Part shown: in pieces, positions 1 through 64,000 of the stretch | How the letters are laid out: every line of letters starts with the position of its first letter | Position numbering within the stretch: position 1 is the stretch's first letter | From: Candidatus Bathyarchaeota archaeon | GTDB lineage: Archaea; Thermoproteota; Bathyarchaeia; 40CM-2-53-6 | Direction: 5' to 3' | Length of the DNA: 64,000 nucleotides | NCBI GenBank assembly: GCA_005888735.1 | Contig: VBBN01000028.1 | Coordinates: 62,001 to 126,000 of the forward strand | Notes under the pieces: model-generated | Told to the model about the DNA's origin: nothing | The model's input: only the letters and a program-made list of their open reading frames with translations | The model's database searches: none | Position numbers and translations under genes: made by a program

Positions 1-330
1 CTCAAGAATGACTAAGCTAGGCTCGAAAGAGCAAGAATCCGCAAGCACAACGTCGAGGCTTACCTCGCCCTTGAAGGTTACCCGGTTCGTCCATTCCACC
101 CTGTAAGGATTGTAAACGGTGGCTGGAATCCTCAGCTGGACGCAAAGCTGCCTGGTCGATTCTACAATCCGCCTGTCATACTCGTCCAGTTCGACTTTGC
201 CCTGGCTCGCTCTCTCCTTCGCCTCCTCAAACCGCCTTCTGGCCCAGCCGGAAAGCTGGAAAACCGGACCTAGAGGTTTGTCCACCAATACTACTTTTCG
301 GAACTTGAGCTCGCCCACGTCTCCCTTCAC
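1..330 (-). CDS. Hypothetical protein, 3'-truncated by window edge
   Basis: Minus frame open from GTG at 330..328 to the window edge (MKGDVGELKFRKVVLVDKPLGPVFQLSGWARRRFEEAKERA...). The start overlaps the stop of the next upstream gene (GTGGAGTTCGAGTGA). Not in the ORF track because no stop lies in the window. Confidence 0.55.
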   Translation of the reverse strand, partial: MKGDVGELKFRKVVLVDKPLGPVFQLSGWARRRFEEAKERASQGKVELDEYDRRIVESTRQLCVQLRIPATVYNPYRVEWTNRVTFKGEVSLDVVLADSCSFEPSLVILE

Positions 331-1349
331 TCGAACTCGACGTGTCCTACGTAGAGTATGATTCCGAAGGCAAGGATTGTTGCTAAGATGTCAGCGTTTG
401 CGGCTTTGTTCGGAGTTAGGTCGGGAGAGAGAATGAAGTAGCCTAGGATGCCCGAGGCGATTGCGAGAAAGCCGTAAACCGCGTCCACGTAGCTCCACAT
501 CTTATTCATCTCATATTGCCTTGAGATAGCGCGCGTTAGCCCAAAGTCGAGAACTCGCTTCTCCAGAGTGATAGCTCTGTCACTGGCTGCTCTGAGGAAT
601 AATTGGTAGTCTTTCTCGGTCAGCCTCAAAGCAACTATCAGAACGAGAGTGGCCATCATGACCGCAAACTTTGCTCTGTGAGGCACCGGAGGACTAGTTC
701 CTCCCAAGAGGGCTTGCGCCGTAAGGAGACCAGCAACGAAGGTTACCCCGTACTTCCTCACATCGTGTTGGCGGTCGTCGAACTTCTCAAGGACCTCTCT
801 AGCAGCCTTCCATTCGTCCAAGGCAGTAGCCGGTGCGGCAACAGTTCCTCCGTCGGGTACTGTGCCCGCCATGCGGGGAATTGGAAGGTCCGGCCTGGGG
901 TCTCTCATCTTCATTCCAGTGATTGCGAGTGTGACGCCGACGACAGCTACCACAATTCCGGCCATCTGAGCTGTGGGGGATGATACTTGGGGGACGCCGA
1001 CGACAATCACCATGAGTCCAACTGACAAGACTACTACTCCCAAGGCGAGTTTCTCGACAAGCTCAGAAAAGCTTCTGGCAGGCTTCCTCGAGGATTGGCT
1101 GCCAATTATGAGAAGAATCCCTACGAGGACTAGGATGGAGGCGGCGTCTCTGATCCCGGAAGTCTGGGTCTGAGGGATGCCGTAGGCATAAAGGGCAAAT
1201 CCAATCGAGATGACGACTACTCCCAAGGCCACTCGCCTAGCCCAGTCAGACAGTTTTCCCCAGTGGCGTGAGAGTTTTTCCCAGATAGATGGCGGCTTCG
1301 GGTCCGTAGTCAATGTTGCAAATCTATTCCTATTTTCTAGGAAATTCAT
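327..1349 (-). CDS. Membrane protein, hypothetical, several predicted TM segments
   Basis: 340 aa ORF with repeated hydrophobic segments. Confidence 0.7.
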   Translation of the reverse strand: MNFLENRNRFATLTTDPKPPSIWEKLSRHWGKLSDWARRVALGVVVISIGFALYAYGIPQTQTSGIRDAASILVLVGILLIIGSQSSRKPARSFSELVEKLALGVVVLSVGLMVIVVGVPQVSSPTAQMAGIVVAVVGVTLAITGMKMRDPRPDLPIPRMAGTVPDGGTVAAPATALDEWKAAREVLEKFDDRQHDVRKYGVTFVAGLLTAQALLGGTSPPVPHRAKFAVMMATLVLIVALRLTEKDYQLFLRAASDRAITLEKRVLDFGLTRAISRQYEMNKMWSYVDAVYGFLAIASGILGYFILSPDLTPNKAANADILATILAFGIILYVGHVEFE

Positions 1350-1618
1350 TTAGCCTTTGGGGAGAACCGCTTCCCTCAGCACGACTGCTTTGTCGCCTCC
1401 AAGTTCTGAGTTGTCAATTGCCTTTCAGTCTAGAACATTCGACCACACCAGTCTTGCCTCACTATCCCTTAGACTACCCGGAGCGGAATTGCACCGTTCA
1501 GCGCAGAAGGTCCGCTCTTTCACGAACAACTTCCGGTCCTCGGCAGCATGAAAAACACTGGCAGTGGTTCTGTTCGGCTAAAATAACTGGTCACTATCCC
1601 TTAAAGGGGGCATCACCG

Positions 1619-2179
1619 ATGGCCAACGGCTTCAGCAAATGGGTCTACAAGTTCACACTGGCCAGGTGGTACTACAATTTCGCCTACACCTGGATCATCG
1701 GCTACTTTCTCAGCACCTTCGCCATGATCGTCACAATATACTACCTCATACCTGGATTGAGCGCTCAAATCTCCTTCCTACAGTTCCTCTTCGTAGCTGG
1801 ACTGCTCCTCGTAGGAGTGGGATGGGGGCTCGGGAAGATACTAGTCAAAGAGCTCAAAGTCCAGCCCATAGAGAACTACATCTCCAGCGAGGTCAACCCG
1901 TTCACAAACGCCACCCTCACAGCCAAAGAACGGGTATTCTGGAAAGCAATGGCGGTTCTACTCAAGAAAGAACATGCGAAAGCCCCCGACCCTGAAATAC
2001 TGACCTGCGTAAAACAACTGGAGAAATACATCCACGGCCAAGTCAAATTCGACTTCGAGGAACTAGACAAGTTCGAACTAGGAAAGAACCATGAGTTGGA
2101 CGAAGAGTTCGCTGAGCCTCCGAGCGCGATTCCGGTGGTGTCAAACTCTCGAGCCTCAAAACCAGACCCGGCCAGATAA
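1619..2179 (+). CDS. Hypothetical membrane protein (start trimmed to MANGFSKWVYKF)
   Basis: In-frame ATG at 1619; two TM segments followed by a charged cytoplasmic tail. Confidence 0.65.
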   Translation: MANGFSKWVYKFTLARWYYNFAYTWIIGYFLSTFAMIVTIYYLIPGLSAQISFLQFLFVAGLLLVGVGWGLGKILVKELKVQPIENYISSEVNPFTNATLTAKERVFWKAMAVLLKKEHAKAPDPEILTCVKQLEKYIHGQVKFDFEELDKFELGKNHELDEEFAEPPSAIPVVSNSRASKPDPAR

Positions 2180-2260
2180 ATCCGCTCAAGAGGCCAACCA
2201 AAGACCCAGATCGGCAGCACAGCCCCTGTCGCCAGATTCGGCGAGCATGGTAGTCTGCTG

Positions 2261-3070
2261 CTAGCTTTCCAGTTTCCAGCGTCTTCGTAGCGCGCTCTCC
2301 ATCAACGACTGGGGAAGAATGTGCTTCAGAGCGCGGTATCGCCCTGCTTTGCCGGCGAGATATTCGAGTCGTGGAGACTTGCTCTCGATTATCCGGAGAA
2401 CTCTCTCCGCGACGATCCTCGGGTCTCCTCCTTCTTGAACGCGTCTTCAAGAGCGCCGACCGCTCTTGTTCTCATCCCGTCATAGTCCCCAATGGTTTCT
2501 TTCGCCGCACGTCTAGTTTGTGCAAGATTGGTACGGAAGAACCCTGGCTCGACAAACGGACACCTTCACTCCGAGGCTCTTGACCTCGTGACGCAGCGCC
2601 TCGGAGTAAGCCAACAACGCGGCCTTTGCTGCCGCGTAGTACCCTTCAAACGGAACCGGTAGAACCGCCACCAATGAGGAAATGTTGACGATCTGCCCAG
2701 ACCCCCGTTTTCTCATGGTGGGTAGAACCGCCTTGGTCATTCTCACTGCCCCGAAGAAGTTTGTTTCGAACTGAGCCTTCGCCTCTTCGATCGACGTCTC
2801 CTCTATGCCTCCAGTAAGTACGTAGCCAGCGTTGTTGACAAGAACATCCACATGACCAGCCTTCTCCTGCACCGTGTTTACACAACGGCTCACCGACTCG
2901 TCAGAGTCAATGTCCAGCTGGACCATTTCTACGCCCGCACGCGTCTCTGAGCCAGATGGTTTACGGCTCGTCCCGAAAACACGAAAACCACTCTGAGAGA
3001 GCAGACTAACTGTCTCTCGCCCGAAGCCTGAAGAGGCCCCGGTTACCAGAACAACCTTCGATGTCTGCAT
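2261..3070 (-). pseudogene. Short-chain dehydrogenase/reductase (SDR), disrupted by two single-nt shifts
   Basis: VTGASSGFGRE and YYAAAKAALLAYSEALR motifs; the expected C-terminus (VVEPGFFRTNLAQTRRAAKETIGDYDGMRTRAVGALEDAFKKE, then DPRIVAERVLRIIESKSPRLEYLAGKAGRYRALKHILPQSLMES) continues in other frames. Confidence 0.75.
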
Positions 3071-3494
3071 AAGGAGCCTAACGTCAGACTCAGGCTAAAA
3101 ATTCGTTTCCAGGTCTAACATGTCGGCCTATCTCTCATCCTGAAACAGTTCCACTGATGACGAAGTGTACAGTTTTGGTCGTCAAGTCTTGCCTGCGATC
3201 GCTCCATGATGCTTTTATTTTCGGGGCGAGTTCCTCTTCACGCGCTAGCCCAGGATGGGGTCTTGCTCAAAGACCTCGGTGTTGCCCTGGGTGCCGCCCT
3301 TCTTCTAAGAATAGTCTCTAGCATAGTTGGGCTTCCTCTTGAAAACACTTCGCAACCCAAGGCCTTCACGAGGCAAGGAGCGAGAAAAACCGGGTGGACT
3401 GCAGCCCAGCAGCCATGTCGTTTCTCCAGAACATAAGGGACTGTCACCCGTATTGAACTGGCCCATTAATAACCGGCCTTTCTGACTGCGGATA

Positions 3495-4700
3495 TCAATG
3501 ACCTCCCTTCACGAGAGAAACGGATTTTGAAAGTTTGTCTTTAGGTGCTAGACGAATTCCCAACTTGACGAGGTAAGGAGTGAGTAGAGAGGTTATGATT
3601 ACGACCACTCCAATCAGCGGAAACAGGAATCCCGAAATTGCATTCGCATCAGCGCCCACTGCCACTACAATGAAAGAGAACTCTCCAATCTGTGCCATCC
3701 CCAGACCTGACCTAACAGCAGTGCCTGCGTCATATCCGAACGCTTTCACCCCGAAGCCAACCCCGAACACTTTCGCACCAACGGTGGCTAGGGTAATTAC
3801 AATCGCCGGGGCTACGAACATGGGAATCTGTCTAACATCCATTAGAGCACCTACCGATACAAAGAACAGTGCTGCAAAGAGCTCCTTGAGGGGCTCTATG
3901 GACTCGATAACCTGTGATGACGAGCGGGCACCTGCAATAACGACCCCAGCTAGGAAAGCCCCCGTCGCCACTGACAGCCCTATGAGGTTTGCCAGAGCGG
4001 AGAGCCCGAAGCAGATCCCGAGTGCCACGCTAATCGTGAGTTGACGATCCCTCTTCAGAACAATCTTATCCATGACCTTAGGAACCAGCAAAGAACCTAT
4101 GATTAGGGTACCGCCCACGAAAAGTATCACCTTTCCCGCGATTGCGAGTATGTCAAGAGGTAAGAGTTGGCCTGCCGACACGAAAGACTGCAACGACGCT
4201 ATGATCACAACCGCGACGAGGTCCTCAACTATGAGGACACCGATCATTATCGTCGACGAGATGTGGTGCAACACGCCAATGTCCTCAAGAACCTTCACGA
4301 TGATGGTGGTGCTGCTTATCGAGAGGGCTGCCGCCAGGAACAGCGAATCGAGCGGGGACCAGTGGAAGCCCACGCCTATCAAGTAGCCTACGACTAGAAG
4401 CAGGCCCATCTCCAGCAAAGCGACTCCGACAGCGACCCTGCCTACACTGCGAAGCTTTGCGATAGGGAAATCTAGGCCGATAACGAAGAGAAGAAGGATG
4501 ACTCCGAACTCTGCAAACACCTTCAAGAAGTCTATCTGGCTTACTAGGCTGAAGGGCGGGGTGTAGGGCCCGACAATTATTCCGGATAGAATATAGCCGA
4601 GGATTACCGGCTGCTTTAACAGATAGAAAATCGACGTGATTGAAGCAAGTACAGCCATTATCACCGCAAAGTCTCTGATAACTTCAGTCTCGAGCGTCAT
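3495..4700 (-). CDS. Cation:proton antiporter, Kef/CPA2 type
   Basis: 401 aa, about 12 TM; LKQPVILGYILSGIIVGP and SISSTTIIVKVLEDIG motifs. Confidence 0.85.
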   Translation of the reverse strand: MTLETEVIRDFAVIMAVLASITSIFYLLKQPVILGYILSGIIVGPYTPPFSLVSQIDFLKVFAEFGVILLLFVIGLDFPIAKLRSVGRVAVGVALLEMGLLLVVGYLIGVGFHWSPLDSLFLAAALSISSTTIIVKVLEDIGVLHHISSTIMIGVLIVEDLVAVVIIASLQSFVSAGQLLPLDILAIAGKVILFVGGTLIIGSLLVPKVMDKIVLKRDRQLTISVALGICFGLSALANLIGLSVATGAFLAGVVIAGARSSSQVIESIEPLKELFAALFFVSVGALMDVRQIPMFVAPAIVITLATVGAKVFGVGFGVKAFGYDAGTAVRSGLGMAQIGEFSFIVVAVGADANAISGFLFPLIGVVVIITSLLTPYLVKLGIRLAPKDKLSKSVSLVKGGH

Positions 4701-5161
4701 CTATGGCCAGACGAGCTTCTGACATGCCAAGATGAAGCTTTTCGTCGGCAAAAGTCATCCGTCAGGCAGAATTCTTGCAATTCATTAGTCACTAGAAGAC
4801 AGTTGATGGCTTGTCAAAAATCACCTAGCAAATCGCCGAGCCTTGGCTAGGCATCCAAAACAGTCTACAGGGTCGCGGGGAAAGCGGGTCCAACTATCAG
4901 GGATGCCTAGACAGGGTAAGGTATCCTTGGAAAGATTGAGACAGACGGGTATTTTGTGGCACCTGTACCAAGACTTTTAAAAGCATCTTCCACTTCCACA
5001 CGTCTTCAAGCGCGATGGAGTCGGCAATTCCCCTCCAGTCCGCGGACTTCCGAGAAGACTCGGGTTACGAAGGCGAGTTTGTTTTGCTAACTCTCCTTCT
5101 TACAAGGACACGAGGCTCAGTCTCGGCAGTTAGCGCGGCCCCACTTGAATCCTCCCTGCAC

Positions 5162-5198
5162 GGTGTAAAAACGGGCACATACCTGCCCGTTTTCCACC
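5162..5198. other. Strong inverted repeat (10-bp perfect core stem, 6-nt loop)
   Basis: GGTG-TA-AAAACGGGCA-CATACC-TGCCCGTTTT-C-CACC. Confidence 0.7.
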
Positions 5199-5385
5199 CA
5201 AGCAACCAATTCTCGGGGCACCAATAACAACTAACCCCAAAGGGGGCTGCATCCACGAAAGATTCCTCACTTAGCGGAGCCTTTACACCAGGCAGGCTCG
5301 CGCTCGGAACATCCGCATCATTCCCCTCTAAAACCAGTTGCGGGGCCAGAACTAGTCCCGCGACTGACTCGGCCCCGAACCCGAA

Positions 5386-8103
5386 GTGGCATGGAGGCAA
5401 CGGTCAGCGGTGAGAATCCTCCCCTCCCCATTGACCAGACGACTAGTCGTTCTCTTGCTGTGTTCCATCGCGATCCTCTCACTCGTGGTAGGCTTGCAAG
5501 CCCGCCAGACAAACACTGCTCTGTCACTCAGCAGTCCGCCCAACGCTCAAGTGATCCAGAGTGCTTCAAACACCACCTCGCCCTTCGACTACGTTGTCAC
5601 GGTTCTGATGGAGAATAATGGCTATTGTGACGTGATGACCACCTGTGGTGGGGGCGGCACATACCAGACCACTCTTGCACAGCAGAATGGGATCGCAGGT
5701 AACTGCCAGTCGAACTCGGCCTGCTCCACCGGTGGATACACGGGAACGGTTCATCCTAGCGAGGGAAACTATGTTGCGTTGATCGGGGGGGATGATCACG
5801 GTTTCACCAGTGACTGCGGATACTGTCCCGCTAGGACTAGCGCACTGAACCTCATAGACAGGATCGAAGCCTCCGGCCGCACCTGGAATGCCTGGTTTGA
5901 GGGCGGTTCAGGTGGAGGAACATGCAGTGCTAACCCGCCTCGAGGAGGTGACCACTACGCGTTCATAACGTTCACCAATATTCAAACGAATCCTGCTCGC
6001 TGTGCCCACCTAGTCTCAACTACTCCTTCAACGGATACGCAATTCCTGGCTGAATTGAACTCGGCCAATCCATCTAACTACATCTGGCTCACACCAACCG
6101 ACAGCAACAACTGCCACGACACGGCGATGAGCTTCTGCGACGCCTACCTCGCCGGACTCGTCCCGAAGATTCTCAGCAGCACCCTCTTCACAACCAAGAA
6201 CGCAGCCCTATTCATCGTATACGATGAAGGCGGGGGCAGCTATCCATCCGACTTTCTCTACGCGACCTGGGTCGGAACAAACGTCAAGAAAGCCTATGTT
6301 GGAACAGGTTCTTACAGCCACTACTCCTACTTGAAAACTCTCGAAACAGTCTGGAACATGCCGACCTTAACCGCGAACGATGCAGCCGCATCCGCGATGA
6401 CGGAGTTCTTTGCACCTTCTGGTCCGGTTCCCCTGTCAACCAGCCTCACAGTCTCAGCAAATCCCATCGTCAACATTCCAGTCACCTTCACATCAACAAC
6501 ACTGGGTGGAACAGTACCATACACTGTCACCTGGAACTTTGGTGACGGCACAACCGGAACCGGCGCATCCGTCACCCACAGCTACACCACATCTCAAACT
6601 TTCACCGTGACAGCGACCGCCACCGACTCATCATCACCAGCCCAGACCGCAACCAGCTCAAAGTCAGTAGCAGTCGCAGTCCCGCCGCCTCTCACGACGA
6701 GTTTCACTGTATCACCGGCAAACCCTGTGGTAAACACCCAAGCCACCTTCACCGCCTCGACTAGAGGTGGAACGGGACCATACACGGTAAGCTGGAATTT
6801 TGGCGACGGCTCAGTTGGCCCAGGCCTTACTGCCACCCACATCTTCACCAGCGCCCAAACATTCACCGCGATGGAGACGGTCACTGACTCGTCCACGCCA
6901 ACCCAAACAGCCACTAGCACCAAACAGGTCGCCGTTGCCCCACCTCCCCGGCTCTCGGCAAGCTTCACAACCGACCCGCCCAGCCCTCAAACCGGAACGC
7001 CTGTCACCTTCACAGCCACAGCTGCGGGAGGAACGTCCCCCTACCAGTACGCCTGGAACTTCTCCGACGGGCCAACCGGAACTGGGAGGACGAGCACACA
7101 CGTGTTCGTGGCGCAAGGAACCTACACGGTTACTCTGAACGTGAGCGACTCCTTCAACCAAAGCACGACCGTATCGCGCACAATCACAGTTTCTGTAAAG
7201 CCCTCAGTCGACTTCACCATAACAACCGCGCCGGATTCTCTCACCATTCAACAAGGAGATTATGGAACGTCCACAGTAATCGTGAACAGCATGAACAACT
7301 TCACGGGAACACTATCGTTCACCGCGAGCGTTGATACTGGGCTCAACATTGCCCCCGCCCAAGGGAGCACAACTGTCTCGCCGGGAAACCCCGCCAACCT
7401 CACATTGACAATAGGGGTCCTCACCGACACTAACGCAGGGTACTATAATGCAACAGTGACCGGTTCAGTCGCCTCCCTGCTCCACTCTACCACTCTGACC
7501 GTCAGGGTCACACTAAAACATCAGCCAATACTTTTCGTTCCACCCGCAATCTCGACGAGCCCAGGCTCTACCGTCAAATTCACAGTCAACGCCACAGACT
7601 CAGACTCCAGCTTAACACTTGCACTTTCAGTCAACAATTTCCCCGTGGGCGCGGCTTTCGACACCAAAACGGGCCTCTTCACCTGGACACCCTCGACGAG
7701 CCAGTCCGGGGCCTACAGCGTGACTTTCACAGCAACAGACAACGGCACGCCCTCACTGTCGAGCACTCAAAAGGTCGTCATCACAGTCGCCCAACCTCCA
7801 CAGCCTCCCCCATCTTCTCAACCTCCCCAAACCCCTCAGCCCACATCCCAGTCCCCTCAGGGAACTTGCCTTCTCTGCCCGCTCGCAAACATCGCCACAG
7901 GTTGGTTGATGTTCACGAGTCTAATCGGAGGCATAGCAACAGCATTTGTCATCATCACCTTGAACACAGGAACCAGCCTAGCTATCTCTAGCCGGGTGGA
8001 GAGTCAAAGACAATCTAGGTCGAACGTTAAGCCCGGGGGCCCTGCTTCTTCGCCGAACCTGCCTCCCTTCCCGGCTCGGGTAAGTCGAGAAACAGGTCCT
8101 TAG
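5386..8103 (+). CDS. Secreted/cell-surface phosphoesterase-like protein with PKD domains, Ig-like segment and C-terminal TM
   Basis: Signal peptide (TRRLVVLLLCSIAILSLVVG); VLMENNGYCD...HPSEGNYVALIGGD...YDEGGG phosphoesterase-like core; three PKD-type WNFGDG/WNFSDG repeats; C-terminal hydrophobic segment. True start may be GTG 5410 or the TTG before TRR. Confidence 0.8.
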   Translation: MAWRQRSAVRILPSPLTRRLVVLLLCSIAILSLVVGLQARQTNTALSLSSPPNAQVIQSASNTTSPFDYVVTVLMENNGYCDVMTTCGGGGTYQTTLAQQNGIAGNCQSNSACSTGGYTGTVHPSEGNYVALIGGDDHGFTSDCGYCPARTSALNLIDRIEASGRTWNAWFEGGSGGGTCSANPPRGGDHYAFITFTNIQTNPARCAHLVSTTPSTDTQFLAELNSANPSNYIWLTPTDSNNCHDTAMSFCDAYLAGLVPKILSSTLFTTKNAALFIVYDEGGGSYPSDFLYATWVGTNVKKAYVGTGSYSHYSYLKTLETVWNMPTLTANDAAASAMTEFFAPSGPVPLSTSLTVSANPIVNIPVTFTSTTLGGTVPYTVTWNFGDGTTGTGASVTHSYTTSQTFTVTATATDSSSPAQTATSSKSVAVAVPPPLTTSFTVSPANPVVNTQATFTASTRGGTGPYTVSWNFGDGSVGPGLTATHIFTSAQTFTAMETVTDSSTPTQTATSTKQVAVAPPPRLSASFTTDPPSPQTGTPVTFTATAAGGTSPYQYAWNFSDGPTGTGRTSTHVFVAQGTYTVTLNVSDSFNQSTTVSRTITVSVKPSVDFTITTAPDSLTIQQGDYGTSTVIVNSMNNFTGTLSFTASVDTGLNIAPAQGSTTVSPGNPANLTLTIGVLTDTNAGYYNATVTGSVASLLHSTTLTVRVTLKHQPILFVPPAISTSPGSTVKFTVNATDSDSSLTLALSVNNFPVGAAFDTKTGLFTWTPSTSQSGAYSVTFTATDNGTPSLSSTQKVVITVAQPPQPPPSSQPPQTPQPTSQSPQGTCLLCPLANIATGWLMFTSLIGGIATAFVIITLNTGTSLAISSRVESQRQSRSNVKPGGPASSPNLPPFPARVSRETGP

Positions 8104-8590
8104 GCATACCGCCCAAAACATCAGACATGGGCATCGATCCTCCAATGCCCGCAGTTCCTGAAGCGTACGGCTTGACCCTGTTCAACAGGTCGTCAATTTT
8201 CTCGGCGACCTTCGTCTTCTCCTTGATAATAACCTCCAACTCGGTCATGTCTGCTTCGAGGCGTTGCACTCTCCCCGCCAACCCCTCAATTCCCTTTGAT
8301 ACCTCAAGCATTCCGTGAGTCGTGTTTAAGGCCACCCTCAGACCTGTCAATTCCTTCTGCAGATACTCTCGGTGGCTGCGCACGCTCTCCAAGATTGGGT
8401 GGTAGAGCTTCACAAAATCCGTCATCAAATTCTCAAACTGCCGAATCGCGAGGTTGAATCGCTCATCTCTCTTTTTCTCAGCAAACTGTCTTGCGGTCTG
8501 AATCAGCTTCTCGCGCATGGCAACCCTTTCGATCACGTCGTCTAGAACTTCGCGAATATTGTACGTCTCGTCGAACATCCGCTCGTTCAA
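8027..8590 (-). CDS. Coiled-coil protein, hypothetical
   Basis: 187 aa, high K/E/L coiled-coil character; tail overlaps the convergent surface gene by 77 nt. Confidence 0.65.
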   Translation of the reverse strand: MNERMFDETYNIREVLDDVIERVAMREKLIQTARQFAEKKRDERFNLAIRQFENLMTDFVKLYHPILESVRSHREYLQKELTGLRVALNTTHGMLEVSKGIEGLAGRVQRLEADMTELEVIIKEKTKVAEKIDDLLNRVKPYASGTAGIGGSMPMSDVLGGMPKDLFLDLPEPGREAGSAKKQGPRA

Positions 8591-8721
8591 GGAAGCCCCG
8601 GCACACGGTCCCCACGTTCCTGCCTTGCGATAAGAGCCGCGTTACTCGAATGGCGAGCGCTTGGTAGTGGCCCCTGAAAACAGAGTTTGAGCCTCATGAA
8701 GAGCCCAAGGCCATGGCTACG

Positions 8722-9675
8722 TTAGTTCAGAGAAGGTTGCGCGGCGATAACGATGCCCTGTTTTTCCTTCCGTTTTCTGTTCACTAGGACAACTCCGAGG
8801 AAGATTAGGAGGAAACTCGCACCGTGCCAGAGGCTGATCGTCTCACCGATAAAAGCGGAGGATAGCAATCCGAAGACCGGAACGAGGTTGCCGAAAATGG
8901 CTGCCCTGCTGGCCCCGATTTGCACGACCCCCTGAACGTAGAAAAGATATCCGACAACGGTCGACAATAGGGCTAGATAGAGGATTCCAAGCCAGGAGTT
9001 CATATTCCACGGGTACTTCCAAGGCGTCTCGATTAGTGCGGCTGGGATGAGGAATAGCCAACCGAAGAGGGAGACCCAGGAGATTATTGCAAGTGAGCTG
9101 GGCCTAGCTCCAGCCATTGTCTTCGAGAAGTCTTTGTTGATAAACCTCCGAAGGAGGATAGTGTAGAGTGCATAGACGATTGCTCCTCCGAATACCAAGG
9201 AGAGCCCAAGCCCTCTATTCAAAACATGAACGTTAGGCGATAGGAGTGAGATTATTCCAACCCCGGAAAGCCCTGAGACCAACCCTAGAATCTTCAATCT
9301 CCTCAGAGGCTCCCCCAGGACCGCGGCGGCCAGTACGGCTATCAATACAGGGCCTACTCCAATTACCAGCGAGTCATCGCTGGCAGCAGCATACCGGACT
9401 CCGAACAGAAAGAACGCCTGGTATAGCGAGGTATTCAGTATACCCATCGCCAGGAATTCCTTAATCCAAGCTCGTGGAATCTTGACCGAGTGTTCTCTAA
9501 TCTGGAGAAGAAGGAAGAATACCGGCACGACTATGGCGTAGCGTATGGCTGCGATGGATATTGGAGGCAGTCCAGCTGCGAGAAGCCTGCCCACAGGCCA
9601 GGCGATTCCCCACAAGAGCGCTGTCAGAACCAGTTTCGCGTACACCGTCCATGAGGAGCGCCATTGACTTCTCAT
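8722..9675 (-). CDS. EamA/DMT-family transporter
   Basis: 317 aa, about 10 TM, duplicated EamA pattern (ALLWGIAWPVGR..., STVVGYLFYVQGVVQIGASRAAIFGNLVPVFGLL). Confidence 0.85.
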   Translation of the reverse strand: MRSQWRSSWTVYAKLVLTALLWGIAWPVGRLLAAGLPPISIAAIRYAIVVPVFFLLLQIREHSVKIPRAWIKEFLAMGILNTSLYQAFFLFGVRYAAASDDSLVIGVGPVLIAVLAAAVLGEPLRRLKILGLVSGLSGVGIISLLSPNVHVLNRGLGLSLVFGGAIVYALYTILLRRFINKDFSKTMAGARPSSLAIISWVSLFGWLFLIPAALIETPWKYPWNMNSWLGILYLALLSTVVGYLFYVQGVVQIGASRAAIFGNLVPVFGLLSSAFIGETISLWHGASFLLIFLGVVLVNRKRKEKQGIVIAAQPSLN

Positions 9676-9869
9676 TCCTTAACAGTCCCGAAGCAACTTT
9701 TCCCGCTGCGCATGCATCAGTCGACGATTGGTCTCGGGAAAATAAGTAGTTTGACTCCCATTGTTGCCTTCAAATGTTGGCGCAAACAAGCAGTATTCCG
9801 AGTTGCTTCGCTAGGCTAAGCTGAAGAGTGAAACAAAATATTGTGGAGGTTTTCCTGCAGACTCGCTGT

Positions 9870-10526
9870 CTAGTTGTCGCCTTCGTGTTCGTCCTCGTTT
9901 TCGCCGACGAGCTGGCCTCTAATCTCGCCCATCGGATGGGCTGTCGTGTGCACGTTGACGTACGTGTTCCCTGCTTGCAACGCGTTCACAAAGTCCGTCC
10001 AGTTGTTGATTCCTGCACCAGCATTGGGAATGAGGTTAGCGGGTGTTAACACTCCCTCTGAGAGCTCCGAGCAGCCCTCCGTTGAGGAGAACGTAGTCTC
10101 CCCTGCTTTGAAGAGGAAGAGGATAACCGGCCCGTTGGTGGTGGAATTCCCAACATGGATGTGTGCCTGTGTTACATTTGCAATGTCGCAGACCTGCAGT
10201 TCGAATCTTAGCGCTGTCCCATTCTCGCTAAGTTCGACCTCTGCCTTTCCGAATGCTGCCGTGTTGACGGCAGGCAACTGTTCCGAGCCTCTAAGCCGGA
10301 TCTCGAACTCTGTCTCTTCATGCTCGGTCTGGTTCTCGCGATGGTCATCGTCCCCGCTTTGGCCTTCATGACTGTTGTGGTTGTCATGTTCGCCGTGGTC
10401 GTGGTCATCGCTTTGATGGTCGTGGCTTTGAGCACGCTGTCCGTCGTGACCGGCAGATGTCACTCGCGGAAAAGCAATGATAACGGAGAGGACTACTATC
10501 AATAGCAGTGCAATGGTTTTCTTCAT
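9870..10526 (-). CDS. Secreted CHRD-domain protein with His/Asp-rich N-terminal region
   Basis: Signal peptide MKKTIALLLIVVLSVIIAFP; CHRD core (AHIHVG...GPVILFLF..., YVNVHTTAHPMGEIRGQL). Confidence 0.85.
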   Translation of the reverse strand: MKKTIALLLIVVLSVIIAFPRVTSAGHDGQRAQSHDHQSDDHDHGEHDNHNSHEGQSGDDDHRENQTEHEETEFEIRLRGSEQLPAVNTAAFGKAEVELSENGTALRFELQVCDIANVTQAHIHVGNSTTNGPVILFLFKAGETTFSSTEGCSELSEGVLTPANLIPNAGAGINNWTDFVNALQAGNTYVNVHTTAHPMGEIRGQLVGENEDEHEGDN

Positions 10527-10862
10527 AACTGAAATCTTCGAACCTACGACTCTCGTCATAGGGATATATCATTTTCCAGTGGTATCCCTGCGAGAGACCA
10601 GGCATTCCACGAGATATCCCAGTATATCCCTGGACGCCCTGGTGCTCATGTTCGGATTGACGGAGGACCGGGCAGGTCTCAGCAGCGGCTCAATTGGCCA
10701 GAATTCGACCGTGGCGAACCATTACTTTTCTTAATTTAGGCGTTTGGGGCCAAACGACGCGACAAGCTTCTTCCTTTGGACGAGCAGCCGATTCGCCACT
10801 CGCGATTCATTGGGCAAATGTTAATTCTTCCATGGCGCAAGCCAGGCTGAGGTTAAGGTCAT

Positions 10863-11948
10863 ATGCGGAGGACCCTTGCCGACAGAGTTGTTAACAGCAG
10901 CCTACGCGTCAAACCAGATGAGACAGTCATAGTCAATACCTGGCAACATACGATTTCGCTCGCCAACGAAATAGCCTTCGAAGCTCGGAAAGCTGGAGCA
11001 GTGCCGATTATCAGGCTGGAAACTGACGAGCTCTGGTGGAAGGCCCTCAACAAGATTCCAAGCGAGAACCTCCGAAAACCCGAAAGGCATGGGCTTCAAA
11101 TGCTCGAGGAGACAAACGTCAGCATAATGCTCGGAGGACCAGAGGACCCGGCTACCTACCGCCGTGTCGACGGTACAAAGCTCGCGGCAAGCTTCGAATC
11201 CTTTCAAGCATGGTACGAGAAGGTCCGGGAGAAAAAGATCCGCGTCGCAGACATGCTTGTCGGCCACGTGACAAAGCAGCGTGCTCGCACTTACGGATTC
11301 AACTATGCTAGATGGCGGCGGACTGTTGAGAACGCGTCCAATGTCGACTATGCGAAAATGGCCCAGCTCGGAAAGAAAATCGCCAACATTTTCGACAGTG
11401 GGAAACATGTCGAGGTCACCAGCAGCGGAACAAAGCTGACAATGGAAATCGGTAGCCACCCTGCCAATGTCGAGGATGGAATCGTCGATCAACAGGACAT
11501 GGATAGAGGCTTCCTCTTCACCAGCATTCCCGCTGGCCTCGTCGTCACCGCACCGCTCCCAAGCAGCGCACAGGGTATGATAAAGTTCGACCTGCCACGC
11601 GCACAGAAGGGCAGGTTGATCAAGGGGCTTACGTGGGAATTCCAGAACGGCCAGGTCGTCAAGGCCAGTGCCGACAAGTACGCAGACGCTTTCCTCGATC
11701 TTTACAATCCCGCGACTGGAGACAAGGACCGCATTGCAAGCCTCAGCATTGGGATCAACCCCGCTAGTAAACCAATAGGGTATACCAACGACGACATAGG
11801 ACTAGGAATCGTCAGCATTGGAATCGGCGAAAACCAGTATCTAGGTGGCAATAACCGGAGCGAATTCGGCTTCACCGGCAGCTTTTCAAAAGCAACATTG
11901 AAAATCGACGGAAAGACCCTGGTCGGCAAGGGCAGACTGGTCCTCTGA
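10863..11948 (+). CDS. M29-family aminopeptidase
   Basis: 361 aa; leucyl aminopeptidase-like layout (RVKPDETVIVNT..., FTSIPAG, IGINPASKPIGYTNDD). Confidence 0.8.
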   Translation: MRRTLADRVVNSSLRVKPDETVIVNTWQHTISLANEIAFEARKAGAVPIIRLETDELWWKALNKIPSENLRKPERHGLQMLEETNVSIMLGGPEDPATYRRVDGTKLAASFESFQAWYEKVREKKIRVADMLVGHVTKQRARTYGFNYARWRRTVENASNVDYAKMAQLGKKIANIFDSGKHVEVTSSGTKLTMEIGSHPANVEDGIVDQQDMDRGFLFTSIPAGLVVTAPLPSSAQGMIKFDLPRAQKGRLIKGLTWEFQNGQVVKASADKYADAFLDLYNPATGDKDRIASLSIGINPASKPIGYTNDDIGLGIVSIGIGENQYLGGNNRSEFGFTGSFSKATLKIDGKTLVGKGRLVL

Positions 11949-12080
11949 GAGACAAACAGGTCTACATGAGCTGCCAGTTTTTCCCTGTGATATATCCCGA
12001 GATATAGAGAAGTATACATCCAAGACTCAAAGATAAATAGGCGGCAGGCCGAGCCAACCTCTCCCATAGTAGGTTGGAAT

Positions 12081-14132
12081 CTGACAAAGAGCTTTTCCCA
12101 TTCTCCGGCGGCTTCTCTTTCCTCTGAAAGAAAGCAACTTTTAGCGGAACGTCGGGGAGAAAGGCGTCCCTTCAGCAAGACTCGACCATTTGTCTTTCTT
12201 CTGGCAGGAATAATTCTCACCTCAATCATAGGAACGAGTCTGTACACTGGAAATGGCTCGAGCACTTCCCAGTTCCCCACGGCCCCCGGCTCATGGAATC
12301 CCAAGGTCCCCTGCGCCTCACCATGGATCGTGCGAATAACCGACGTAACCAATAACCAGACAGGCTCCGGATCGATGATCAACAGTCTCTTCAGCGCTGG
12401 AATCACGTCCCCTGTTGGCAACGCAAAACGATGGCTCACACCAGGACCCACCCCTCCAGGCTGGGTTTCCCCAGGCCCGCCCTGCGCCATAGCTAACAGT
12501 CACGGAACAGTGGCAGTGTTCGTCGAGATTGACGGGATAAGGCGAACGGGCATTACGAGTGAGGACTGCACGGGAAACTATGACACTGTCAACGGCGGAG
12601 GCTCGAACGGCGGCTCTTACTGCGACTCAACGTTCAACATGTACGACCCTGTCGTTCTTCCGAACTATTCAGGCTCCTGCACTAGCGCTGCAGATCCGAC
12701 ATGTTATGGAAGAATACATATCGAGATAGATCACGACTGGAAAGCAGCCCACTATTGCGGGCCGTCGACAACCTGCGACAACGCTGCCTTGGGCTCGCAA
12801 ACCAACACGTCCAGCCTCATCGACATCCAGGGCTTCATCTACTGGGATCCCGGAAACGTTGCCCAGCCATGGCATAGCTTCAGCGGTTGGGAGATCCATC
12901 CCCTTACCGGCTGGAGGCTTCACCAGTCCTCTTCTAACCCCGACTTCAACATCAGCACGAGTCCCACGGCAGTCTCAATTAGCAACGGCAGCACAGGAAC
13001 CTCCACGGTGACAGTCGCCCCCGTGAACGGTTTCACCGGAACTGTCAACCTGTCCAGATCAACCTCCCCCTCCACCGGACTTTCCTGCAGCCTGTCACCG
13101 ACCAGCATCACTGGTTCAGGCTCGTCAACCCTTTCATGTAGCGCATCATCAAACGGCCTCTACACCGTGACGGTCTCGGGAACAGACGGCTCTCTTTCCC
13201 ACTCGACAACTGTTTCTTACAACGTAACGTCGACCGCCGACTTTTCTATCACAGCAAACCCGACAGACGTCGCAATCAACCCCGGAACCCGAGGCACATC
13301 AACAATCACAATTGGTCCCCTCAACGGTTTCACTGGAACAATAGTCCTAACCTCAGTGGTCTCGCCCGGTGGTTTGACCTGCACTCTCTCCCCGAACAGC
13401 GTCGTACTGGGTTCGTCTCAGAGCTCAGCACTCTCCTGCTCAGGTCTAGGGGGAACCTACAAGGTAACTTTGACTGCGACGAGCGGGAGCATTTCGCACT
13501 CCGTCATCGTGAGCTTTAACATCCGAGACTTCACCGTCACCACAAACCCAGCAACAGTAGCGATTACACCTGCCGTCTCGGGCACATCGACAATCACCAT
13601 CACCTCTCTAGGCGGCTTCACAGGAACCATATCGCTTGCGTCCCTCCCCTCCAACGGGCTGACAGCATCCCTCAACCCGGCCAACGTCACTCTGCCACCC
13701 GACGGAACAACCTCGTCGACCCTCACTGTCAACTCTAGTACACAAGGGAACTACACGGCTCAGGTCACAGGAACAAGCAGTTCCCAATCCCACAGCATCA
13801 CTCTCAGCATTATCGTTTCAGACTTTTCAATCACAGCGAGTCCGAACTCTCTCAGCCTTCGAAGGTCGTCAACGGCTTCATCACTCATCACTCTCAAAAG
13901 CCTCAACGGCTTCAGCGGGGCAGTAACGCTCTCAGCGACAATCACGCCAACCGGTCCAAGGACCTCCCTAAGCCCAACACTGGTCACTCTGAGCTCCGAG
14001 GGTTCGGGCACGTCTACTCTGTCCATCAAATCACTAAAGAAAACACCAATCGGAAGCTACACAGTCACAATCACAGCCACCAGCGCCTCGTTATCGCACG
14101 TTATCACACTCCAGGTTACCGTTACAACTTAA
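12081..14132 (+). CDS. Secreted/cell-surface protein with repeated NGFTGT-type Ig-like domains; 5' end uncertain
   Basis: ORF track starts at GTG 12330, but the frame is open from 11991 and encodes a signal peptide (TRPFVFLLAGIILTSIIG); no ATG/GTG/TTG upstream, first CTG at 12081. Four to five repeats of SPTAVSISNGSTGTSTVTVAPVNGFTGTVNLS type. Confidence 0.7.
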   Translation: MTKSFSHSPAASLSSERKQLLAERRGERRPFSKTRPFVFLLAGIILTSIIGTSLYTGNGSSTSQFPTAPGSWNPKVPCASPWIVRITDVTNNQTGSGSMINSLFSAGITSPVGNAKRWLTPGPTPPGWVSPGPPCAIANSHGTVAVFVEIDGIRRTGITSEDCTGNYDTVNGGGSNGGSYCDSTFNMYDPVVLPNYSGSCTSAADPTCYGRIHIEIDHDWKAAHYCGPSTTCDNAALGSQTNTSSLIDIQGFIYWDPGNVAQPWHSFSGWEIHPLTGWRLHQSSSNPDFNISTSPTAVSISNGSTGTSTVTVAPVNGFTGTVNLSRSTSPSTGLSCSLSPTSITGSGSSTLSCSASSNGLYTVTVSGTDGSLSHSTTVSYNVTSTADFSITANPTDVAINPGTRGTSTITIGPLNGFTGTIVLTSVVSPGGLTCTLSPNSVVLGSSQSSALSCSGLGGTYKVTLTATSGSISHSVIVSFNIRDFTVTTNPATVAITPAVSGTSTITITSLGGFTGTISLASLPSNGLTASLNPANVTLPPDGTTSSTLTVNSSTQGNYTAQVTGTSSSQSHSITLSIIVSDFSITASPNSLSLRRSSTASSLITLKSLNGFSGAVTLSATITPTGPRTSLSPTLVTLSSEGSGTSTLSIKSLKKTPIGSYTVTITATSASLSHVITLQVTVTT

Positions 14133-14846
14133 CGCCGAACCGTCCTCGGGCCTCTCGCGGGGCTCGTGTCATTTTTCCCAGGTTTCCCGTTACAAGCAGA
14201 GCCTTAACCGGGGAATAGTTAAATCGGGAGTCTCAGTACGGGGAGAAATCGGTCATCGGGCTGCGCGAGAAGAAGGTCCTGAGTGCAAACAATCCCGTGT
14301 GTCAGGGCAGCAGTATTGGCGAATCAGCGGCGCTGAGTTACCCCTCCGGAGCTCCATGAAGCGGCTAGAACCAAAGTCGACTCCTCCAGGTTCCAAACCT
14401 CCTTTGAAAGAAGGGCCGTTCTGTCCAGCTCCCGGAGAAGCATGGAATTTCTTAGACATGGGGTCCCGACCCCAGTGAATCTCCAGCCGACAGTGGAAGT
14501 CTATGAGTGTGGGTGCACAATCCATTATCAAGCAGTTGACTGCGGGGAATATGAGGGAGATCTGCCTCAAACCCTCGTTCTCGTTCCAGAGGTCAACGCT
14601 TGCGAGAAACACCAGGCTCATCGGCCGGGCCCTCCAACGAGTGTTCGCCTAGTGGCTGTCTTTCACGAGAAAGAAAGCTACCTGAACGAGTGACACTTTC
14701 CAGCTCAGCGTCGCGCGAGCGGATTAGATATTTTTTCTTCACTAGCACCGGGATGAAGCTGAAAGCGCTAAGCGGGTCCCGAAAAATGGGGGTTTTCTAC
14801 TTGACTCCTAGCCAAACAAGGATTCGGTGTGTGCGCTCTGTACTAT

Positions 14847-15326
14847 CTAGAAGTTTTTCTGGACTTGTTTTGTGTTGTGGCCCTCGAGCCGTTGGACCAG
14901 GCTAGCCAAGAATCGGATCGTTGGAACAATTGCCAGTGCTAGGAATATCATTGGGTAGGCCCAGGGTGTGTTGTTGAAATATGGTGCTGCGATTGACTTG
15001 CAGGCGGTGTATAGCACCCAAAGACTGGCCACTTGGAAGAAGTAAGTCAGCCAAGGGCTGTAGTCTTTGTAGGAGCGGTAGTTTTCACCCAACGCATTGG
15101 AGAACTGGGTGCCAAACTTGTAGACAACAACCGCTCCAATCAATCCTATCGTAAGCACGAGGAGGTTTGACACGGAGACCGTGCTTGAAGGAAGCGGCTG
15201 GTTTATTCCTGGAAAGCCGAGAACGATGCCTTGGACCACGAGCAAGACTATGACGCCTGCGAGGAGGCGTATTGCGGATGGCATTAGAGGCTGGAAGTCG
15301 TCCAATATTCCCGGATTCTTTGACAT
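14847..15326 (-). CDS. Membrane protein, hypothetical (4 TM)
   Basis: 159 aa, four hydrophobic segments. Confidence 0.6.
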   Translation of the reverse strand: MSKNPGILDDFQPLMPSAIRLLAGVIVLLVVQGIVLGFPGINQPLPSSTVSVSNLLVLTIGLIGAVVVYKFGTQFSNALGENYRSYKDYSPWLTYFFQVASLWVLYTACKSIAAPYFNNTPWAYPMIFLALAIVPTIRFLASLVQRLEGHNTKQVQKNF

Positions 15327-15451
15327 CGCTAATCACTTTTTCCCGAAACCCAATAGCCAGAACGGCCCGTTACGTATCGCGGAACTCGGTCATCACTCAA
15401 CACGTTACAAACAGTTTGACTAGCTTGTCCCTTTACGGCTTGGGGGATAAG

Positions 15452-15733
15452 GTGACGACAACGGTAGAGCTGAAAGTATACCTCACGCAGGATCTTGACT
15501 CGAGGTTCCGCAAAGCCGCTATGTCGGCGTTCGGGTATGGACGAGGCAGCCTCAGCAAAGCGGCAGCGGAAGCCCTAGCTCGATGGTGTTCTGAACGAGA
15601 GGGCACCCCAACTCCAATTGCTACTTCTGCGCCCACGGATGAGACTAACTCCTCCTTCGAAGATGTCGAACAGGACAATATGGGGAACTCAGGCGAGGAT
15701 AAGCTCAGACGGTCTGTTCAACCGGCGACCTAA
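15452..15733 (+). CDS. Small protein, possible ribbon-helix-helix-like N-terminus
   Basis: GTG start; MTTTVELKVYLTQDLDSRFRKAAMSAFGYGRGSLSKAAAEALARW. Confidence 0.5.
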   Translation: MTTTVELKVYLTQDLDSRFRKAAMSAFGYGRGSLSKAAAEALARWCSEREGTPTPIATSAPTDETNSSFEDVEQDNMGNSGEDKLRRSVQPAT

Positions 15734-15873
15734 TCGACCGACCTGGTACCCGCTAAGTGTTCATCAGAGCGGTGTCGGACCGAGTTCCTCAATTTGTAGC
15801 GTTGAGTTCCTCGCGGACAGTTTTGTTCCTTGGTTGAGAAAAAAGGAGGGAGGGTCCGGCGGAGGGGTGGTGC

Positions 15874-16683
15874 TTAGCGTATGATGACTGTTCCAAGCAT
15901 CCATGGATGGAACAAGCATGCGAAATTGTATGTCCCTGCGTTGAGTTGTCCAGTGTCGAGCGTCCACGATTGTCCTGGAGCGAGTGTCTGGTTGACGACG
16001 CCGTCGCTAATCGGAAGCATCAGCGTCTTGAAGCCTTCTTGGAAAGGAACTAGCGAACTGTATGTGGAGAAGGTGTGGAATATGTGTCCATCGTTTGACA
16101 CAGTGACCTGGGTTCCCCTTGGAACATTGAGCGTGCGAGGGAAGAAGCCCCACCCAGCGCTTCCGGCGAAGAACTGGGACGTGTCGCCTTGGTGGTGGTC
16201 GATGTTCACACTGGCACTAGCCCTACCGCCTGTTGCTATTCGAAGGACGGCTTGCATCCACGGGTGGATCTCACAGAAGTATGTGTAGTCCCTAGGGCTA
16301 AGCCCTGTGGTGTCAAGAGTCCAACTATGTCCTGACTTGATTGTTATAGCGATGCCAGAGTCGAACTTGCCATCGGGTACCGGTACGCTGACGCTGACTC
16401 CTTCGAAGTTGACTGTCATCTTTCCCGTGTAAGAGGTCACAGTGTGTTCGTCATAGCCATTGTTGGTCCATGTCACGCTACCTCCTTGGCCGATTGATGT
16501 GACACCGGGTCTGAATTGGAATGCTCCTGCACCTGGGAAGGTGAACGTTTGAGGGTTAAAGTGAGCAAGGTCGTGTATCGATATGCTGGCGTTGGCGGAT
16601 GATGCTGCGTGAACTGGCCCTGCAAACAGCATCATGGCAAGTATTGGGAACGCGAAGATTGTTTTTGAATATGTTGAGTCCAT
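15874..16683 (-). CDS. Secreted tandem cupredoxin (plastocyanin-like) protein
   Basis: Signal peptide; two domains each ending in a blue-copper-like motif: YTYFCEIHPWMQ and YNFACLFHPWM. Confidence 0.85.
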   Translation of the reverse strand: MDSTYSKTIFAFPILAMMLFAGPVHAASSANASISIHDLAHFNPQTFTFPGAGAFQFRPGVTSIGQGGSVTWTNNGYDEHTVTSYTGKMTVNFEGVSVSVPVPDGKFDSGIAITIKSGHSWTLDTTGLSPRDYTYFCEIHPWMQAVLRIATGGRASASVNIDHHQGDTSQFFAGSAGWGFFPRTLNVPRGTQVTVSNDGHIFHTFSTYSSLVPFQEGFKTLMLPISDGVVNQTLAPGQSWTLDTGQLNAGTYNFACLFHPWMLGTVIIR

Positions 16684-16979
16684 TTTCTATTCGTCTGAAC
16701 CGGTTTCTCAGGCGAGTATATGAAGTCGAGCACAGGTGCCATATCTGTTTCATTCCATCGACTGAAAAAGATATCACGACCTTAAGGTCTTCATTCTTCG
16801 TTTCTTTGAAAGAGAAGTCTTTGGTTTCGGAGTAGCTGCCGATTTACGATTAGGGTAGCTTCGATAATGGGGCAACCACGGTTCAAAGGCTCGTGACAAG
16901 CAGGGGAGACACTTAGCGCATTGCTCGGGTGGTGATTGTCAGTGCTCAACCTTCCGTTGAGTCTCTCGGCCCCCGAGCA

Positions 16980-18299
16980 CTATCGCATTTCCAGAATGGA
17001 GCCTTTTCTTACTTGGTCAACCTTGGACAGGTCTTTGACGAAGGACCCGTATAGCTCCGGCTGTTCAGTGTGAATTGGGACCAATCGTTCAGGTGCTACC
17101 TTTGCGATTACGTCCCGTAACTCTGTAGGCATCATGTGCCCGGAGCTGTGAATCTGGTATAGGGGCAGACCGAGATGGTCGAGCCAGTTAACGAGACGTT
17201 CATGGTCCAGGTCCATCTCCTCGCTAAACGGCTCCGACGTACTGTTGATGAAAGCGCTCCCTGGAGCAGGGCGAATATACATAGCTTCATTCATGTCATA
17301 GGAGGTCGAGACGAGAATCACCTTTTCCTGCATTTCCTTCACATCTTGCGAGTTCTTCACTACTACTTGGTCCAGAATGTCCTTTTCCCATTTGTAGTAG
17401 GTCTTCTTCGATTTCTGGTAGGCGACGATATTCGGGTCGTTAGTTACGTTGGGAATCTTCAGGTTTCGATCCTTCAATAGAGCCCTGAGAAGGAAGGCCT
17501 GCCGCAGAGATATAGCGAGAAGCCTGTTATTCCGACGGGCGACCTCGTAAAATGTTTTCAACCTATCCAAGTCGGCACTAGAGAAATTCGCAAGGACGAG
17601 TCCCTTCGTCTTCTTCACAACATGGTCTGCCTTTTGCAACACTTCTTCTTCCGTTCTTAGGTCTCCCCGGACTAGGTTCGTCCCCTCGCATAGGAATAAT
17701 GTAGGCCCTGCTGCGCCAGCCTTCTGCGCGAAATCTTCAGTCATGTCGGCCCGTGGCCCGTGGGACCTGAAGTCACCACTATACGCTACACTTCCCTCGG
17801 AAGTGTGGATGACGAACCCATAAGCTCCCGGGACGCTGTGGTCCACGTGTACCGGTTCTAACGTCAAAGAGCCGAAGCCTACTTTGTCCCCCGTCCTGAA
17901 TGTTTTGAATGATATTCCTTCAAGGTTGTTCTCGAAGTTAGTCTGCCTAACTTCTGAGAGGGCCTCTAGAATAATACGAGTGGTTTCTCCACAATAGACC
18001 GGAATCTTGCGGTTGAGAAGGGAAATACACATTGAATGGTCAATGTGTGAGTGGCTGAGAACCACACCGCTAGCGGCCACGTCCTCTTCTTCCCGGTACA
18101 ATCCCTGGATTTCAGGAATTATCCCGAGTTCGCGCAGCGATTGTTCGTCGCGTGGTTGAAGGAAGGGTTCGGCGAAGAATCGCCCTCTATCACTCAGGCT
18201 CATTCCGAAATCGAGGAGAATCCTTGAATCACGATCTTCGAGCAGAATCTTGTTTCCGCCGATTTCGCCTGCCCCCCCGTAGAAGTTGAGTCTGGTCAT
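16980..18299 (-). CDS. MBL-fold/beta-CASP RNase J-like metallohydrolase
   Basis: GGAGEIGGNKILLE, SHSHIDHSM, YSGDFRSHGPR, IHSSGHMMPTELRDVIAKVAPERLVPIHTEQPELY. Confidence 0.85.
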   Translation of the reverse strand: MTRLNFYGGAGEIGGNKILLEDRDSRILLDFGMSLSDRGRFFAEPFLQPRDEQSLRELGIIPEIQGLYREEEDVAASGVVLSHSHIDHSMCISLLNRKIPVYCGETTRIILEALSEVRQTNFENNLEGISFKTFRTGDKVGFGSLTLEPVHVDHSVPGAYGFVIHTSEGSVAYSGDFRSHGPRADMTEDFAQKAGAAGPTLFLCEGTNLVRGDLRTEEEVLQKADHVVKKTKGLVLANFSSADLDRLKTFYEVARRNNRLLAISLRQAFLLRALLKDRNLKIPNVTNDPNIVAYQKSKKTYYKWEKDILDQVVVKNSQDVKEMQEKVILVSTSYDMNEAMYIRPAPGSAFINSTSEPFSEEMDLDHERLVNWLDHLGLPLYQIHSSGHMMPTELRDVIAKVAPERLVPIHTEQPELYGSFVKDLSKVDQVRKGSILEMR

Positions 18300-18311
18300 G
18301 GAGGTTGGCTC

Positions 18312-18635
18312 TCAGCTGAGTTGGCTATGCTGAATGTTTCGATGGACATGGAGGACGAAACGGGCCGTCTTCCCAGAATCTCGTGACACGGCCACTCGGT
18401 CGCCAGCTTTCAATCCTCTAGTACGAACAAAGAAATGGTCGTGAGGTTCACTAGGTCCCCTGCAGGTGCAAGGGTATGATTCGACCCTCGCTTTGCGAGA
18501 GTGGCCGTCCTTTACAAGATGAAACGTTTTGCCTACGGCAGGGAAGAATGACAACCGGTTCTTAAAAACAAGAAAGTAGCCCTCTCTTCCCTCTTCAGAA
18601 GTTATCTTTTTCGTATATGTCTCGTTGGTTTTCAA
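18312..18635 (-). CDS. Hypothetical protein
   Basis: 107 aa ORF immediately upstream of and co-directional with the MBL-fold gene. Confidence 0.5.
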   Translation of the reverse strand: MKTNETYTKKITSEEGREGYFLVFKNRLSFFPAVGKTFHLVKDGHSRKARVESYPCTCRGPSEPHDHFFVRTRGLKAGDRVAVSRDSGKTARFVLHVHRNIQHSQLS

Positions 18636-19490
18636 TGTCTGAACTATTCCCGAGTTCCGATTCCCATAGATGTACAGAGCAACCTACGGTTGTCGGTGGA
18701 ACGTTCGGATTCGCCTGGAGTTGCCAACATCATTCGCAGAAAGTTGTAGAGTTACAAACCGTTATAAGTGCAACTAGACTTAATGTCGATGGAGCGATGG
18801 AAGGATCTCTGCCTCAGCCCGCTGTGCTTGAAAGCGGCCGGGACGCGAGAAAGGCGCTGCCCTTAATCGCCTTGCTAATCGGGACAGGTGAAGAATCTGC
18901 ATCTTCATGTAATCCCTTCACAGCCTTGCTGCTGCTTGGGAGTATGCATATCGAGTTTACGAGACCCGTAATTGCCGATGGACCCGGAAACGCGATCTCC
19001 TAGGTCGGTTCTGACCGCCGCCTGAATTGCACAATCTGACGCCCTAACAACATCGGGGTTCGGTCTTCCACGCGTACGTTGTAGGGCAGGAGTCGTGTAT
19101 TTGGGAGCTGGTAAGAGGGGCCCTCAGTAGTAACCCGAACCAAGAGAAGCTGTGCGCTCTCTTGGGTGGTCATCAGGTTGAAAATACTGAGGGGCACCCA
19201 CCACATTTTCAAGAGGAACTATCAAAATAAGTTTATCCATTTCTACTCGCCTAGTTCTTGAGGAACAGTCTCGCTACTTCTTTCCAAAGATATCGTCGAA
19301 GATACGTTTCCAAAGTTTCATTTTCAACAAGTCTTAAATGAAACAAAGGCGCGATATGGCGATTGGTCATCAGGTTGCGTAAGGAAATTGGAAAATTTGC
19401 ACGTGAGACGCTGCACACTTCCCACGTTCAATCTCGTGCTGGCCCAAGTTTTCCCATGCCCTTCTCCCTGAGGCCGGGAGACGCCCATAA

Positions 19491-21785
19491 CTGACAAGAG
19501 AACGCAAATTCCTAGCGCTGCTGCTAGCCATAATTTTTCTGCTGAACGCAATATCCCTACTCCATCTTGCTAACGAGCAGCCAACTAGCATTCAGGCTGC
19601 CCTAAGCACAACCGCCGCCTTCAACAACGTTGTTGTTATCTTAATGGAGAACCAGGGTCTTAGCGATGTCATCGGAAGCACGTCCGCTCCTTATATGAAC
19701 ACCTTAGCCACAACCTACGGTCTTTCCACTCAGTATACTGCCATTGAACATCCGAGCGAGCCAAACTATGTGGCCCTCTTTGGCGGCGACACGTTTGGTA
19801 TCGCGGGTGATGGCAACTGTTGCTGGAAGGTCAACCAGCCCAACCTCGTGGACAGACTCGAGTCCGCAGGGCTGACGTGGAAGGCATTTGCCGAAGACGC
19901 GTCAGGCTCAGGAACATGCGGTTTCAACCCACCAAGAAGAAGCGACCACTTCCCTTTCATAGACTACAGCGACATGAACACCCCAGCGAGATGCGCTAAC
20001 ATGCTAACCACAGCATCATCCGCCGACTCAGAACTTCTCACCGCGCTCAACTCACAGACACCTCCCAACTTTGCCTGGCTAACGCCGAACGACTGCAACA
20101 ACATGCACAACTGCTCCGTCGCCACAGGGGACGCGTACCTGGGAGGGCTTGTCCCTAAGATTCTAACGAGTGCGATGTTTACCGCACAAAAGGCGGCACT
20201 ATTCGTTGTCTTCGACGAGGGCAACGGGAGCTCTCCAAGCGACTATGTTTACGCCGTCTGGGCAGGCTCCTCTGTCAGGAAAGCCTACACCTCATCCACC
20301 CAGTACTCTCACTACTCGTTTCTCAAGACAATAGAATCGCTCTGGAACCTACCCTCTCTTACTCCGAACGATGCGGGAGCTTCAGCCATGACAGAGTTCT
20401 TCAGCAGCTCAACGCTTCAACCGCTATCAGCCAGCTTTACAGTCTCAACAACAACGCCTTTCGCCACACAGCCAGTTACATTCACGTCCACAGCAACAGG
20501 TGGAAAGACTCCGTACGCTATCACGTGGGACTTCGGGGATGGCTCTACTGTGTCAGGACTTATGGTCACCCATGTTTTCACAGGCGCCCAGACTTTCGCG
20601 GTCACCGAGACAGTCACGGATTCGTCCACTCCAATACAAACAGCAATCAGCACACAGTCGATCACTGCGTCCGCCCTCACTGCAGGGAGCTTCAGCGCGT
20701 GTTCCTCCCTTCCTCAAGGCTGGAGCTGTGGCAACACCAACGGCCTGACTGGCAGCTCGGTTGACATTGTCAACGGGGTCCTGCAGACCCGTGAGTCTAA
20801 CCCTGGGGTTGGCAGTGACAACAGTTACTACTACTCGACGAGTCAGAAGGGAACTTTCCCATGGGACCCGTGCCGGGCACCCGCCAACGGATCGCTGCCC
20901 TCCACAGTCTCCTCCGTCAGCACAACCTTCACGCCTCTCACCATCACCACGTCAGGCAGCTACCGCTACCACATCTACGTCGCACTCTACTACTGGCTGC
21001 CTAACGGTCCTGTCACTGCGGGAGGCTCCACCTATCGATGCCTCGACACCCAGGTCAGAGTAGAGAACATCGGTGGAACATTCAGCCCTGTAGGCTCAAC
21101 ATCCACCTACGACCCGGGCGACTCGTTCGGCTGGGACAATGTTACATTGGGGTCAGTCACAATTGGCCAAACGTACACGCTTAAGGCGAATGTTGCCGAT
21201 CAGTGCCAACAAGACCTTCTCGCCTGGGGACTTCCATCAAACACACCTTGCCAGCTCGCCGGTATTGAGGTCGGAACCGAAGGCTTCCAGTTCCAAGAGC
21301 TCGATGTGAACTGGTCCGACGTTCAAGTCTCGACACTCACTAGCTCCTTGGCGATCTCCTATACATTCGCTCCCGCGAATCCTCAGACGGGTCAAGCGAT
21401 TGCCTTCTCAGCCATCGTGTTGGGAGGAACTGGACCTTACACCTACTCGTGGGACTTCGGCGATGGAAACACAGGAAGAGGAGCCAACATCACTTACATC
21501 TATTCACAGCCGGGAAACTACACAGTCACACTGACAGTCAGAGATAGCACCGGTAGAAACGCGGCGACTTCTCGAATCATCGCCGTCCCCAGAGACCGCG
21601 CTCTGATAGGTGATGTCAACGGGGATTGCGTAGTCGACAGGAGGGATGTCGCAATGGTAGAGCTCTCCTTCGGGAAATCTGCCGGAGATCTAGGCTTCGA
21701 CCCTAGAGTCGACGCTAACCATGACGGAGCTGTAAACATACTCGACGTAGCCGCAGTAGCAATCGAGTTTGGACAGAAATGCTAG
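19491..21785 (+). CDS. Secreted phosphoesterase-like protein with PKD domains and C-terminal dockerin-like domain
   Basis: Paralogous to 5386..8103; C-terminus GDVNGDCVVDRRDVAMVELSFGK...DPRVDANHDGAVNILDVAAVAIEFG has two dockerin/EF-hand-like repeats. The signal peptide is encoded upstream of the track's ATG (19644); the frame opens with CTG at 19491 directly after TAA. Confidence 0.8.
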   Translation: MTRERKFLALLLAIIFLLNAISLLHLANEQPTSIQAALSTTAAFNNVVVILMENQGLSDVIGSTSAPYMNTLATTYGLSTQYTAIEHPSEPNYVALFGGDTFGIAGDGNCCWKVNQPNLVDRLESAGLTWKAFAEDASGSGTCGFNPPRRSDHFPFIDYSDMNTPARCANMLTTASSADSELLTALNSQTPPNFAWLTPNDCNNMHNCSVATGDAYLGGLVPKILTSAMFTAQKAALFVVFDEGNGSSPSDYVYAVWAGSSVRKAYTSSTQYSHYSFLKTIESLWNLPSLTPNDAGASAMTEFFSSSTLQPLSASFTVSTTTPFATQPVTFTSTATGGKTPYAITWDFGDGSTVSGLMVTHVFTGAQTFAVTETVTDSSTPIQTAISTQSITASALTAGSFSACSSLPQGWSCGNTNGLTGSSVDIVNGVLQTRESNPGVGSDNSYYYSTSQKGTFPWDPCRAPANGSLPSTVSSVSTTFTPLTITTSGSYRYHIYVALYYWLPNGPVTAGGSTYRCLDTQVRVENIGGTFSPVGSTSTYDPGDSFGWDNVTLGSVTIGQTYTLKANVADQCQQDLLAWGLPSNTPCQLAGIEVGTEGFQFQELDVNWSDVQVSTLTSSLAISYTFAPANPQTGQAIAFSAIVLGGTGPYTYSWDFGDGNTGRGANITYIYSQPGNYTVTLTVRDSTGRNAATSRIIAVPRDRALIGDVNGDCVVDRRDVAMVELSFGKSAGDLGFDPRVDANHDGAVNILDVAAVAIEFGQKC

Positions 21786-21788
21786 AAC

Positions 21789-21840
21789 GGGCATTCTGGC
21801 TGTAAGAGACGGAATGCCCAAAAAACCCCTTTTGTTTTAT
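21789..21840 (+). terminator. Putative intrinsic-type terminator after the dockerin gene
   Basis: GGGCATTC...GAATGCCC 8-bp stem, then AAAAAACCCCTTTTGTTTTA. Confidence 0.5.
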
Positions 21841-22082
21841 TCCGGACTTATTTCCGGACTCGTATTCTGCTACCCCTAGACTCAGTTGTTCATTGCAAAT
21901 TTCACTGACCATAAATCGATTCCCTCTCTTCAAGGTGGACTAGCATTCCTTCTCAAAGGGGTAGTCGTTACTCAGTAGAACGATTATCGCTCTTCGTCAT
22001 CCAGAGCGACACGAGACGATGAAGGTTTCTGCCGGTAGCCTTATCACCGCGCGTTTCCAGCGCTCGACACAAGTGGGTCCGT

Positions 22083-23491
22083 ATGGAAGACCTTGTCAAG
22101 TTCGCCGTGAACACAGCGGAGAAACTAGGCGTATCCTATGCTGAGGCGAGGTTCCAAAGAAACGAGGGGCTGCGCCTTGCGTTCAAGAACGGGGTTGCCG
22201 ACCCAGCGGGGTTCCTGAAAAAGTCAGGACTAGCCGTCCGCGTCCTTGTCAACGGTGCCCTAGGATTTGCTTCAACCAATAACCTGAGAAGGGAAAATGT
22301 CCGCGAAATCGTCGAGTCCGCCTACCGCACCGCACGACAATCCTCCAAACTTGTCAAAAACCCCATTCGCATGGCTGGGGTAAGCAGCACGGAGGCGAAA
22401 TGGGCTATGAGAGAGAAACAAGGTTTGGACGAGGTGGGAGTCGAAGAGCGTCTCGGCGTAATGAAAGACGTCGAGAAGACGCTCATGTCCACACCTATGA
22501 GTATGAAACTCGTTGCTCGTCTCTTGGAGATGACAAGCGAGACCGAGGAGAAACTGTTCACCAACTCCGAGGGAGCACTCATACACGGAATCGTGCCAAG
22601 AACACGTTTCTTCACACTTCTAACAGGAACATCAGAGAAGGGAGCAATTCAACGTTGGTACACCAAGGGCCAGAGCGGAGGATGGGAGGTGGTGGAAGAG
22701 TGGCAGCTTCCGGAGGCCACGTTGACCGAGGCGAGAAAAATGGCTGACATCCTCGACAAGGGGCAGAAGGCACCGGGCGACGATGTGGACGTGGTTCTCG
22801 GTTCGGAGATTGTCGGAATAATCTGCCATGAGTCATGCGGCCACCCGCAAGAGGCCGACCGGATTCTCGGAAGAGAAGCTGCCCAGGCGGGCGAGTCGTA
22901 TCTTAAACCTGACATGATGGGGTTCCAGGTAGGCTCGCAACACGTCACAGTGGTTGACGATCCGACGCTAGCCGGCTCCTATGGATACTATGAGTTTGAT
23001 GACGAGGGGGTGAAGTAGACCGTGGGAAGATATCGGGGCTGCTCCATAACCGTGAGACGGCGGCGGAATTCGACACCGAGAGCAACGCGGCGTCTAGAGC
23101 TGTTGGCTTTGACCGGGAACCCATCATAAGAATGGCGAACACCTACATGAAACCTGGAGACCAAACGTTCGACGAGCTGATAGGGGATATCCGTCATGGT
23201 GTGTACTTGAAGACTTTCATGGAATGGAACATTGATGACAAGCGCTTCAATGAAAGGTACGTTGGGCACGAGGCCTATCTCATCGAGAATGGAGAGTTGA
23301 CGAGTTATGTGCGAAACCCAGTTTTGGAGCTGACAACTCCCAAGCTCTACAGCAGCGTGGACGCTGTAAGCAAGGAAATGGAATTTGACGCGGGCACCTG
23401 TGGCAAGGGTGACCCGATGCAGGGAGCGCCAGTGTACGAGGGAGGCCCGTCAGTCCGGCTGAGAAACATTAGATTGGGAGGAGGGGCTTGA
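22083..23491 (+). pseudogene. tldD: TldD-family metalloprotease, interrupted near 23018
   Basis: N-part has HESCGHPQEADRILGREAA (HExxxH) and stops at EFDDEGVK*; the C-part (LLHNRETAAEFDTESNAASRAVGFDREPIIRMANTYMKPGD...) continues in another frame. Confidence 0.8.
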
Positions 23492-24870
23492 CCATGCAAA
23501 CTACTGTGCAGTCAGGCGAGTCTCTTCTTCGCGATCTCCCTCGACAGATTGTTCAGAGAGGCGCCAAAGCTGGGGCCGGCGATATTGTCGGAGGAGTGGA
23601 GGTTGAGAAGCGAAGGATGGTCCGGTTCAGCAACAATGTCGTCACCGTTGTCCAAACATGGGACATAACGAGCCCAATAATTTACCTCGGCTTCGGTACC
23701 AGAAGCATCGCCAGCAGGCTCAGCGACACTTCCACAGCTGCGGTCGATGAGAGTATTCAACAGATGCTCCCCGCAGTCAACGCGCTTCCAGAAACCGTGG
23801 AGAGTCATATTCCCAGAGGACCCTTCCAGTACAAGAATGTCCCGGGGCTCTTTGACTCGAAGGTTCCTCGGCTTGAGGCTGAGCTAATGGACATGGTAGA
23901 GTCAGCGATTAACGCGAGCTTGGCTGAGGGAGCGAAGAGAGTGTCCGGGGTTCTGACCTCTTATCATACTCGGAAGTCTCTCTACACGTCGACTGGAGTC
24001 GACGCTTCAACAGAGTTGACGATGGTCGAGGTTTCTCTGAGAAGTTTCGCCGAGGATGACGCTAGTGGGCAGGGAGTCTCTGTCTCTACATCTCTCAAGG
24101 ATTTTGACCCTGAGGGAGCAGGGCGTGAATCGGGCTCGTTCGCCAAACAATCCCTCCACCCAGGCCAGGGTCATGAAGGCAAGCACAACGTTGTTTTCGG
24201 TCCCTCGATCTTCGCGAACCTCCTCAACACAGTAGCCTTCTCAGCCTCGGCGTATGCGATTGACGCGGGCTATTCCTTTTTCGCAGACAAGCTGGGACAG
24301 AAAGTTGGCTCTGAACAAGTTACCCTTGTAGATGACCGGTTGAGACCCGCTGGTCCGGGAGCAATTCCGTTCGACGATGAGGGACACCCATCCCAGACCA
24401 ATAACTTGGTTGCGAAAGGGACGTTCGAGACAGTCAGTCATGATTCTCGCACAGCTGCGAAACTGAAGACGCGCTCGACAGGCAATGCGACATGGTTCTC
24501 GGACATCGGACAGATAGTTCCAATTCCCACGTGCCTGGTCTTGGACGAGGGAGACAGATCCCGCGAGGACCTTTTCGAAGAAGCGGGAGATGGTCTCTAC
24601 ATTACGAATAACTGGTATACTCGTTTCCAGAACTATCGAACGGGTGACTTTTCGACCATTCCCCGGGACGCTATGTTCCTGATCAGGAATGGAAAGCTGG
24701 GACCGCCTGTAAAGGGGCTTCGTGTGAGCGACAACATGATCCACATCCTTCAATCCACCCGCGCTGTTTCGAGGGGCAGGAAGTGGATGCGCTGGTGGGA
24801 GGTGGACATTCCAACATACCTCGGCCACGTTCTAGTCGACCGAGTAGGTATTACTAGGTCGACCGGTTGA
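23488..24870 (+). CDS. tldE: TldE/PmbA family protein
   Basis: 460 aa; overlaps the tldD stop; VFGPSIFANLL and DDEGHPSQTNNLVAKGTFE motifs. Confidence 0.85.
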   Translation: MTMQTTVQSGESLLRDLPRQIVQRGAKAGAGDIVGGVEVEKRRMVRFSNNVVTVVQTWDITSPIIYLGFGTRSIASRLSDTSTAAVDESIQQMLPAVNALPETVESHIPRGPFQYKNVPGLFDSKVPRLEAELMDMVESAINASLAEGAKRVSGVLTSYHTRKSLYTSTGVDASTELTMVEVSLRSFAEDDASGQGVSVSTSLKDFDPEGAGRESGSFAKQSLHPGQGHEGKHNVVFGPSIFANLLNTVAFSASAYAIDAGYSFFADKLGQKVGSEQVTLVDDRLRPAGPGAIPFDDEGHPSQTNNLVAKGTFETVSHDSRTAAKLKTRSTGNATWFSDIGQIVPIPTCLVLDEGDRSREDLFEEAGDGLYITNNWYTRFQNYRTGDFSTIPRDAMFLIRNGKLGPPVKGLRVSDNMIHILQSTRAVSRGRKWMRWWEVDIPTYLGHVLVDRVGITRSTG

Positions 24871-24913
24871 CCAGGCTACGGAGTGGCTTGCTGACTGCGA
24901 CGAGTGAAAACTT

Positions 24914-25486
24914 GTGAGTGCTATAAGGAAGGTCCGACGGCTTCGGGAAGCGTTTAGGGCTCTAGACGTCGACGAGAAACGCGGAATCATAACCGCGTAC
25001 AATGAAAGGTTCCTCTTCATCCCGACGAAACTCATCCACGCGATAGAGGATCGCCTGTCGGAAAGTTTTGGTCCCGCCACGGCGACCAGTTTCGAGTATG
25101 AAATTGGCAGAGAAGGAGGAGTCCAGTACATGCGCATTGCCGAAAAGGCGGGGTTCAAGTTTAGAAACTTTCAGGATCTTTCTTCGGTTGCTGAACGGCT
25201 TGGAACGCTTGCTGGATGGGGGAAAGTCATGGTACACGAGTTTGACCCAGAAAAGAAGACTGTCAGTATGAGGTGGACTGATGGGGTTTCTGTGAGGAAC
25301 AAGCGTGGAAATCTGCCTGTGTGCCATTTCGGGAGGGGAATTCTCACAGGGGCCATGGAAACCGTGTTCGGGACGGCTTGTGATTCGCTCGAAGTCAAAT
25401 GTCAAGGCAAGGGGGACGCGTACTGCGAAGCAATCATTGGTGCCCCCGAGGAAATATCTCGGCTAGCTAACGGTCTAGGATCCTAG
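24914..25486 (+). CDS. V4R (4-vinyl reductase) domain protein
   Basis: CHFGRGILTGAMETVFGTACDSLEVKCQGKGDAYCEAIIG. Confidence 0.8.
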   Translation: MSAIRKVRRLREAFRALDVDEKRGIITAYNERFLFIPTKLIHAIEDRLSESFGPATATSFEYEIGREGGVQYMRIAEKAGFKFRNFQDLSSVAERLGTLAGWGKVMVHEFDPEKKTVSMRWTDGVSVRNKRGNLPVCHFGRGILTGAMETVFGTACDSLEVKCQGKGDAYCEAIIGAPEEISRLANGLGS

Positions 25487-25816
25487 TCCACTCAACGTCC
25501 CGTCGAACCCCGGGGAGGACTTTAGAACTTTCTCTATTCCGCGGAATCCTTGGTCCCGGTACCTGATGCCCTGCTCCGTGATATTGTACACTCTACGACT
25601 CCTCCGGGTCGGTGATACCCATTCTCCGGTGACCAGCTTCCGCTCTTCTAGCTCGTAGAGAAGAGGGTAGAGTGTTCCGGGTCCGATGCGGGTTCCGGTC
25701 CCCGCTTTCAGTTCGCGCATGATTTCATAGCCGTGTCTCGACCCGTTGTTTAAGAGCGCGAGGACGAAGAGGTCTAGAAAGTTCTTGACCATCCTCTCTC
25801 CGATCGCTTTTGACAT
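25475..25816 (-). CDS. PadR-family transcriptional regulator
   Basis: FVLALLNNGSRHGYEIMRELKAGTGTRIGPGTLYPLLYELEERKLV. Confidence 0.9.
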   Translation of the reverse strand: MSKAIGERMVKNFLDLFVLALLNNGSRHGYEIMRELKAGTGTRIGPGTLYPLLYELEERKLVTGEWVSPTRRSRRVYNITEQGIRYRDQGFRGIEKVLKSSPGFDGTLSGLGS

Positions 25817-25990
25817 CCAGTCCCAGCCGAGCTATCGAGTTTCGATATGTTCGCCTCTCGATATAAAGCCACCTTGATTCCGGTATGTTTGGCATTGTGA
25901 GCGAGTAATGGATTCTCAAGGGCTTGTTATGACCGACGCGAAAGCAAATGAGACGCTGGCTCCCCAATCCTCCAAGATCCTGACCGAAAG

Positions 25991-27148
25991 ATGACTCCGG
26001 CAAGGATTTCCGCTTTCACCGGGCTAAAGTGTACCGAGTGCCACACTAGTTTCGGAGAAGATGACGTCCTTGGCCGCTGCCCGAAGTGTGATGCCCCGCT
26101 TGACACTGCTCTTGATGAGGAATATCTCAAAGAAAAAGGAAAGCAAACCGGCAGCGAGAACGCGTCGTCAATGTGGAGGTTTCGAGCCTTCCTCCCAGTA
26201 CGAGACGATACTAGGATCGTGACCGCTGGGGAGGGCGGCACCCAACTGAGAAAGCTCTCTTCTCTCCCCGGCCATGTTTGGCTCAAGGATGAATCGCGTA
26301 ATCCGACTGGTAGTTTCAAAGACCGTGGAGCGTCTTTGGCTGTGACAAAAGCGCTCCAGCTGGGCATGAAACGTCTCGTGCTCTCATCAGAGGGAAATGC
26401 CGGATGCTCCTTCGCGTTGTATTCAGGGATCGGGCGGATATCCTGCAGTGTCTTTCTTCCAAAGCTGGCCAATGCGAGCAAGGTCGTCCTCACCAAGCGA
26501 CTGGGAGCGACCGTGACACGTGTCACCGGCACAATTGCTGATGCGGGAAGAAGGGCTGAGTCGTCCGTTCAGAGAAATGGGGGATACAACGCGTCGACCT
26601 TCATAACTCCGTACAGGCACGATGGAAAGGGAACCATTGCCCTGGAGATTTGTGAACAGCTGGGATGGCGGTGTCCCGATTGGATCGTCTATCCCCTAGG
26701 CGGTGGAGTTGGCCTGGTTGGAATGTGGAAGATGTTCAAGATTCTCGAGAACATTGGTTGGGTCTCGGTAAAGCCTAGACTCGTCGCGGTCCAACCCGCA
26801 GGATGCGCTCCCATAGTCAAAGCGTTCAGTTCAGATCGTGAGGATGTTGAAGAGTGGCGATCACCGAAGACCTCGGCGCTGGGCCTGAAAATACCGAAAC
26901 CTCTGGCTGGACGTTGGATTCTGAAGACTCTGCGGGAGTCGCACGGAGTTGCGCGAGCGGTCACGGAAGACGACATAAGAAAATCGACCAAGCGGCTCGC
27001 TAGGGATGAAGGGGTTCTCCTCGAACCCTCGAGTGCCGCGGCCTTCGCTGCGTTACCCGGTCTCTACGAGGAGAAGCTGGTGGACCCGTCAGAGCAAGTT
27101 GTTGTGATTGGAACTGGGTCCGGGCTCAAGACTCTCGAAAGCCTCTGA
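25991..27148 (+). CDS. thrC: Threonine synthase
   Basis: N-terminal zinc ribbon; PLP motif PTGSFKDRGASLAVTKA; YPLGGGVGLVGMWK. Confidence 0.88.
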   Translation: MTPARISAFTGLKCTECHTSFGEDDVLGRCPKCDAPLDTALDEEYLKEKGKQTGSENASSMWRFRAFLPVRDDTRIVTAGEGGTQLRKLSSLPGHVWLKDESRNPTGSFKDRGASLAVTKALQLGMKRLVLSSEGNAGCSFALYSGIGRISCSVFLPKLANASKVVLTKRLGATVTRVTGTIADAGRRAESSVQRNGGYNASTFITPYRHDGKGTIALEICEQLGWRCPDWIVYPLGGGVGLVGMWKMFKILENIGWVSVKPRLVAVQPAGCAPIVKAFSSDREDVEEWRSPKTSALGLKIPKPLAGRWILKTLRESHGVARAVTEDDIRKSTKRLARDEGVLLEPSSAAAFAALPGLYEEKLVDPSEQVVVIGTGSGLKTLESL

Positions 27149-27229
27149 TTCGACCGCGTTTTCGTCCTTCGACGCCCTCGCTCTTCAAGGGTGGGCTAGA
27201 ATGGTCGAGGGTCTCGGAAGATGCGTGTC

Positions 27230-28081
27230 CTACTCGGCTCTCAGGGCGAGCCTTGACGCTAGCACTCCGACGATTGTGAACAGTAGCGCAAAGCCTACGA
27301 GGAATGAGACATCGAAGACCACAGTGGACATGTCTGTGGCGTTTATTGATCCCTGAACGATGAAGACTCTCGCTGTCTCGGCCGCTCTTGATATCGGGTT
27401 TACCTTTGCAACCATCTGGAGCCAGTCTGGCATTGATGATATTGGTAGGAGGGCGCTGCTTGCGAATAGGAGCGGAAGGTTCAGAAGGTTGACCACGGCA
27501 ATCAGCGTCTCCTATTTCGCTATCCTGATTGAGATGGCGGTGAACATGCTCGCGAAACCAAAGGCGAGCAAGAACATCACCGAGAAGACCCCCAGAAGGT
27601 CAAGCCCGTTGAATCCCGGGGCAAGCCTCAGGCCATTAGGTATGACCAGCGCCAGGCCGAATATGACGATTGCTTGGATCATTCCCTTGACAACACTGGA
27701 GAGTACTCTTGAGAGGAAGATGGAAGTTCGGGGTATAGGGGCGGCGAGGAGGGCGTTGAGAATGCTGAAACGTCTGTCGAAGACGATGGACATGCCGCTA
27801 AACGCCGCGTTGAACATGAGGATTAGGCAGAGTATCCCCCCTGTCAGGTACGTGATGTAGTTTGGCGCGCCTCCGAAGGTCTGCGTGAGAATGCTCTGTC
27901 TGATAGTGTCGAGGTTAACTCCTGGAATGGAAATGTTCGGTACGAGGTTCGTTGGGTTGAAAGCGTTTCCGAACAGTGCAAGCCAAACCAGCGGCTGGAA
28001 CAGTGCGGTGAAGACGAGGGGCGGTGTCCGTATCCACTTCTTCAGCTCTCTAACCGTTAGAGCCATGGTTCCCGCTAACAT
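27230..28081 (-). pseudogene. ABC-2 type transporter permease with in-frame TAG
   Basis: ORFs 27512..28081 and 27230..27496 are in the same frame, separated by TAG at 27512..27514: ...FTAISIRIAK*ETLIAVVNLLNLPLLFASSALLP... Confidence 0.8.
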
Positions 28082-29077
28082 CTAGCGACTCCTCATTCCA
28101 GTGAATCTCGCCTTCATCGAGTCCTCCGAGCCAGCCTCCGCGTCCCTCAATGATCTTCCGGTGACCTCGAGGAATACTTGGTCTAGGCTCGGCTTGTCAA
28201 ACGATATTCTGCCGATTTTTAGACCGCGCCTAGAGACCTCTTCGAAGATTCCGGGGAGAGCGGTCTCTGCCCCTGGTAGCTTGATACGATAGGTGGTTCC
28301 TTTCTGCTTCAAGTCTTTCACTCCCGGGAGAGAGCTGAAGAAGCCGAGTAGGTTCCCCCCGTCCGCCACGTCCAGTTCCAAGACTTCTCCGCCTAGCTTG
28401 GCCTTCAGTTCCTGAGGGGACCCTGAGACCTCGATTTTCCCGTGATCGATAATCGCGATTCTATCGCACAGTGAATCGGCTTCTTCCAAGTAGTGCGTTG
28501 TCATGAAAATTGTCATTTTCTGCTCTTTGTTCAGGGCCTTGATGTGGTCCCACATCACAGTTCGGGTTTGAATGTCGAGGCCGAGTGTCGGCTCGTCTAG
28601 GAACAAGAGCCTGGGCTGATGGATTAGTCCCACGATTAGCTGCAATCTTTTTCTCATGCCTCCTGAATATGTCCGGACGAGCCTACTTGCCGCATCCTTG
28701 AGTTCGACAAGTCCCAGTAGCTCTTCTGCTCTCTTTTTGGCCGCGGCACGAGGAACATGGTAGAGGCTGGCGGCTAGCATGATGTTCTCTGTTCCTGTTA
28801 GTTCATCGTCCACGGTGAGGTCTTGTTGGACGATGCCGATGCTCTTCCTTACTGCGTCAGGGTTCTTGCTGACGTCGTGCCCTGCTATCGTTGCTCTGCC
28901 TTGGGTTATCGAGGCCAGGGTTGTCAGCATCTTGATAGTTGTTGTTTTGCCAGCGCCGTTGGGCCCGAGAAAGCCGAACAGTTCGCCTTCGTTCACACTG
29001 AACGAAATGTCGTTGACAGCTTTCACCGTTCCATTGTAGACCTTTGTCAGGTTCTCGGCTTCGATAATGTTCGGCGT
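28082..29077 (-). CDS. ABC transporter ATP-binding protein (DrrA/CcmA-like)
   Basis: GPNGAGKTTT, YSGGMRKRLQ, LFLDEPTLGLD. N-terminus PNIIEAENLTKVYNGTVKAVNDISF lies upstream of the track's GTG start; likely start at the ACG codon (29077..29075). Confidence 0.88.
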   Translation of the reverse strand, partial: TPNIIEAENLTKVYNGTVKAVNDISFSVNEGELFGFLGPNGAGKTTTIKMLTTLASITQGRATIAGHDVSKNPDAVRKSIGIVQQDLTVDDELTGTENIMLAASLYHVPRAAAKKRAEELLGLVELKDAASRLVRTYSGGMRKRLQLIVGLIHQPRLLFLDEPTLGLDIQTRTVMWDHIKALNKEQKMTIFMTTHYLEEADSLCDRIAIIDHGKIEVSGSPQELKAKLGGEVLELDVADGGNLLGFFSSLPGVKDLKQKGTTYRIKLPGAETALPGIFEEVSRRGLKIGRISFDKPSLDQVFLEVTGRSLRDAEAGSEDSMKARFTGMRSR

Positions 29078-29094
29078 GACTTGTCGCCTCCCGG

Positions 29095-29529
29095 CTAGTT
29101 TGAGATTGCGGAGAGTTTGTTGGCGATACTCTTAATCTTCTCCTTGTATGGCGCTATCCTGGACTTGTCTGACTTGCTCAGTTCCTCCAAGTACGAAGCG
29201 AGGCCGCTGATTTCGCTCAGCATCTCCTCGATGCCACGGGCGCGTCTTCCGACGAATGGCCCGAAAGGAAACTCTCCCTCTTGCCTTCCCTTCTCGGTAA
29301 GCTCGTATCTTCCATCTTCTCTCTTTCTGAGGACGCCGTCTTCCCTTAGCTCCTCCAGGAGTGGGTAGATTGAGCCTGGTGATGGACGCCACCATCCCTG
29401 ACTCATGGCTTCTATCTGGTCCATGATCTCGCTTCCGTTCATGGGATTGCGTGAAACCATTGTGACAACCATTGTTCTAAGTCCCCGTCTACGGTGGTGC
29501 TTCCATCCGCCGAATCCTCCAAACCACAT
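29095..29529 (-). CDS. PadR-family transcriptional regulator
   Basis: MVVTMVSRNPMNGSEIMDQIEAMSQGWWRPSPGSIYPLLEELREDGVL; start placed at MWFGGFGG. Confidence 0.85.
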   Translation of the reverse strand: MWFGGFGGWKHHRRRGLRTMVVTMVSRNPMNGSEIMDQIEAMSQGWWRPSPGSIYPLLEELREDGVLRKREDGRYELTEKGRQEGEFPFGPFVGRRARGIEEMLSEISGLASYLEELSKSDKSRIAPYKEKIKSIANKLSAISN

Positions 29530-29659
29530 CTCTTTATCGAATATCCGATATCGGAATACCGACATATAACGTTCACCGCCCAAAGCCACCCCTGTCCTTT
29601 TACTCGTTCGCGACGGAGTAGACCTCAACAAACAGAACCTCCGACAAAGAACAAGCTAA

Positions 29660-30196
29660 TTGCACAGCGTCATTGATTATGAAATGGGTTCCTTGACAGT
29701 ACAAATTGACGACGCGGGCGTCGGGGATCTCCTTTTCGGAGTCGTCGTAGGGGTGCACAGAAAAGAGACAGGAGAGTTTCACTACGAGGTCATTCCAGTT
29801 TCATACTTTCAAACACCTCAGTTCTCCAAGAAACTCTACCTAGACAAGGCGACGGAGATCACTCTAGACCTTCTTCACAAGATGAAGCTAGAGGATGTGG
29901 AAGATGTCGAGATCTGTAGCAGTTTTCTATTCGACAAGACCAGGCCCCTGCTTGAAGAGAGACTCGGAAAGGAACGAGTCCGAACCAGAGCTATCACGGG
30001 GGACGCTCAGGACAATGTCGAAACGGCCTATCTGGACGAAATTAGAAACCTCGGCTACGAACCTATCCAGGAAAGGGACGAGAAGAGAGCGAGGAGCTTC
30101 TTTCACATGTTGAACTGGGTTAAGAAAAACCCCGACCGGCTCAAATACGCAAAAACCGGATGGCCGCGACTCAGAAGGTACATTCGCCTCCGTTGA
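29660..30196 (+). CDS. Conserved hypothetical protein
   Basis: 178 aa ORF with good coding character. Confidence 0.65.
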   Translation: MHSVIDYEMGSLTVQIDDAGVGDLLFGVVVGVHRKETGEFHYEVIPVSYFQTPQFSKKLYLDKATEITLDLLHKMKLEDVEDVEICSSFLFDKTRPLLEERLGKERVRTRAITGDAQDNVETAYLDEIRNLGYEPIQERDEKRARSFFHMLNWVKKNPDRLKYAKTGWPRLRRYIRLR

Positions 30197-30274
30197 TTCA
30201 TAACTCGATTGGCGAGGCCGACCTCACCCCTCGCACCGCTCATGAGCGTGCCTAGCGCTACTAGGTAGTCATGT

Positions 30275-31177
30275 TTGAATCCGGACACGAAGGATGGCCG
30301 AGTAACTGTTCGGCCAGCGGAGGCTAGGGACAAGAGAGTCGTGCTGGATTTCTGCAGGAACACCTGGCGTGGGGGTGACTACATACCAGAAGTCTGGGAC
30401 GAATGGATGAGTGGTCCGAAGGGATCGCTGCTAGTAGCTACCATTCGAGGAATTCCTATCGGGCTTGGCCACTGCTACTTCCAGACAAAGGACGTTCTCT
30501 GGCTGGAAGGGTTGAGGGTTGACCTTGCCTATCGACGACGGGGCATCGCAGGGAGACTCAATCGCGCCCTAACAAAGCATGGTAGGGCGAGAGGAGCTGT
30601 GCTATCGCGTCTCTGCACTAGTATACAGAACATCGCATCTCAGCGCCACGCGGAAAAGGTTGGATTCAGGATTCTTCAGCGGTTCGACAGGTTTGACTCT
30701 TCTCAGCCTCTCACACGAAAACCGGCAGGTGTATACCAAATTCGCAAGTATCGCACAGGTCTTTGGAGGCAAATACAGCGCTGGCCGGAGTTCTCGGAGT
30801 TTCGAGGGCTCTATTCGGACGGTTGGACATGGTATCCTATCACTCCTCGCGGCCTTCGAAACGCCGCAGAATACTCAAGGGTCCTCGTCACGAACTCGGA
30901 TGGCGAAATTAGCTCTCTGGCAATCATTTCAACGGACAAAGGTCGGCTCACAATCGGGTTCTTCGCAGGAAAAAGGACGCAAGCAGAACAGAAAGCCCGC
31001 TACTCGAGATACAGGCTCGCGAAGGGTGGATTCCAAAGGGTTAGAGCTCTCATCCCGCATGGGTCCTCACTGACCGAGGCTTTCAAAGCTGCAGGCTTCA
31101 AGCCGACAAATTCCATCTTGGTTTATCAGAAGATACTGAGACCGAGCCGGGAAAAGAATAAGGACGGAAGAACATGA
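30275..31177 (+). CDS. GNAT-family N-acetyltransferase
   Basis: LRVDLAYRRRGIAGRLNRALTKHGRARG acetyl-CoA binding motif. Confidence 0.85.
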   Translation: MNPDTKDGRVTVRPAEARDKRVVLDFCRNTWRGGDYIPEVWDEWMSGPKGSLLVATIRGIPIGLGHCYFQTKDVLWLEGLRVDLAYRRRGIAGRLNRALTKHGRARGAVLSRLCTSIQNIASQRHAEKVGFRILQRFDRFDSSQPLTRKPAGVYQIRKYRTGLWRQIQRWPEFSEFRGLYSDGWTWYPITPRGLRNAAEYSRVLVTNSDGEISSLAIISTDKGRLTIGFFAGKRTQAEQKARYSRYRLAKGGFQRVRALIPHGSSLTEAFKAAGFKPTNSILVYQKILRPSREKNKDGRT

Positions 31178-31506
31178 AGCGGCGACTAGTCTTGGGCATA
31201 ATGGATACCGTGACTGGGGAGATGCTTCTCCTGCCTGGTGTCGAGAAGGCTGACCAGGGGTCAGATGATTTTGAGCTCCGGGTCGCAGGCAAACCCTTCG
31301 CCCACGTTCACAGCTCAGACAGAATTGATGTTCGGCTTCCGCAAGATGTCAAAGAATCCCTGATAATACAGGGAGTTGTAGCAAGGTCCCCCGAGATGCA
31401 CGACCGCGAAGGGTGGGCCGTGATGAGACTCAACCCGTTGTCTACTCTAGCAATGACTCTGAGGGTACTCCAGGCCGCGTACAAGTACACGTCAAGTATG
31501 ATCTAA
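31174..31506 (+). CDS. Hypothetical protein
   Basis: 110 aa, overlaps the GNAT stop (ATGA). Confidence 0.6.
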   Translation: MKRRLVLGIMDTVTGEMLLLPGVEKADQGSDDFELRVAGKPFAHVHSSDRIDVRLPQDVKESLIIQGVVARSPEMHDREGWAVMRLNPLSTLAMTLRVLQAAYKYTSSMI

Positions 31507-31558
31507 CCATTCCACTTCTTTTCCAATTCTTAATAGGCTACGCCGTCAGAACTTACGC

Positions 31559-32986
31559 ATGGACCTGGATCGGCGTAAGGTCTTCGCCTACATAGACCAG
31601 CACATCCCGGAACATACTTCCAAACTACAAGAGTTGGTCCGCCAGCCCTCCATCTCTCCCGAGAACAAGGGTGTCAGGGAGTGCGCCGGTCTCCTTCTAC
31701 GCTACTACAAGGAATTAGGGTGCGTGAGCAGTCTCGTCGAGACTTCTGGCAACCCTGTTGTGTTCGGAAAGTATGACGCTGGGGCTGACCGGACAATCGT
31801 AGTCTACCTGATGTACGACACAATGCCGGTGGACGAGCCCGGCTGGACCGTTGACCCTCTAGCCGGGTCAATCAGGGAAATGGCTCCGTTCGGGCGTTGC
31901 CTCGTCGCAAGGGGGGCGTACAATACGAAAGGGGAACTGCGGGCTTTTCTTAACGCGTGCGAATCCATCAGGGCGACCGGACAGGAACTGCCGGTGAACC
32001 TGTTGCTTGTCGCCGAGGGCGAGGAGGAACTTGGCAGCCGGCACCTTCCCGAATTCTTCGCTAAAAAGCAAAAAGACTTGGCGGAGGCTGACGCTGTGTT
32101 CTTCCCATTCTGCGGCCAAGACCGAAACGGCAAAGTCCTGCTCTTTCTCGGCGTCAAGGGCATTGTCTTCTTCGAGCTGGAGCTTGACGGCGCTAGCTGG
32201 GGGAGAGGTCCAAGGGAGTTCGGGGTTCATGGGAGCAACAAGGCATGGGTCGACAGTCCAGCCTGGAGAATGGTCCAAGCCCTTGCAACGATGACCAGCC
32301 CCGACGGCAACAGAGTTCTGGTCAAAGACTTCTACAAGAACGCAAAAGTCCCGACCGACGAAGACAGGGAACTCCTTCAAAGGCTTGAGAAGACATTCGA
32401 CGAATCACCGCAGAAGACTGAGATGCGCGTCGACCGATTCATCGGGGACGCGAAAGGAATCGACGCTTTCAAGAAGTACTTGTTCGACCCAACATTGAAC
32501 ATTGACGGACTCTGGAGCGGCTATACCGGACCAGAAACCAAAACACTGCTACCCCACAAAATGACCGTCAAGATGGACGTACGCCTCGTACCCAACATGA
32601 CAACCGCTGAGATCATACCAATGGTCCGGCGACATCTCGACGAACATGGATTCAAGGAGGTGAAAGTAAACCTGCTTGAAGCGGGCTACAGCTGGGCCCG
32701 GACGAGCTACAAGGAACCGGCGGTGAAAGCAGTCGTGAAGAGCTACACGGAGATGGGAAAAGAGCCGGAGATTTGGCCAACCTTGGCTGGCAGTGCGCCG
32801 TTCACCATGTTCAGCCAGGAACCTCTCAAGCTTCCCGTCATACCGGGAGGATTAGGACACGGTGCCCTGCCTCACTCACCTAACGAGTACATTGTCTTGG
32901 ACGAGGGAGGACCCACAGCTGGGCTAGCAACGATGGAGAAGTCCTACGTTGCTATACTGGATAATTTCGGCAAAATGCGTCCCTGA
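31559..32986 (+). CDS. M20-family metallopeptidase
   Basis: VVYLMYDTMPVDEPGWTVDP, ARGAYNTKGELRAFLNA, VAEGEEELGSRHLPEF. Confidence 0.9.
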   Translation: MDLDRRKVFAYIDQHIPEHTSKLQELVRQPSISPENKGVRECAGLLLRYYKELGCVSSLVETSGNPVVFGKYDAGADRTIVVYLMYDTMPVDEPGWTVDPLAGSIREMAPFGRCLVARGAYNTKGELRAFLNACESIRATGQELPVNLLLVAEGEEELGSRHLPEFFAKKQKDLAEADAVFFPFCGQDRNGKVLLFLGVKGIVFFELELDGASWGRGPREFGVHGSNKAWVDSPAWRMVQALATMTSPDGNRVLVKDFYKNAKVPTDEDRELLQRLEKTFDESPQKTEMRVDRFIGDAKGIDAFKKYLFDPTLNIDGLWSGYTGPETKTLLPHKMTVKMDVRLVPNMTTAEIIPMVRRHLDEHGFKEVKVNLLEAGYSWARTSYKEPAVKAVVKSYTEMGKEPEIWPTLAGSAPFTMFSQEPLKLPVIPGGLGHGALPHSPNEYIVLDEGGPTAGLATMEKSYVAILDNFGKMRP

Positions 32987-33275
32987 AGACGATACCCTTG
33001 CTCGTCCAATCACGTGGCCACTCGAAAAATTCAGCGGGTGTGCGGTCTCACCCTGCTGGGTCTTCTAGAGCCAAGTGTCCGACGGGTCCGCTGCCTCCTC
33101 CTCTGTCGCCTCTGAACGTGCCGTTGACTCCCGTGGTGCAGCATGAGACCCGCGGGATGCGTGATCGGGGGCTATTTGTACCTTGATATTCGAGGGGTCT
33201 TTCAGACCTAGCTTATTGTTCGGAATATTGTCGGTAACCTTCTTAGCCTGACGGATTGCACGTGAGCCCCGAACA

Positions 33276-33662
33276 ATGGAACCCTCTACGGACGAAGAGC
33301 AGGAGGAGATTGACGTCATCTGGGACGAGGCGGGCACAGCCAGGTATCGAATACTCAAGGATCATCGACTCGTCGACTTTGACGGCCACCAGATTGCCTG
33401 GTTGGACGAGCAGGGGTATGTGTTCGACTATAAGGGACATCACAAAGCATTCTATGAGAACGGAATCCTACGGGATCAGGCTGGAGCGGTTGTAGGTCTT
33501 GGACAAGACCCGGCCGGCCCTCATCCCGTCCTCCCCAACAAGGGACTGATTCCGAAGGGCACAAAGCCTGAGAAGGAGCCCGATAGGCCGAAGGTGAAGA
33601 AGACTCCTGAGAAGCCTCAACCTTCGCTCCTCTGGTCGCAGAAGACACTGGAAGAGCTCTAG
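33276..33662 (+). CDS. Hypothetical protein resembling 4-fold beta-flower type repeats
   Basis: Tandem short beta units: RYRILKDHRLVDFDGHQIAWLDEQGYVFDYKGHHKAFYENGILRDQAGAVVG. Confidence 0.55.
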   Translation: MEPSTDEEQEEIDVIWDEAGTARYRILKDHRLVDFDGHQIAWLDEQGYVFDYKGHHKAFYENGILRDQAGAVVGLGQDPAGPHPVLPNKGLIPKGTKPEKEPDRPKVKKTPEKPQPSLLWSQKTLEEL

Positions 33663-33768
33663 ACAGCTTTCAATCTGCGGGGACAGTGCCCGGAGATACT
33701 TCAGCAAGTCTCGCCCAGCGCTCTCCTAGTCGACTTCCCGGATTAGCGCTCAGTAGGCGAACTGGTCC

Positions 33769-35049
33769 TTGCTGAACTATTTTTCCATCGGGATCTTCGC
33801 CATAGTTTACCTGCTGATTATTTTCCGTAACTTCCGACGATTCCGGCTCCCAGTCTGGACAATCATGATGGCTGGAGCGGTATCCATGATTTTCTTCAAC
33901 GCGATTCCCCTTAACGCCGCGTACTCGGCGGTCAACCTAGACGTGATCTTCTTTCTACTTGGAATGTTCACAGTCGTAGCTGCGATGGACATCTCGGGCC
34001 TCCTCGAGTTTCTCACCCTACGAATGCTAGTGTTCGCCCGGTCCCCACAGAGAGCTTTCGCAATCATCTTCTTCGGCATGAGTGCCTTGTCTGCATTCCT
34101 TGTCAACGACACTCTAGCGCTCATGGCGACTCCGATTATGATTGGGGTGGCGAAACAGATGCGGATGCGTCCAAGCGTCCTACTGATCACGCTCGCTATG
34201 GGCGTCACTGTGGGCAGCACGTTGATGCCTATCGGAAATCCACAGAACCTGCTGGTCGCGATATCAAGCGGCATACCGAATCCACTCTTCAATTTCCTGC
34301 ACTTCCTGCTTCTTCCAACAGTTCTCTGTCTAGCGACGACATACGCCATTCTGCGGACGTATTACCGAAAGGAACTGAAGGGTTCCTCACTTGAGGGGTT
34401 CCAGGCGGCTCCGAAGCGAGCGGTCAAGGATGCAAAATTGGCCAAGTTGTCAGGATGGGTTGCTGTTCTCGTTGTGACAGGGTTCTTTGCGGTTGGAGCG
34501 GCCGAGCTTTTCGGGGTTTCGGGAAATTTCAACTTGGGAACTGTCGCCCTCGCGGCAGCGGTGGTATTGTTCGTCGTGAGCGAGAAGAGGCGTGAGATAC
34601 TAGGGAAGGTCGACTGGGGGATTATCATGTTCTTCATTTCTCTCTTCATAGTGATGGAAGCTTTCTGGAGGTCGAACGCTCTTCAGGAATTGCTTGTCTA
34701 CGTTCCTGCGTTGAATCCGTCGGACCAGAACGCTTCCCTAGGACCCATACTGATCACCAGTCTTCTCTTCAGCCAGTTGCTGAGCAACGTGCCATTCGTG
34801 GCTGTGTACATCAAGGTACTGCAAGCAGCTGGGTTCACCGGTGTCAGCGTCAAAGCATGGGTGGCCCTTGCGGGCGCAAGCACGCTTGCGGGCGGGCTGA
34901 CGTTGCTAGGAGCAGCGAGCAACGTGATTGTTCTTGAACAGGCAGAGTCTAGAGGAGCCGAGTTCAGCTTTGTCGAGTTCGCCAAAATAGGGCTTATCGT
35001 CACTATTCCGAATTTTCTAATTCTCTTTGCCCTTCTCTGGATTCTCTGA
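33769..35049 (+). CDS. SLC13/ArsB-NhaD superfamily anion/ion permease
   Basis: 426 aa, about 11 TM; FLVNDTLALMATPIMIGVAKQMR, TVGSTLMPIGNPQNLLVAISSG. Confidence 0.85.
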   Translation: MLNYFSIGIFAIVYLLIIFRNFRRFRLPVWTIMMAGAVSMIFFNAIPLNAAYSAVNLDVIFFLLGMFTVVAAMDISGLLEFLTLRMLVFARSPQRAFAIIFFGMSALSAFLVNDTLALMATPIMIGVAKQMRMRPSVLLITLAMGVTVGSTLMPIGNPQNLLVAISSGIPNPLFNFLHFLLLPTVLCLATTYAILRTYYRKELKGSSLEGFQAAPKRAVKDAKLAKLSGWVAVLVVTGFFAVGAAELFGVSGNFNLGTVALAAAVVLFVVSEKRREILGKVDWGIIMFFISLFIVMEAFWRSNALQELLVYVPALNPSDQNASLGPILITSLLFSQLLSNVPFVAVYIKVLQAAGFTGVSVKAWVALAGASTLAGGLTLLGAASNVIVLEQAESRGAEFSFVEFAKIGLIVTIPNFLILFALLWIL

Positions 35050-35124
35050 GCAGTCGGACTTGTGAGACAACTATCGAGGATCTCTACATTGCTCTTCGAG
35101 AGAGGGGCTAGCGGCTGGGTTCTG

Positions 35125-36354
35125 TTAACTCTTGGTTGGTTGAGTTAGCTTCGGAGCATCGACTCCAGGGACTACCGTAGGCGTCGGGTTCCCCTTCACT
35201 GCTTCAACTGCTCCGCCTTGCGGCCCCTCATGGGCCCGTGAACGGTCGAACCTCACCCGTCCCCGCCGGGCCAGGTTAACCGCTGCTATCCTGTCCCGGT
35301 CCATTACTGCTCGACACTTGTTACACCAGAGCTTGCGGGTCAGTCTCTTGTCCGATTAGAGTTTCTCCCCGCATCTCGGACAAGTCATGCTGGAACCTCT
35401 GGTCTCACGCCTAGATAGACGGATGACTGAAAGACCAGTCCACCGCGCCTTATACTCTATCTGCCGTTGGGCTTCACTGAAGCTCCACGCGTTCATCCTA
35501 CCCCGATACTTTCTACCCTGACCATTCCCCTTACGGTGGAGAGCACGTATGCCCCTGATATCTTCCAATACCATTGCCTGTCTCCGCCTGGACCGCCACT
35601 GCCACAATGGTCTTCGTGGTGGCGTGGAGTAGATGACCGGTCCTAGCGGTTCTACGCATTCCATACTTCGAGGCTATACCCGTTCTTATCCTAGAATCGT
35701 CTCGTTTGAAAGATGCGACTATGCGTGTTGTAGTACTGGCTATGCGCACAGTCCTCGAGAGGTCGTAGTGACGTGTCTCCTCCTCGTTTCCAACAGTGAG
35801 ATTACGAAGATTACGGTCCACTCCGACCGTGGAAGTGCACTCTAACTTGGCAACGTCGAGAGCGATGCAGAGACTCAGCCTGTTCCTGGTGAGGGTGAAG
35901 GAACGGACAGTGACTCCTGGTTGAGAGATGACGTCTAATGTATGCTTGGTCAGGGGTATGCTGAGACGTTTCCCTCTCGCGAATCGGAATCTCCAGTCCT
36001 CCGTTCCTCGTCTTGAAGCCGTAGCATGATACGAGCTGCTGTCTAACAGCATACGGGGTCCTAGAGGGCAAACCTCTCCTTCGAGACTTCTTTCTGGACG
36101 CTAGTATTCCTGCTGCTCTGGATATGGCGCAGAGCTTGTAACAGCTGGGAGAATCATACTGGGCTAATTGGTTGTAGGAGAGGAGTGAGAGTTTTCTCAG
36201 CGAGGACGCGTCGTTGGCTATACCTATCCGTATGGACTCGTTGACCATCCCTCCTGAACACCTCCAGTAATCCTAGCCCTTCCCGTGTTGGAGCATAGTG
36301 TTGCCAAACAGACTTGACAGCTAACAACGCACAACAAGAGCCAAAACCCTCCAC
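35125..36354 (-). pseudogene. tnpB: IS605-family TnpB/OrfB, decayed
   Basis: RuvC-like VGVDRNLRNLTVG, zinc ribbon CPRCGEKL[TAA]SDKRLTRKLWCNKCRAVMDRDRIAAVNLARRG; split over at least three frames. Confidence 0.85.
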
Positions 36355-36447
36355 ATACGTTAGAGAGGCACCCGACGATGAGTCAACAGAACTAGCGGCT
36401 GTAAGGTTTAGAAATACCCGCTCGCCAACCTTCTCAGTGTCTTAGAA

Positions 36448-36927
36448 ATGCCAAACCAGGGAGAAAAAGCCCCCGCGTTCACACTCTTCGACCATGAAAA
36501 GAAACAGCGCACTCTCAAAGAGATCATAAAGCCGGAGGGAAGCACCCTTCTAGCCTTCTTTCCAGGCGCTTTCACAGGAGTTTGCACTCGAGAAATGTGC
36601 ACTTTCAGGGATAGCATGGCGGAGCTGAACAAGGTGCACGCGCAAGTCGTCGGCATCAGCGTTAACGATCCCTTCACTAACCGGGCGTTTGCCCAGCAGA
36701 ACAGCCTGAACTTCCCACTGCTCAGCGACTATAACCGGGAAGTGGTGCGAAAGTACAATGTCTTCCATGAGAGCTTCTCCGGTCTTCCAGGATACACGGC
36801 CGCGAAACGGAGTGTGTTTATACTTGACCCTGAAGGCGTGGTCACTTACAAGTGGGTCAGTGAAGATCCTACCAAGGAACCGAACTATGAGGAACTGAAG
36901 AGAGAAGCCGCGAAGATAACCGCTTAG
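36448..36927 (+). CDS. Peroxiredoxin (AhpC/TSA family)
   Basis: FFPGAFTGVCTREMCTFRD. Confidence 0.9.
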   Translation: MPNQGEKAPAFTLFDHEKKQRTLKEIIKPEGSTLLAFFPGAFTGVCTREMCTFRDSMAELNKVHAQVVGISVNDPFTNRAFAQQNSLNFPLLSDYNREVVRKYNVFHESFSGLPGYTAAKRSVFILDPEGVVTYKWVSEDPTKEPNYEELKREAAKITA

Positions 36928-36942
36928 ACTCCTCAGTCAGAA

Positions 36943-37653
36943 TCATAGCTGCCCGGCGAGTTTCTCGGCTAATAGAGCGTTCTCGCCCTTATCATCATGA
37001 CGTAGGTATACGTACACCTCGTTAGCCGACTTGGCTGTTTCAGCAATTTTCTTCGTCCACTTCGCGACGGTGTCCGTGTCGTACCGGTCCTTTCTCAACC
37101 TAAAGTATGCAATATCACTGGTGACCTTGAACGAGGGAGCCATGTCCTCTGTCTCGGCGATACAAAACCCAGCCTTCTCCTTCTCCAACAATTCATAGGT
37201 GGATTCCTGTAGCCAGGACTCATGGCGGAACTCGAAGACTCTGCTCCCGATGGCTGGGGTCCCGTCTAGAAACTCTTCTAGGAGCTTGAGATCGGCCCTG
37301 GCAAATGGTGGAAGCTGAAACAGGATCGGCCCCCTCCTGGGACCGAGAAGGTCTAGGGTTTTTGACATGCGTTCAGATGCTTCCGGTGAGCCTTCTCCGA
37401 GCTTCAGAATGTGGGTAATCTGCCGCGGGGCCTTGAACGCGAACCGGAAATCCTCGCTGGTCTTCGACGACCATGACTTCACCATCATGGTGCTTGGCGG
37501 AGCGTAGAAAGAGCTGTTGACCTCGACACTGTTCAAGCGTTTGGAATAGAGGGCGAGAAATTCCTCGCTCTTCGAGTTCTCAGGGTAGAATTTGCCTTTC
37601 CAGCCCGGGTAGCTGAACCCGGAGACTCCCACGAAGACCCTCTTCCTTGCCAT
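36943..37653 (-). CDS. DUF72-family protein
   Basis: VGVSGFSYPGWKGKFYPENSKSEEFLALYSKRLNSVEVNSSFY. Confidence 0.9.
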   Translation of the reverse strand: MARKRVFVGVSGFSYPGWKGKFYPENSKSEEFLALYSKRLNSVEVNSSFYAPPSTMMVKSWSSKTSEDFRFAFKAPRQITHILKLGEGSPEASERMSKTLDLLGPRRGPILFQLPPFARADLKLLEEFLDGTPAIGSRVFEFRHESWLQESTYELLEKEKAGFCIAETEDMAPSFKVTSDIAYFRLRKDRYDTDTVAKWTKKIAETAKSANEVYVYLRHDDKGENALLAEKLAGQL

Positions 37654-37727
37654 CCAGTCATGTCCTCAACCTTTCCCGATTGGCTCAGCGGAAAAGGTTT
37701 CTAAACTCCCTAAACTCGGCGTATGCT

Positions 37728-38282
37728 ATGACCTCTCTTGAAGTAGGCACGGTCGGGCTTCCACTGGGAAGTCAGGCAATAGATTTCAAGCTAATGGGGA
37801 TTGACGGGAAGAACTACAGTCTCTCCAGCTTCGACGACAAAAAGGCCCTAGTGGTGGTCTTCAGTTGCAACCATTGTCCCTACGTTCGAGATTACGAGGA
37901 CAGAATGGTCCTGCTGCAACACGACTACGCTCCGAAAGGGGCTACCCTGATCGCGATTAACAGCAACGACGAGACAAACTATCCAGAGGACAATTTCCCT
38001 AACATGGTCCAACGCGCCAAAGACAAGGGCTTCAACTTTCCCTACCTCAGAGATGAGACCCAAGACACTGCCAAGAAATACGGCGGCATCTGCACGCCAC
38101 ACGTTTTTGCATTCGACCATAAGCGGGTCCTGCAGTACAAAGGCCGAATCGACGACAACCGCAACGCCGCGGCGGTCAAGACTACAGATCTCAAGAACGC
38201 CCTCGACTCTATGCTAGTGGGTAAGACGCCTCCAGTCCAGGAGACGCGCCCGTTCGGCTGCTCGATTAAGTGGAAACAATAA
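37728..38282 (+). CDS. Thioredoxin-fold (AhpC/TSA-like) protein
   Basis: VVVFSCNHCPYVRDYEDRM...YGGICTPHVFAFD. Confidence 0.85.
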   Translation: MTSLEVGTVGLPLGSQAIDFKLMGIDGKNYSLSSFDDKKALVVVFSCNHCPYVRDYEDRMVLLQHDYAPKGATLIAINSNDETNYPEDNFPNMVQRAKDKGFNFPYLRDETQDTAKKYGGICTPHVFAFDHKRVLQYKGRIDDNRNAAAVKTTDLKNALDSMLVGKTPPVQETRPFGCSIKWKQ

Positions 38283-38374
38283 CCCATCTGCAATCTCTAG
38301 TACTCTACCTTTCACTAGGGCATCTGGCTGGGCTTTAATAGGACCAGCTGGGTCTAGGAAGACGAGACGCTCGT

Positions 38375-38677
38375 ATGGGAAAACGAAAAGTCCTCAGTGA
38401 GGCCAATCTGAGTGAAATGCTCACTCCGGGGCCTGGACAAATGTACGGGACTGTCAAGAATCTACTTGGCTACGACCGTGTTCTCGTAGAGTGCACCGAC
38501 GGTGTGACTAGGGTATGCCGAATCCGGGGAAAGATGAAGCGCAGAGTCTGGATAAAGATGGGTGACCTGGTGCTTGTTGCTCCCTGGGATTTCCAGGACG
38601 AGCGCGGAGACATCATGTTCAGATACACCGCCGGCCAGGTTGAATCTCTGCGGCGCTCGGGCCAGATCAAATTCTAG
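38375..38677 (+). CDS. eif1A: Translation initiation factor aIF-1A
   Basis: GQMYGTVKNLLGYDRVLVECTDGVTRVCRIRGKMKRRVWIKMGDLVLVAPWDFQ. Confidence 0.93.
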   Translation: MGKRKVLSEANLSEMLTPGPGQMYGTVKNLLGYDRVLVECTDGVTRVCRIRGKMKRRVWIKMGDLVLVAPWDFQDERGDIMFRYTAGQVESLRRSGQIKF

Positions 38678-38832
38678 GCTACTATCTTTAGGGGTTCTGA
38701 CTGTTGAGCCCGAGGGGCTGGGAACTAATAGGACGTAAAACGGTTTTTTTCGCCGGGAAAGTGCATAATTCACTGTTCAATTCTTGAACAAAAGCAGCCT
38801 TTTAGACCCCGGCCAGGAGCCGCCCCGAAATC

Positions 38833-39291
38833 GTGGAAAAAATGCAAACAGAAACATACAGACATGCGTTGACAACTGCTTTCCGAAGCTGGCATAGCCT
38901 TGCGGTAGGCGCAGTCCTACTGGGGCTCAACTTCTACCTGCTAACTCAAGGAAACAATTTCATCAACACGGGCCAGACCCTCCAGGGGTGGGTCGTCAAC
39001 ATCATCGCCGGCTACGCTTTCGTCGCTGCAATATTCCTCGGATCCTCTCCACTATCAGAGAACCATACGCTGACCGAGGCCTTTCCAGGCGTGTTCGACC
39101 ACTTCAAGACCTTCATAGTCGGCGGGATTTTCTGGGCACTTGGAACAGCGCTAATCACCAATCCTGTCACGCAGCTCAAGACCACCGACCAGATGGTACC
39201 TGGAGCCCTCGCACTGATAATCGGAGGCGCCTTCCTCCTAACGGCTGTACTGATAGCCGTAGCGGCCGCTTTTGTGCGCCCCAAGAAATAG
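38833..39291 (+). CDS. Membrane protein, hypothetical
   Basis: 152 aa, four TM segments. Confidence 0.6.
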   Translation: MEKMQTETYRHALTTAFRSWHSLAVGAVLLGLNFYLLTQGNNFINTGQTLQGWVVNIIAGYAFVAAIFLGSSPLSENHTLTEAFPGVFDHFKTFIVGGIFWALGTALITNPVTQLKTTDQMVPGALALIIGGAFLLTAVLIAVAAAFVRPKK

Positions 39292-39484
39292 CAGCACCCA
39301 ACGATTTTCCCTCAGCCCCCTTTTTTTCTTATTTCGAACCCTAAGGCTTGGCGACCCATCGTGGTCACTAAGCGTCAGGGATAGACACCTGAGCTGGGAC
39401 CCGGTTTCGTAGCACTGCCGAGACCTTCAAGGAGGAGGCAAGGAGCATTCTCATAAATATCGTCCCCTCTTGAGGGCAAGGATC

Positions 39485-39748
39485 ATGCCGGCCGAAAAGA
39501 GGCTTCTGGCTCGGAGAGAGTTGACCAAGTATGAGTCCATCCCGATTTACTACTATACCGAGAAGGACAGTTTGAACCGGATTACTGTTCTCAAGGAAGC
39601 TGGCAAGGAATCGTACCTGGTCGCTGGCAGGTATGTCGGAGTAAACGACGACGCCCGACAGTATAATCCACTAAGCGACGAGGAGAGGGGTGAAGTCGAA
39701 AAACTGTTGAAGATAAGGAGCCGAGACGCGGCAATCAGTTTTCTCTAA
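39485..39748 (+). CDS. Hypothetical protein
   Basis: MPAEKRLLARRELTKYESIPIYYYTEKDSLNRITVLKEAG. Confidence 0.55.
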   Translation: MPAEKRLLARRELTKYESIPIYYYTEKDSLNRITVLKEAGKESYLVAGRYVGVNDDARQYNPLSDEERGEVEKLLKIRSRDAAISFL

Positions 39749-39795
39749 TCGTTTCCGGCAAGGTCTTATTACTGGTTGAGAACCGGCTGCTCTTC

Positions 39796-40173
39796 ATGGC
39801 ACCGCAAGAAGAACTTGCCAGGCTTATTTCCGAGAAGGGACGAAAGATACTGGTCGCGGAGAATCCTGTTGACCTGAAGTCTCTTCAGGGCGAGAACTTT
39901 GTCTACCTTCTCCAACTCCCTGAAGGCTCTACGGCTGCCGGTGGGCGAGCTGGGGGCTTCGGTGAGAGGCGGGTGGAGAGGCTCTACGCTTTCCACTACT
40001 CAAATGGTTCATGTCGGAAACTTTTCGAGGTTGACAGTCCTGAGAAGCTTGAAAGGTTCGAGCTTCCTTATCACGCGGCAGGAATGCAGGTTCTCCTTCC
40101 CGACGGGACTGAGCGGATTATCTCGGGAGTTGTGGATCCAGAATTCGTGGCCTCGTACAAGCAGATCGCATAG
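39796..40173 (+). CDS. Hypothetical protein
   Basis: 125 aa ORF. Confidence 0.55.
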   Translation: MAPQEELARLISEKGRKILVAENPVDLKSLQGENFVYLLQLPEGSTAAGGRAGGFGERRVERLYAFHYSNGSCRKLFEVDSPEKLERFELPYHAAGMQVLLPDGTERIISGVVDPEFVASYKQIA

Positions 40174-40186
40174 CCCGCCCCGAACC

Positions 40187-40876
40187 TCACTGTTCCGAAG
40201 GTCTCGCCTTTTTCTGGGAGAGAATTACTAGAAGGCTGGAGTCGCCTGTCTCTCTGCTCAGTCTTCGCTCAAGCGCCTTTTTTTCTTGAGCAGCCAATTC
40301 CCCGGAAGAATAGACCTCAATGCTGTATCCACTGGATAATGCCATATCTTCCAGTCGTGCCTGGACAAAAGATGAGGTCGGCAGGAACATGGTGTCGGGG
40401 ATACGTTCAAGATCGATGCTTGCCAGTGTAGTCAGCTCTGATCTTGCGACGAGCATCTTGTAGAGTTCACTGATGTCGGGTAGTTCGATGCTCAACTTTC
40501 GATGTGTGAGGTCTCTGAGTTCAAAAACAAGTTCACCCCATCGGCCGCGTCCCCATCCGGACTTGTGGTCTTGCAGAGAGAGTCCTGACCCGAAATCGGC
40601 GTATTCGATTGTGATGTTGGCGTTTGCCATGTATTCGGACCTGACCGTTTTCCCTAGATAGCGATAGTTCGCTTCTCCCGCTGCTACCGAGGGTTTTCCA
40701 GAATCGTCTACTGGAAAGGTGTCGTCGGTGAGCTGTTGGATGAAGTCGGACTTGTCTTGGGGAAGCCTCGTGGAAGTAAGATACCTCTGAGCAATGGTGC
40801 GGGGCTCATCGAAAACTGCGGGGTCGGCGAACAGTCTTGGGAATCTGATCTTGACGTTGTAGATGTTGACCTCCAA
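40187..40876 (-). CDS. Hypothetical protein
   Basis: 229 aa ORF, low-ambiguity coding frame. Confidence 0.6.
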   Translation of the reverse strand: MEVNIYNVKIRFPRLFADPAVFDEPRTIAQRYLTSTRLPQDKSDFIQQLTDDTFPVDDSGKPSVAAGEANYRYLGKTVRSEYMANANITIEYADFGSGLSLQDHKSGWGRGRWGELVFELRDLTHRKLSIELPDISELYKMLVARSELTTLASIDLERIPDTMFLPTSSFVQARLEDMALSSGYSIEVYSSGELAAQEKKALERRLSRETGDSSLLVILSQKKARPSEQ

Positions 40877-40991
40877 CCCTAGCTTGCCCCGCTGATCAGC
40901 CCGGAAAGTGTTAGGACCGGTTTAACAGTCAATTGCTTCGGTTCACAAAATGCCGGACAGGACACGGGCTTGAGTTGATTAGGTGTGAAAC

Positions 40992-41375
40992 CTAATTGCG
41001 TGCGAGAGGCTTCGTAATCTTGGGGAAGGGCATCAACCTGTTCTTCTCGTCAACATGAACGACAAGCGGCTTCCAGTTCCGGGCCTCTGTCTCACTCATA
41101 ATTGCGAAGGCTGCGATAATGATCTCATCGCCGACCTGGACTTTTCGGGCCGCGGCACCGTTCACGGCAATTTTCCCGGTTCCTCGTGGGGCTGGGAGGG
41201 CGTAGGTCGTCAGACGGTCTCCACTGGTGAGGCTCCAAATCTCGACCTGTTCGAAGGGGAGAATGCCGGCCGCGTCTAAGAGTGAACTGTCTATCTCGAT
41301 GCTTCCCTCATAGTTTATGTCAGCACCTGTCACTCTTGCTCGGTGAATCTTGCCTTTGAGCATTCTCAGTTGCAT
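40992..41375 (-). CDS. panD: Aspartate 1-decarboxylase, bacterial pyruvoyl type
   Basis: MLKGKIHRARVTGADINYEGSIEIDSSLLDAAGILPFEQVEIW...ITVNGAAA-like; Gly-Ser self-cleavage motif (YEGS). Confidence 0.93.
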   Translation of the reverse strand: MQLRMLKGKIHRARVTGADINYEGSIEIDSSLLDAAGILPFEQVEIWSLTSGDRLTTYALPAPRGTGKIAVNGAAARKVQVGDEIIIAAFAIMSETEARNWKPLVVHVDEKNRLMPFPKITKPLARN

Positions 41376-41444
41376 TGCTTGCTACCCCTTCTGGTTCTAC
41401 ACTGTAGAATGTGGTGTGTCGGTTGATTTTAGGAGTGGCTACTG

Positions 41445-42998
41445 TCACTCTAGAGAACTAAGGAGAAGCCACTGGGAGAAGAGCCGAGCCACCTCACGGA
41501 TGGTTTTTCGCCGACCTCTGCGAGTACGACGAAGGGCTACAACTGTAATGACAAGAACCGCTACTCCGCCGGCCAAACTAAGCCCGAGATACATAAGAGG
41601 AATAGGCTGAGCGATTGGGGCCGGAGGGGCGGTGTTGGGAACCGGCCCTGTCCATGTGAAGTTTGCAGGTTCGACCAAAGGCGCCAGAGGCCCTTGGTTG
41701 AATCTGAACGCGCCCATCATGCTGTTCGATATGGCGTCCCTTGCTCCCAGAGAGGGAACTCCGAACACTTCCTCCGTGAGCTTCAGGAGGGAGCCAAAAT
41801 CGTACGTTTGATGGTCGATATAGCCTGGGATGACCCAGGGTGAGATGACTAGGGTGGGGACGCGGAAGCCGTACCCGAACTTGTCCACCTGGGGCGGAGC
41901 GACATGGTCGTAGAAGCCTCCGAATTCATCCCAGGTGATTATGATCGCTGAGGACTGCCAGTACTGGCTCTGCATTACTTGGTTTACTAGGTAGGCGACA
42001 TAGTCCATCCCGCAGTCGCTTCTGGCGGGTGGGTGCTCATTGTCTGGGGTTTGAGATGAGCGGCAGAGGTCGGGCCAGGTCGGAGGGTGCCATGGTCCAG
42101 GCATCACCCAGGACACCTGAGCTAACTTTCCGTTTTGTAGGTCGTTTGGAAGGGCGGCAGTACTCTTCACGTTCGCTTGCAGTAGGTTTTGGTGGAGCTG
42201 GAAGTAGTTGAACGCTGGAAGCACGTTGAACGTTGACGGGGTCTTGGGGTCCGCGCTTCCGCCGTTATACCATGTCCAAGTCACTCCGTTCGTAGTCAGC
42301 GATTCGGGCATTGATGTCCAATTCAGTTTGAGGTCTGCAAGATTGAAGCTGTCAGGGGGAGTTCCGATGATGGTTCCGTTCAAGACCCACTTGGCGGTTA
42401 TGTTCACATTCCCGCCGGCTGACCCGGAGGCTACGTAGAGATGGTTCCCGAAACTTGGCCCCAACTCTGACGCAAAGAAGCGGTCGTCTAGGACGTAGCG
42501 GTCTGCGTAGTCCCAGTAATACGGGATCAAGGTGCGATTGTAGTGACCCACGGTTAGGCTCGAGTTCTCCGCCTCAACGAAACCGTTCATCAGCCCACCA
42601 TTATAGTCACTGTGGCTCGTGTACCAATCATGGGGTAAATCTTGGCCGATGGTCTCGTTGTTGAGAGAGTACGTCGTGACATTTCCCATGCTGGGCTGCC
42701 CAGGCTCTACAGGGAGTGCTGTTCCTGGGGGAATGCCATCTGCTCCGGGATATGTTCCAAAGTAATTGTCGAAGGAATGATTCTCCTGGACAATGAAGAT
42801 CAAGTGCTGAAGTCTCGGCGTGGTCGACAGGGCCGGTTGGAGGATTATCGGGCTCAAGGCCAGAGTCATCGATAGCACTACCGCCCCAACTGTGGCTACT
42901 TTGGCGCGCCAAAACAACACTATCAAAATCACACTTCGTAGTATAGGACTTAGCACCAGGCTACTCGAGATTTGTCCATAATAAACAGACTGGTACAT
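41445..42998 (-). CDS. Secreted phosphoesterase (phospholipase C/acid phosphatase family) with C-terminal TM
   Basis: [26 protein letters not shown]...[29 protein letters not shown]. Confidence 0.9.
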
Positions 42999-43168
42999 CG
43001 ATGGCAGAAACCCACTTTTGGCACCGAAGTCCTAGAAAGGCTACGTTTTGCAAGCGTTCCGACTATGGTCGAGCGTGCAATGTCATGGAGGAGCTTTCCT
43101 CGTGGAATCGCAGGTTTGAGGAAGTGTCTAATCCAAGAGTCTGAACGGGAACCGGGTCGAAATCTGAG

Positions 43169-44533
43169 ATGAACCTTGCAACCGAATTGGCGAGCTACGT
43201 CCACTCTGTGAACTACAGGGATATTCCCGAGAAGGTTCTTCATGAAACCAAGAAGCGAGTGATTGACAGTTTAGGCTGTGCCATCGGTGCCTTCGAGGCA
43301 GAACCTGTCAAGGCTTCTAGGAAGGTGGCGGAGGCGGTTGTCGCCCGGGAGGGCGGGACCATGTTCGGAACGAGACGGAGGACCGCTCCAGACCTAGCGG
43401 CATTTGTCAACGGGATAATGGTTCGTTACTTCGACTATAACGACACGTACCTTTCCAAGGAGCCCGCTCACCCTAGCGACAACATCGGACCATGTTTCTC
43501 AGTTGCTGAGTCCGATGGGTCGACTGGAAGGGACTTGCTTCTGTCAATTGTTCTTGCCTATGAGATTCAGTGCAGGCTGTGTGACGCTGCTGATATTCGG
43601 CACCGGGGATGGGATCACGTATGCTACGGTCTCGCCTCCACCGCGCTTGCGGCGGGCAGGCTCATGGGTCTAACCGTCGAGAAGATGACTCAAGCGGTGA
43701 ACCTCGCGCTCAACTCCCACGTTACAATGAGGCAGGTCAGGGCAGGAGAACTGTCAATGTGGAAAGGCTGCTCATTCGCCAATGCGGCGAGAAACGGAGT
43801 TTTCTCCACACTGCTTGCCCGAGAGGGCATGACTGGCCCATCGCCTATCTTTGAGGGCGAAATGGGCTTCTTCAAACAAGTGTCCGGACCCCTCCAGCTC
43901 AATGTTGACGGCTTCGGAGGCAGAAACGGGTCGTTCAAAATAGCTGAGACATACCTGAAATTCTTCCCGGCAGAAATCCACTCACAAACCGCCATCTGGG
44001 CGGCCATGGAAGTACGTAAGAAGGTCGAAAAGCCCGACGACATAGAGTCGGTCGAGATAGCTGCACATGAAGCGGGCTACACAATTCTGGGCAAGGACCC
44101 CGAGAAGTGGAATCCACTCACCAAAGAGACAGCGGACCACAGCCTTGCCTACATCGTAGCCATGACGTTGCTCGAAGGAAGAATCGACAACTCGACATAT
44201 TCTAAGCGGAAGTTCCGAGACCCGAGAGTTCTCGACTTTCTCAAGAAAATCACGGTGGTCGAGGACAAGAATCTCAGTGCGATGTACCCCGAGGCCGTGC
44301 CGAACAGGGTTACCGTCAAACTCAAGTCGGGCGAGGTTGTCTCAAAACAGGTTGACTATCACAAGGGTCATCCTAAGAATCCAATGAGTGATGGGGAGGT
44401 GGAAGAAAAGTTCCGAAGGCTCACTAGGAAGTATCTGAGCAAGAATCAAACGGTCAGAGTCCTTGACGTTGTCTGGGGCTTGGAGAGGGTAAAGGATATT
44501 TCGAAAGTAGCCTCGTTGATTACCCTCAAGTAG
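43169..44533 (+). CDS. MmgE/PrpD family protein
   Basis: KKRVIDSLGCAIGAF, KGCSFANAARNGVFSTLLAREGMTGP. Confidence 0.9.
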   Translation: MNLATELASYVHSVNYRDIPEKVLHETKKRVIDSLGCAIGAFEAEPVKASRKVAEAVVAREGGTMFGTRRRTAPDLAAFVNGIMVRYFDYNDTYLSKEPAHPSDNIGPCFSVAESDGSTGRDLLLSIVLAYEIQCRLCDAADIRHRGWDHVCYGLASTALAAGRLMGLTVEKMTQAVNLALNSHVTMRQVRAGELSMWKGCSFANAARNGVFSTLLAREGMTGPSPIFEGEMGFFKQVSGPLQLNVDGFGGRNGSFKIAETYLKFFPAEIHSQTAIWAAMEVRKKVEKPDDIESVEIAAHEAGYTILGKDPEKWNPLTKETADHSLAYIVAMTLLEGRIDNSTYSKRKFRDPRVLDFLKKITVVEDKNLSAMYPEAVPNRVTVKLKSGEVVSKQVDYHKGHPKNPMSDGEVEEKFRRLTRKYLSKNQTVRVLDVVWGLERVKDISKVASLITLK

Positions 44534-44542
44534 CACGAGGCC

Positions 44543-45388
44543 CTATTTCGTCCCAGGGTAGCTGAGCCTTTTTCCCTTCCAGATTTCGCTGTCTCCCCAT
44601 AGTCCTAAACGCCAGGCGTTGAACTCGACGATTTGCGAGTGGTCGATGAATAAGTTCACGTCTTTTCCGAAAGTTTTCAGGTACCACTTGAACACTGGAG
44701 GATCTGAGGCTTCGAACATCCATGTCTTGTAGCCGAACTTTTCCACCAGCTTCTTGACCGCATTCTTTCTCCACCTTCTGGGTGGAAGGTCTTCGGTGAT
44801 TCCTTCAGATTCCAGCATGAGTATCTTTGCACCAACGTTGAGATGCGCGGCGGTCTCCTTTGCGACGTCGGTGAAACTCCTCATTTTCGGTCGGTATCCA
44901 ACGATATGGGTACCCGCTCCAGCGCCTATCATCATGGACACCTCAGGTTTCGCCTTCATGCCGAGTTTCTGTACTTGCTTCACAATCGCCACCTTGTCCT
45001 CAAGCTTGATTGGCGCGAGTCCGCTGGAGACTTCGATCATGTCGAATTCCAACGCTTTGCACTCCTCCAGGTACTTGTCTACGGCCTCGGGGCCTTGGGC
45101 GATAACCCGCTCCACGAAGCCTCCTGTTGACACATAGACGTCTTGGTCGTGGCATAGTTTGATGATCTCTCTAGTCTTCACCCGAGTGAGAAGTCTCATA
45201 GACCCCCCGGCGAACTTGAACCCGTCGACATACTCTCCCCAGTCGTCCAGGATGTCCTTCAGGTATCCATACGTGACGGATGTGTAGTACGGTCCCCGGA
45301 TTTCAATAACTCCTGTATCCCGGGGCTTTGGCGCCAGCTTGCCTATTTGGACGAAATCAAACGTTTTCTCTCCCGTCGATCCGGTCAT
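44543..45388 (-). CDS. comA: Phosphosulfolactate synthase (ComA-like)
   Basis: KPRDTGVIEIRGPYY...EYVDGFKFAGGSMRLL...YVSTGGFVERVIAQG...LEFDMIEVSSG; start trimmed to MTGSTGEK. Confidence 0.85.
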   Translation of the reverse strand: MTGSTGEKTFDFVQIGKLAPKPRDTGVIEIRGPYYTSVTYGYLKDILDDWGEYVDGFKFAGGSMRLLTRVKTREIIKLCHDQDVYVSTGGFVERVIAQGPEAVDKYLEECKALEFDMIEVSSGLAPIKLEDKVAIVKQVQKLGMKAKPEVSMMIGAGAGTHIVGYRPKMRSFTDVAKETAAHLNVGAKILMLESEGITEDLPPRRWRKNAVKKLVEKFGYKTWMFEASDPPVFKWYLKTFGKDVNLFIDHSQIVEFNAWRLGLWGDSEIWKGKRLSYPGTK

Positions 45389-45585
45389 TTCTTGATTGGA
45401 CAAGATAGGCGGTTGTTCGAATCCCTCAAGTCTATGAGGCTTACGCCCCGGAAAGCTTGACCTGGACACGGGCCGAGTTCTGGAATCAAGAGGTTCACTC
45501 TCTGCTCCAGAGGTGGGTGGAAAGAATCCTGTCGCTCGACTGTGTTTCCTTGGCAGTTGAATCGCAGCCGTTTTTCCACATACCA

Positions 45586-46212
45586 TCAACTTGAGATTTC
45601 GTGGGTGCAATAACTGTCCCCCGTAATTATCCAATCACTGCGCTTTACGGTTCTCGCCCCTAGACTCGTTTTGAGCAGTTCTCCGTGTAAGCCTCGACAT
45701 ATTACTTCCTGATGGGCCAATGCTGTCTTGTACAGCGGACAGTTTCTACTGATGACAGTTAGGCCTTTGTTGTTTCTCTTCATTGAGCTTTCGAACCCTA
45801 ATCGGTTTAGCTCAGTGAGCACGTGACTTGCATGTTGGTCGCGCGTGAGGTCATGGTCATCGATTTTCTCGGCGATCTCTTTCCCTATCATTTTCATAAG
45901 GGACTCTGCGTATGATGGACTTTCGACTTGGGCGAGCCTCTCTACTAACTGGTTCAGAATTGTGTCATACCGTCTGGGAAACATTTCTCTCCCCTTCTCG
46001 CTTAGGGCGTAGACTTTCTTGGGTCGTCCAATGCTCGCAGTCCGAAACTCCTTTCCGACGATTCCTAGTTTGACCAGACGCTCTAGATGCTTCCTCGCTG
46101 CGCTGGGTTGCATGTGAAGGTTGGAGGCTATGTCGTTCGCGGTTCTGGGTTTGGCAGCAAGTAGGTGGAGCATCTTAGCCTTCGAGGACCCCAGAAGGGA
46201 TAGTACGGACAT
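45586..46212 (-). CDS. Winged-HTH transcriptional regulator
   Basis: RTANDIASNLHMQPSAARKHLERLVKLGIVGKEFRTASIGRPKKVYALSEKG. Confidence 0.85.
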   Translation of the reverse strand: MSVLSLLGSSKAKMLHLLAAKPRTANDIASNLHMQPSAARKHLERLVKLGIVGKEFRTASIGRPKKVYALSEKGREMFPRRYDTILNQLVERLAQVESPSYAESLMKMIGKEIAEKIDDHDLTRDQHASHVLTELNRLGFESSMKRNNKGLTVISRNCPLYKTALAHQEVICRGLHGELLKTSLGARTVKRSDWIITGDSYCTHEISS

Positions 46213-46288
46213 GGTTCCAAGTGTTTCAGATGCATAAACGCATTTATAGCACCTTTACCTCGAGCCATAGATACTAAACGGTGTTTAA

Positions 46289-46996
46289 ATGAACCTCAGC
46301 CATTTGCGAACCACCAACCGAAAAGCGTTGGCGCTTACAATAGTTGCAATTTCCATCGTAGGCGTAGCTGGGATCGCTGCGACTCTGGGCACAGTCATGG
46401 CCGCGTCCAGAAACCCAAAGAGTTCGGCTCACGCGTTCCACGACCAGATGCGAAAACTGTGGGAGGACCATATCACTTGGACAAGACTGGTTATAGTAAG
46501 TGTCCTTCAAGGACTTCCCGATACAGGCCCTACCGTCCAGAGACTCCTGCAAAACCAAGTCGACATCGGGAACGCGGTCAAACCATTCTACGCAGATGCT
46601 GCTGGAAACCAGTTGACGGCTCTTCTACATGACCACATAACTATCGCGGCAGAGATTCTCGTTGCTGCAAGGGCAGGAAACACGACGGCACTAGACGACG
46701 CGCTCTTCCGATGGTACGCGAACGCCAACTCCATTGCAGTTTTCCTGAACAGCGCTAACCCCAAAAATTGGCCGTTGGATGCGGTGAAAGCCGCCTTGAA
46801 GACCCATCTGGACCTAACGCTGGGCGAAGCAGAAACGTATCTCAAGGCCAATTACACAGGGTCCACATCGTTCTACGACCAGGTCCACCTGCAGATACTC
46901 GGCTTGTCGGACACTCTCAGTTCCGGGATCATCGTCCAGTTCCACCGTCAGTTCACCGGCACTGCGGACCAAGACGGCCCTGAGAACAAGGACTAG
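46289..46996 (+). CDS. Exported/membrane-anchored helical protein, hypothetical
   Basis: N-terminal TM; MRKLWEDHITWTRLVIVSVLQGLPD...LLHDHITIA. Confidence 0.7.
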   Translation: MNLSHLRTTNRKALALTIVAISIVGVAGIAATLGTVMAASRNPKSSAHAFHDQMRKLWEDHITWTRLVIVSVLQGLPDTGPTVQRLLQNQVDIGNAVKPFYADAAGNQLTALLHDHITIAAEILVAARAGNTTALDDALFRWYANANSIAVFLNSANPKNWPLDAVKAALKTHLDLTLGEAETYLKANYTGSTSFYDQVHLQILGLSDTLSSGIIVQFHRQFTGTADQDGPENKD

Positions 46997-47183
46997 AATC
47001 ATGGAAAGGGGCGGTCTAACGCCCCTCCTATCTTTTTCCTGAAAGGGATTCTGATTCTCTTCCTAGCAACTCGTGTCGCTAGAAACCGAACAAGCCCATC
47101 TCTAGCAAAGGGTTCAAATCCTGGTCGGGACTACGATCGCGTAGCTAGGAGGTTTCTCCTGCTGGCTGGGCCTGGGCCGTGTT

Positions 47184-48095
47184 TTGAAAGCAATAGACTC
47201 CATTCTACTCTCCAAAATCTATCATGGGGGAAAGAACCCGGCGCTCGACCGGGTCTCGTTGGCAGTGGACACAGGGCAGATTTTCACGCTTTTGGGCCGG
47301 AACGGAGCGGGCAAGACAACGTTTCTCAGAATAGCCGCAACCCAGCTGTCTCCCACTTCTGGCAGTATCCTCGTTCTAGGCTCGGACGTGAAGCATTCTC
47401 CTCAGAACATCAGGAGGAATGTGGCGGCTGTCCCTCAGGAGGGTAACACGATTGGGCCGCTTACGCCATGGGACCATGTCTACCTGGCTTTGCTGGCTCG
47501 TGGAATGAGCAGAACGGAGGCGCGTAGACGAGCTAGGGACACGCTGGAGCGGATGGAGTTGGCGGATTACCAAGACCAGCCTGCTGACACATTGTCAGGC
47601 GGATTGAGGCAACGCATTCGCGTGGCGATGGCTGTTGCGACGGACGCGGAGCTGGTTTTCCTTGACGAACCAACCTTGGGGCTTGACGCGATTAGCAGGC
47701 GGCGGGTCTGGACCGTCTTGAAGGATCTCTGCAAAGAGGGCCGGACAATACTGTTAACGACACACTACATCGACGAGGCGGAAATCTTATCGAACAAAGT
47801 CGCCATCGTGAACAGTGGACGATTAATCACGTCCGGTACTCCAAGCGAGTTGCTGAGCAAGGTGGAGGAACGCGTCCGGGTCGACCTATCGGGCTCGAAG
47901 TTTAGCGAAGAAGAAGTGGGGACGTACGGCAGGCCTATCAAGGTCGCGGAGCGATGGCGTGTCTTCACTGACAATGTTCGAGCGGGAGAATTGACGCAAG
48001 AGGCAGTTCGACGTGGAAGCGAGGTAAGCGTAGCACCCGTATCGCTGGAGGACTTGTTCGTCGAACTAGTGGGAAGAGAGGAAGAGGAATGCTAG
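47184..48095 (+). CDS. ABC transporter ATP-binding protein
   Basis: LLGRNGAGKTTFLR, LSGGLRQRIRVAMA, VFLDEPTLGLD. Confidence 0.92.
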   Translation: MKAIDSILLSKIYHGGKNPALDRVSLAVDTGQIFTLLGRNGAGKTTFLRIAATQLSPTSGSILVLGSDVKHSPQNIRRNVAAVPQEGNTIGPLTPWDHVYLALLARGMSRTEARRRARDTLERMELADYQDQPADTLSGGLRQRIRVAMAVATDAELVFLDEPTLGLDAISRRRVWTVLKDLCKEGRTILLTTHYIDEAEILSNKVAIVNSGRLITSGTPSELLSKVEERVRVDLSGSKFSEEEVGTYGRPIKVAERWRVFTDNVRAGELTQEAVRRGSEVSVAPVSLEDLFVELVGREEEEC

Positions 48096-48835
48096 CGGCG
48101 AAACAGGTCCGGTCTGCAGTAGTTATTGGCTACATGTTGTCAATTACATGGATTCGCCGGAACCTGTTGAGCCTTGTCTGGCTGTTCGCGACACCGTTCA
48201 GCATTCTTTTCATCATTACAGTTACGACTCGAGGTCAAGCGTTCGTCCAGGGCGTGATAGGATCACTACTGCTAGTCCTTGTGACAGTCGGAACGGGGCT
48301 TGCAGGCGACGGGGCTTGGTACCGTCTGGAAGTGAAACTTCTCGACTACTTCATCGCCTCACCGGTTCATCAGATAGGCTTCCTGCTAGGAATCGCGCTG
48401 GCCGGGTTGTTCTTCACAACTCCCGCATTACTCGTCCTGATTCCGTTGCTGGTATACCTCGGACTTTCGCTGGCAAGTCTACCTTTGGCCCTGCTCGCAG
48501 TGGGAATGGTCTGGCTCTTTTCTTCTGCGATAGGATATACGGTGTCAACCTACGTCCGGAACCTTCGGAACGGCTGGCAGTCAGGACTCGCCTTGAGCGT
48601 GATCGTCGGGATTCTGCCCCCCTCGTTCTATCCTGCCGAGCTGCTGCCCACCAACCTGCTTTGGCTGGCGTACTTGTTGCCAACAACGCACGCAGTGCTG
48701 TTGCTACGCGTCCTGATGGGACAGACGGTCAACTTGTCAGGCTGGTCGCCGTTGCTCGGTTGGATAATGTTGACAGGGCTGCTGCTAGTCTCGCTATTTG
48801 CCACATCTAGGGCTGCCAGGTGGAGACAAACCTAG
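48089..48835 (+). CDS. ABC-2 type transporter permease
   Basis: 248 aa, 6 TM, overlaps the ATPase stop. Confidence 0.85.
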   Translation: MLAAKQVRSAVVIGYMLSITWIRRNLLSLVWLFATPFSILFIITVTTRGQAFVQGVIGSLLLVLVTVGTGLAGDGAWYRLEVKLLDYFIASPVHQIGFLLGIALAGLFFTTPALLVLIPLLVYLGLSLASLPLALLAVGMVWLFSSAIGYTVSTYVRNLRNGWQSGLALSVIVGILPPSFYPAELLPTNLLWLAYLLPTTHAVLLLRVLMGQTVNLSGWSPLLGWIMLTGLLLVSLFATSRAARWRQT

Positions 48836-49251
48836 GCGAGCCCGAGTCCTCCACTTTTGAGCTCGGACAACCTAGGACATTATAACAGATTGCCGAAGCG
48901 TGTCATGCCAAGAAAGACGAACTAATTCTTACCTGCGCCTAACTCTAAATTCAAAAACTGGGGTCACTTTCAGTAATCGTACGCCTAAGGCGGATAATCC
49001 TTTCCGCATTGCCCAATTAATCAGCGTGGCTTTCGTGAAATTGACAGCGTGGGCGGCGCACACTTCGAAACGAGCTTCCACGTTTCCTATCGTCATTATC
49101 CCACTATCGGCCATTGACACGCTCCGCTTGACCTAGAAGTACAACCGGAGAACCGCTTTATCGCCTTTCTCGGTATAACACGCTTCTGGTTTCTAAGCTA
49201 GGGATAGACACTTGTGTGGTCTAAGCGCCGGTTCCCTACTCAATTCACTAG

Positions 49252-49581
49252 CTAGAGGTTGGCTCCGCAATGATAGCACTTGCCTATGCCCTTCGGAAAG
49301 ATTGAGTTGCAATGTGAACAACGCACCATGGGCTGTTGGATCTCTCTGATTATCGTCGTTCTCTCCGGTCGCTTGGAGGCTTTCCAAGTCAGAGAGAAGA
49401 TTGGTGAAGAAAACACTATGAATACAATACCAGCACCTAACGATGAATAGTTTATCGTCGAAACGCATGTTGCGCCAAAACCGAAAAATCCGCCCGAGCA
49501 AGATTGTGCCGTAAGACCAGAATTGACAAGTCCGACACGGATAAGCAAAATGATGACGCTAAGAAGAATGAATGCAAGCAA
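49252..49581 (-). CDS. Small membrane protein with C-terminal zinc ribbon
   Basis: Two TM segments then VRCSHCNSIFPKGIGKCYHCGANL. Confidence 0.65.
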   Translation of the reverse strand: MLAFILLSVIILLIRVGLVNSGLTAQSCSGGFFGFGATCVSTINYSSLGAGIVFIVFSSPIFSLTWKASKRPERTTIIREIQQPMVRCSHCNSIFPKGIGKCYHCGANL

Positions 49582-49722
49582 TCTCGTGAGCTTTGAAGCC
49601 GAATCCTCGCCAGAATACCCAGAAGCATTCTTTGGACTCTATCAGGCAAGTCGCAGAGTACGAGACTAGACGGTACAAATCTAAAGTACTAGCAGGCCGG
49701 GATACTCGATATTGAGCAAGAA

Positions 49723-50094
49723 ATGGCACGGAAGGGATTAGCTCTCAACCTCATCCTCTTCTACGTGCGAGACCTCAAGCGTTCCAAAGACTTCTACGTA
49801 AGGAAGCTAGGGTTCAAGAAAACATACGGCGACAACGATTACGTTTCCGTCAAAGCTCCCAACGGGGTGACTCTCGGATTGCACAAAGCCCCTAGAGGGA
49901 CCGTGAAGCCTTCAGCCTCGGAGTATTATTTCCGGGTGGACAATGTGGACATTTGGTACGACCGTCTCAGAAGCAAGGGTGTCAAATTCTCCCGGCGGCC
50001 GAAGGACCAACCATGGGGCGACCGCACCGCCTATTTCAGAGACCCTGACAAGTATCAGCTCGCTCTACACGGGCCACTGGCGACGAAGAAGTAG
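49723..50094 (+). CDS. VOC/glyoxalase family protein
   Basis: LILFYVRDLKRSKDFYVRKLGFKKTYGD...YFRDPDKYQLALHG. Confidence 0.88.
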   Translation: MARKGLALNLILFYVRDLKRSKDFYVRKLGFKKTYGDNDYVSVKAPNGVTLGLHKAPRGTVKPSASEYYFRVDNVDIWYDRLRSKGVKFSRRPKDQPWGDRTAYFRDPDKYQLALHGPLATKK

Positions 50095-50162
50095 AGTTTT
50101 CGCTCACCAATTAACCTATTCTGGATGTGCACCATCTCATCCATACTTCTCAAGTCATTTCC

Positions 50163-51050
50163 TCACACGTTACCGTTGTTCGATTTCCAAGTCTTCTCCA
50201 AATTCCTGATTCTTTCGCGGACTAGACCGTGAACAAACCCATTCGCGACTAGTAGTTCCCGGTTCAGTGTCACCCTTACGGATCCTACGCCGGGCAGTTC
50301 GTTGGCGGCTTGAATTCTACTCGTAACGTCTGCAAGATCGTTTGCCCTGCAGAGCAAGTATTTCATGCTCGGCTCATGAGCCTCGTTCACCAAAACCAGG
50401 TCGCCTAGTGTGCGGCGCAACTCGTTGAGGCTTACATCTCCAGTCACTGCTAGGTGGTAAATGACTTCTCCCGAGTCGGCTAGAGACCCAATCTTCGGGC
50501 TAATGTAGACGGCCTCTTCTCGAATTAGCGTCCCAAGATGTTTGCGCACTGTCTTCGGGCTGAAGTGGGTGGAGTCACAAAGGCCTTGCAACTCTATTCT
50601 TGGATGGTCCAAGAGCGCTTCGATTATCCTCCAGTCGATGAGAGAGAGGTCTTCCTTCGGCGGATGGTCTACCCAGGCTTGCTCAAATGGTGGCTCTTTG
50701 AGAACACGCGTAAGATCTTCAATCGACTCCTTACGACTTTGGGGCCAGACCTGGACGGTTAGTCCGCCGTCTACTTTCCACGCCACCCAAGCGACATCCT
50801 GTACCGCAAGGGCTCTAAGGGCATCTGATCTCGTCCATTGTCTGTCGTAGAAAGCAAGTAGGTCTTGGCGCCGAAAGATACTCGGATCCGGGGAAACCCA
50901 GTAGCCTTGAATGATGCCCTTGCTCTCTAGAGCTTGAAGCCTGCCCCGCGCCGCAGGTGCAGACAGTGATGTTCGATGTCCAAGGGACCTGTAGCTCTGA
51001 AGCGCATTCTCGTAGAGAGCTGCTAGTAGCTGGAAGTCCTTCGAGTCCAC
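50163..51050 (-). CDS. Lrp/AsnC-type winged-HTH regulator
   Basis: N-terminal HTH (SLSAPAARGRLQALESKGIIQGYWVSPDPS) plus a second HTH region. Confidence 0.75.
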   Translation of the reverse strand: MDSKDFQLLAALYENALQSYRSLGHRTSLSAPAARGRLQALESKGIIQGYWVSPDPSIFRRQDLLAFYDRQWTRSDALRALAVQDVAWVAWKVDGGLTVQVWPQSRKESIEDLTRVLKEPPFEQAWVDHPPKEDLSLIDWRIIEALLDHPRIELQGLCDSTHFSPKTVRKHLGTLIREEAVYISPKIGSLADSGEVIYHLAVTGDVSLNELRRTLGDLVLVNEAHEPSMKYLLCRANDLADVTSRIQAANELPGVGSVRVTLNRELLVANGFVHGLVRERIRNLEKTWKSNNGNV

Positions 51051-51209
51051 GTCCCAGCCGAGAGCTTGGGCTCGGTATAAGATTCCGTAGGAATCAGGGT
51101 CTCAACCGAATGAGAGGATCTCCAGCCATGGGAACCAGGTAGTACCAGCACGCCTATGTGCATCCCTCGCATCGATTGGTCTCGCGCTTAGGCTATCAGG
51201 GGCTCTTAG

Positions 51210-51856
51210 ATGAAACCGAAACCTGGGTTTCTTGTCGTCGGTCTCACCGTTGCCTTCCTCGAGGAATTCATCACACAAGGTGTGCTGAAGAAAAATCCCG
51301 CGGGCTGGATCATTCCTACGATTATCGCATTCTTCCCTTTCTGATAGTGGTTCGGCTGATTAGTAAGCGGCTAGACAAGAGGATGGTTGAATCCCAAGCC
51401 GTCTTGGCCTACTATGCAATAGCAGGAAGCATCGGGTTGGCGGTAGAGTGGTTGCTCATCGGACTCTCACCATGGAGCAATACCTCGGCAAATCCGGTGC
51501 TAATGCTAGTTTTCCAGTTTGGGATTTTCAGCTTCTGGGGTAGCGTGGCGTTTGCCCTGAAATTGCTGATGGACAGGAGAGCTTCAGTCGCTCAACTGAG
51601 AAAGTGGTACAGGCGTTGTCTTCCTCTCGGCTTTGCGTCAATATATTTCGTCACTTTCACAGCTTCGCAACAGGCACGATTCATTCTTGGAGTAGGCTCG
51701 GTTTTGGCAACGTTCATTCTTCTGAACCCCTTTTACTTCCAGTACTTTCGGATTCTTGGACGGTCCGTAGGAACGGGCGGTATGAGCCCTGGTTCACGCG
51801 ACTCTACCGCCATGAACAGCTCTAACATGTACGAGGCCCCCAAGAAGCTCGCGTGA
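51210..51856 (+). pseudogene. Membrane protein split by a 1-nt shift near 51340
   Basis: ATG frame MKPKPGFLVVGLTVAFLEEFITQGVLKKNPAGWIIPTIIAFFPF* continues in another frame as FLIVVRLISKRLDKRMVESQAVLAYYAIAG... Confidence 0.65.
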
Positions 51857-51986
51857 CTCCACAGTCTCACCTTTTTCAACAGTTGCCATTGTGGTTCCTA
51901 GCTTCAGCTCTCAGTGCTCCGGCTCTCCCTGAATCGAAAGTTTAGCCTAGCACAACACTAAATCCGGCGAGGCCGTACCCAATACC

Positions 51987-52487
51987 ATGAAAGCAAATAT
52001 CGAATCTGGAATGACCGGAAGAACGGTCAAGACACTCCATGTTCCTTTCTATGTTCCCATCTTGAACCCCTTGATCCACACTCTCCTCCGACTAGGAGTC
52101 CCAGTGGGCCCTATGGCGCTCCTCACTGTCCCCGGGCTAAAAACTGGCAAGAGCCACACAAACCCTGTGGCGCCCTTCGAACATAAAGGCCGCCGCTACC
52201 TCCTCTCCCCTTACGGTCAGGTCAACTGGGTCCGCAACCTCCGGGCGACTGGGCAGGCAACTGTCCGTCGCGGTTGGCATAAGGAGACTGTTATCGCTGT
52301 CGAGATGGCTCCCGAGGAAGCCGCCCCAGTGCTCAGAGAGGTGATTATGCAATACTTGCCCACAAGAATGGGTGAGATGATACTCCGGCCCAACTTCGAT
52401 GTGGAAACGGACTCGCCGTTGACCGATTTCGTTGACGAAGCCCGCCGCCACCCAGTCTTCGAACTTCACGGGTCGCCGTCGGCGTAA
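51987..52487 (+). CDS. Nitroreductase/deazaflavin (F420)-dependent oxidoreductase family protein
   Basis: LLTVPGLKTGKSHTNPVAPFEHKGRRYLLSPYGQVNWVRNLRATGQATVRR. Confidence 0.88.
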   Translation: MKANIESGMTGRTVKTLHVPFYVPILNPLIHTLLRLGVPVGPMALLTVPGLKTGKSHTNPVAPFEHKGRRYLLSPYGQVNWVRNLRATGQATVRRGWHKETVIAVEMAPEEAAPVLREVIMQYLPTRMGEMILRPNFDVETDSPLTDFVDEARRHPVFELHGSPSA

Positions 52488-52622
52488 TTGGCCGGGAGGA
52501 TTGTCGACCCTGCTTTTCTAATTTGGAAGTACAATCATTGACTTCAGACTTCGCGACCACCTCGCGCCAAGGGCTAATCCGGAGAGTTGAGGTTGAAACG
52601 ACGTCTTGTCTCGAGATTCTTA

Positions 52623-54131
52623 CTACGCTAGAGCGTCGTTGTAGAGTGAGTCTAAGACAGTGAAAGCTTCCTCGGGAGTTGACGGGGTCGTCGGGATGAT
52701 CTCCTCCGCTATCGACCGTTCGAGTATCTGGCGTATGCAATACCGGAGCTTCGTGGGGGTCATCTTCCCTTCAATCTCCCACATCGGATGATCCATATTC
52801 ACATAGATTGTTCGAACGCCGTTCTTGTCAGTCTCAACGTAAGCCTGCCCGCGATCCCCTGCGTGTATAACGTCGAACGCGAGCAGTTGACCTCCAAGCC
52901 GGACCATGCTTCGGGTCGGCTTCCGCGGCTTCTCCTTGTTCTCTCGCTCAAGCGTTCTCTTTCGTCCAGCCACTTTAGCCCCGTGTCTTGAAACAGTCTT
53001 CTCCGAATGGGTTGTCTTGGTGGCGACGGGGATTACTGGAATGTTGAGGTTTCGGCGAAGGCTCCTTCGCAACCTCTCAGCAATCTCCCGGTTCAGAACC
53101 CTAATTGTGCTAAGTTCCTTTGTGCTGGCTCGTTGTCTTAGGAACTTGTAGACCCTGTTTCTCATGAATCCTCTCATGGATTTCTCGAACGCGCGCCAGT
53201 GAGGAGTATCTCTCTCGAACTCGTTACCTCCAGGGAGGCGGCGGAGAAAGTCAGCGTTGACCCAACCCTGTATCCTTCCAAGTCCGTGCATCCTAACCTG
53301 GTCAAGGCCAAACAATTGGTTCTGAAGACAAGTTACGTGTCGCTGCTGCACATTGATACCTGCGCCGGCAACGCCTGCATGGGCTCTAGAGATGGGAAGA
53401 ATCACCACCTCACCAGTAATCTTACCATACTCGGTCACGAGGTTCACCGGCGCTATTGTTGCCCCTCTCAAGTCCTCAGGTTTCACCCGCTCGCCGTTGA
53501 CGTAGACCTCGAACGGACCGTAGCCTTGGAGGTTCAGAAAGTTAGCCTTAGCCAGCAGCGCACCTCGGACATCGCCCGGTGTGATTTTCTTCGTCAGGGA
53601 GCGAATCGTAAGCCGCAATCCATCGTGGTTCATAGGTGCTTTGACCACGCGTATGGGTCGCCAGGTCGACTGGTCCACGGTGTCCCAGTACCGGTCGATC
53701 AGTTTCTCAGTCAACAGTATTGTCCGGTCAAAATGACCCTTGTGAACCTGTATCTCTAGCTCGCGCCCCAGTGAGAGCCAGCCTAGGCTTCCCAGGCCGT
53801 ATGACTCGCGGATGGGCCTCTTGTATTTCTGTGAGAATCCACTCTCGGTCGTCTTGCCTTTAGTGAGAAACTCTTCGAGGCCCTCGAGGTCCATGCCTTT
53901 ACCCCACTCTTCATACTCGACCTGGTCCAGGTCCTCAGGAATCCTCACCTCTACCCTTGTCGCCTCCCCCCACATCCAGGAATTGACGACAAGCTCGAGA
54001 AAGAACTGGGACGCGTCCGTGTACTGGCGGCCGAGGGTCTTGATGAGTCCCTTGTGTGTTGAGAGCCGGAGCTCATTGTCCAGCTGTTTGTAGAGAGCCT
54101 TGGCTGAGTGGGGGAGGGTCCGCGTGGCCAA
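52623..54131 (-). CDS. GHKL-type (HATPase) ATP-binding protein
   Basis: N-box-like FFLELVVNSWMWGEATRVEVRI, G-box-like EWGKGMDLEGLEEFLTKGKTTES, YGLGSLGWLSLG. Confidence 0.75.
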   Translation of the reverse strand: MATRTLPHSAKALYKQLDNELRLSTHKGLIKTLGRQYTDASQFFLELVVNSWMWGEATRVEVRIPEDLDQVEYEEWGKGMDLEGLEEFLTKGKTTESGFSQKYKRPIRESYGLGSLGWLSLGRELEIQVHKGHFDRTILLTEKLIDRYWDTVDQSTWRPIRVVKAPMNHDGLRLTIRSLTKKITPGDVRGALLAKANFLNLQGYGPFEVYVNGERVKPEDLRGATIAPVNLVTEYGKITGEVVILPISRAHAGVAGAGINVQQRHVTCLQNQLFGLDQVRMHGLGRIQGWVNADFLRRLPGGNEFERDTPHWRAFEKSMRGFMRNRVYKFLRQRASTKELSTIRVLNREIAERLRRSLRRNLNIPVIPVATKTTHSEKTVSRHGAKVAGRKRTLERENKEKPRKPTRSMVRLGGQLLAFDVIHAGDRGQAYVETDKNGVRTIYVNMDHPMWEIEGKMTPTKLRYCIRQILERSIAEEIIPTTPSTPEEAFTVLDSLYNDALA

Positions 54132-54565
54132 GTCGTGATTCAGCTTTCATGCGGGGCCGGGACGGATAATGGGCTGTTGTTACCGTTATCAATCGAGCAA
54201 GGGGCCTAAGCGATCACCCGCAAGCCGGAGATTGATTGATTCATGTTTGCTAGGAAGCTTTCATAGCTCCGCGTCATCTCCTTCGTCCCCGGTCGCTTGT
54301 TGCTTCGACCTATCGGGTGGAGCTCGGCTCCTCATCAATGACGATACAATCAACAAGAGGAGGGAGAAAGATTCCGATCCCGAACAGGGCGTAGCTAGGC
54401 GATTGCCATGCTGTAGAGGTCATTGTTGTAGGAGGCATTCCAGAGCATTGGACATCCACTTGTCGAGGAATTATCGGAGCGAGAAAGAAGACAACTAAGC
54501 CAGTGACCAGAATAAACGCCAGCGGCCTCTTCTATTCATAATTCAGAACCCCAGTGCGAATACCT

Positions 54566-54724
54566 TCAATACGAGGCATGGCGGTTTCGGTTTGAGTCCG
54601 CGTTCTCCGCGTGCTGGTTGTGGTGGATTTGCAGGTGGACGAAGCATCGCGGCACGTCTTCGCATTGGCGGCACAAATGGCCTCTCGCGCCTGGCTTGCC
54701 ACAATCCACGCATTTCAGAATCAT
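54566..54724 (-). CDS. Zinc-ribbon microprotein (52 aa)
   Basis: MILKCVDCGKPGARGHLCRQCEDVPRCFVHLQIHHNQHAENADSNRNRHASY*; below the track's length cutoff. Confidence 0.4.
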   Translation of the reverse strand: MILKCVDCGKPGARGHLCRQCEDVPRCFVHLQIHHNQHAENADSNRNRHASY

Positions 54725-54924
54725 TGCGCTTTCCTTCTATTCTTCCTTCGCTTTCATCCATAGGCGTTTTCACGATAATTAGCAGAGTCCAACCCGATTG
54801 TGACATAAACCGTGACAGCATCGGAATATATGCGATGGACTCGCGAGGGTCATAGATACTAGCATTGGTGGGACAGGCCACAGGACCCTGTCTCACCCTG
54901 TTAGTTTCACTCGGACAATGTTAT

Positions 54925-55053
54925 TGGTGCGGGAGGTGGGATTTGAACCCACGAACCCCTGCGGGACAGGCGCCTCAGGCCTGCGCCTTCAAAGCCCGTA
55001 CGAAAAGGGCTTCTTTGACCTGGCTTGGCAAAACGGGCAACACCGTCTCCCGC
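54925..55053 (-). tRNA. tRNA-Leu(GAG), CCA encoded, two non-canonical introns (55032..55046 and 54987..55012)
   Basis: Spliced: GCGGGAG TT GCC AAGCCAGGTCAAA GGC G CAGGC CTGAGGC GCCTG TCCCGCAGGGGTTC GTGGG TTCAAAT CCCAC CTCCCGC A CCA; all stems pair; class II variable arm; A73. Confidence 0.88.
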
Positions 55054-55261
55054 GCACGCGACCAGGCCGTCCTCCCGCACATAAGCCCCCGGCACGCAAC
55101 AAGGGCCCATATTGGCTTTCCCGTCATCCACAAAAACAAGCACAAGACAACCGCCAACGGGAAAAACGTTTAATGCCCCCGCAACCCCGCCGCACCCCAA
55201 CGCTCAATAGCCCGAGCCAACCAAACACGACTATTCAAGAAAAAAGCGAGATGAGGATGGA

Positions 55262-55708
55262 GTGACAACCAGCCTTCGCCGAACACGACGACTACGCGGC
55301 AGCCGAATGCACGGCTGGGGCCGCAGCGGCCAACACCGCGGAAGCGGCCAACAAGGAGGACACGGCAACGCCGGCTGGAAACGGCACAAGTGGAGCTGGG
55401 TCATCCGGTATGGTATACAAATTCAGGAAAGAGGCTTCACACGACCGAACAAGAAGTTCAGCCAGGCAATCAACATCGGAGACTTAGACCAGCAAATCGA
55501 TAATTACACCTTCAAAGGCTTCGTCAAACAAGTAGACGGTAAGACCGAAGTCAACCTGCCCAGCGCAGGGTACACCAAGCTCCTCAGCCGAGGCACAGTG
55601 AACAAACCCCTCCGAGTACTGGTCTATTACGCTTCAGAACGGGCCGCCGAGAAGATAACCGCGGCCGGCGGCGAAATCGTCCCCCTCGTCAAAGCAAAAG
55701 AGGAATAG
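55262..55708 (+). CDS. rpl15: Ribosomal protein uL15
   Basis: RRTRRLRGSRMHGWGRSGQHRGSGQQGGHGNAGWKRHKW. Confidence 0.93.
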   Translation: MTTSLRRTRRLRGSRMHGWGRSGQHRGSGQQGGHGNAGWKRHKWSWVIRYGIQIQERGFTRPNKKFSQAINIGDLDQQIDNYTFKGFVKQVDGKTEVNLPSAGYTKLLSRGTVNKPLRVLVYYASERAAEKITAAGGEIVPLVKAKEE

Positions 55709-55762
55709 TCGACGGTCCGTTTTATCGAGCTCTTCAGACCCCTAACACGCGTACTTCCCAGC

Positions 55763-57199
55763 GTGAGGCCTCCAGACCGGGAAGTAGGCTTCACAGAGAA
55801 GCTGATCTGGACCGCGTTAGCACTAGTCGTCTATCTGATAATGTCCGAGACGCCTATCTTCGGAATCCCTAGACCCACTGGCTCCCAGACAGGCTTGAGC
55901 GACCCGTTTGGGCCCCTACGCGTCATATTCGCCAGCCAACGAGGAACACTCGTCGAGCTAGGAATCGGACCAATCGTCACAGCCGGGCTCATACTCCAAG
56001 TCCTATCAGGCTCGAAAATGGTCAACGTCGACTTCACAAACCCGGACGACCGCTCGCTCTTCACCGGCGCCAGCAAGGTCCTCAGCGTCTTCATGACAAT
56101 ATTCGAGGGCTTAGCCTTCCTCATCGGAGGAGCTTACACCCGCAACGGAGTCGCACCAACACTCCAGGGAGAATTTCTAATCATAGTCCAACTAGTCATC
56201 GCCGGCATAGTCATCATACTACTAGACGAAATGCTCCAGAAGAAATGGGGCTTCGGAAGCGGCATCAGCCTCTTCATAGCCGCAGGCGTCGCCCAGAGCA
56301 TCATCTGGGACAGCATCGGACCAATAAGCCCCGTCACAGACCACAAGTACCTAGGCGCCATCCTCGCCTTCTTCCAGTCAATCCTAGCACCAGGCTTCAA
56401 CGTCGCAAGCTACACCTCCTGGGAGGGAGCTCTCTACCGAGGCGGCAACCTGCCAGACATGCTAGGCTTCCTCACAACAATCCTCGTCTTCGCCATCGTC
56501 ATCTACCTCAACGGGCTACGCGTAGAAATCCCAGTCTCATATGCCCGCTACCGAGGCTACCGCGGCCAATTCCCGATCAAGCTCTTCTACGTCAGCAACA
56601 TACCAGTCATCTTCGCAGCAGCCCTCTTCGGAAACATCTACTTCATCGGCCAGCTCGTCTTCAACCGGTACAACGCCCAATGCAGCAACTTCTGGCTAGG
56701 ACTAGTACCCGGCTGCTTCACCCAGTCACAAAGCGGAAGCGGTCAACTAGTACCAACCCAGGGCCTAGCATACTACACTTTCGCCCCGCACCAGCTCGGA
56801 GGCTTCAGCAGCGTCCTGTCAGACCCTTTGAGAGCAGGAATCTACGCGGGAATATTCGTCCTAGCCTGCGTCTTCTTCGCCGTCACATGGGTCGAAGTAG
56901 GAGGAATGGACTCCAAAACAGTAGCCAAACAACTAATCGACTCCGGAATGCAAGTAGAAGGCTTCAGAAGATCCGGCGTCCCCATACGCCAAATCCTCGA
57001 CCGTTACATACCAACAGTAACCATACTTGGCGGAATCATAATCGGTCTCATCGCCGCTAGCGCAGACTTCCTTGGCGCCTTTGGCACCGGAACCGGCATC
57101 CTCCTAACAGTCGGCATCATCGAGCAATACTATCAGATACTAGTCAAGGAGAGAATCACCGAGATATACCCGGGCGTCAAGTCCGTGCTCGGACAGTGA
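55763..57199 (+). CDS. secY: Preprotein translocase subunit SecY
   Basis: 478 aa, 10 TM; GIGPIVTAGLILQVLSGSKMV; ribosomal operon context. Confidence 0.95.
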   Translation: MRPPDREVGFTEKLIWTALALVVYLIMSETPIFGIPRPTGSQTGLSDPFGPLRVIFASQRGTLVELGIGPIVTAGLILQVLSGSKMVNVDFTNPDDRSLFTGASKVLSVFMTIFEGLAFLIGGAYTRNGVAPTLQGEFLIIVQLVIAGIVIILLDEMLQKKWGFGSGISLFIAAGVAQSIIWDSIGPISPVTDHKYLGAILAFFQSILAPGFNVASYTSWEGALYRGGNLPDMLGFLTTILVFAIVIYLNGLRVEIPVSYARYRGYRGQFPIKLFYVSNIPVIFAAALFGNIYFIGQLVFNRYNAQCSNFWLGLVPGCFTQSQSGSGQLVPTQGLAYYTFAPHQLGGFSSVLSDPLRAGIYAGIFVLACVFFAVTWVEVGGMDSKTVAKQLIDSGMQVEGFRRSGVPIRQILDRYIPTVTILGGIIIGLIAASADFLGAFGTGTGILLTVGIIEQYYQILVKERITEIYPGVKSVLGQ

Positions 57200-57206
57200 C
57201 ACGGCC

Positions 57207-57791
57207 CTGCCCGCCAAGGTAATAGTCGCAGGGATACCAGGGGTAGGCAAAACCACCGTTCTCCAAGAACTCGAAACCATCAGCAGCGAGAAACACATCC
57301 CGGTAAAAGTCGTCAACTTCGGCGACATCATGAACCGGATTTTCAAAAAGAGGGGAATAGACCTCCACCGAGACCACATGCGCAAGCAAGATCTAGACCT
57401 ACAAACCCGAATCCAACAACAAGCCGCCCGAACCATATCAAGGATGAGAGGAAACAACGGCCTAGTAGTCGACACACACATGTTCGTCAGAACAGTCGAC
57501 GGGCTCTGGCCCGGAACCCCCAAAAGAGTACTAGACGCGCTCCAACCAGACCTAATTGTCCTCATCGAAGCCACACCTGAACAGGTCGCCAAGAGACGAA
57601 GCCAAGACGCCGGCCGCGAACGCGAAGCCCACGAAGTCAACAACGTCCAAGCGGACCTCGAATGGTCCAGATACATGGCCAGCGCCAACGCCGTCATAGC
57701 AGGCATCCCAATTCAAATAGTCAACAACGAGGAGGGCCAACAGCACCAGACTGCAGAGGACCTGCTGAAGATAATACAAAAGCTGAGATAA
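57207..57791 (+). CDS. adkA: Adenylate kinase (archaeal AdkA type), apparent CTG start
   Basis: PAKVIVAGIPGVGKTTVLQELETISSEKHIPVKVVNFGDIMNRIFKKRGID; the P-loop is upstream of the first ATG (57330). Confidence 0.88.
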   Translation: MPAKVIVAGIPGVGKTTVLQELETISSEKHIPVKVVNFGDIMNRIFKKRGIDLHRDHMRKQDLDLQTRIQQQAARTISRMRGNNGLVVDTHMFVRTVDGLWPGTPKRVLDALQPDLIVLIEATPEQVAKRRSQDAGREREAHEVNNVQADLEWSRYMASANAVIAGIPIQIVNNEEGQQHQTAEDLLKIIQKLR

Positions 57792-57795
57792 ACCA

Positions 57796-58374
57796 TTGTC
57801 GTTCATCGACGATATCATAATCTTCCTAGCTACACCGTTCCGGGTCGCCTGCCCGCAGGCCGCCACCGGCCATCCCTGTACACCCGCGTCCACTCTGATC
57901 ATAATCGGGGCGGCAATCCTGCTCGCTCTCTTGACGAACAGCGCGAACAGGTTCCTAGTGGACTACAAGATGGTCGCAAACTCTCGAAAGGAGTACATGG
58001 CCTGGACAAAATCGGTAAACAAGGCGCGAAAAGAGAAAGATGAGAAGACACTAGACAAGCTAATGAAGAAACAGTCCGCGATGGTAAAAATGAGTTCGAG
58101 AGCGAGCTTTGAACAGATGAAAACAACACTCATAACATTCGCTCCCCTCCTGTTGCTCTACTATTCGCTCTTGAGCGTCTTCGGGGGAGCCCCGGTCGGC
58201 TACTCACCCATCGCCATCCCTGGAGCTACCGTTGAACCGACAGCAGGCTTCAGCTCAGGCATAGCAGTCTTCAGCCTCGTCTACTGGTACTTTCTCTGCT
58301 CCTTCGCCATCAGCATACCTATATCCCGGCTTTTCGGCGTCCAAACCTACTCGCTAACAGGGACCCAACAATGA
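57796..58374 (+). CDS. DUF106/EMC3-like (YidC superfamily) membrane protein
   Basis: Position after adk; RFLVDYKMVANSRKEYMAWTKSVNKARKEKDEKTLDKLMKKQ between TM segments. Confidence 0.88.
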   Translation: MSFIDDIIIFLATPFRVACPQAATGHPCTPASTLIIIGAAILLALLTNSANRFLVDYKMVANSRKEYMAWTKSVNKARKEKDEKTLDKLMKKQSAMVKMSSRASFEQMKTTLITFAPLLLLYYSLLSVFGGAPVGYSPIAIPGATVEPTAGFSSGIAVFSLVYWYFLCSFAISIPISRLFGVQTYSLTGTQQ

Positions 58375-58640
58375 CAAAACCGTCACAGAGAGGACACAGA
58401 AGACGACACGTGAAAGTGAGACTTCCATCAGGAAAGAGAACCCTCCATTTTCAACCACGCGCTCACTCTAGGCCAACATGCTCAAGATGTGGAGCCCAGC
58501 TTCACGGAGTCATCTCAAAGCGTGCAGGACTCCCGGCAAGCAGCAGGAGGCCCACAAGACCCTACGCAGGGGTCCTCTGTGGAAACTGTCTCACCTCTGA
58601 GATCAGACAACTCGTCCGCTCTGCCAGCACAAGTAAATGA
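58371..58640 (+). CDS. rpl34e: Ribosomal protein eL34
   Basis: RHVKVRLPSGKRTLHFQPRAHSRPTCSRCGAQLHGV...RPTRPYAGVLCGNC. Confidence 0.93.
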   Translation: MTKPSQRGHRRRHVKVRLPSGKRTLHFQPRAHSRPTCSRCGAQLHGVISKRAGLPASSRRPTRPYAGVLCGNCLTSEIRQLVRSASTSK

Positions 58641-59191
58641 TCATAACCGTCAGCGGGCCACACGGAACTGGAAAGTCCACCTACGCGGCCAAGCTGGCCA
58701 GCGCACTTGGCCTTCGTCACGTATCAGCAGGACAGCTCTTTCGTAAACTAGCCAAAGAAAAAGGCTACTCACTAGAACAATTCGGACAATTAGCAGCGGA
58801 AGACCCTGCCATCGACCGTGTCGTCGACGAAGAGACAATGAAGGAGGCAGAGAAAGGAGACCTCGTAATTGATGGACAACTCACCGGATGGGTCCTCAGA
58901 GAAGTTGCAGACCTACGGATCTATCTGACTGCCCCCGAAAACATCCGATTCGAGAGAATCGCCGAAAGAGATCGGATGGGCATTGAAGAAGCGAGAAAAC
59001 TGACTCTACAGCGAGAGAAGGTTCAGAACGAGCGGTACAAGAAACACTACGGGCTAAGACTAGAAGACCGAACCATTTACCACATTATACTGGACACGAG
59101 TTTTCTGCCTCAAGCAGACACCGAGAAGGTGCTTCTAACCCTAGCCATCTCCGTGAGAGACAACAAGGCGCGTAGAACAAAGAAGGCTTAA
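58637..59191 (+). CDS. cmk: Cytidylate kinase
   Basis: MIITVSGPHGTGKSTYAAKLASALGLRHVSAGQLFRKLA. Confidence 0.93.
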   Translation: MIITVSGPHGTGKSTYAAKLASALGLRHVSAGQLFRKLAKEKGYSLEQFGQLAAEDPAIDRVVDEETMKEAEKGDLVIDGQLTGWVLREVADLRIYLTAPENIRFERIAERDRMGIEEARKLTLQREKVQNERYKKHYGLRLEDRTIYHIILDTSFLPQADTEKVLLTLAISVRDNKARRTKKA

Positions 59192-59238
59192 ATGAGAACT
59201 TCCTCGCCCGCACGTCCCGCTTTAAGGTAGAACGGTCC

Positions 59239-59538
59239 ATGCCAAGCATAGAAGTAGGAAGAATCTGCGTCAAGCTCTTCGGCCGCGAGGCAGGCAGAAA
59301 ATGTGTCATTGTCGACGTGGTCGACAAGAACTTCGTTTTGATAACAGGACCCAAAAAGATTAGCGGAATCAAGAGGCGCAGAACCAATGTCAAACACTTG
59401 GAGCCAACAGACGAAAGCATCGACATAAAGAAGGGTGCCTCCGACGAGGACGTTGTCAAGATTGCGGAAAAGGCGAAGAAAGCCAGTTTTCTGAAGGAAA
59501 TCGTTACGCCCAAGCAGATCACGGTCGCAGCCTCCTAA
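59239..59538 (+). CDS. rpl14e: Ribosomal protein eL14
   Basis: MPSIEVGRICVKLFGREAGRKCVIVDVVDKNFVLITGPKKISGIKRRRTNVKHLEPT. Confidence 0.93.
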   Translation: MPSIEVGRICVKLFGREAGRKCVIVDVVDKNFVLITGPKKISGIKRRRTNVKHLEPTDESIDIKKGASDEDVVKIAEKAKKASFLKEIVTPKQITVAAS

Positions 59539-59628
59539 CCAGGCAAACAATCTCTTCCGGAAGAAGAGGCCGCCCCGGCCTAGCCCACGTTTAAAGACAA
59601 CAAGACTCTGCTTTCACGTGATATCAAA

Positions 59629-60662
59629 GTGTCTCAAACGCCCTCATGGGAAAGAACGCGAAAGGAGCAAGTCAAGATCGAGGAAGAAACAGACCCGTCC
59701 TACGGCTGCCTGCCTGAGAAACGAACACTGGACCAACACATCAGGTTCGGACTGATCAACTTGGACAAACCCTCGGGCCCGTCCAGCCACGAGGTCGTCG
59801 CGTGGGTGAAACGACTGCTGCGATTGAAGCATGCCGGCCACGGTGGAACTCTAGAGGCCGAAACCTGGGCCGGAGCAATCCAATGGTTACCGGCGTGCTA
59901 CCCCTCGCCCTAGAAGATGCCACGAAAACAATCCAAGCCTTCCTCATAACCGGAAAAGAGTACGTCTGCCTTATGACACTTCACGGCGACGTCGACAGTA
60001 AACAACTCCTTAGGACATTGGAGGAGTTTGTCGATGACATCTACCAGAAGCCTCCAGTGAGGGCCGCAGTCAAACGCGAAGTAAGAAAGCGACGGATTTA
60101 CTCGATAAAAGACATCGAGGTCGACGGGCGCCAGGTCCTATTCCGCGTCAGCTGCCAAGCGGGCACATACATACGTAAGCTGGTCTACGATGCGGGGGAG
60201 GTTTTGCAGGTCGGAGCACACATGCGAGAACTCCGACGAGTCCGTGCCGGCTCGTTCACCGAGGACACAATCTCCACCCTGTACGACGTGCTCAAACTGT
60301 CTCAATCCTCGGGAGCAGACCGTGAAGAGCTAGCACGCCGAATAATCGTTCCGATGGAAGCAGCATTCCGGCACATTTCCAAGATTTACATTCGAGACAG
60401 TGCCGTCAGCGCAGTATGCCATGGAGCCGACCTAGCAGTGCCAGGAGTGGTTAGGCTCACTGAGGGCATACGACAAAACTCCGCCGTCGCACTTTTCACG
60501 CTGAAAGGAGAACTTGTCGCCTTGTCCAAGGCCCTTATGAGCACGGAACAGGTTCTGGAAGCGGAGAAGGGTCTGGCCGCGAAAACCCTCAGAGTCGTTA
60601 TGCCCCCGGAGGTCTACCCCAGGATGTGGAAGACGAAGGAAAGAGCCTTGATGCTAACATAG
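59629..60662 (+). CDS. cbf5: Cbf5/TruB-family tRNA/rRNA pseudouridine synthase; join(59629..59854,59878..60662)
   Basis: Exon 1 ends HAGHGGTL(D); exon 2 continues [22 protein letters not shown]...; 1011 nt after intron removal, in frame. Confidence 0.93.
59855..59877 (+). other. Archaeal BHB-type intron (23 nt) in cbf5 pre-mRNA
   Basis: Outer TGGA:TCCA, central CTCT:GGAG, bulges AG^A and CA^A, inner GGCC(GAAACCTG)GGCC. Confidence 0.88.
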
Positions 60663-60698
60663 GGCTGGCTGTTTCTGAGCGAGAATGAGGTTTCGTTC

Positions 60699-60815
60699 AT
60701 GTGCAACTGCGGAGAGGAAATTGTCGTAAGAGTGGATCCGGACGCTGAGAACGAGGTTACCTGTCAGAAATGCGGGCAACAATATCGGTTCTACGGGAGA
60801 AGTGTTCTGCGCTAG
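60699..60815 (+). CDS. Zinc-ribbon microprotein (38 aa)
   Basis: MCNCGEEIVVRVDPDAENEVTCQKCGQQYRFYGRSVLR*; CxC/CxxC pairs; below the ORF cutoff. Confidence 0.55.
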   Translation: MCNCGEEIVVRVDPDAENEVTCQKCGQQYRFYGRSVLR

Positions 60816-60824
60816 AAGCGTGAG

Positions 60825-61688
60825 CTAGATAAGTTGGAAGAAGAGAATGGCCAAGGTTGCAACCCATAGGGGAACTGAAACGGCCGCCCAGATTCGCTTG
60901 TCCCAGCTCATGACTTTCTGTCCGTCGAGAATGAAAATTGGCAGCATGTTGAATGCTCCTAGCCAGATGTTGAGAGCAACTCCAGACTGCAGGAACCTGA
61001 ATTGCTGGCAGTTAAGACAAGCCGCGGGGATCGTGAGGTCGTGGACTCCAAGAGTCGTCGCAACGAGAAGTGTCACGCCAAAGATGGTGGCGACAATGAC
61101 GTTGACAATAGGCCCGGCGAGCGAGACTAGTCCATTGGACTTTCGGTCGATTCCCTCTCCGAAGTATCCGGCCCGTGAGGCAATGTACACAGCGCCCGGC
61201 GCGGCGAATATGAACCTCCCTGAGCTGACAAAGGCAAAGAGGAGCGCCATTACTGCACCATAAGTCCAGAGTTTGAATTCGGCCAAGCATCCATATCTTT
61301 CCGCGGCGAACTTGTGAGCCAGCTCGTGTCCCAAGAACCCCGTTCCCACCACAATAAGCATCAGCAAGAAAATCTCGAGCGACTGGATGAGGGTTACCGA
61401 TTCGAAGAACCGGAGGGAGAAACTGATGCCTAGAACAAGCAGCGCGGTAAGCAGGGCTGCTAGCTCTCGAACGGGGATTTTCGCGAGCCGATGAGTCTTC
61501 AAAAGCCGAATTGTTCCAGCAGCACGTGGCCTGTCAACACGGATAATGGGTCTTGGCGCTCTGGCCTGGTCGATGTTTGGGCATTCGTGATTCTCTGGAA
61601 GTCTATGATAGACACAGTGAACACTTCCGCAGTAGCGGCATATGTACGGAATGAACTCTTCCGCACCGCAGACTGCGCATCGTTCCAT
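60825..61688 (-). CDS. M50-family site-2-protease-like membrane peptidase with N-terminal AN1-type zinc finger
   Basis: MERCAVCGAEEFIPYICRYCGSVHCVYHRLPENHECPN; GHELAHKFAAERYG; NMLPIFILDGQKV. Confidence 0.88.
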   Translation of the reverse strand: MERCAVCGAEEFIPYICRYCGSVHCVYHRLPENHECPNIDQARAPRPIIRVDRPRAAGTIRLLKTHRLAKIPVRELAALLTALLVLGISFSLRFFESVTLIQSLEIFLLMLIVVGTGFLGHELAHKFAAERYGCLAEFKLWTYGAVMALLFAFVSSGRFIFAAPGAVYIASRAGYFGEGIDRKSNGLVSLAGPIVNVIVATIFGVTLLVATTLGVHDLTIPAACLNCQQFRFLQSGVALNIWLGAFNMLPIFILDGQKVMSWDKRIWAAVSVPLWVATLAILFFQLI

Positions 61689-62216
61689 AGGCAGCCTAAC
61701 GAATGGGGGGTTGGCCACTTAAAATCGTGCCCTTTGTCGGATTGGTGAAGCCTGAGAATCGTTACGCGCCATCCCGTTCACGGGTAACGACAGAGTTAGA
61801 ACAATTTTCGACGCCTAAGTGTGTCACGAGTGGCGTCCCCCGGGAACGGACACTTGCCATTCGCCCGTCAAGGGCTTGGCTGGTCCGCACCCACCGCCAC
61901 TCTCGTTCTCATCTCTTCTCAAGTCACCTTCCCCGCTCGGGCCTAATTACTTGAGACGCAGTTACTCGAATGACGTTCTCAAGGAGAGGAAACACGCACG
62001 ATCATTCATCGAAGACACAAACCAGACCCAAGAAAAACTATCCGTCCGAGGTCCCTCCCGGGAGCAGCTCCGTAATTAGGACTGGAGACCCAAACGTGAT
62101 AGATGAATCGTCGAAGCCGGACAGGCACTTGACCCTAGTGCGGCCGGAGACTCTGGAAGCAACGTATCCGGTAACGTGGTTTTCAATGGGAATATGGAAA
62201 GGAGGTAGGAGGGTTG

Positions 62217-62341
62217 TGGCGCCGGGAGTGGGATTTGAACCCACGCGGCCCAAGGGGCCACAGGCTAACAGTCGCCCTGATTTTCCAGGCTTGGGCCTGC
62301 TTCGTCGCAGACTGCCCGGTACCAGGCTCCGGAATCCCGGC
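62217..62341 (-). tRNA. tRNA-Ser (inferred GGA), CCA encoded, intron at 62291..62311 and about 16 extra nt at 62267..62282
   Basis: Acceptor GCCGGGA:TCCCGGC, G73, D-stem CCGG:CCGG, class II variable arm GTGGCCC-CTT-GGGCCGC, T-arm GTGGG TTCAAAT CCCAC; spliced anticodon arm CAGGC CTGGAAA GCCTG. Confidence 0.82.
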
Positions 62342-62501
62342 TCGGAGGGATGTCTTCCGACGCACTATTTTCATCTTTGGGAAACAGGTTAGTAATGATT
62401 CGGTTTGTACGGTTGGAGGCTAGGGTCTCGTTCGTAGTTCCCTGTTGAGTCATGAGCCCTCCTTGCCCATTAGGGGCGCCCCCCTCGAGAGTCTCGAGCG
62501 G

Positions 62502-62924
62502 TTAGTGTCTTAGCGTCGGCCTAGAGCGTGCCACTATTTCCCTCGCACTCTCAATTTCGCGGGGGTATTCCTTGCCGCGCCCGGAGATTTTCTTGTCGGC
62601 TCTCCTAGCCTCCAGACTCGACACTACGAAGTTCATCGCCTTGTGAAGGTCGAACTGTTTGCAGCTGAAAATGTCTACGAAGGCATGCCCGTTGTCGGGG
62701 AAGGTGTGAATACTAACGTGGCTTTCAGCTATGATGACAAAGCCGCTGATCCCCCACTCGCCAGGATTGTGCGTGGGCCGGTACACGAAAGTGTATGGAG
62801 GGGTGATTTTGTGCATCCCGATTACGTCCGGAAGTTCGTCTAGGAGGTTGTAGATGTAAGTAAGGTCGGAGAGCTTTCGAGGGTTGCACTCCGACAAATC
62901 AAGAGTCAGATGTGGTCCGAACAT
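62502..62924 (-). CDS. speD: S-adenosylmethionine decarboxylase proenzyme (or related pyruvoyl arginine decarboxylase)
   Basis: GFVIIAESHVSIHTFPDNGHAFVDIFSCKQFD with ES cleavage motif. Confidence 0.92.
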   Translation of the reverse strand: MFGPHLTLDLSECNPRKLSDLTYIYNLLDELPDVIGMHKITPPYTFVYRPTHNPGEWGISGFVIIAESHVSIHTFPDNGHAFVDIFSCKQFDLHKAMNFVVSSLEARRADKKISGRGKEYPREIESAREIVARSRPTLRH

Positions 62925-63312
62925 TTGTAGAGTTTTTTCTCACAGAAATTTTTCGGTGCTACTATGTTTCCACTGTCATTCTCTATTTAAGAATTGTTTA
63001 CACGACAACTAGACGCAGGAGTAATTTTTTCCGGAGAGAAAAAAATCGGCCAGCGGAGAAAAATTTCGTCAGGCGAACTTTTTCACCGCGGAGAAAAAAG
63101 GCGAACACAGCAACAACAAAGCGGAAAGAGAAATTGGCGAAGAATTTTCGCCGGAGAACTTGGCCACGGAGAGTCAGAGATCCTCAAACATCTGCCTGGC
63201 GAGTGGATTTGTCGAGGGACGGTCCCGGAACCGTGCCCAAAAACCGGGCTCCGAGAGTGGAAACGTTAAATTACACACGGTCAACCCACCCGATTATCGC
63301 TGATACCCAGGC

Positions 63313-63807
63313 TTGTCGAGAGAATTCCGACTCATACTTCGACTCATGGGAACTGACGTAGACGGGACTAAGAAGGTCGCGTTTGGGCTCAGCAAGATAC
63401 GAGGGGTAGGGCACAACTACGCCCAGGCGGTTGTAAAAGCGACCAGAATCAACCCAGACGCGCGTATGGGCTCCCTTTCAGAGGGGGAGCTATCAAAGCT
63501 TGAGGATGCTATCCGGGATCCTGCGAAGCATGGTATTCCAAGTAGGCTCTTCAACAGGCGCAAAGACCTCGACTCGGGACGCGACATGCATCTTGTAGGT
63601 CCAGATCTTGCCCTCAGGACAAAAGCAGACCTTGACCTCATGAAAGACATTCGCAGCTGGAAGGGAATCAGGCACTCTTTAGGATTGAAGGTGCGAGGCC
63701 AGAGGACGCGGACTACTGGACGCAGTGGCAAGGCCGTCGGCGTTAAGAAGAAAGTCTTGATGGAGGCCGCGAGGGCCGCTGAGAAGAAGGGAGAAGAGAA
63801 AAAGTAA
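63313..63807 (+). CDS. rps13: Ribosomal protein uS13
   Basis: FGLSKIRGVGHNYAQAVVKATRI...KGIRHSLGLKVRGQRTRTTGRSGKAVGV. Confidence 0.95.
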   Translation: MSREFRLILRLMGTDVDGTKKVAFGLSKIRGVGHNYAQAVVKATRINPDARMGSLSEGELSKLEDAIRDPAKHGIPSRLFNRRKDLDSGRDMHLVGPDLALRTKADLDLMKDIRSWKGIRHSLGLKVRGQRTRTTGRSGKAVGVKKKVLMEAARAAEKKGEEKK

Positions 63808-63825
63808 GCAGGAGTAACCGCAAGT

Positions 63826-64000
63826 ATGGGTGACCCTCGAAAGGCGAGGAAGACATACGCGACTCCTCGTCATCCTTGGCGCAAAGAACAATTGGAGGAA
63901 GAACTTCGGCTGCTCGGAGAGTACGGACTCCGGAACAAAAGAGAGCTGCGGCATCAGGAAACGATGCTATCCGAGATCAGGGGAATTGCGAGGACTCTCT
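63826..64000 (+). CDS. rps4: Ribosomal protein uS4 (5' part, runs off window)
   Basis: MGDPRKARKTYATPRHPWRKEQLEEELRLLGEYGLRNKRELRHQETMLSEIRGIARTL. Confidence 0.93.
   Translation, partial: MGDPRKARKTYATPRHPWRKEQLEEELRLLGEYGLRNKRELRHQETMLSEIRGIARTL

Follow-up and report, generated by a model that had tools for sequence, protein, structure and literature searches.

The window analyzed here, a 64,000-nucleotide stretch of DNA, is part of contig C65 in a 93%-complete genome (G000) of 2.39 Mb. Its SecY is 74 to 79% identical to SecY of soil Bathyarchaeia MAGs, identifying the organism as a soil Bathyarchaeia member, not one of the Thermoproteales. Divergent from rpl15-secY (names that derive from a reading of the gene sequences and from the SecY matches), the minus strand carries from 55053 to 54925 a tRNA-Leu(GAG) gene with two BHB introns of 15 and 26 nt, and this neighborhood is kept in relatives whose loci cover the region. 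Read along the minus strand, the order is TGCGGGAGGACGGCCTGGTCGCGTGC, GCGGGAG, ACGGTGTTGCCCGTT, TTGCCAAGCCAGGTCAAAG, AAGCCCTTTTCGTACGGGCTTTGAAG, GCGCAGGCCTGAGGCGCCTG ... CTCCCGCACCA; the coordinates of all features are collected in Table 1.

A first-pass annotation of this DNA had proposed a noncanonical BHB intron after position 7. The string it reported, GCGGG-AGA-CGGTGTTG-CCCG-TTT-TGCC, is present on the minus strand, with the 15-nt segment lying exactly at 55046 to 55032, a CGGG:CCCG central helix, and AGA and TTT bulges. Its expectation that cutting out these 15 nt would leave the usual acceptor, position 8-9, and D-stem sequence was right about the junction and incomplete for the gene, since a second, 26-nt intron at position 23/24 must also be removed. 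By direct reading of the sequence, both introns match the 3-4-3 BHB pattern, and removal of both restores a canonical tRNA with a junction identical to that of intron-less orthologues. ARAGORN accepted a tRNA only with both introns out and none of the three less spliced forms. In the raw window, no tRNA was reported by ARAGORN or by Rfam at the gathering threshold, which is normal for a gene with two interruptions. The exons all fit into 129 nt of a single strand, so the gene is not a split tRNA with exons on separate transcripts.

Table 1. Features of the tRNA-Leu(GAG) locus, in window coordinates
Feature	Position	Strand	Basis
tRNA-Leu(GAG) gene, exons and two introns, CCA encoded	54925..55053	-	ARAGORN accepts the doubly spliced form as tRNA-Leu(gag), 88 nt
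Exon 1, GCGGGAG, nt 1-7	55047..55053	-	Nine intron-less orthologues join it directly to TTGCC
Intron 1, 15 nt, position 7/8 (between G7 and U8)	55032..55046	-	BHB visible in the sequence; six orthologues have introns of 23-27 nt at this site
Intron 1 BHB: central helix; bulges	55052-55049 : 55037-55034; 55048-55046, 55033-55031	-	Sequence reading
Exon 2, TTGCCAAGCCAGGTCAAAG, nt 8-23	55013..55031	-	Identical in all aligned family orthologues
D-loop GCCAGGTC inside exon 2	55024-55017	-	
Intron 2, 26 nt, position 23/24	54987..55012	-	Valid tRNA only after removal; in all family orthologues and G023/G031
Intron 2 BHB central helix, TCAA : TTGA	55018-55015 : 54992-54989	-	
Exon 3: anticodon GAG, T arm, acceptor 3' strand CTCCCGC, CCA	54925..54986	-	Sequence and ARAGORN on the spliced form
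Leader copy of acceptor 5' strand, GCGGGAG	55072..55078	-	7/7 acceptor pairing in intron-bearing Leu(GAG) genes; fixed distance from promoter-like box
Proposed outer-helix strand in the leader, GGCCTGGT, complement of D-loop GCCAGGTC	55061..55068	-	8 pairs; in unconstrained fold
Conserved promoter-like box GAAAGCCAATATGGG	55106..55120	-	Family alignment; 29-34 nt from leader copy

In the window sequence alone, the BHB motif would be weak evidence for an intron, because a 4-bp central helix at the fixed register appears by chance in 7.6% of shuffled 15-nt inserts and 3.0% of uniform random ones. Intron 1 is convincing because six orthologues have introns at the same site and others match the gene exactly without it. 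Strong orthologue matches were found in 13 other genomes of the family. Introns of 23 to 27 nt with an inner helix occupy position 7/8 in G005, G006, G007, and G010 and in the MAGs L060 and L062 (apparently the same species as G020 and G018, respectively), and all six orthologues have a central helix CGGG:CYCG. Nine orthologues contain GCGGGAGTTGCC uninterrupted, which confirms both intron 1 junctions exactly. The inner helix, clear in the relatives, is reduced in the window, and an outer helix is predicted only with the leader. On this comparative sequence evidence, intron 1 is nearly certain as a genomic feature, and its excision at the RNA level is predicted.

An independent-looking candidate for the same arrangement was found in the tRNA-Leu(CAG) gene of another genus of the family (G003), which reads GCGGGGT AAAGCCTGGTCTAGTGTCGT GCGGGGG AAGGCACCATGCTATTGTGGTGTCTCCCGTG TTGCC. 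The 7/8 site, the central helix CGGG:CCCG, and the leader layout are the same as in the window gene, and the 8-bp inner helix is unrelated to that of the Leu(GAG) introns. Among 260 genomes of the class and 400 of the phylum, the Leu 7/8 arrangement was matched only in the family of the window species, using Leu-specific patterns of the 3' splice side that are blind to other tRNAs and to other central helices.

A SecY tree, used for the intron-less split only because one row (L080) is frameshifted, has one branch (support, 97/94) separating the intron-less rows from all intron-bearing rows and the outgroups. Intron 1 is absent in two genomes of a neighboring family (G023 and G031). Given this split and this absence, the simplest reading is a gain of intron 1 in the stem of the family and one loss. 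Intron 2 is present in every compared gene, including those of G023 and G031. Two orthologues have peculiarities of their own. The tRNA-Leu(GAG) gene of G023 (L021/L097) has an extra insert just 5' of the T arm, absent in G031, that is a candidate third intron, and one orthologue (L064, MNGO01000011.1) lacks its middle, with GCGGGAGTTG joined to TCCCG, by deletion, as a pseudogene, or through an assembly error.

A search for another intact tRNA-Leu(GAG), a check suggested by the first-pass annotation, found no other complete gene in the 93%-complete genome, and the window gene is apparently single. Contig C37 carries a tRNA-Leu(GAG) 3' fragment (L039, G000:C37:92576-92644) that begins at the 3' end of intron 2, has C33 for T33, and shares the 3' flank; it is perhaps an integration-site remnant or a duplication. 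It was considered as an intact second gene or a split 3' half and rejected as either, having no 5' part and no 5' partner among the genome matches. On contig C59, a further tRNA-Leu gene (L040), whose anticodon reads as TAG, is interrupted by an insert where the window gene has intron 2 (23/24). Rfam located 18 tRNA genes in this genome (L041 to L058); most of them were missed by ARAGORN and seem to hold at least one intron, a load as heavy as in Thermoproteales, suggesting that soil Bathyarchaeia carry many tRNA introns that simple tRNA finders miss.

Upstream of the gene, the near-duplicate GCGGGAG noticed in the first pass is indeed at 55078 to 55072 and is kept in relatives. It lies 29 to 30 nt from a conserved box (GAAAGCCAATTAGGG) in sixteen genes (34 nt in the window gene), and the box-to-exon distance in the same genes varies from 46 to 59. 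In other tRNA genes of this genome, a TATA-like box lies, by reading, approximately 32 to 37 nt before the tRNA. The near-constant box distance and this TATA-like spacing suggest that the upstream copy probably marks the transcript start. A perfect heptamer copy was found in the 60-nt leader of none of the 16 other tRNA genes of the genome (best, 6/7). The box is part of a strongly conserved intergenic block between the tRNA and rpl15 (55106 to 55175), which contains ATTAAACGTTTTTCC and GAAAGCCAATTAGGG and has flanks, such as GATGC/GCATC, that may covary; the block may represent promoter elements or a structured RNA, and a permissive Rfam search found nothing credible in it.

Two complementarities link the leader to the tRNA. 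In each of the seven intron-bearing Leu(GAG) genes, all 7 positions of the upstream copy pair with the 3' strand of the acceptor stem; the copy reads GCGGGAG in six and GCGGGGG, with a G-U pair, in one. In ten intron-less or collapsed genes, only 5 to 6 nt pair. In addition, every intron-bearing leader (seven genes) has a D-loop complement of 7 to 8 nt between the copy and the exon, and these complements differ in sequence (GGCCTGGT, GGCCTGGC, TCTGGCT, and, in L062, ACCTGGCT). The 8 pairs made by GGCCTGGT in the window are equaled by 1.9% of linker shuffles, and single-sequence shuffles reach the leader-complementarity scores in 1 to 13% of cases. Each sequence by itself is therefore only moderately significant, and the strength of the complementarity lies in its recurrence, in species that are related. 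For intron-less species, the D-stem sequence CCAAG was also considered as the leader's partner and was dropped, since in most of these species CCAGG gave the better score.

Next to the acceptor stem, an intron creates a folding conflict, since stem and splicing motif require the same nucleotides. Because the central helix needs nucleotides 2 to 5 of the acceptor-stem exon, the leader copy is proposed to occupy the 3' acceptor strand and the second leader stretch to serve as the outer helix. Transcription would probably start near the upstream GCGGGAG. In the precursor, the leader copy would pair with the 3' strand of the acceptor stem, and GGCCUGGU, which follows it, would pair with the D-loop, leaving exon nucleotides 2 to 5 free to form the 4-bp central helix with the intron, while the leader would provide the BHB outer helix that a site so near the 5' end could hardly obtain from the tRNA. 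The two-subunit archaeal splicing endonuclease would then cut out intron 1, and ligation would follow. After splicing, exon 1 would displace the copy from the acceptor stem, and the leader would be trimmed off by RNase P, an order of events that requires splicing before 5' trimming.

Folding of precursors with an energy model backs leader assistance in part. Without the leader, the exon was held in the acceptor stem (P of at least 0.97) and no central helix formed in six precursors, and with the leader the exon was released in all six. With the leader, the BHB register was dominant in G000 (0.96) and G006 (0.998), and slipped pairings beat the strict BHB central helix in G005, G007, G010, and G003. 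All five Leu(GAG) precursors that were folded without constraints showed both pairings, of the copy to the acceptor 3' strand and of the leader to the D-loop. Randomizing the heptamer lowered the central helix to approximately 0.50 in G000 and left it unchanged in G006, so the copy may be dispensable and the D-loop helix may matter more. Assistance of splicing by the leader is plausible from these models.

The genome also encodes candidate splicing machinery. Two tRNA_int_endo genes correspond to two endonuclease subunits, one closest to EndA of A. pernix and S. tokodaii with the FAVY...DHAPF...VRKQF motifs kept and the other divergent, and the splicing endonuclease is, as judged from its genes, of the (alpha beta)2 type. 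Such enzymes have relaxed substrates when they carry a Crenarchaea-specific loop (PMC12397907). RNase P RNA was found in most of the relatives searched and was not found in the window genome, possibly due to a gap in the MAG.

The joint reading of these results is that the apparently single tRNA-Leu(GAG) gene has a BHB intron at 7/8, a further intron at 23/24, and a leader that helps to fold the precursor, to which a probability of about 0.8 is assigned. Whether the leader acts as a full placeholder in splicing is close to an even bet. Slightly worse than even odds are given to the complete version, in which the leader duplicate would hold the 3' acceptor strand during splicing, splicing would precede 5' trimming and end by strand exchange, and the leader would be a cis-encoded folding guide possibly born from the same partial tandem duplication as the intron. 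Against a leader role, the CGGG of the copy persists in intron-less species, where a pure splicing role needs none. This persistence is what would be expected if the intron were real and the copy had no part in folding or splicing, being instead an element for transcription initiation or what is left of a partial tandem duplication at the 5' end of the tRNA. Such an origin is a serious if somewhat improbable alternative: the copy keeps its 29- to 34-nt distance from the box in every gene, intron-less ones included, the TATA-like boxes of other tRNA genes in this genome are similarly placed, PMC3695527 mentions G-rich start sites of archaeal tRNAs, and the leader GCGGGAG...GCCTGGT resembles the tRNA's own start, GCGGGAG...GCCAGGT. 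However, it does not predict that full 7-nt acceptor complementarity would be confined to intron-bearing genes or that the linker would stay complementary to the D-loop while its remainder changes.

The first-pass annotation had offered the upstream copy as an alternative mature 5' end, in which case a longer intron (approximately 40 nt in the window) that includes the second GCGGGAG would be removed. The box distance would suit a leaderless tRNA, predicted folds have the upstream copy paired to the acceptor 3' strand, and in most species this choice would leave the mature sequence unchanged. Even so, this is unlikely, since intron-less orthologues fuse the downstream copy to TTGCC, their upstream copies no longer match the acceptor (ACGGGAA, GCGGGCA, and others), the upstream copy of G003 (GCGGGGT) is mismatched at nucleotide 7, and the inner helix abuts the downstream copy and not the upstream one. 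The near-duplicate is better explained as what it probably is from sequence comparison, a conserved leader element. Least probable by far is a decaying pseudogene in the window; compared with relatives, the gene has a shorter intron and a weaker inner helix, and a 3' fragment of the gene exists on C37, yet the exons yield a complete tRNA, and the fragment, with no 5' part, leaves the genome with no other complete tRNA-Leu(GAG) detected.

If the leader resolves the folding conflict, tRNA leaders would be working parts of splicing in these archaea, and partial duplication of a tRNA 5' end would become a candidate route of intron gain. The processing order would also be the reverse of that reported for Methanopyrus kandleri, where ends are processed first and introns last (PMC3695527). 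Noncanonical BHB introns are well known, and the acceptor stem is one of the places given for them (PMC12397907). The intron positions listed in PMC4090602, where 3/4 is called extreme and the list closes with "etc.", do not include 7/8. In the literature searched, which mostly excluded subscription journals, no account of a leader with an acceptor-strand copy was found.

Like noncanonical archaeal BHB introns in Thermoproteales, Thaumarchaeota, and others, the introns described here have a BHB with two 3-nt bulges around a 4-bp exon-intron helix, share a gene with another intron, and occur with an (alpha beta)2-type endonuclease; they differ in that the outer helix is proposed to come from the leader, which holds a second copy of the acceptor strand. 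Split tRNAs of Nanoarchaeum, Caldivirga, and Staphylothermus, with their complementary leader and trailer, likewise draw BHB pairing from flanking non-tRNA sequence, whereas here there is one continuous transcript, whose leader would pair within the same molecule, with the tRNA's own D-loop and acceptor strand. A parallel for an origin by duplication is the intron gain in Caldiarchaeum tRNA-Thr(GGU), also tied to an extra copy of a tRNA 5' end; in that case the fragment is at least 1.8 kb away, beside a recombinase gene (PMC3293823), whereas the copy in the window is 25 nt upstream, within the leader.

Follow-up and report, generated by a model that had tools for sequence, protein, structure and literature searches.

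Can a locus at which tRNA-detection software reports nothing hold a complete serine tRNA gene, and, if its anticodon arm is interrupted twice, in which order would the interruptions have to leave? The question is raised by a locus in the window, i.e. the whole 64-kb stretch of DNA that was analysed, in the raw form of which neither ARAGORN nor Rfam (at the gathering threshold) reports any tRNA, the locus itself included.

The gene and its mature form

The locus belongs to a soil archaeon of the Bathyarchaeia, and comparison of its sequence with that of its relatives confirms that it is a tRNA-Ser(GGA) gene split by two introns, both of them very short. The gene spans window positions 62341..62217 on the minus strand, with G73 and CCA included, and its blocks follow one another on that strand as GCCGGGATTCCGGAGCCTGGTACCGGGCAG - TCTGCGACGAAGCAGGCCCAA - GCCTGGAA - AATCAGGGCGACTGTT - AGCCTGTGGCCCCTTGGGCCGCGTGGGTTCAAATCCCACTCCCGGCGCCA, the second and fourth being insertions of 21 and 16 nt, respectively:

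62312..62341, minus strand: exon 1, nt 1-29, GCCGGGATTCCGGAGCCTGGTACCGGGCAG, conserved in 34 genes of the order
62291..62311, minus strand: intron 1, 21 nt, TCTGCGACGAAGCAGGCCCAA, at 29/30 in the anticodon stem; the exact junction is found without the intron in G026 (locus L150)
62283..62290, minus strand: exon 2, nt 30-37, GCCTGGAA, with the anticodon GGA inside, as given by exon-by-exon parsing of the relatives
62267..62282, minus strand: intron 2, 16 nt, AATCAGGGCGACTGTT, at the canonical position 37/38, with a putative relaxed BHB; an uncertainty of 1 nt attaches to the boundary, nt 38 being an A just like the first base of the intron
62217..62266, minus strand: exon 3, nt 38-76, AGCCTGTGGCCCCTTGGGCCGCGTGGGTTCAAATCCCACTCCCGGCGCCA, comprising the 3' strand of the anticodon stem, the long variable arm, the T arm, the acceptor, G73 and the encoded CCA

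An earlier note on this DNA had given the sequence and coordinates of these pieces, which were found as it placed them, on the minus strand. Its further claims, namely the identity as tRNA-Ser with anticodon GGA, the positions and lengths of both introns and the mature tRNA, are borne out by the relatives, among them genes in which one of the introns, or each of them, is naturally missing; the insertion of intron 2 after nt 37 likewise agrees with the intron-less relatives.

The mature form is a class II cloverleaf with a long variable arm, anticodon GGA and G73. When both introns are removed (62311..62291 and 62282..62267), ARAGORN at its default settings calls a class II tRNA-Ser(gga) of 88 nt, as had been predicted for the removal of both pieces, and it does so only with both out, the unspliced form and each of the single-removal forms giving no tRNA at these settings. 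In the intron mode of the program, Ser(gga) with one intron is reported for each single-removal form, and the unspliced form is mistaken for Arg.

Other tRNA-like loci were seen alongside. At 54930..55060 of the window, on the minus strand, lies a tRNA-Leu(GAG)-like gene (CAGGC CTGAGGC GCCTG, long variable arm, T arm, CTCCCGCACCA), which ARAGORN and Rfam likewise overlook; its D-arm region holds additional sequence, including an AAGCCC...GGGCTT hairpin, and the gene probably has two introns as well. Elsewhere in the same genome (L172, C37:92576-92598, minus strand, and upstream), the 3' half of a tRNA-Leu (GCGCAGGCCCGAGGCGCCTG...CTCCCGCACCA) has C instead of T at position 33 and no visible 5' half, and may be a fragment. 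Within 175 bases upstream of position 1500 of a short contig (L169), a run of N stands beside an inverted tRNA-Leu-like copy (variable and T arm).

Distribution of the two introns among relatives

An orthologue search with the gene in 41 genomes gave full-length orthologues in the same family and order, and a pattern search for the gene covered 250 genomes of the class. When parsed exon by exon, 34 genes of this order, the window's own gene counted in, agree exactly in the positions of both insertions, the lengths being 14-32 nt for intron 1 and 11-34 nt for intron 2. Both introns are also present in the 7 genes (7 genomes) of family f20, which belongs to another order of the class. In family f14, some genes have the 29/30 intron only and others have none, the genes with neither intron being those of G104, G116, G120 and G122 (all f14) and of G043, while the f11 genes examined have the 37/38 intron only. 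Within the window's own order, the G026 gene is without the 29/30 intron, GGGGCAG running straight into GCCTGG; as judged from its sequence, this gene has lost the first intron, and thereby exposes the very CAG/GC junction that is predicted for the spliced product.

What emerges is a tRNA that looks essential, has two introns in its anticodon arm, is conserved in two orders of uncultured Bathyarchaeia and escapes both ARAGORN and Rfam. Its relatives, with both introns, either one or none, form a natural comparative series in which it can be studied how archaeal tRNA introns are gained and lost, and whether their splicing has to follow an order.

Two further relatives in the class (G083 and G066; loci L158 and L159) have a tRNA-Ser(GGA) with the 37/38 intron and an extra insertion in the D-loop. 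A two-intron tRNA-Ser(GGA) almost like the Bathyarchaeia genes of the RBG_13_38_9 type was found on a contig binned as Thorarchaeota (OWC3; L112, 4770..4885), which is likely mis-binned.

Pairing motifs of the two introns

The BHB that the earlier note had drawn for the 21-nt intron is present at 62317..62290 as GGGC-AG^T-CTGC-GACGAA-GCAG-GCCC-AA^G, in which GGGC (nt 24-27) and GCCC form the central helix, CTGC and GCAG the inner helix, and AG^T and AA^G the bulges. Both bulges are of 3 nt, and cutting each after its second nucleotide gives the stem CAGGC, matching the arrangement in G026. The relatives bear out the central pairs and add compensatory changes. The central 4-bp helix, formed between the 5' exon (nt 24-27) and the 3' part of intron 1, has all four pairs in 36 of 38 genes, being GGGC:GCCC in one group as against GAGC:GCTC in f14; in f20, GAGC faces GCTC, GCTT or GTTC, and all four pairs form in 6 of the 7 genes. 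In the inner helix, covariation is free (CTGC:GCAG, CCAC:GTGG and TTC:GAA, among others). Of the 238 pairs that the motif could have in 34 distinct contexts, 228 form, and 2000 row permutations reach at most 209. With the same two positions kept in 34 genes and this permutation result, the two-insertion arrangement is confirmed to lie far beyond chance. The outer, exon-exon helix of the strict hBHBh' form has four pairs in f14 and 0 or 1 in the window's order, and because it is absent from that order, the motif of the window's intron 1 is the relaxed form and not a strict BHB.

The motif of intron 2 is weaker. In the canonical register, exon nt 32-35 (CTGG) pair with intron positions -6 to -3, and this central helix has on average 2.88 of 4 pairs, compared with 1.74 in shuffled introns, and in 1000 shuffles the observed value was never attained; moving the register by one base gives 2.81, so near to the canonical one that the exact pairing is not settled. 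The relatives usually have three of the four pairs, with a recurrent mismatch at U33, and one f11 gene (L155) shows a perfect CTGG:CCAG in the canonical register. The pairing is clearer in relatives than in the window copy, which keeps two of the four pairs in that register; this is why no strict BHB could be drawn for the 16-nt piece when it was first read. That earlier statement holds insofar as the motif is not strict, and has to be amended insofar as a degenerate, BHB-like pairing of nt 32-35 with the 3' part of the intron can be made out. The second intron would accordingly use a degenerate BHB of the relaxed form around CTGG (32-35).

Splicing enzyme, order of removal and known systems

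T-arm and acceptor searches of the window's own genome gave four serine-type tRNA genes, the anticodons of which, assigned by hand, are GGA (the gene in the window), TGA, GCT and CGA. Another complete tRNA-Ser(GGA) gene, which the earlier note had named as the finding that would speak against it, was not seen in these searches of the draft genome, which is 93% complete, so that the assembly could lack a further gene of this kind. The tRNA-Ser(TGA) gene (L166, C5:45340 region, minus strand) has a 29/30 intron of its own (GCGCAG/TTCCCG...GCGTA/GGCC) and apparently one or two more insertions in the D arm, and is possibly a three-intron tRNA.

Two PF01974 proteins are encoded in this genome, the alpha subunit at L144:1474-2043 (minus strand) and the beta subunit at L145:1204-1785 (plus strand). 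One of them, of the alpha type, aligns over its length with the endonuclease chains of A. pernix and S. tokodaii, keeps the active-site Tyr, His and Lys, and has a Lys that the alignment matches to K44 in the crenarchaeal loop of A. pernix, a kind of loop Lys that was reported to be needed for broad endonuclease specificity (PMC6379350); the second protein is without the Tyr and the His. Judged by these features, the two are the catalytic and the structural subunit expected of an (alpha-beta)2 splicing endonuclease, which is the arrangement expected for relaxed motifs.

The explanation as a whole, that the only GGA gene found carries two short BHB introns, which an (alpha-beta)2 endonuclease most likely cuts in the order intron 1, then intron 2, is considered very probable. 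In the proposed route, the gene would be expressed and its 125-nt pre-tRNA cleaved by the two-subunit endonuclease, most likely first at intron 1, at the BHB that uses nt 24-29. Ligation following this removal would complete the anticodon stem (27-31:39-43), and with this outer helix formed, exon nt 32-35 (CTGG) would pair with the 3' part of intron 2, allowing the same enzyme to cut at 37/38. The sole argument for intron 1 leaving first is structural, namely that nt 27 lies in its BHB and nt 28-29 in its bulge, so that the stem is split while intron 1 is present. Thermodynamic folding of the unspliced, partly spliced and mature forms neither supports nor opposes this order, because the cloverleaf was mostly not recovered even for the mature tRNA control. 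A pairing between the introns that the earlier note had put forward, of CAGTC (nt 28-29 and intron 1) with GACTG (intron 2), did not hold up as a general device, being present in only 2 of the 34 genes.

It is also possible, although less probable, that the two introns are removed independently and in either order, in which case intron 1 need not leave first. Endonucleases of the crenarchaeal type cut relaxed BHB variants without flanking helices (PMC4307357, PMC6379350), and exon 2 and intron 2 by themselves could form a weak 32-35 helix closed by 30-31:39-40; against this stands the argument, again a structural one only, that the outer helix of the 37/38 motif (27-31:39-43) is incomplete while intron 1 splits it and the BHB holds nt 24-29.

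An improbable variant would have a built-in order switch, in which an AGGCT-like strand of intron 2 would serve as a temporary partner of nt 38-43 and keep the 3' splice site covered for as long as intron 1 is in place. Of the 26 distinct contexts of exon 2 and intron 2 in the order, 16 show at least five pairs between intron 2 and nt 38-43, where shuffles average 2.5, and such pairing occurs in several families of that order, but these counts are not independent, the sequences being related, and in the window's own copy the pairing is weak, with 4 pairs. Since it is absent from all 7 of the f20 genes, which have both introns, such a strand is only a lead. Even less probable is its combination with an obligatory order, in which intron 1 would split the helix that the motif of intron 2 needs and the placeholder strand would in addition mask the 3' splice site of intron 2. 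Hardly credible, finally, is a decayed pseudogene or tRNA-like fragment (e.g. an integration-site remnant) with random insertions, because even though ARAGORN and Rfam miss the locus in the raw window and the assembly is a draft, the exons, intron positions and BHB pairings are kept in 34 genes of the order, compensatory changes are seen in the wider class, and the searches of the own genome gave no other Ser(GGA) gene.

The favoured reading, of two short introns with intron 1 probably leaving first, has close counterparts among known systems. The processing of multi-intron archaeal pre-tRNA was reportedly studied in vitro by Tocchini-Valentini in 2009, in work to which PMC6379350 refers. Position 29/30 is among the archaeal intron positions, canonical and non-canonical introns occur together in one gene, and hBH/HBh' motifs have been described (reviewed in PMC4090602); up to three introns per archaeal tRNA are on record (PMC4033280). 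The multi-intron tRNA genes of Thermoproteales and Caldiarchaeum (PMC4090602, PMC4033280, PMC3293823) share the two-subunit splicing endonuclease with the present case, which differs from them in belonging to Bathyarchaeia and in having both introns in the anticodon arm, one of them inside the stem that the motif of the other needs. The same kind of insertion site, at the listed 29/30 position, and the same borders are known from the stem introns of A. pernix tRNA-Trp and S. tokodaii tRNA-Leu (PMC4307357, PMC4090602), for which splicing was confirmed experimentally, by cDNA or enzyme assay, with the borders between the second and third bulge nucleotides (PMC4307357); these two tRNAs are described with one intron, whereas here a 37/38 intron coexists. 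The split tRNA-Ala of Caldivirga is joined at the same anticodon-stem junction, 29/30, but from split genes in trans (PMC4090602), the introns of the present gene being in cis. As the 29/30 position, multiple introns and the relaxed BHB are all already documented in archaea, the arrangement is a known one, of which this gene is a further, well conserved example.
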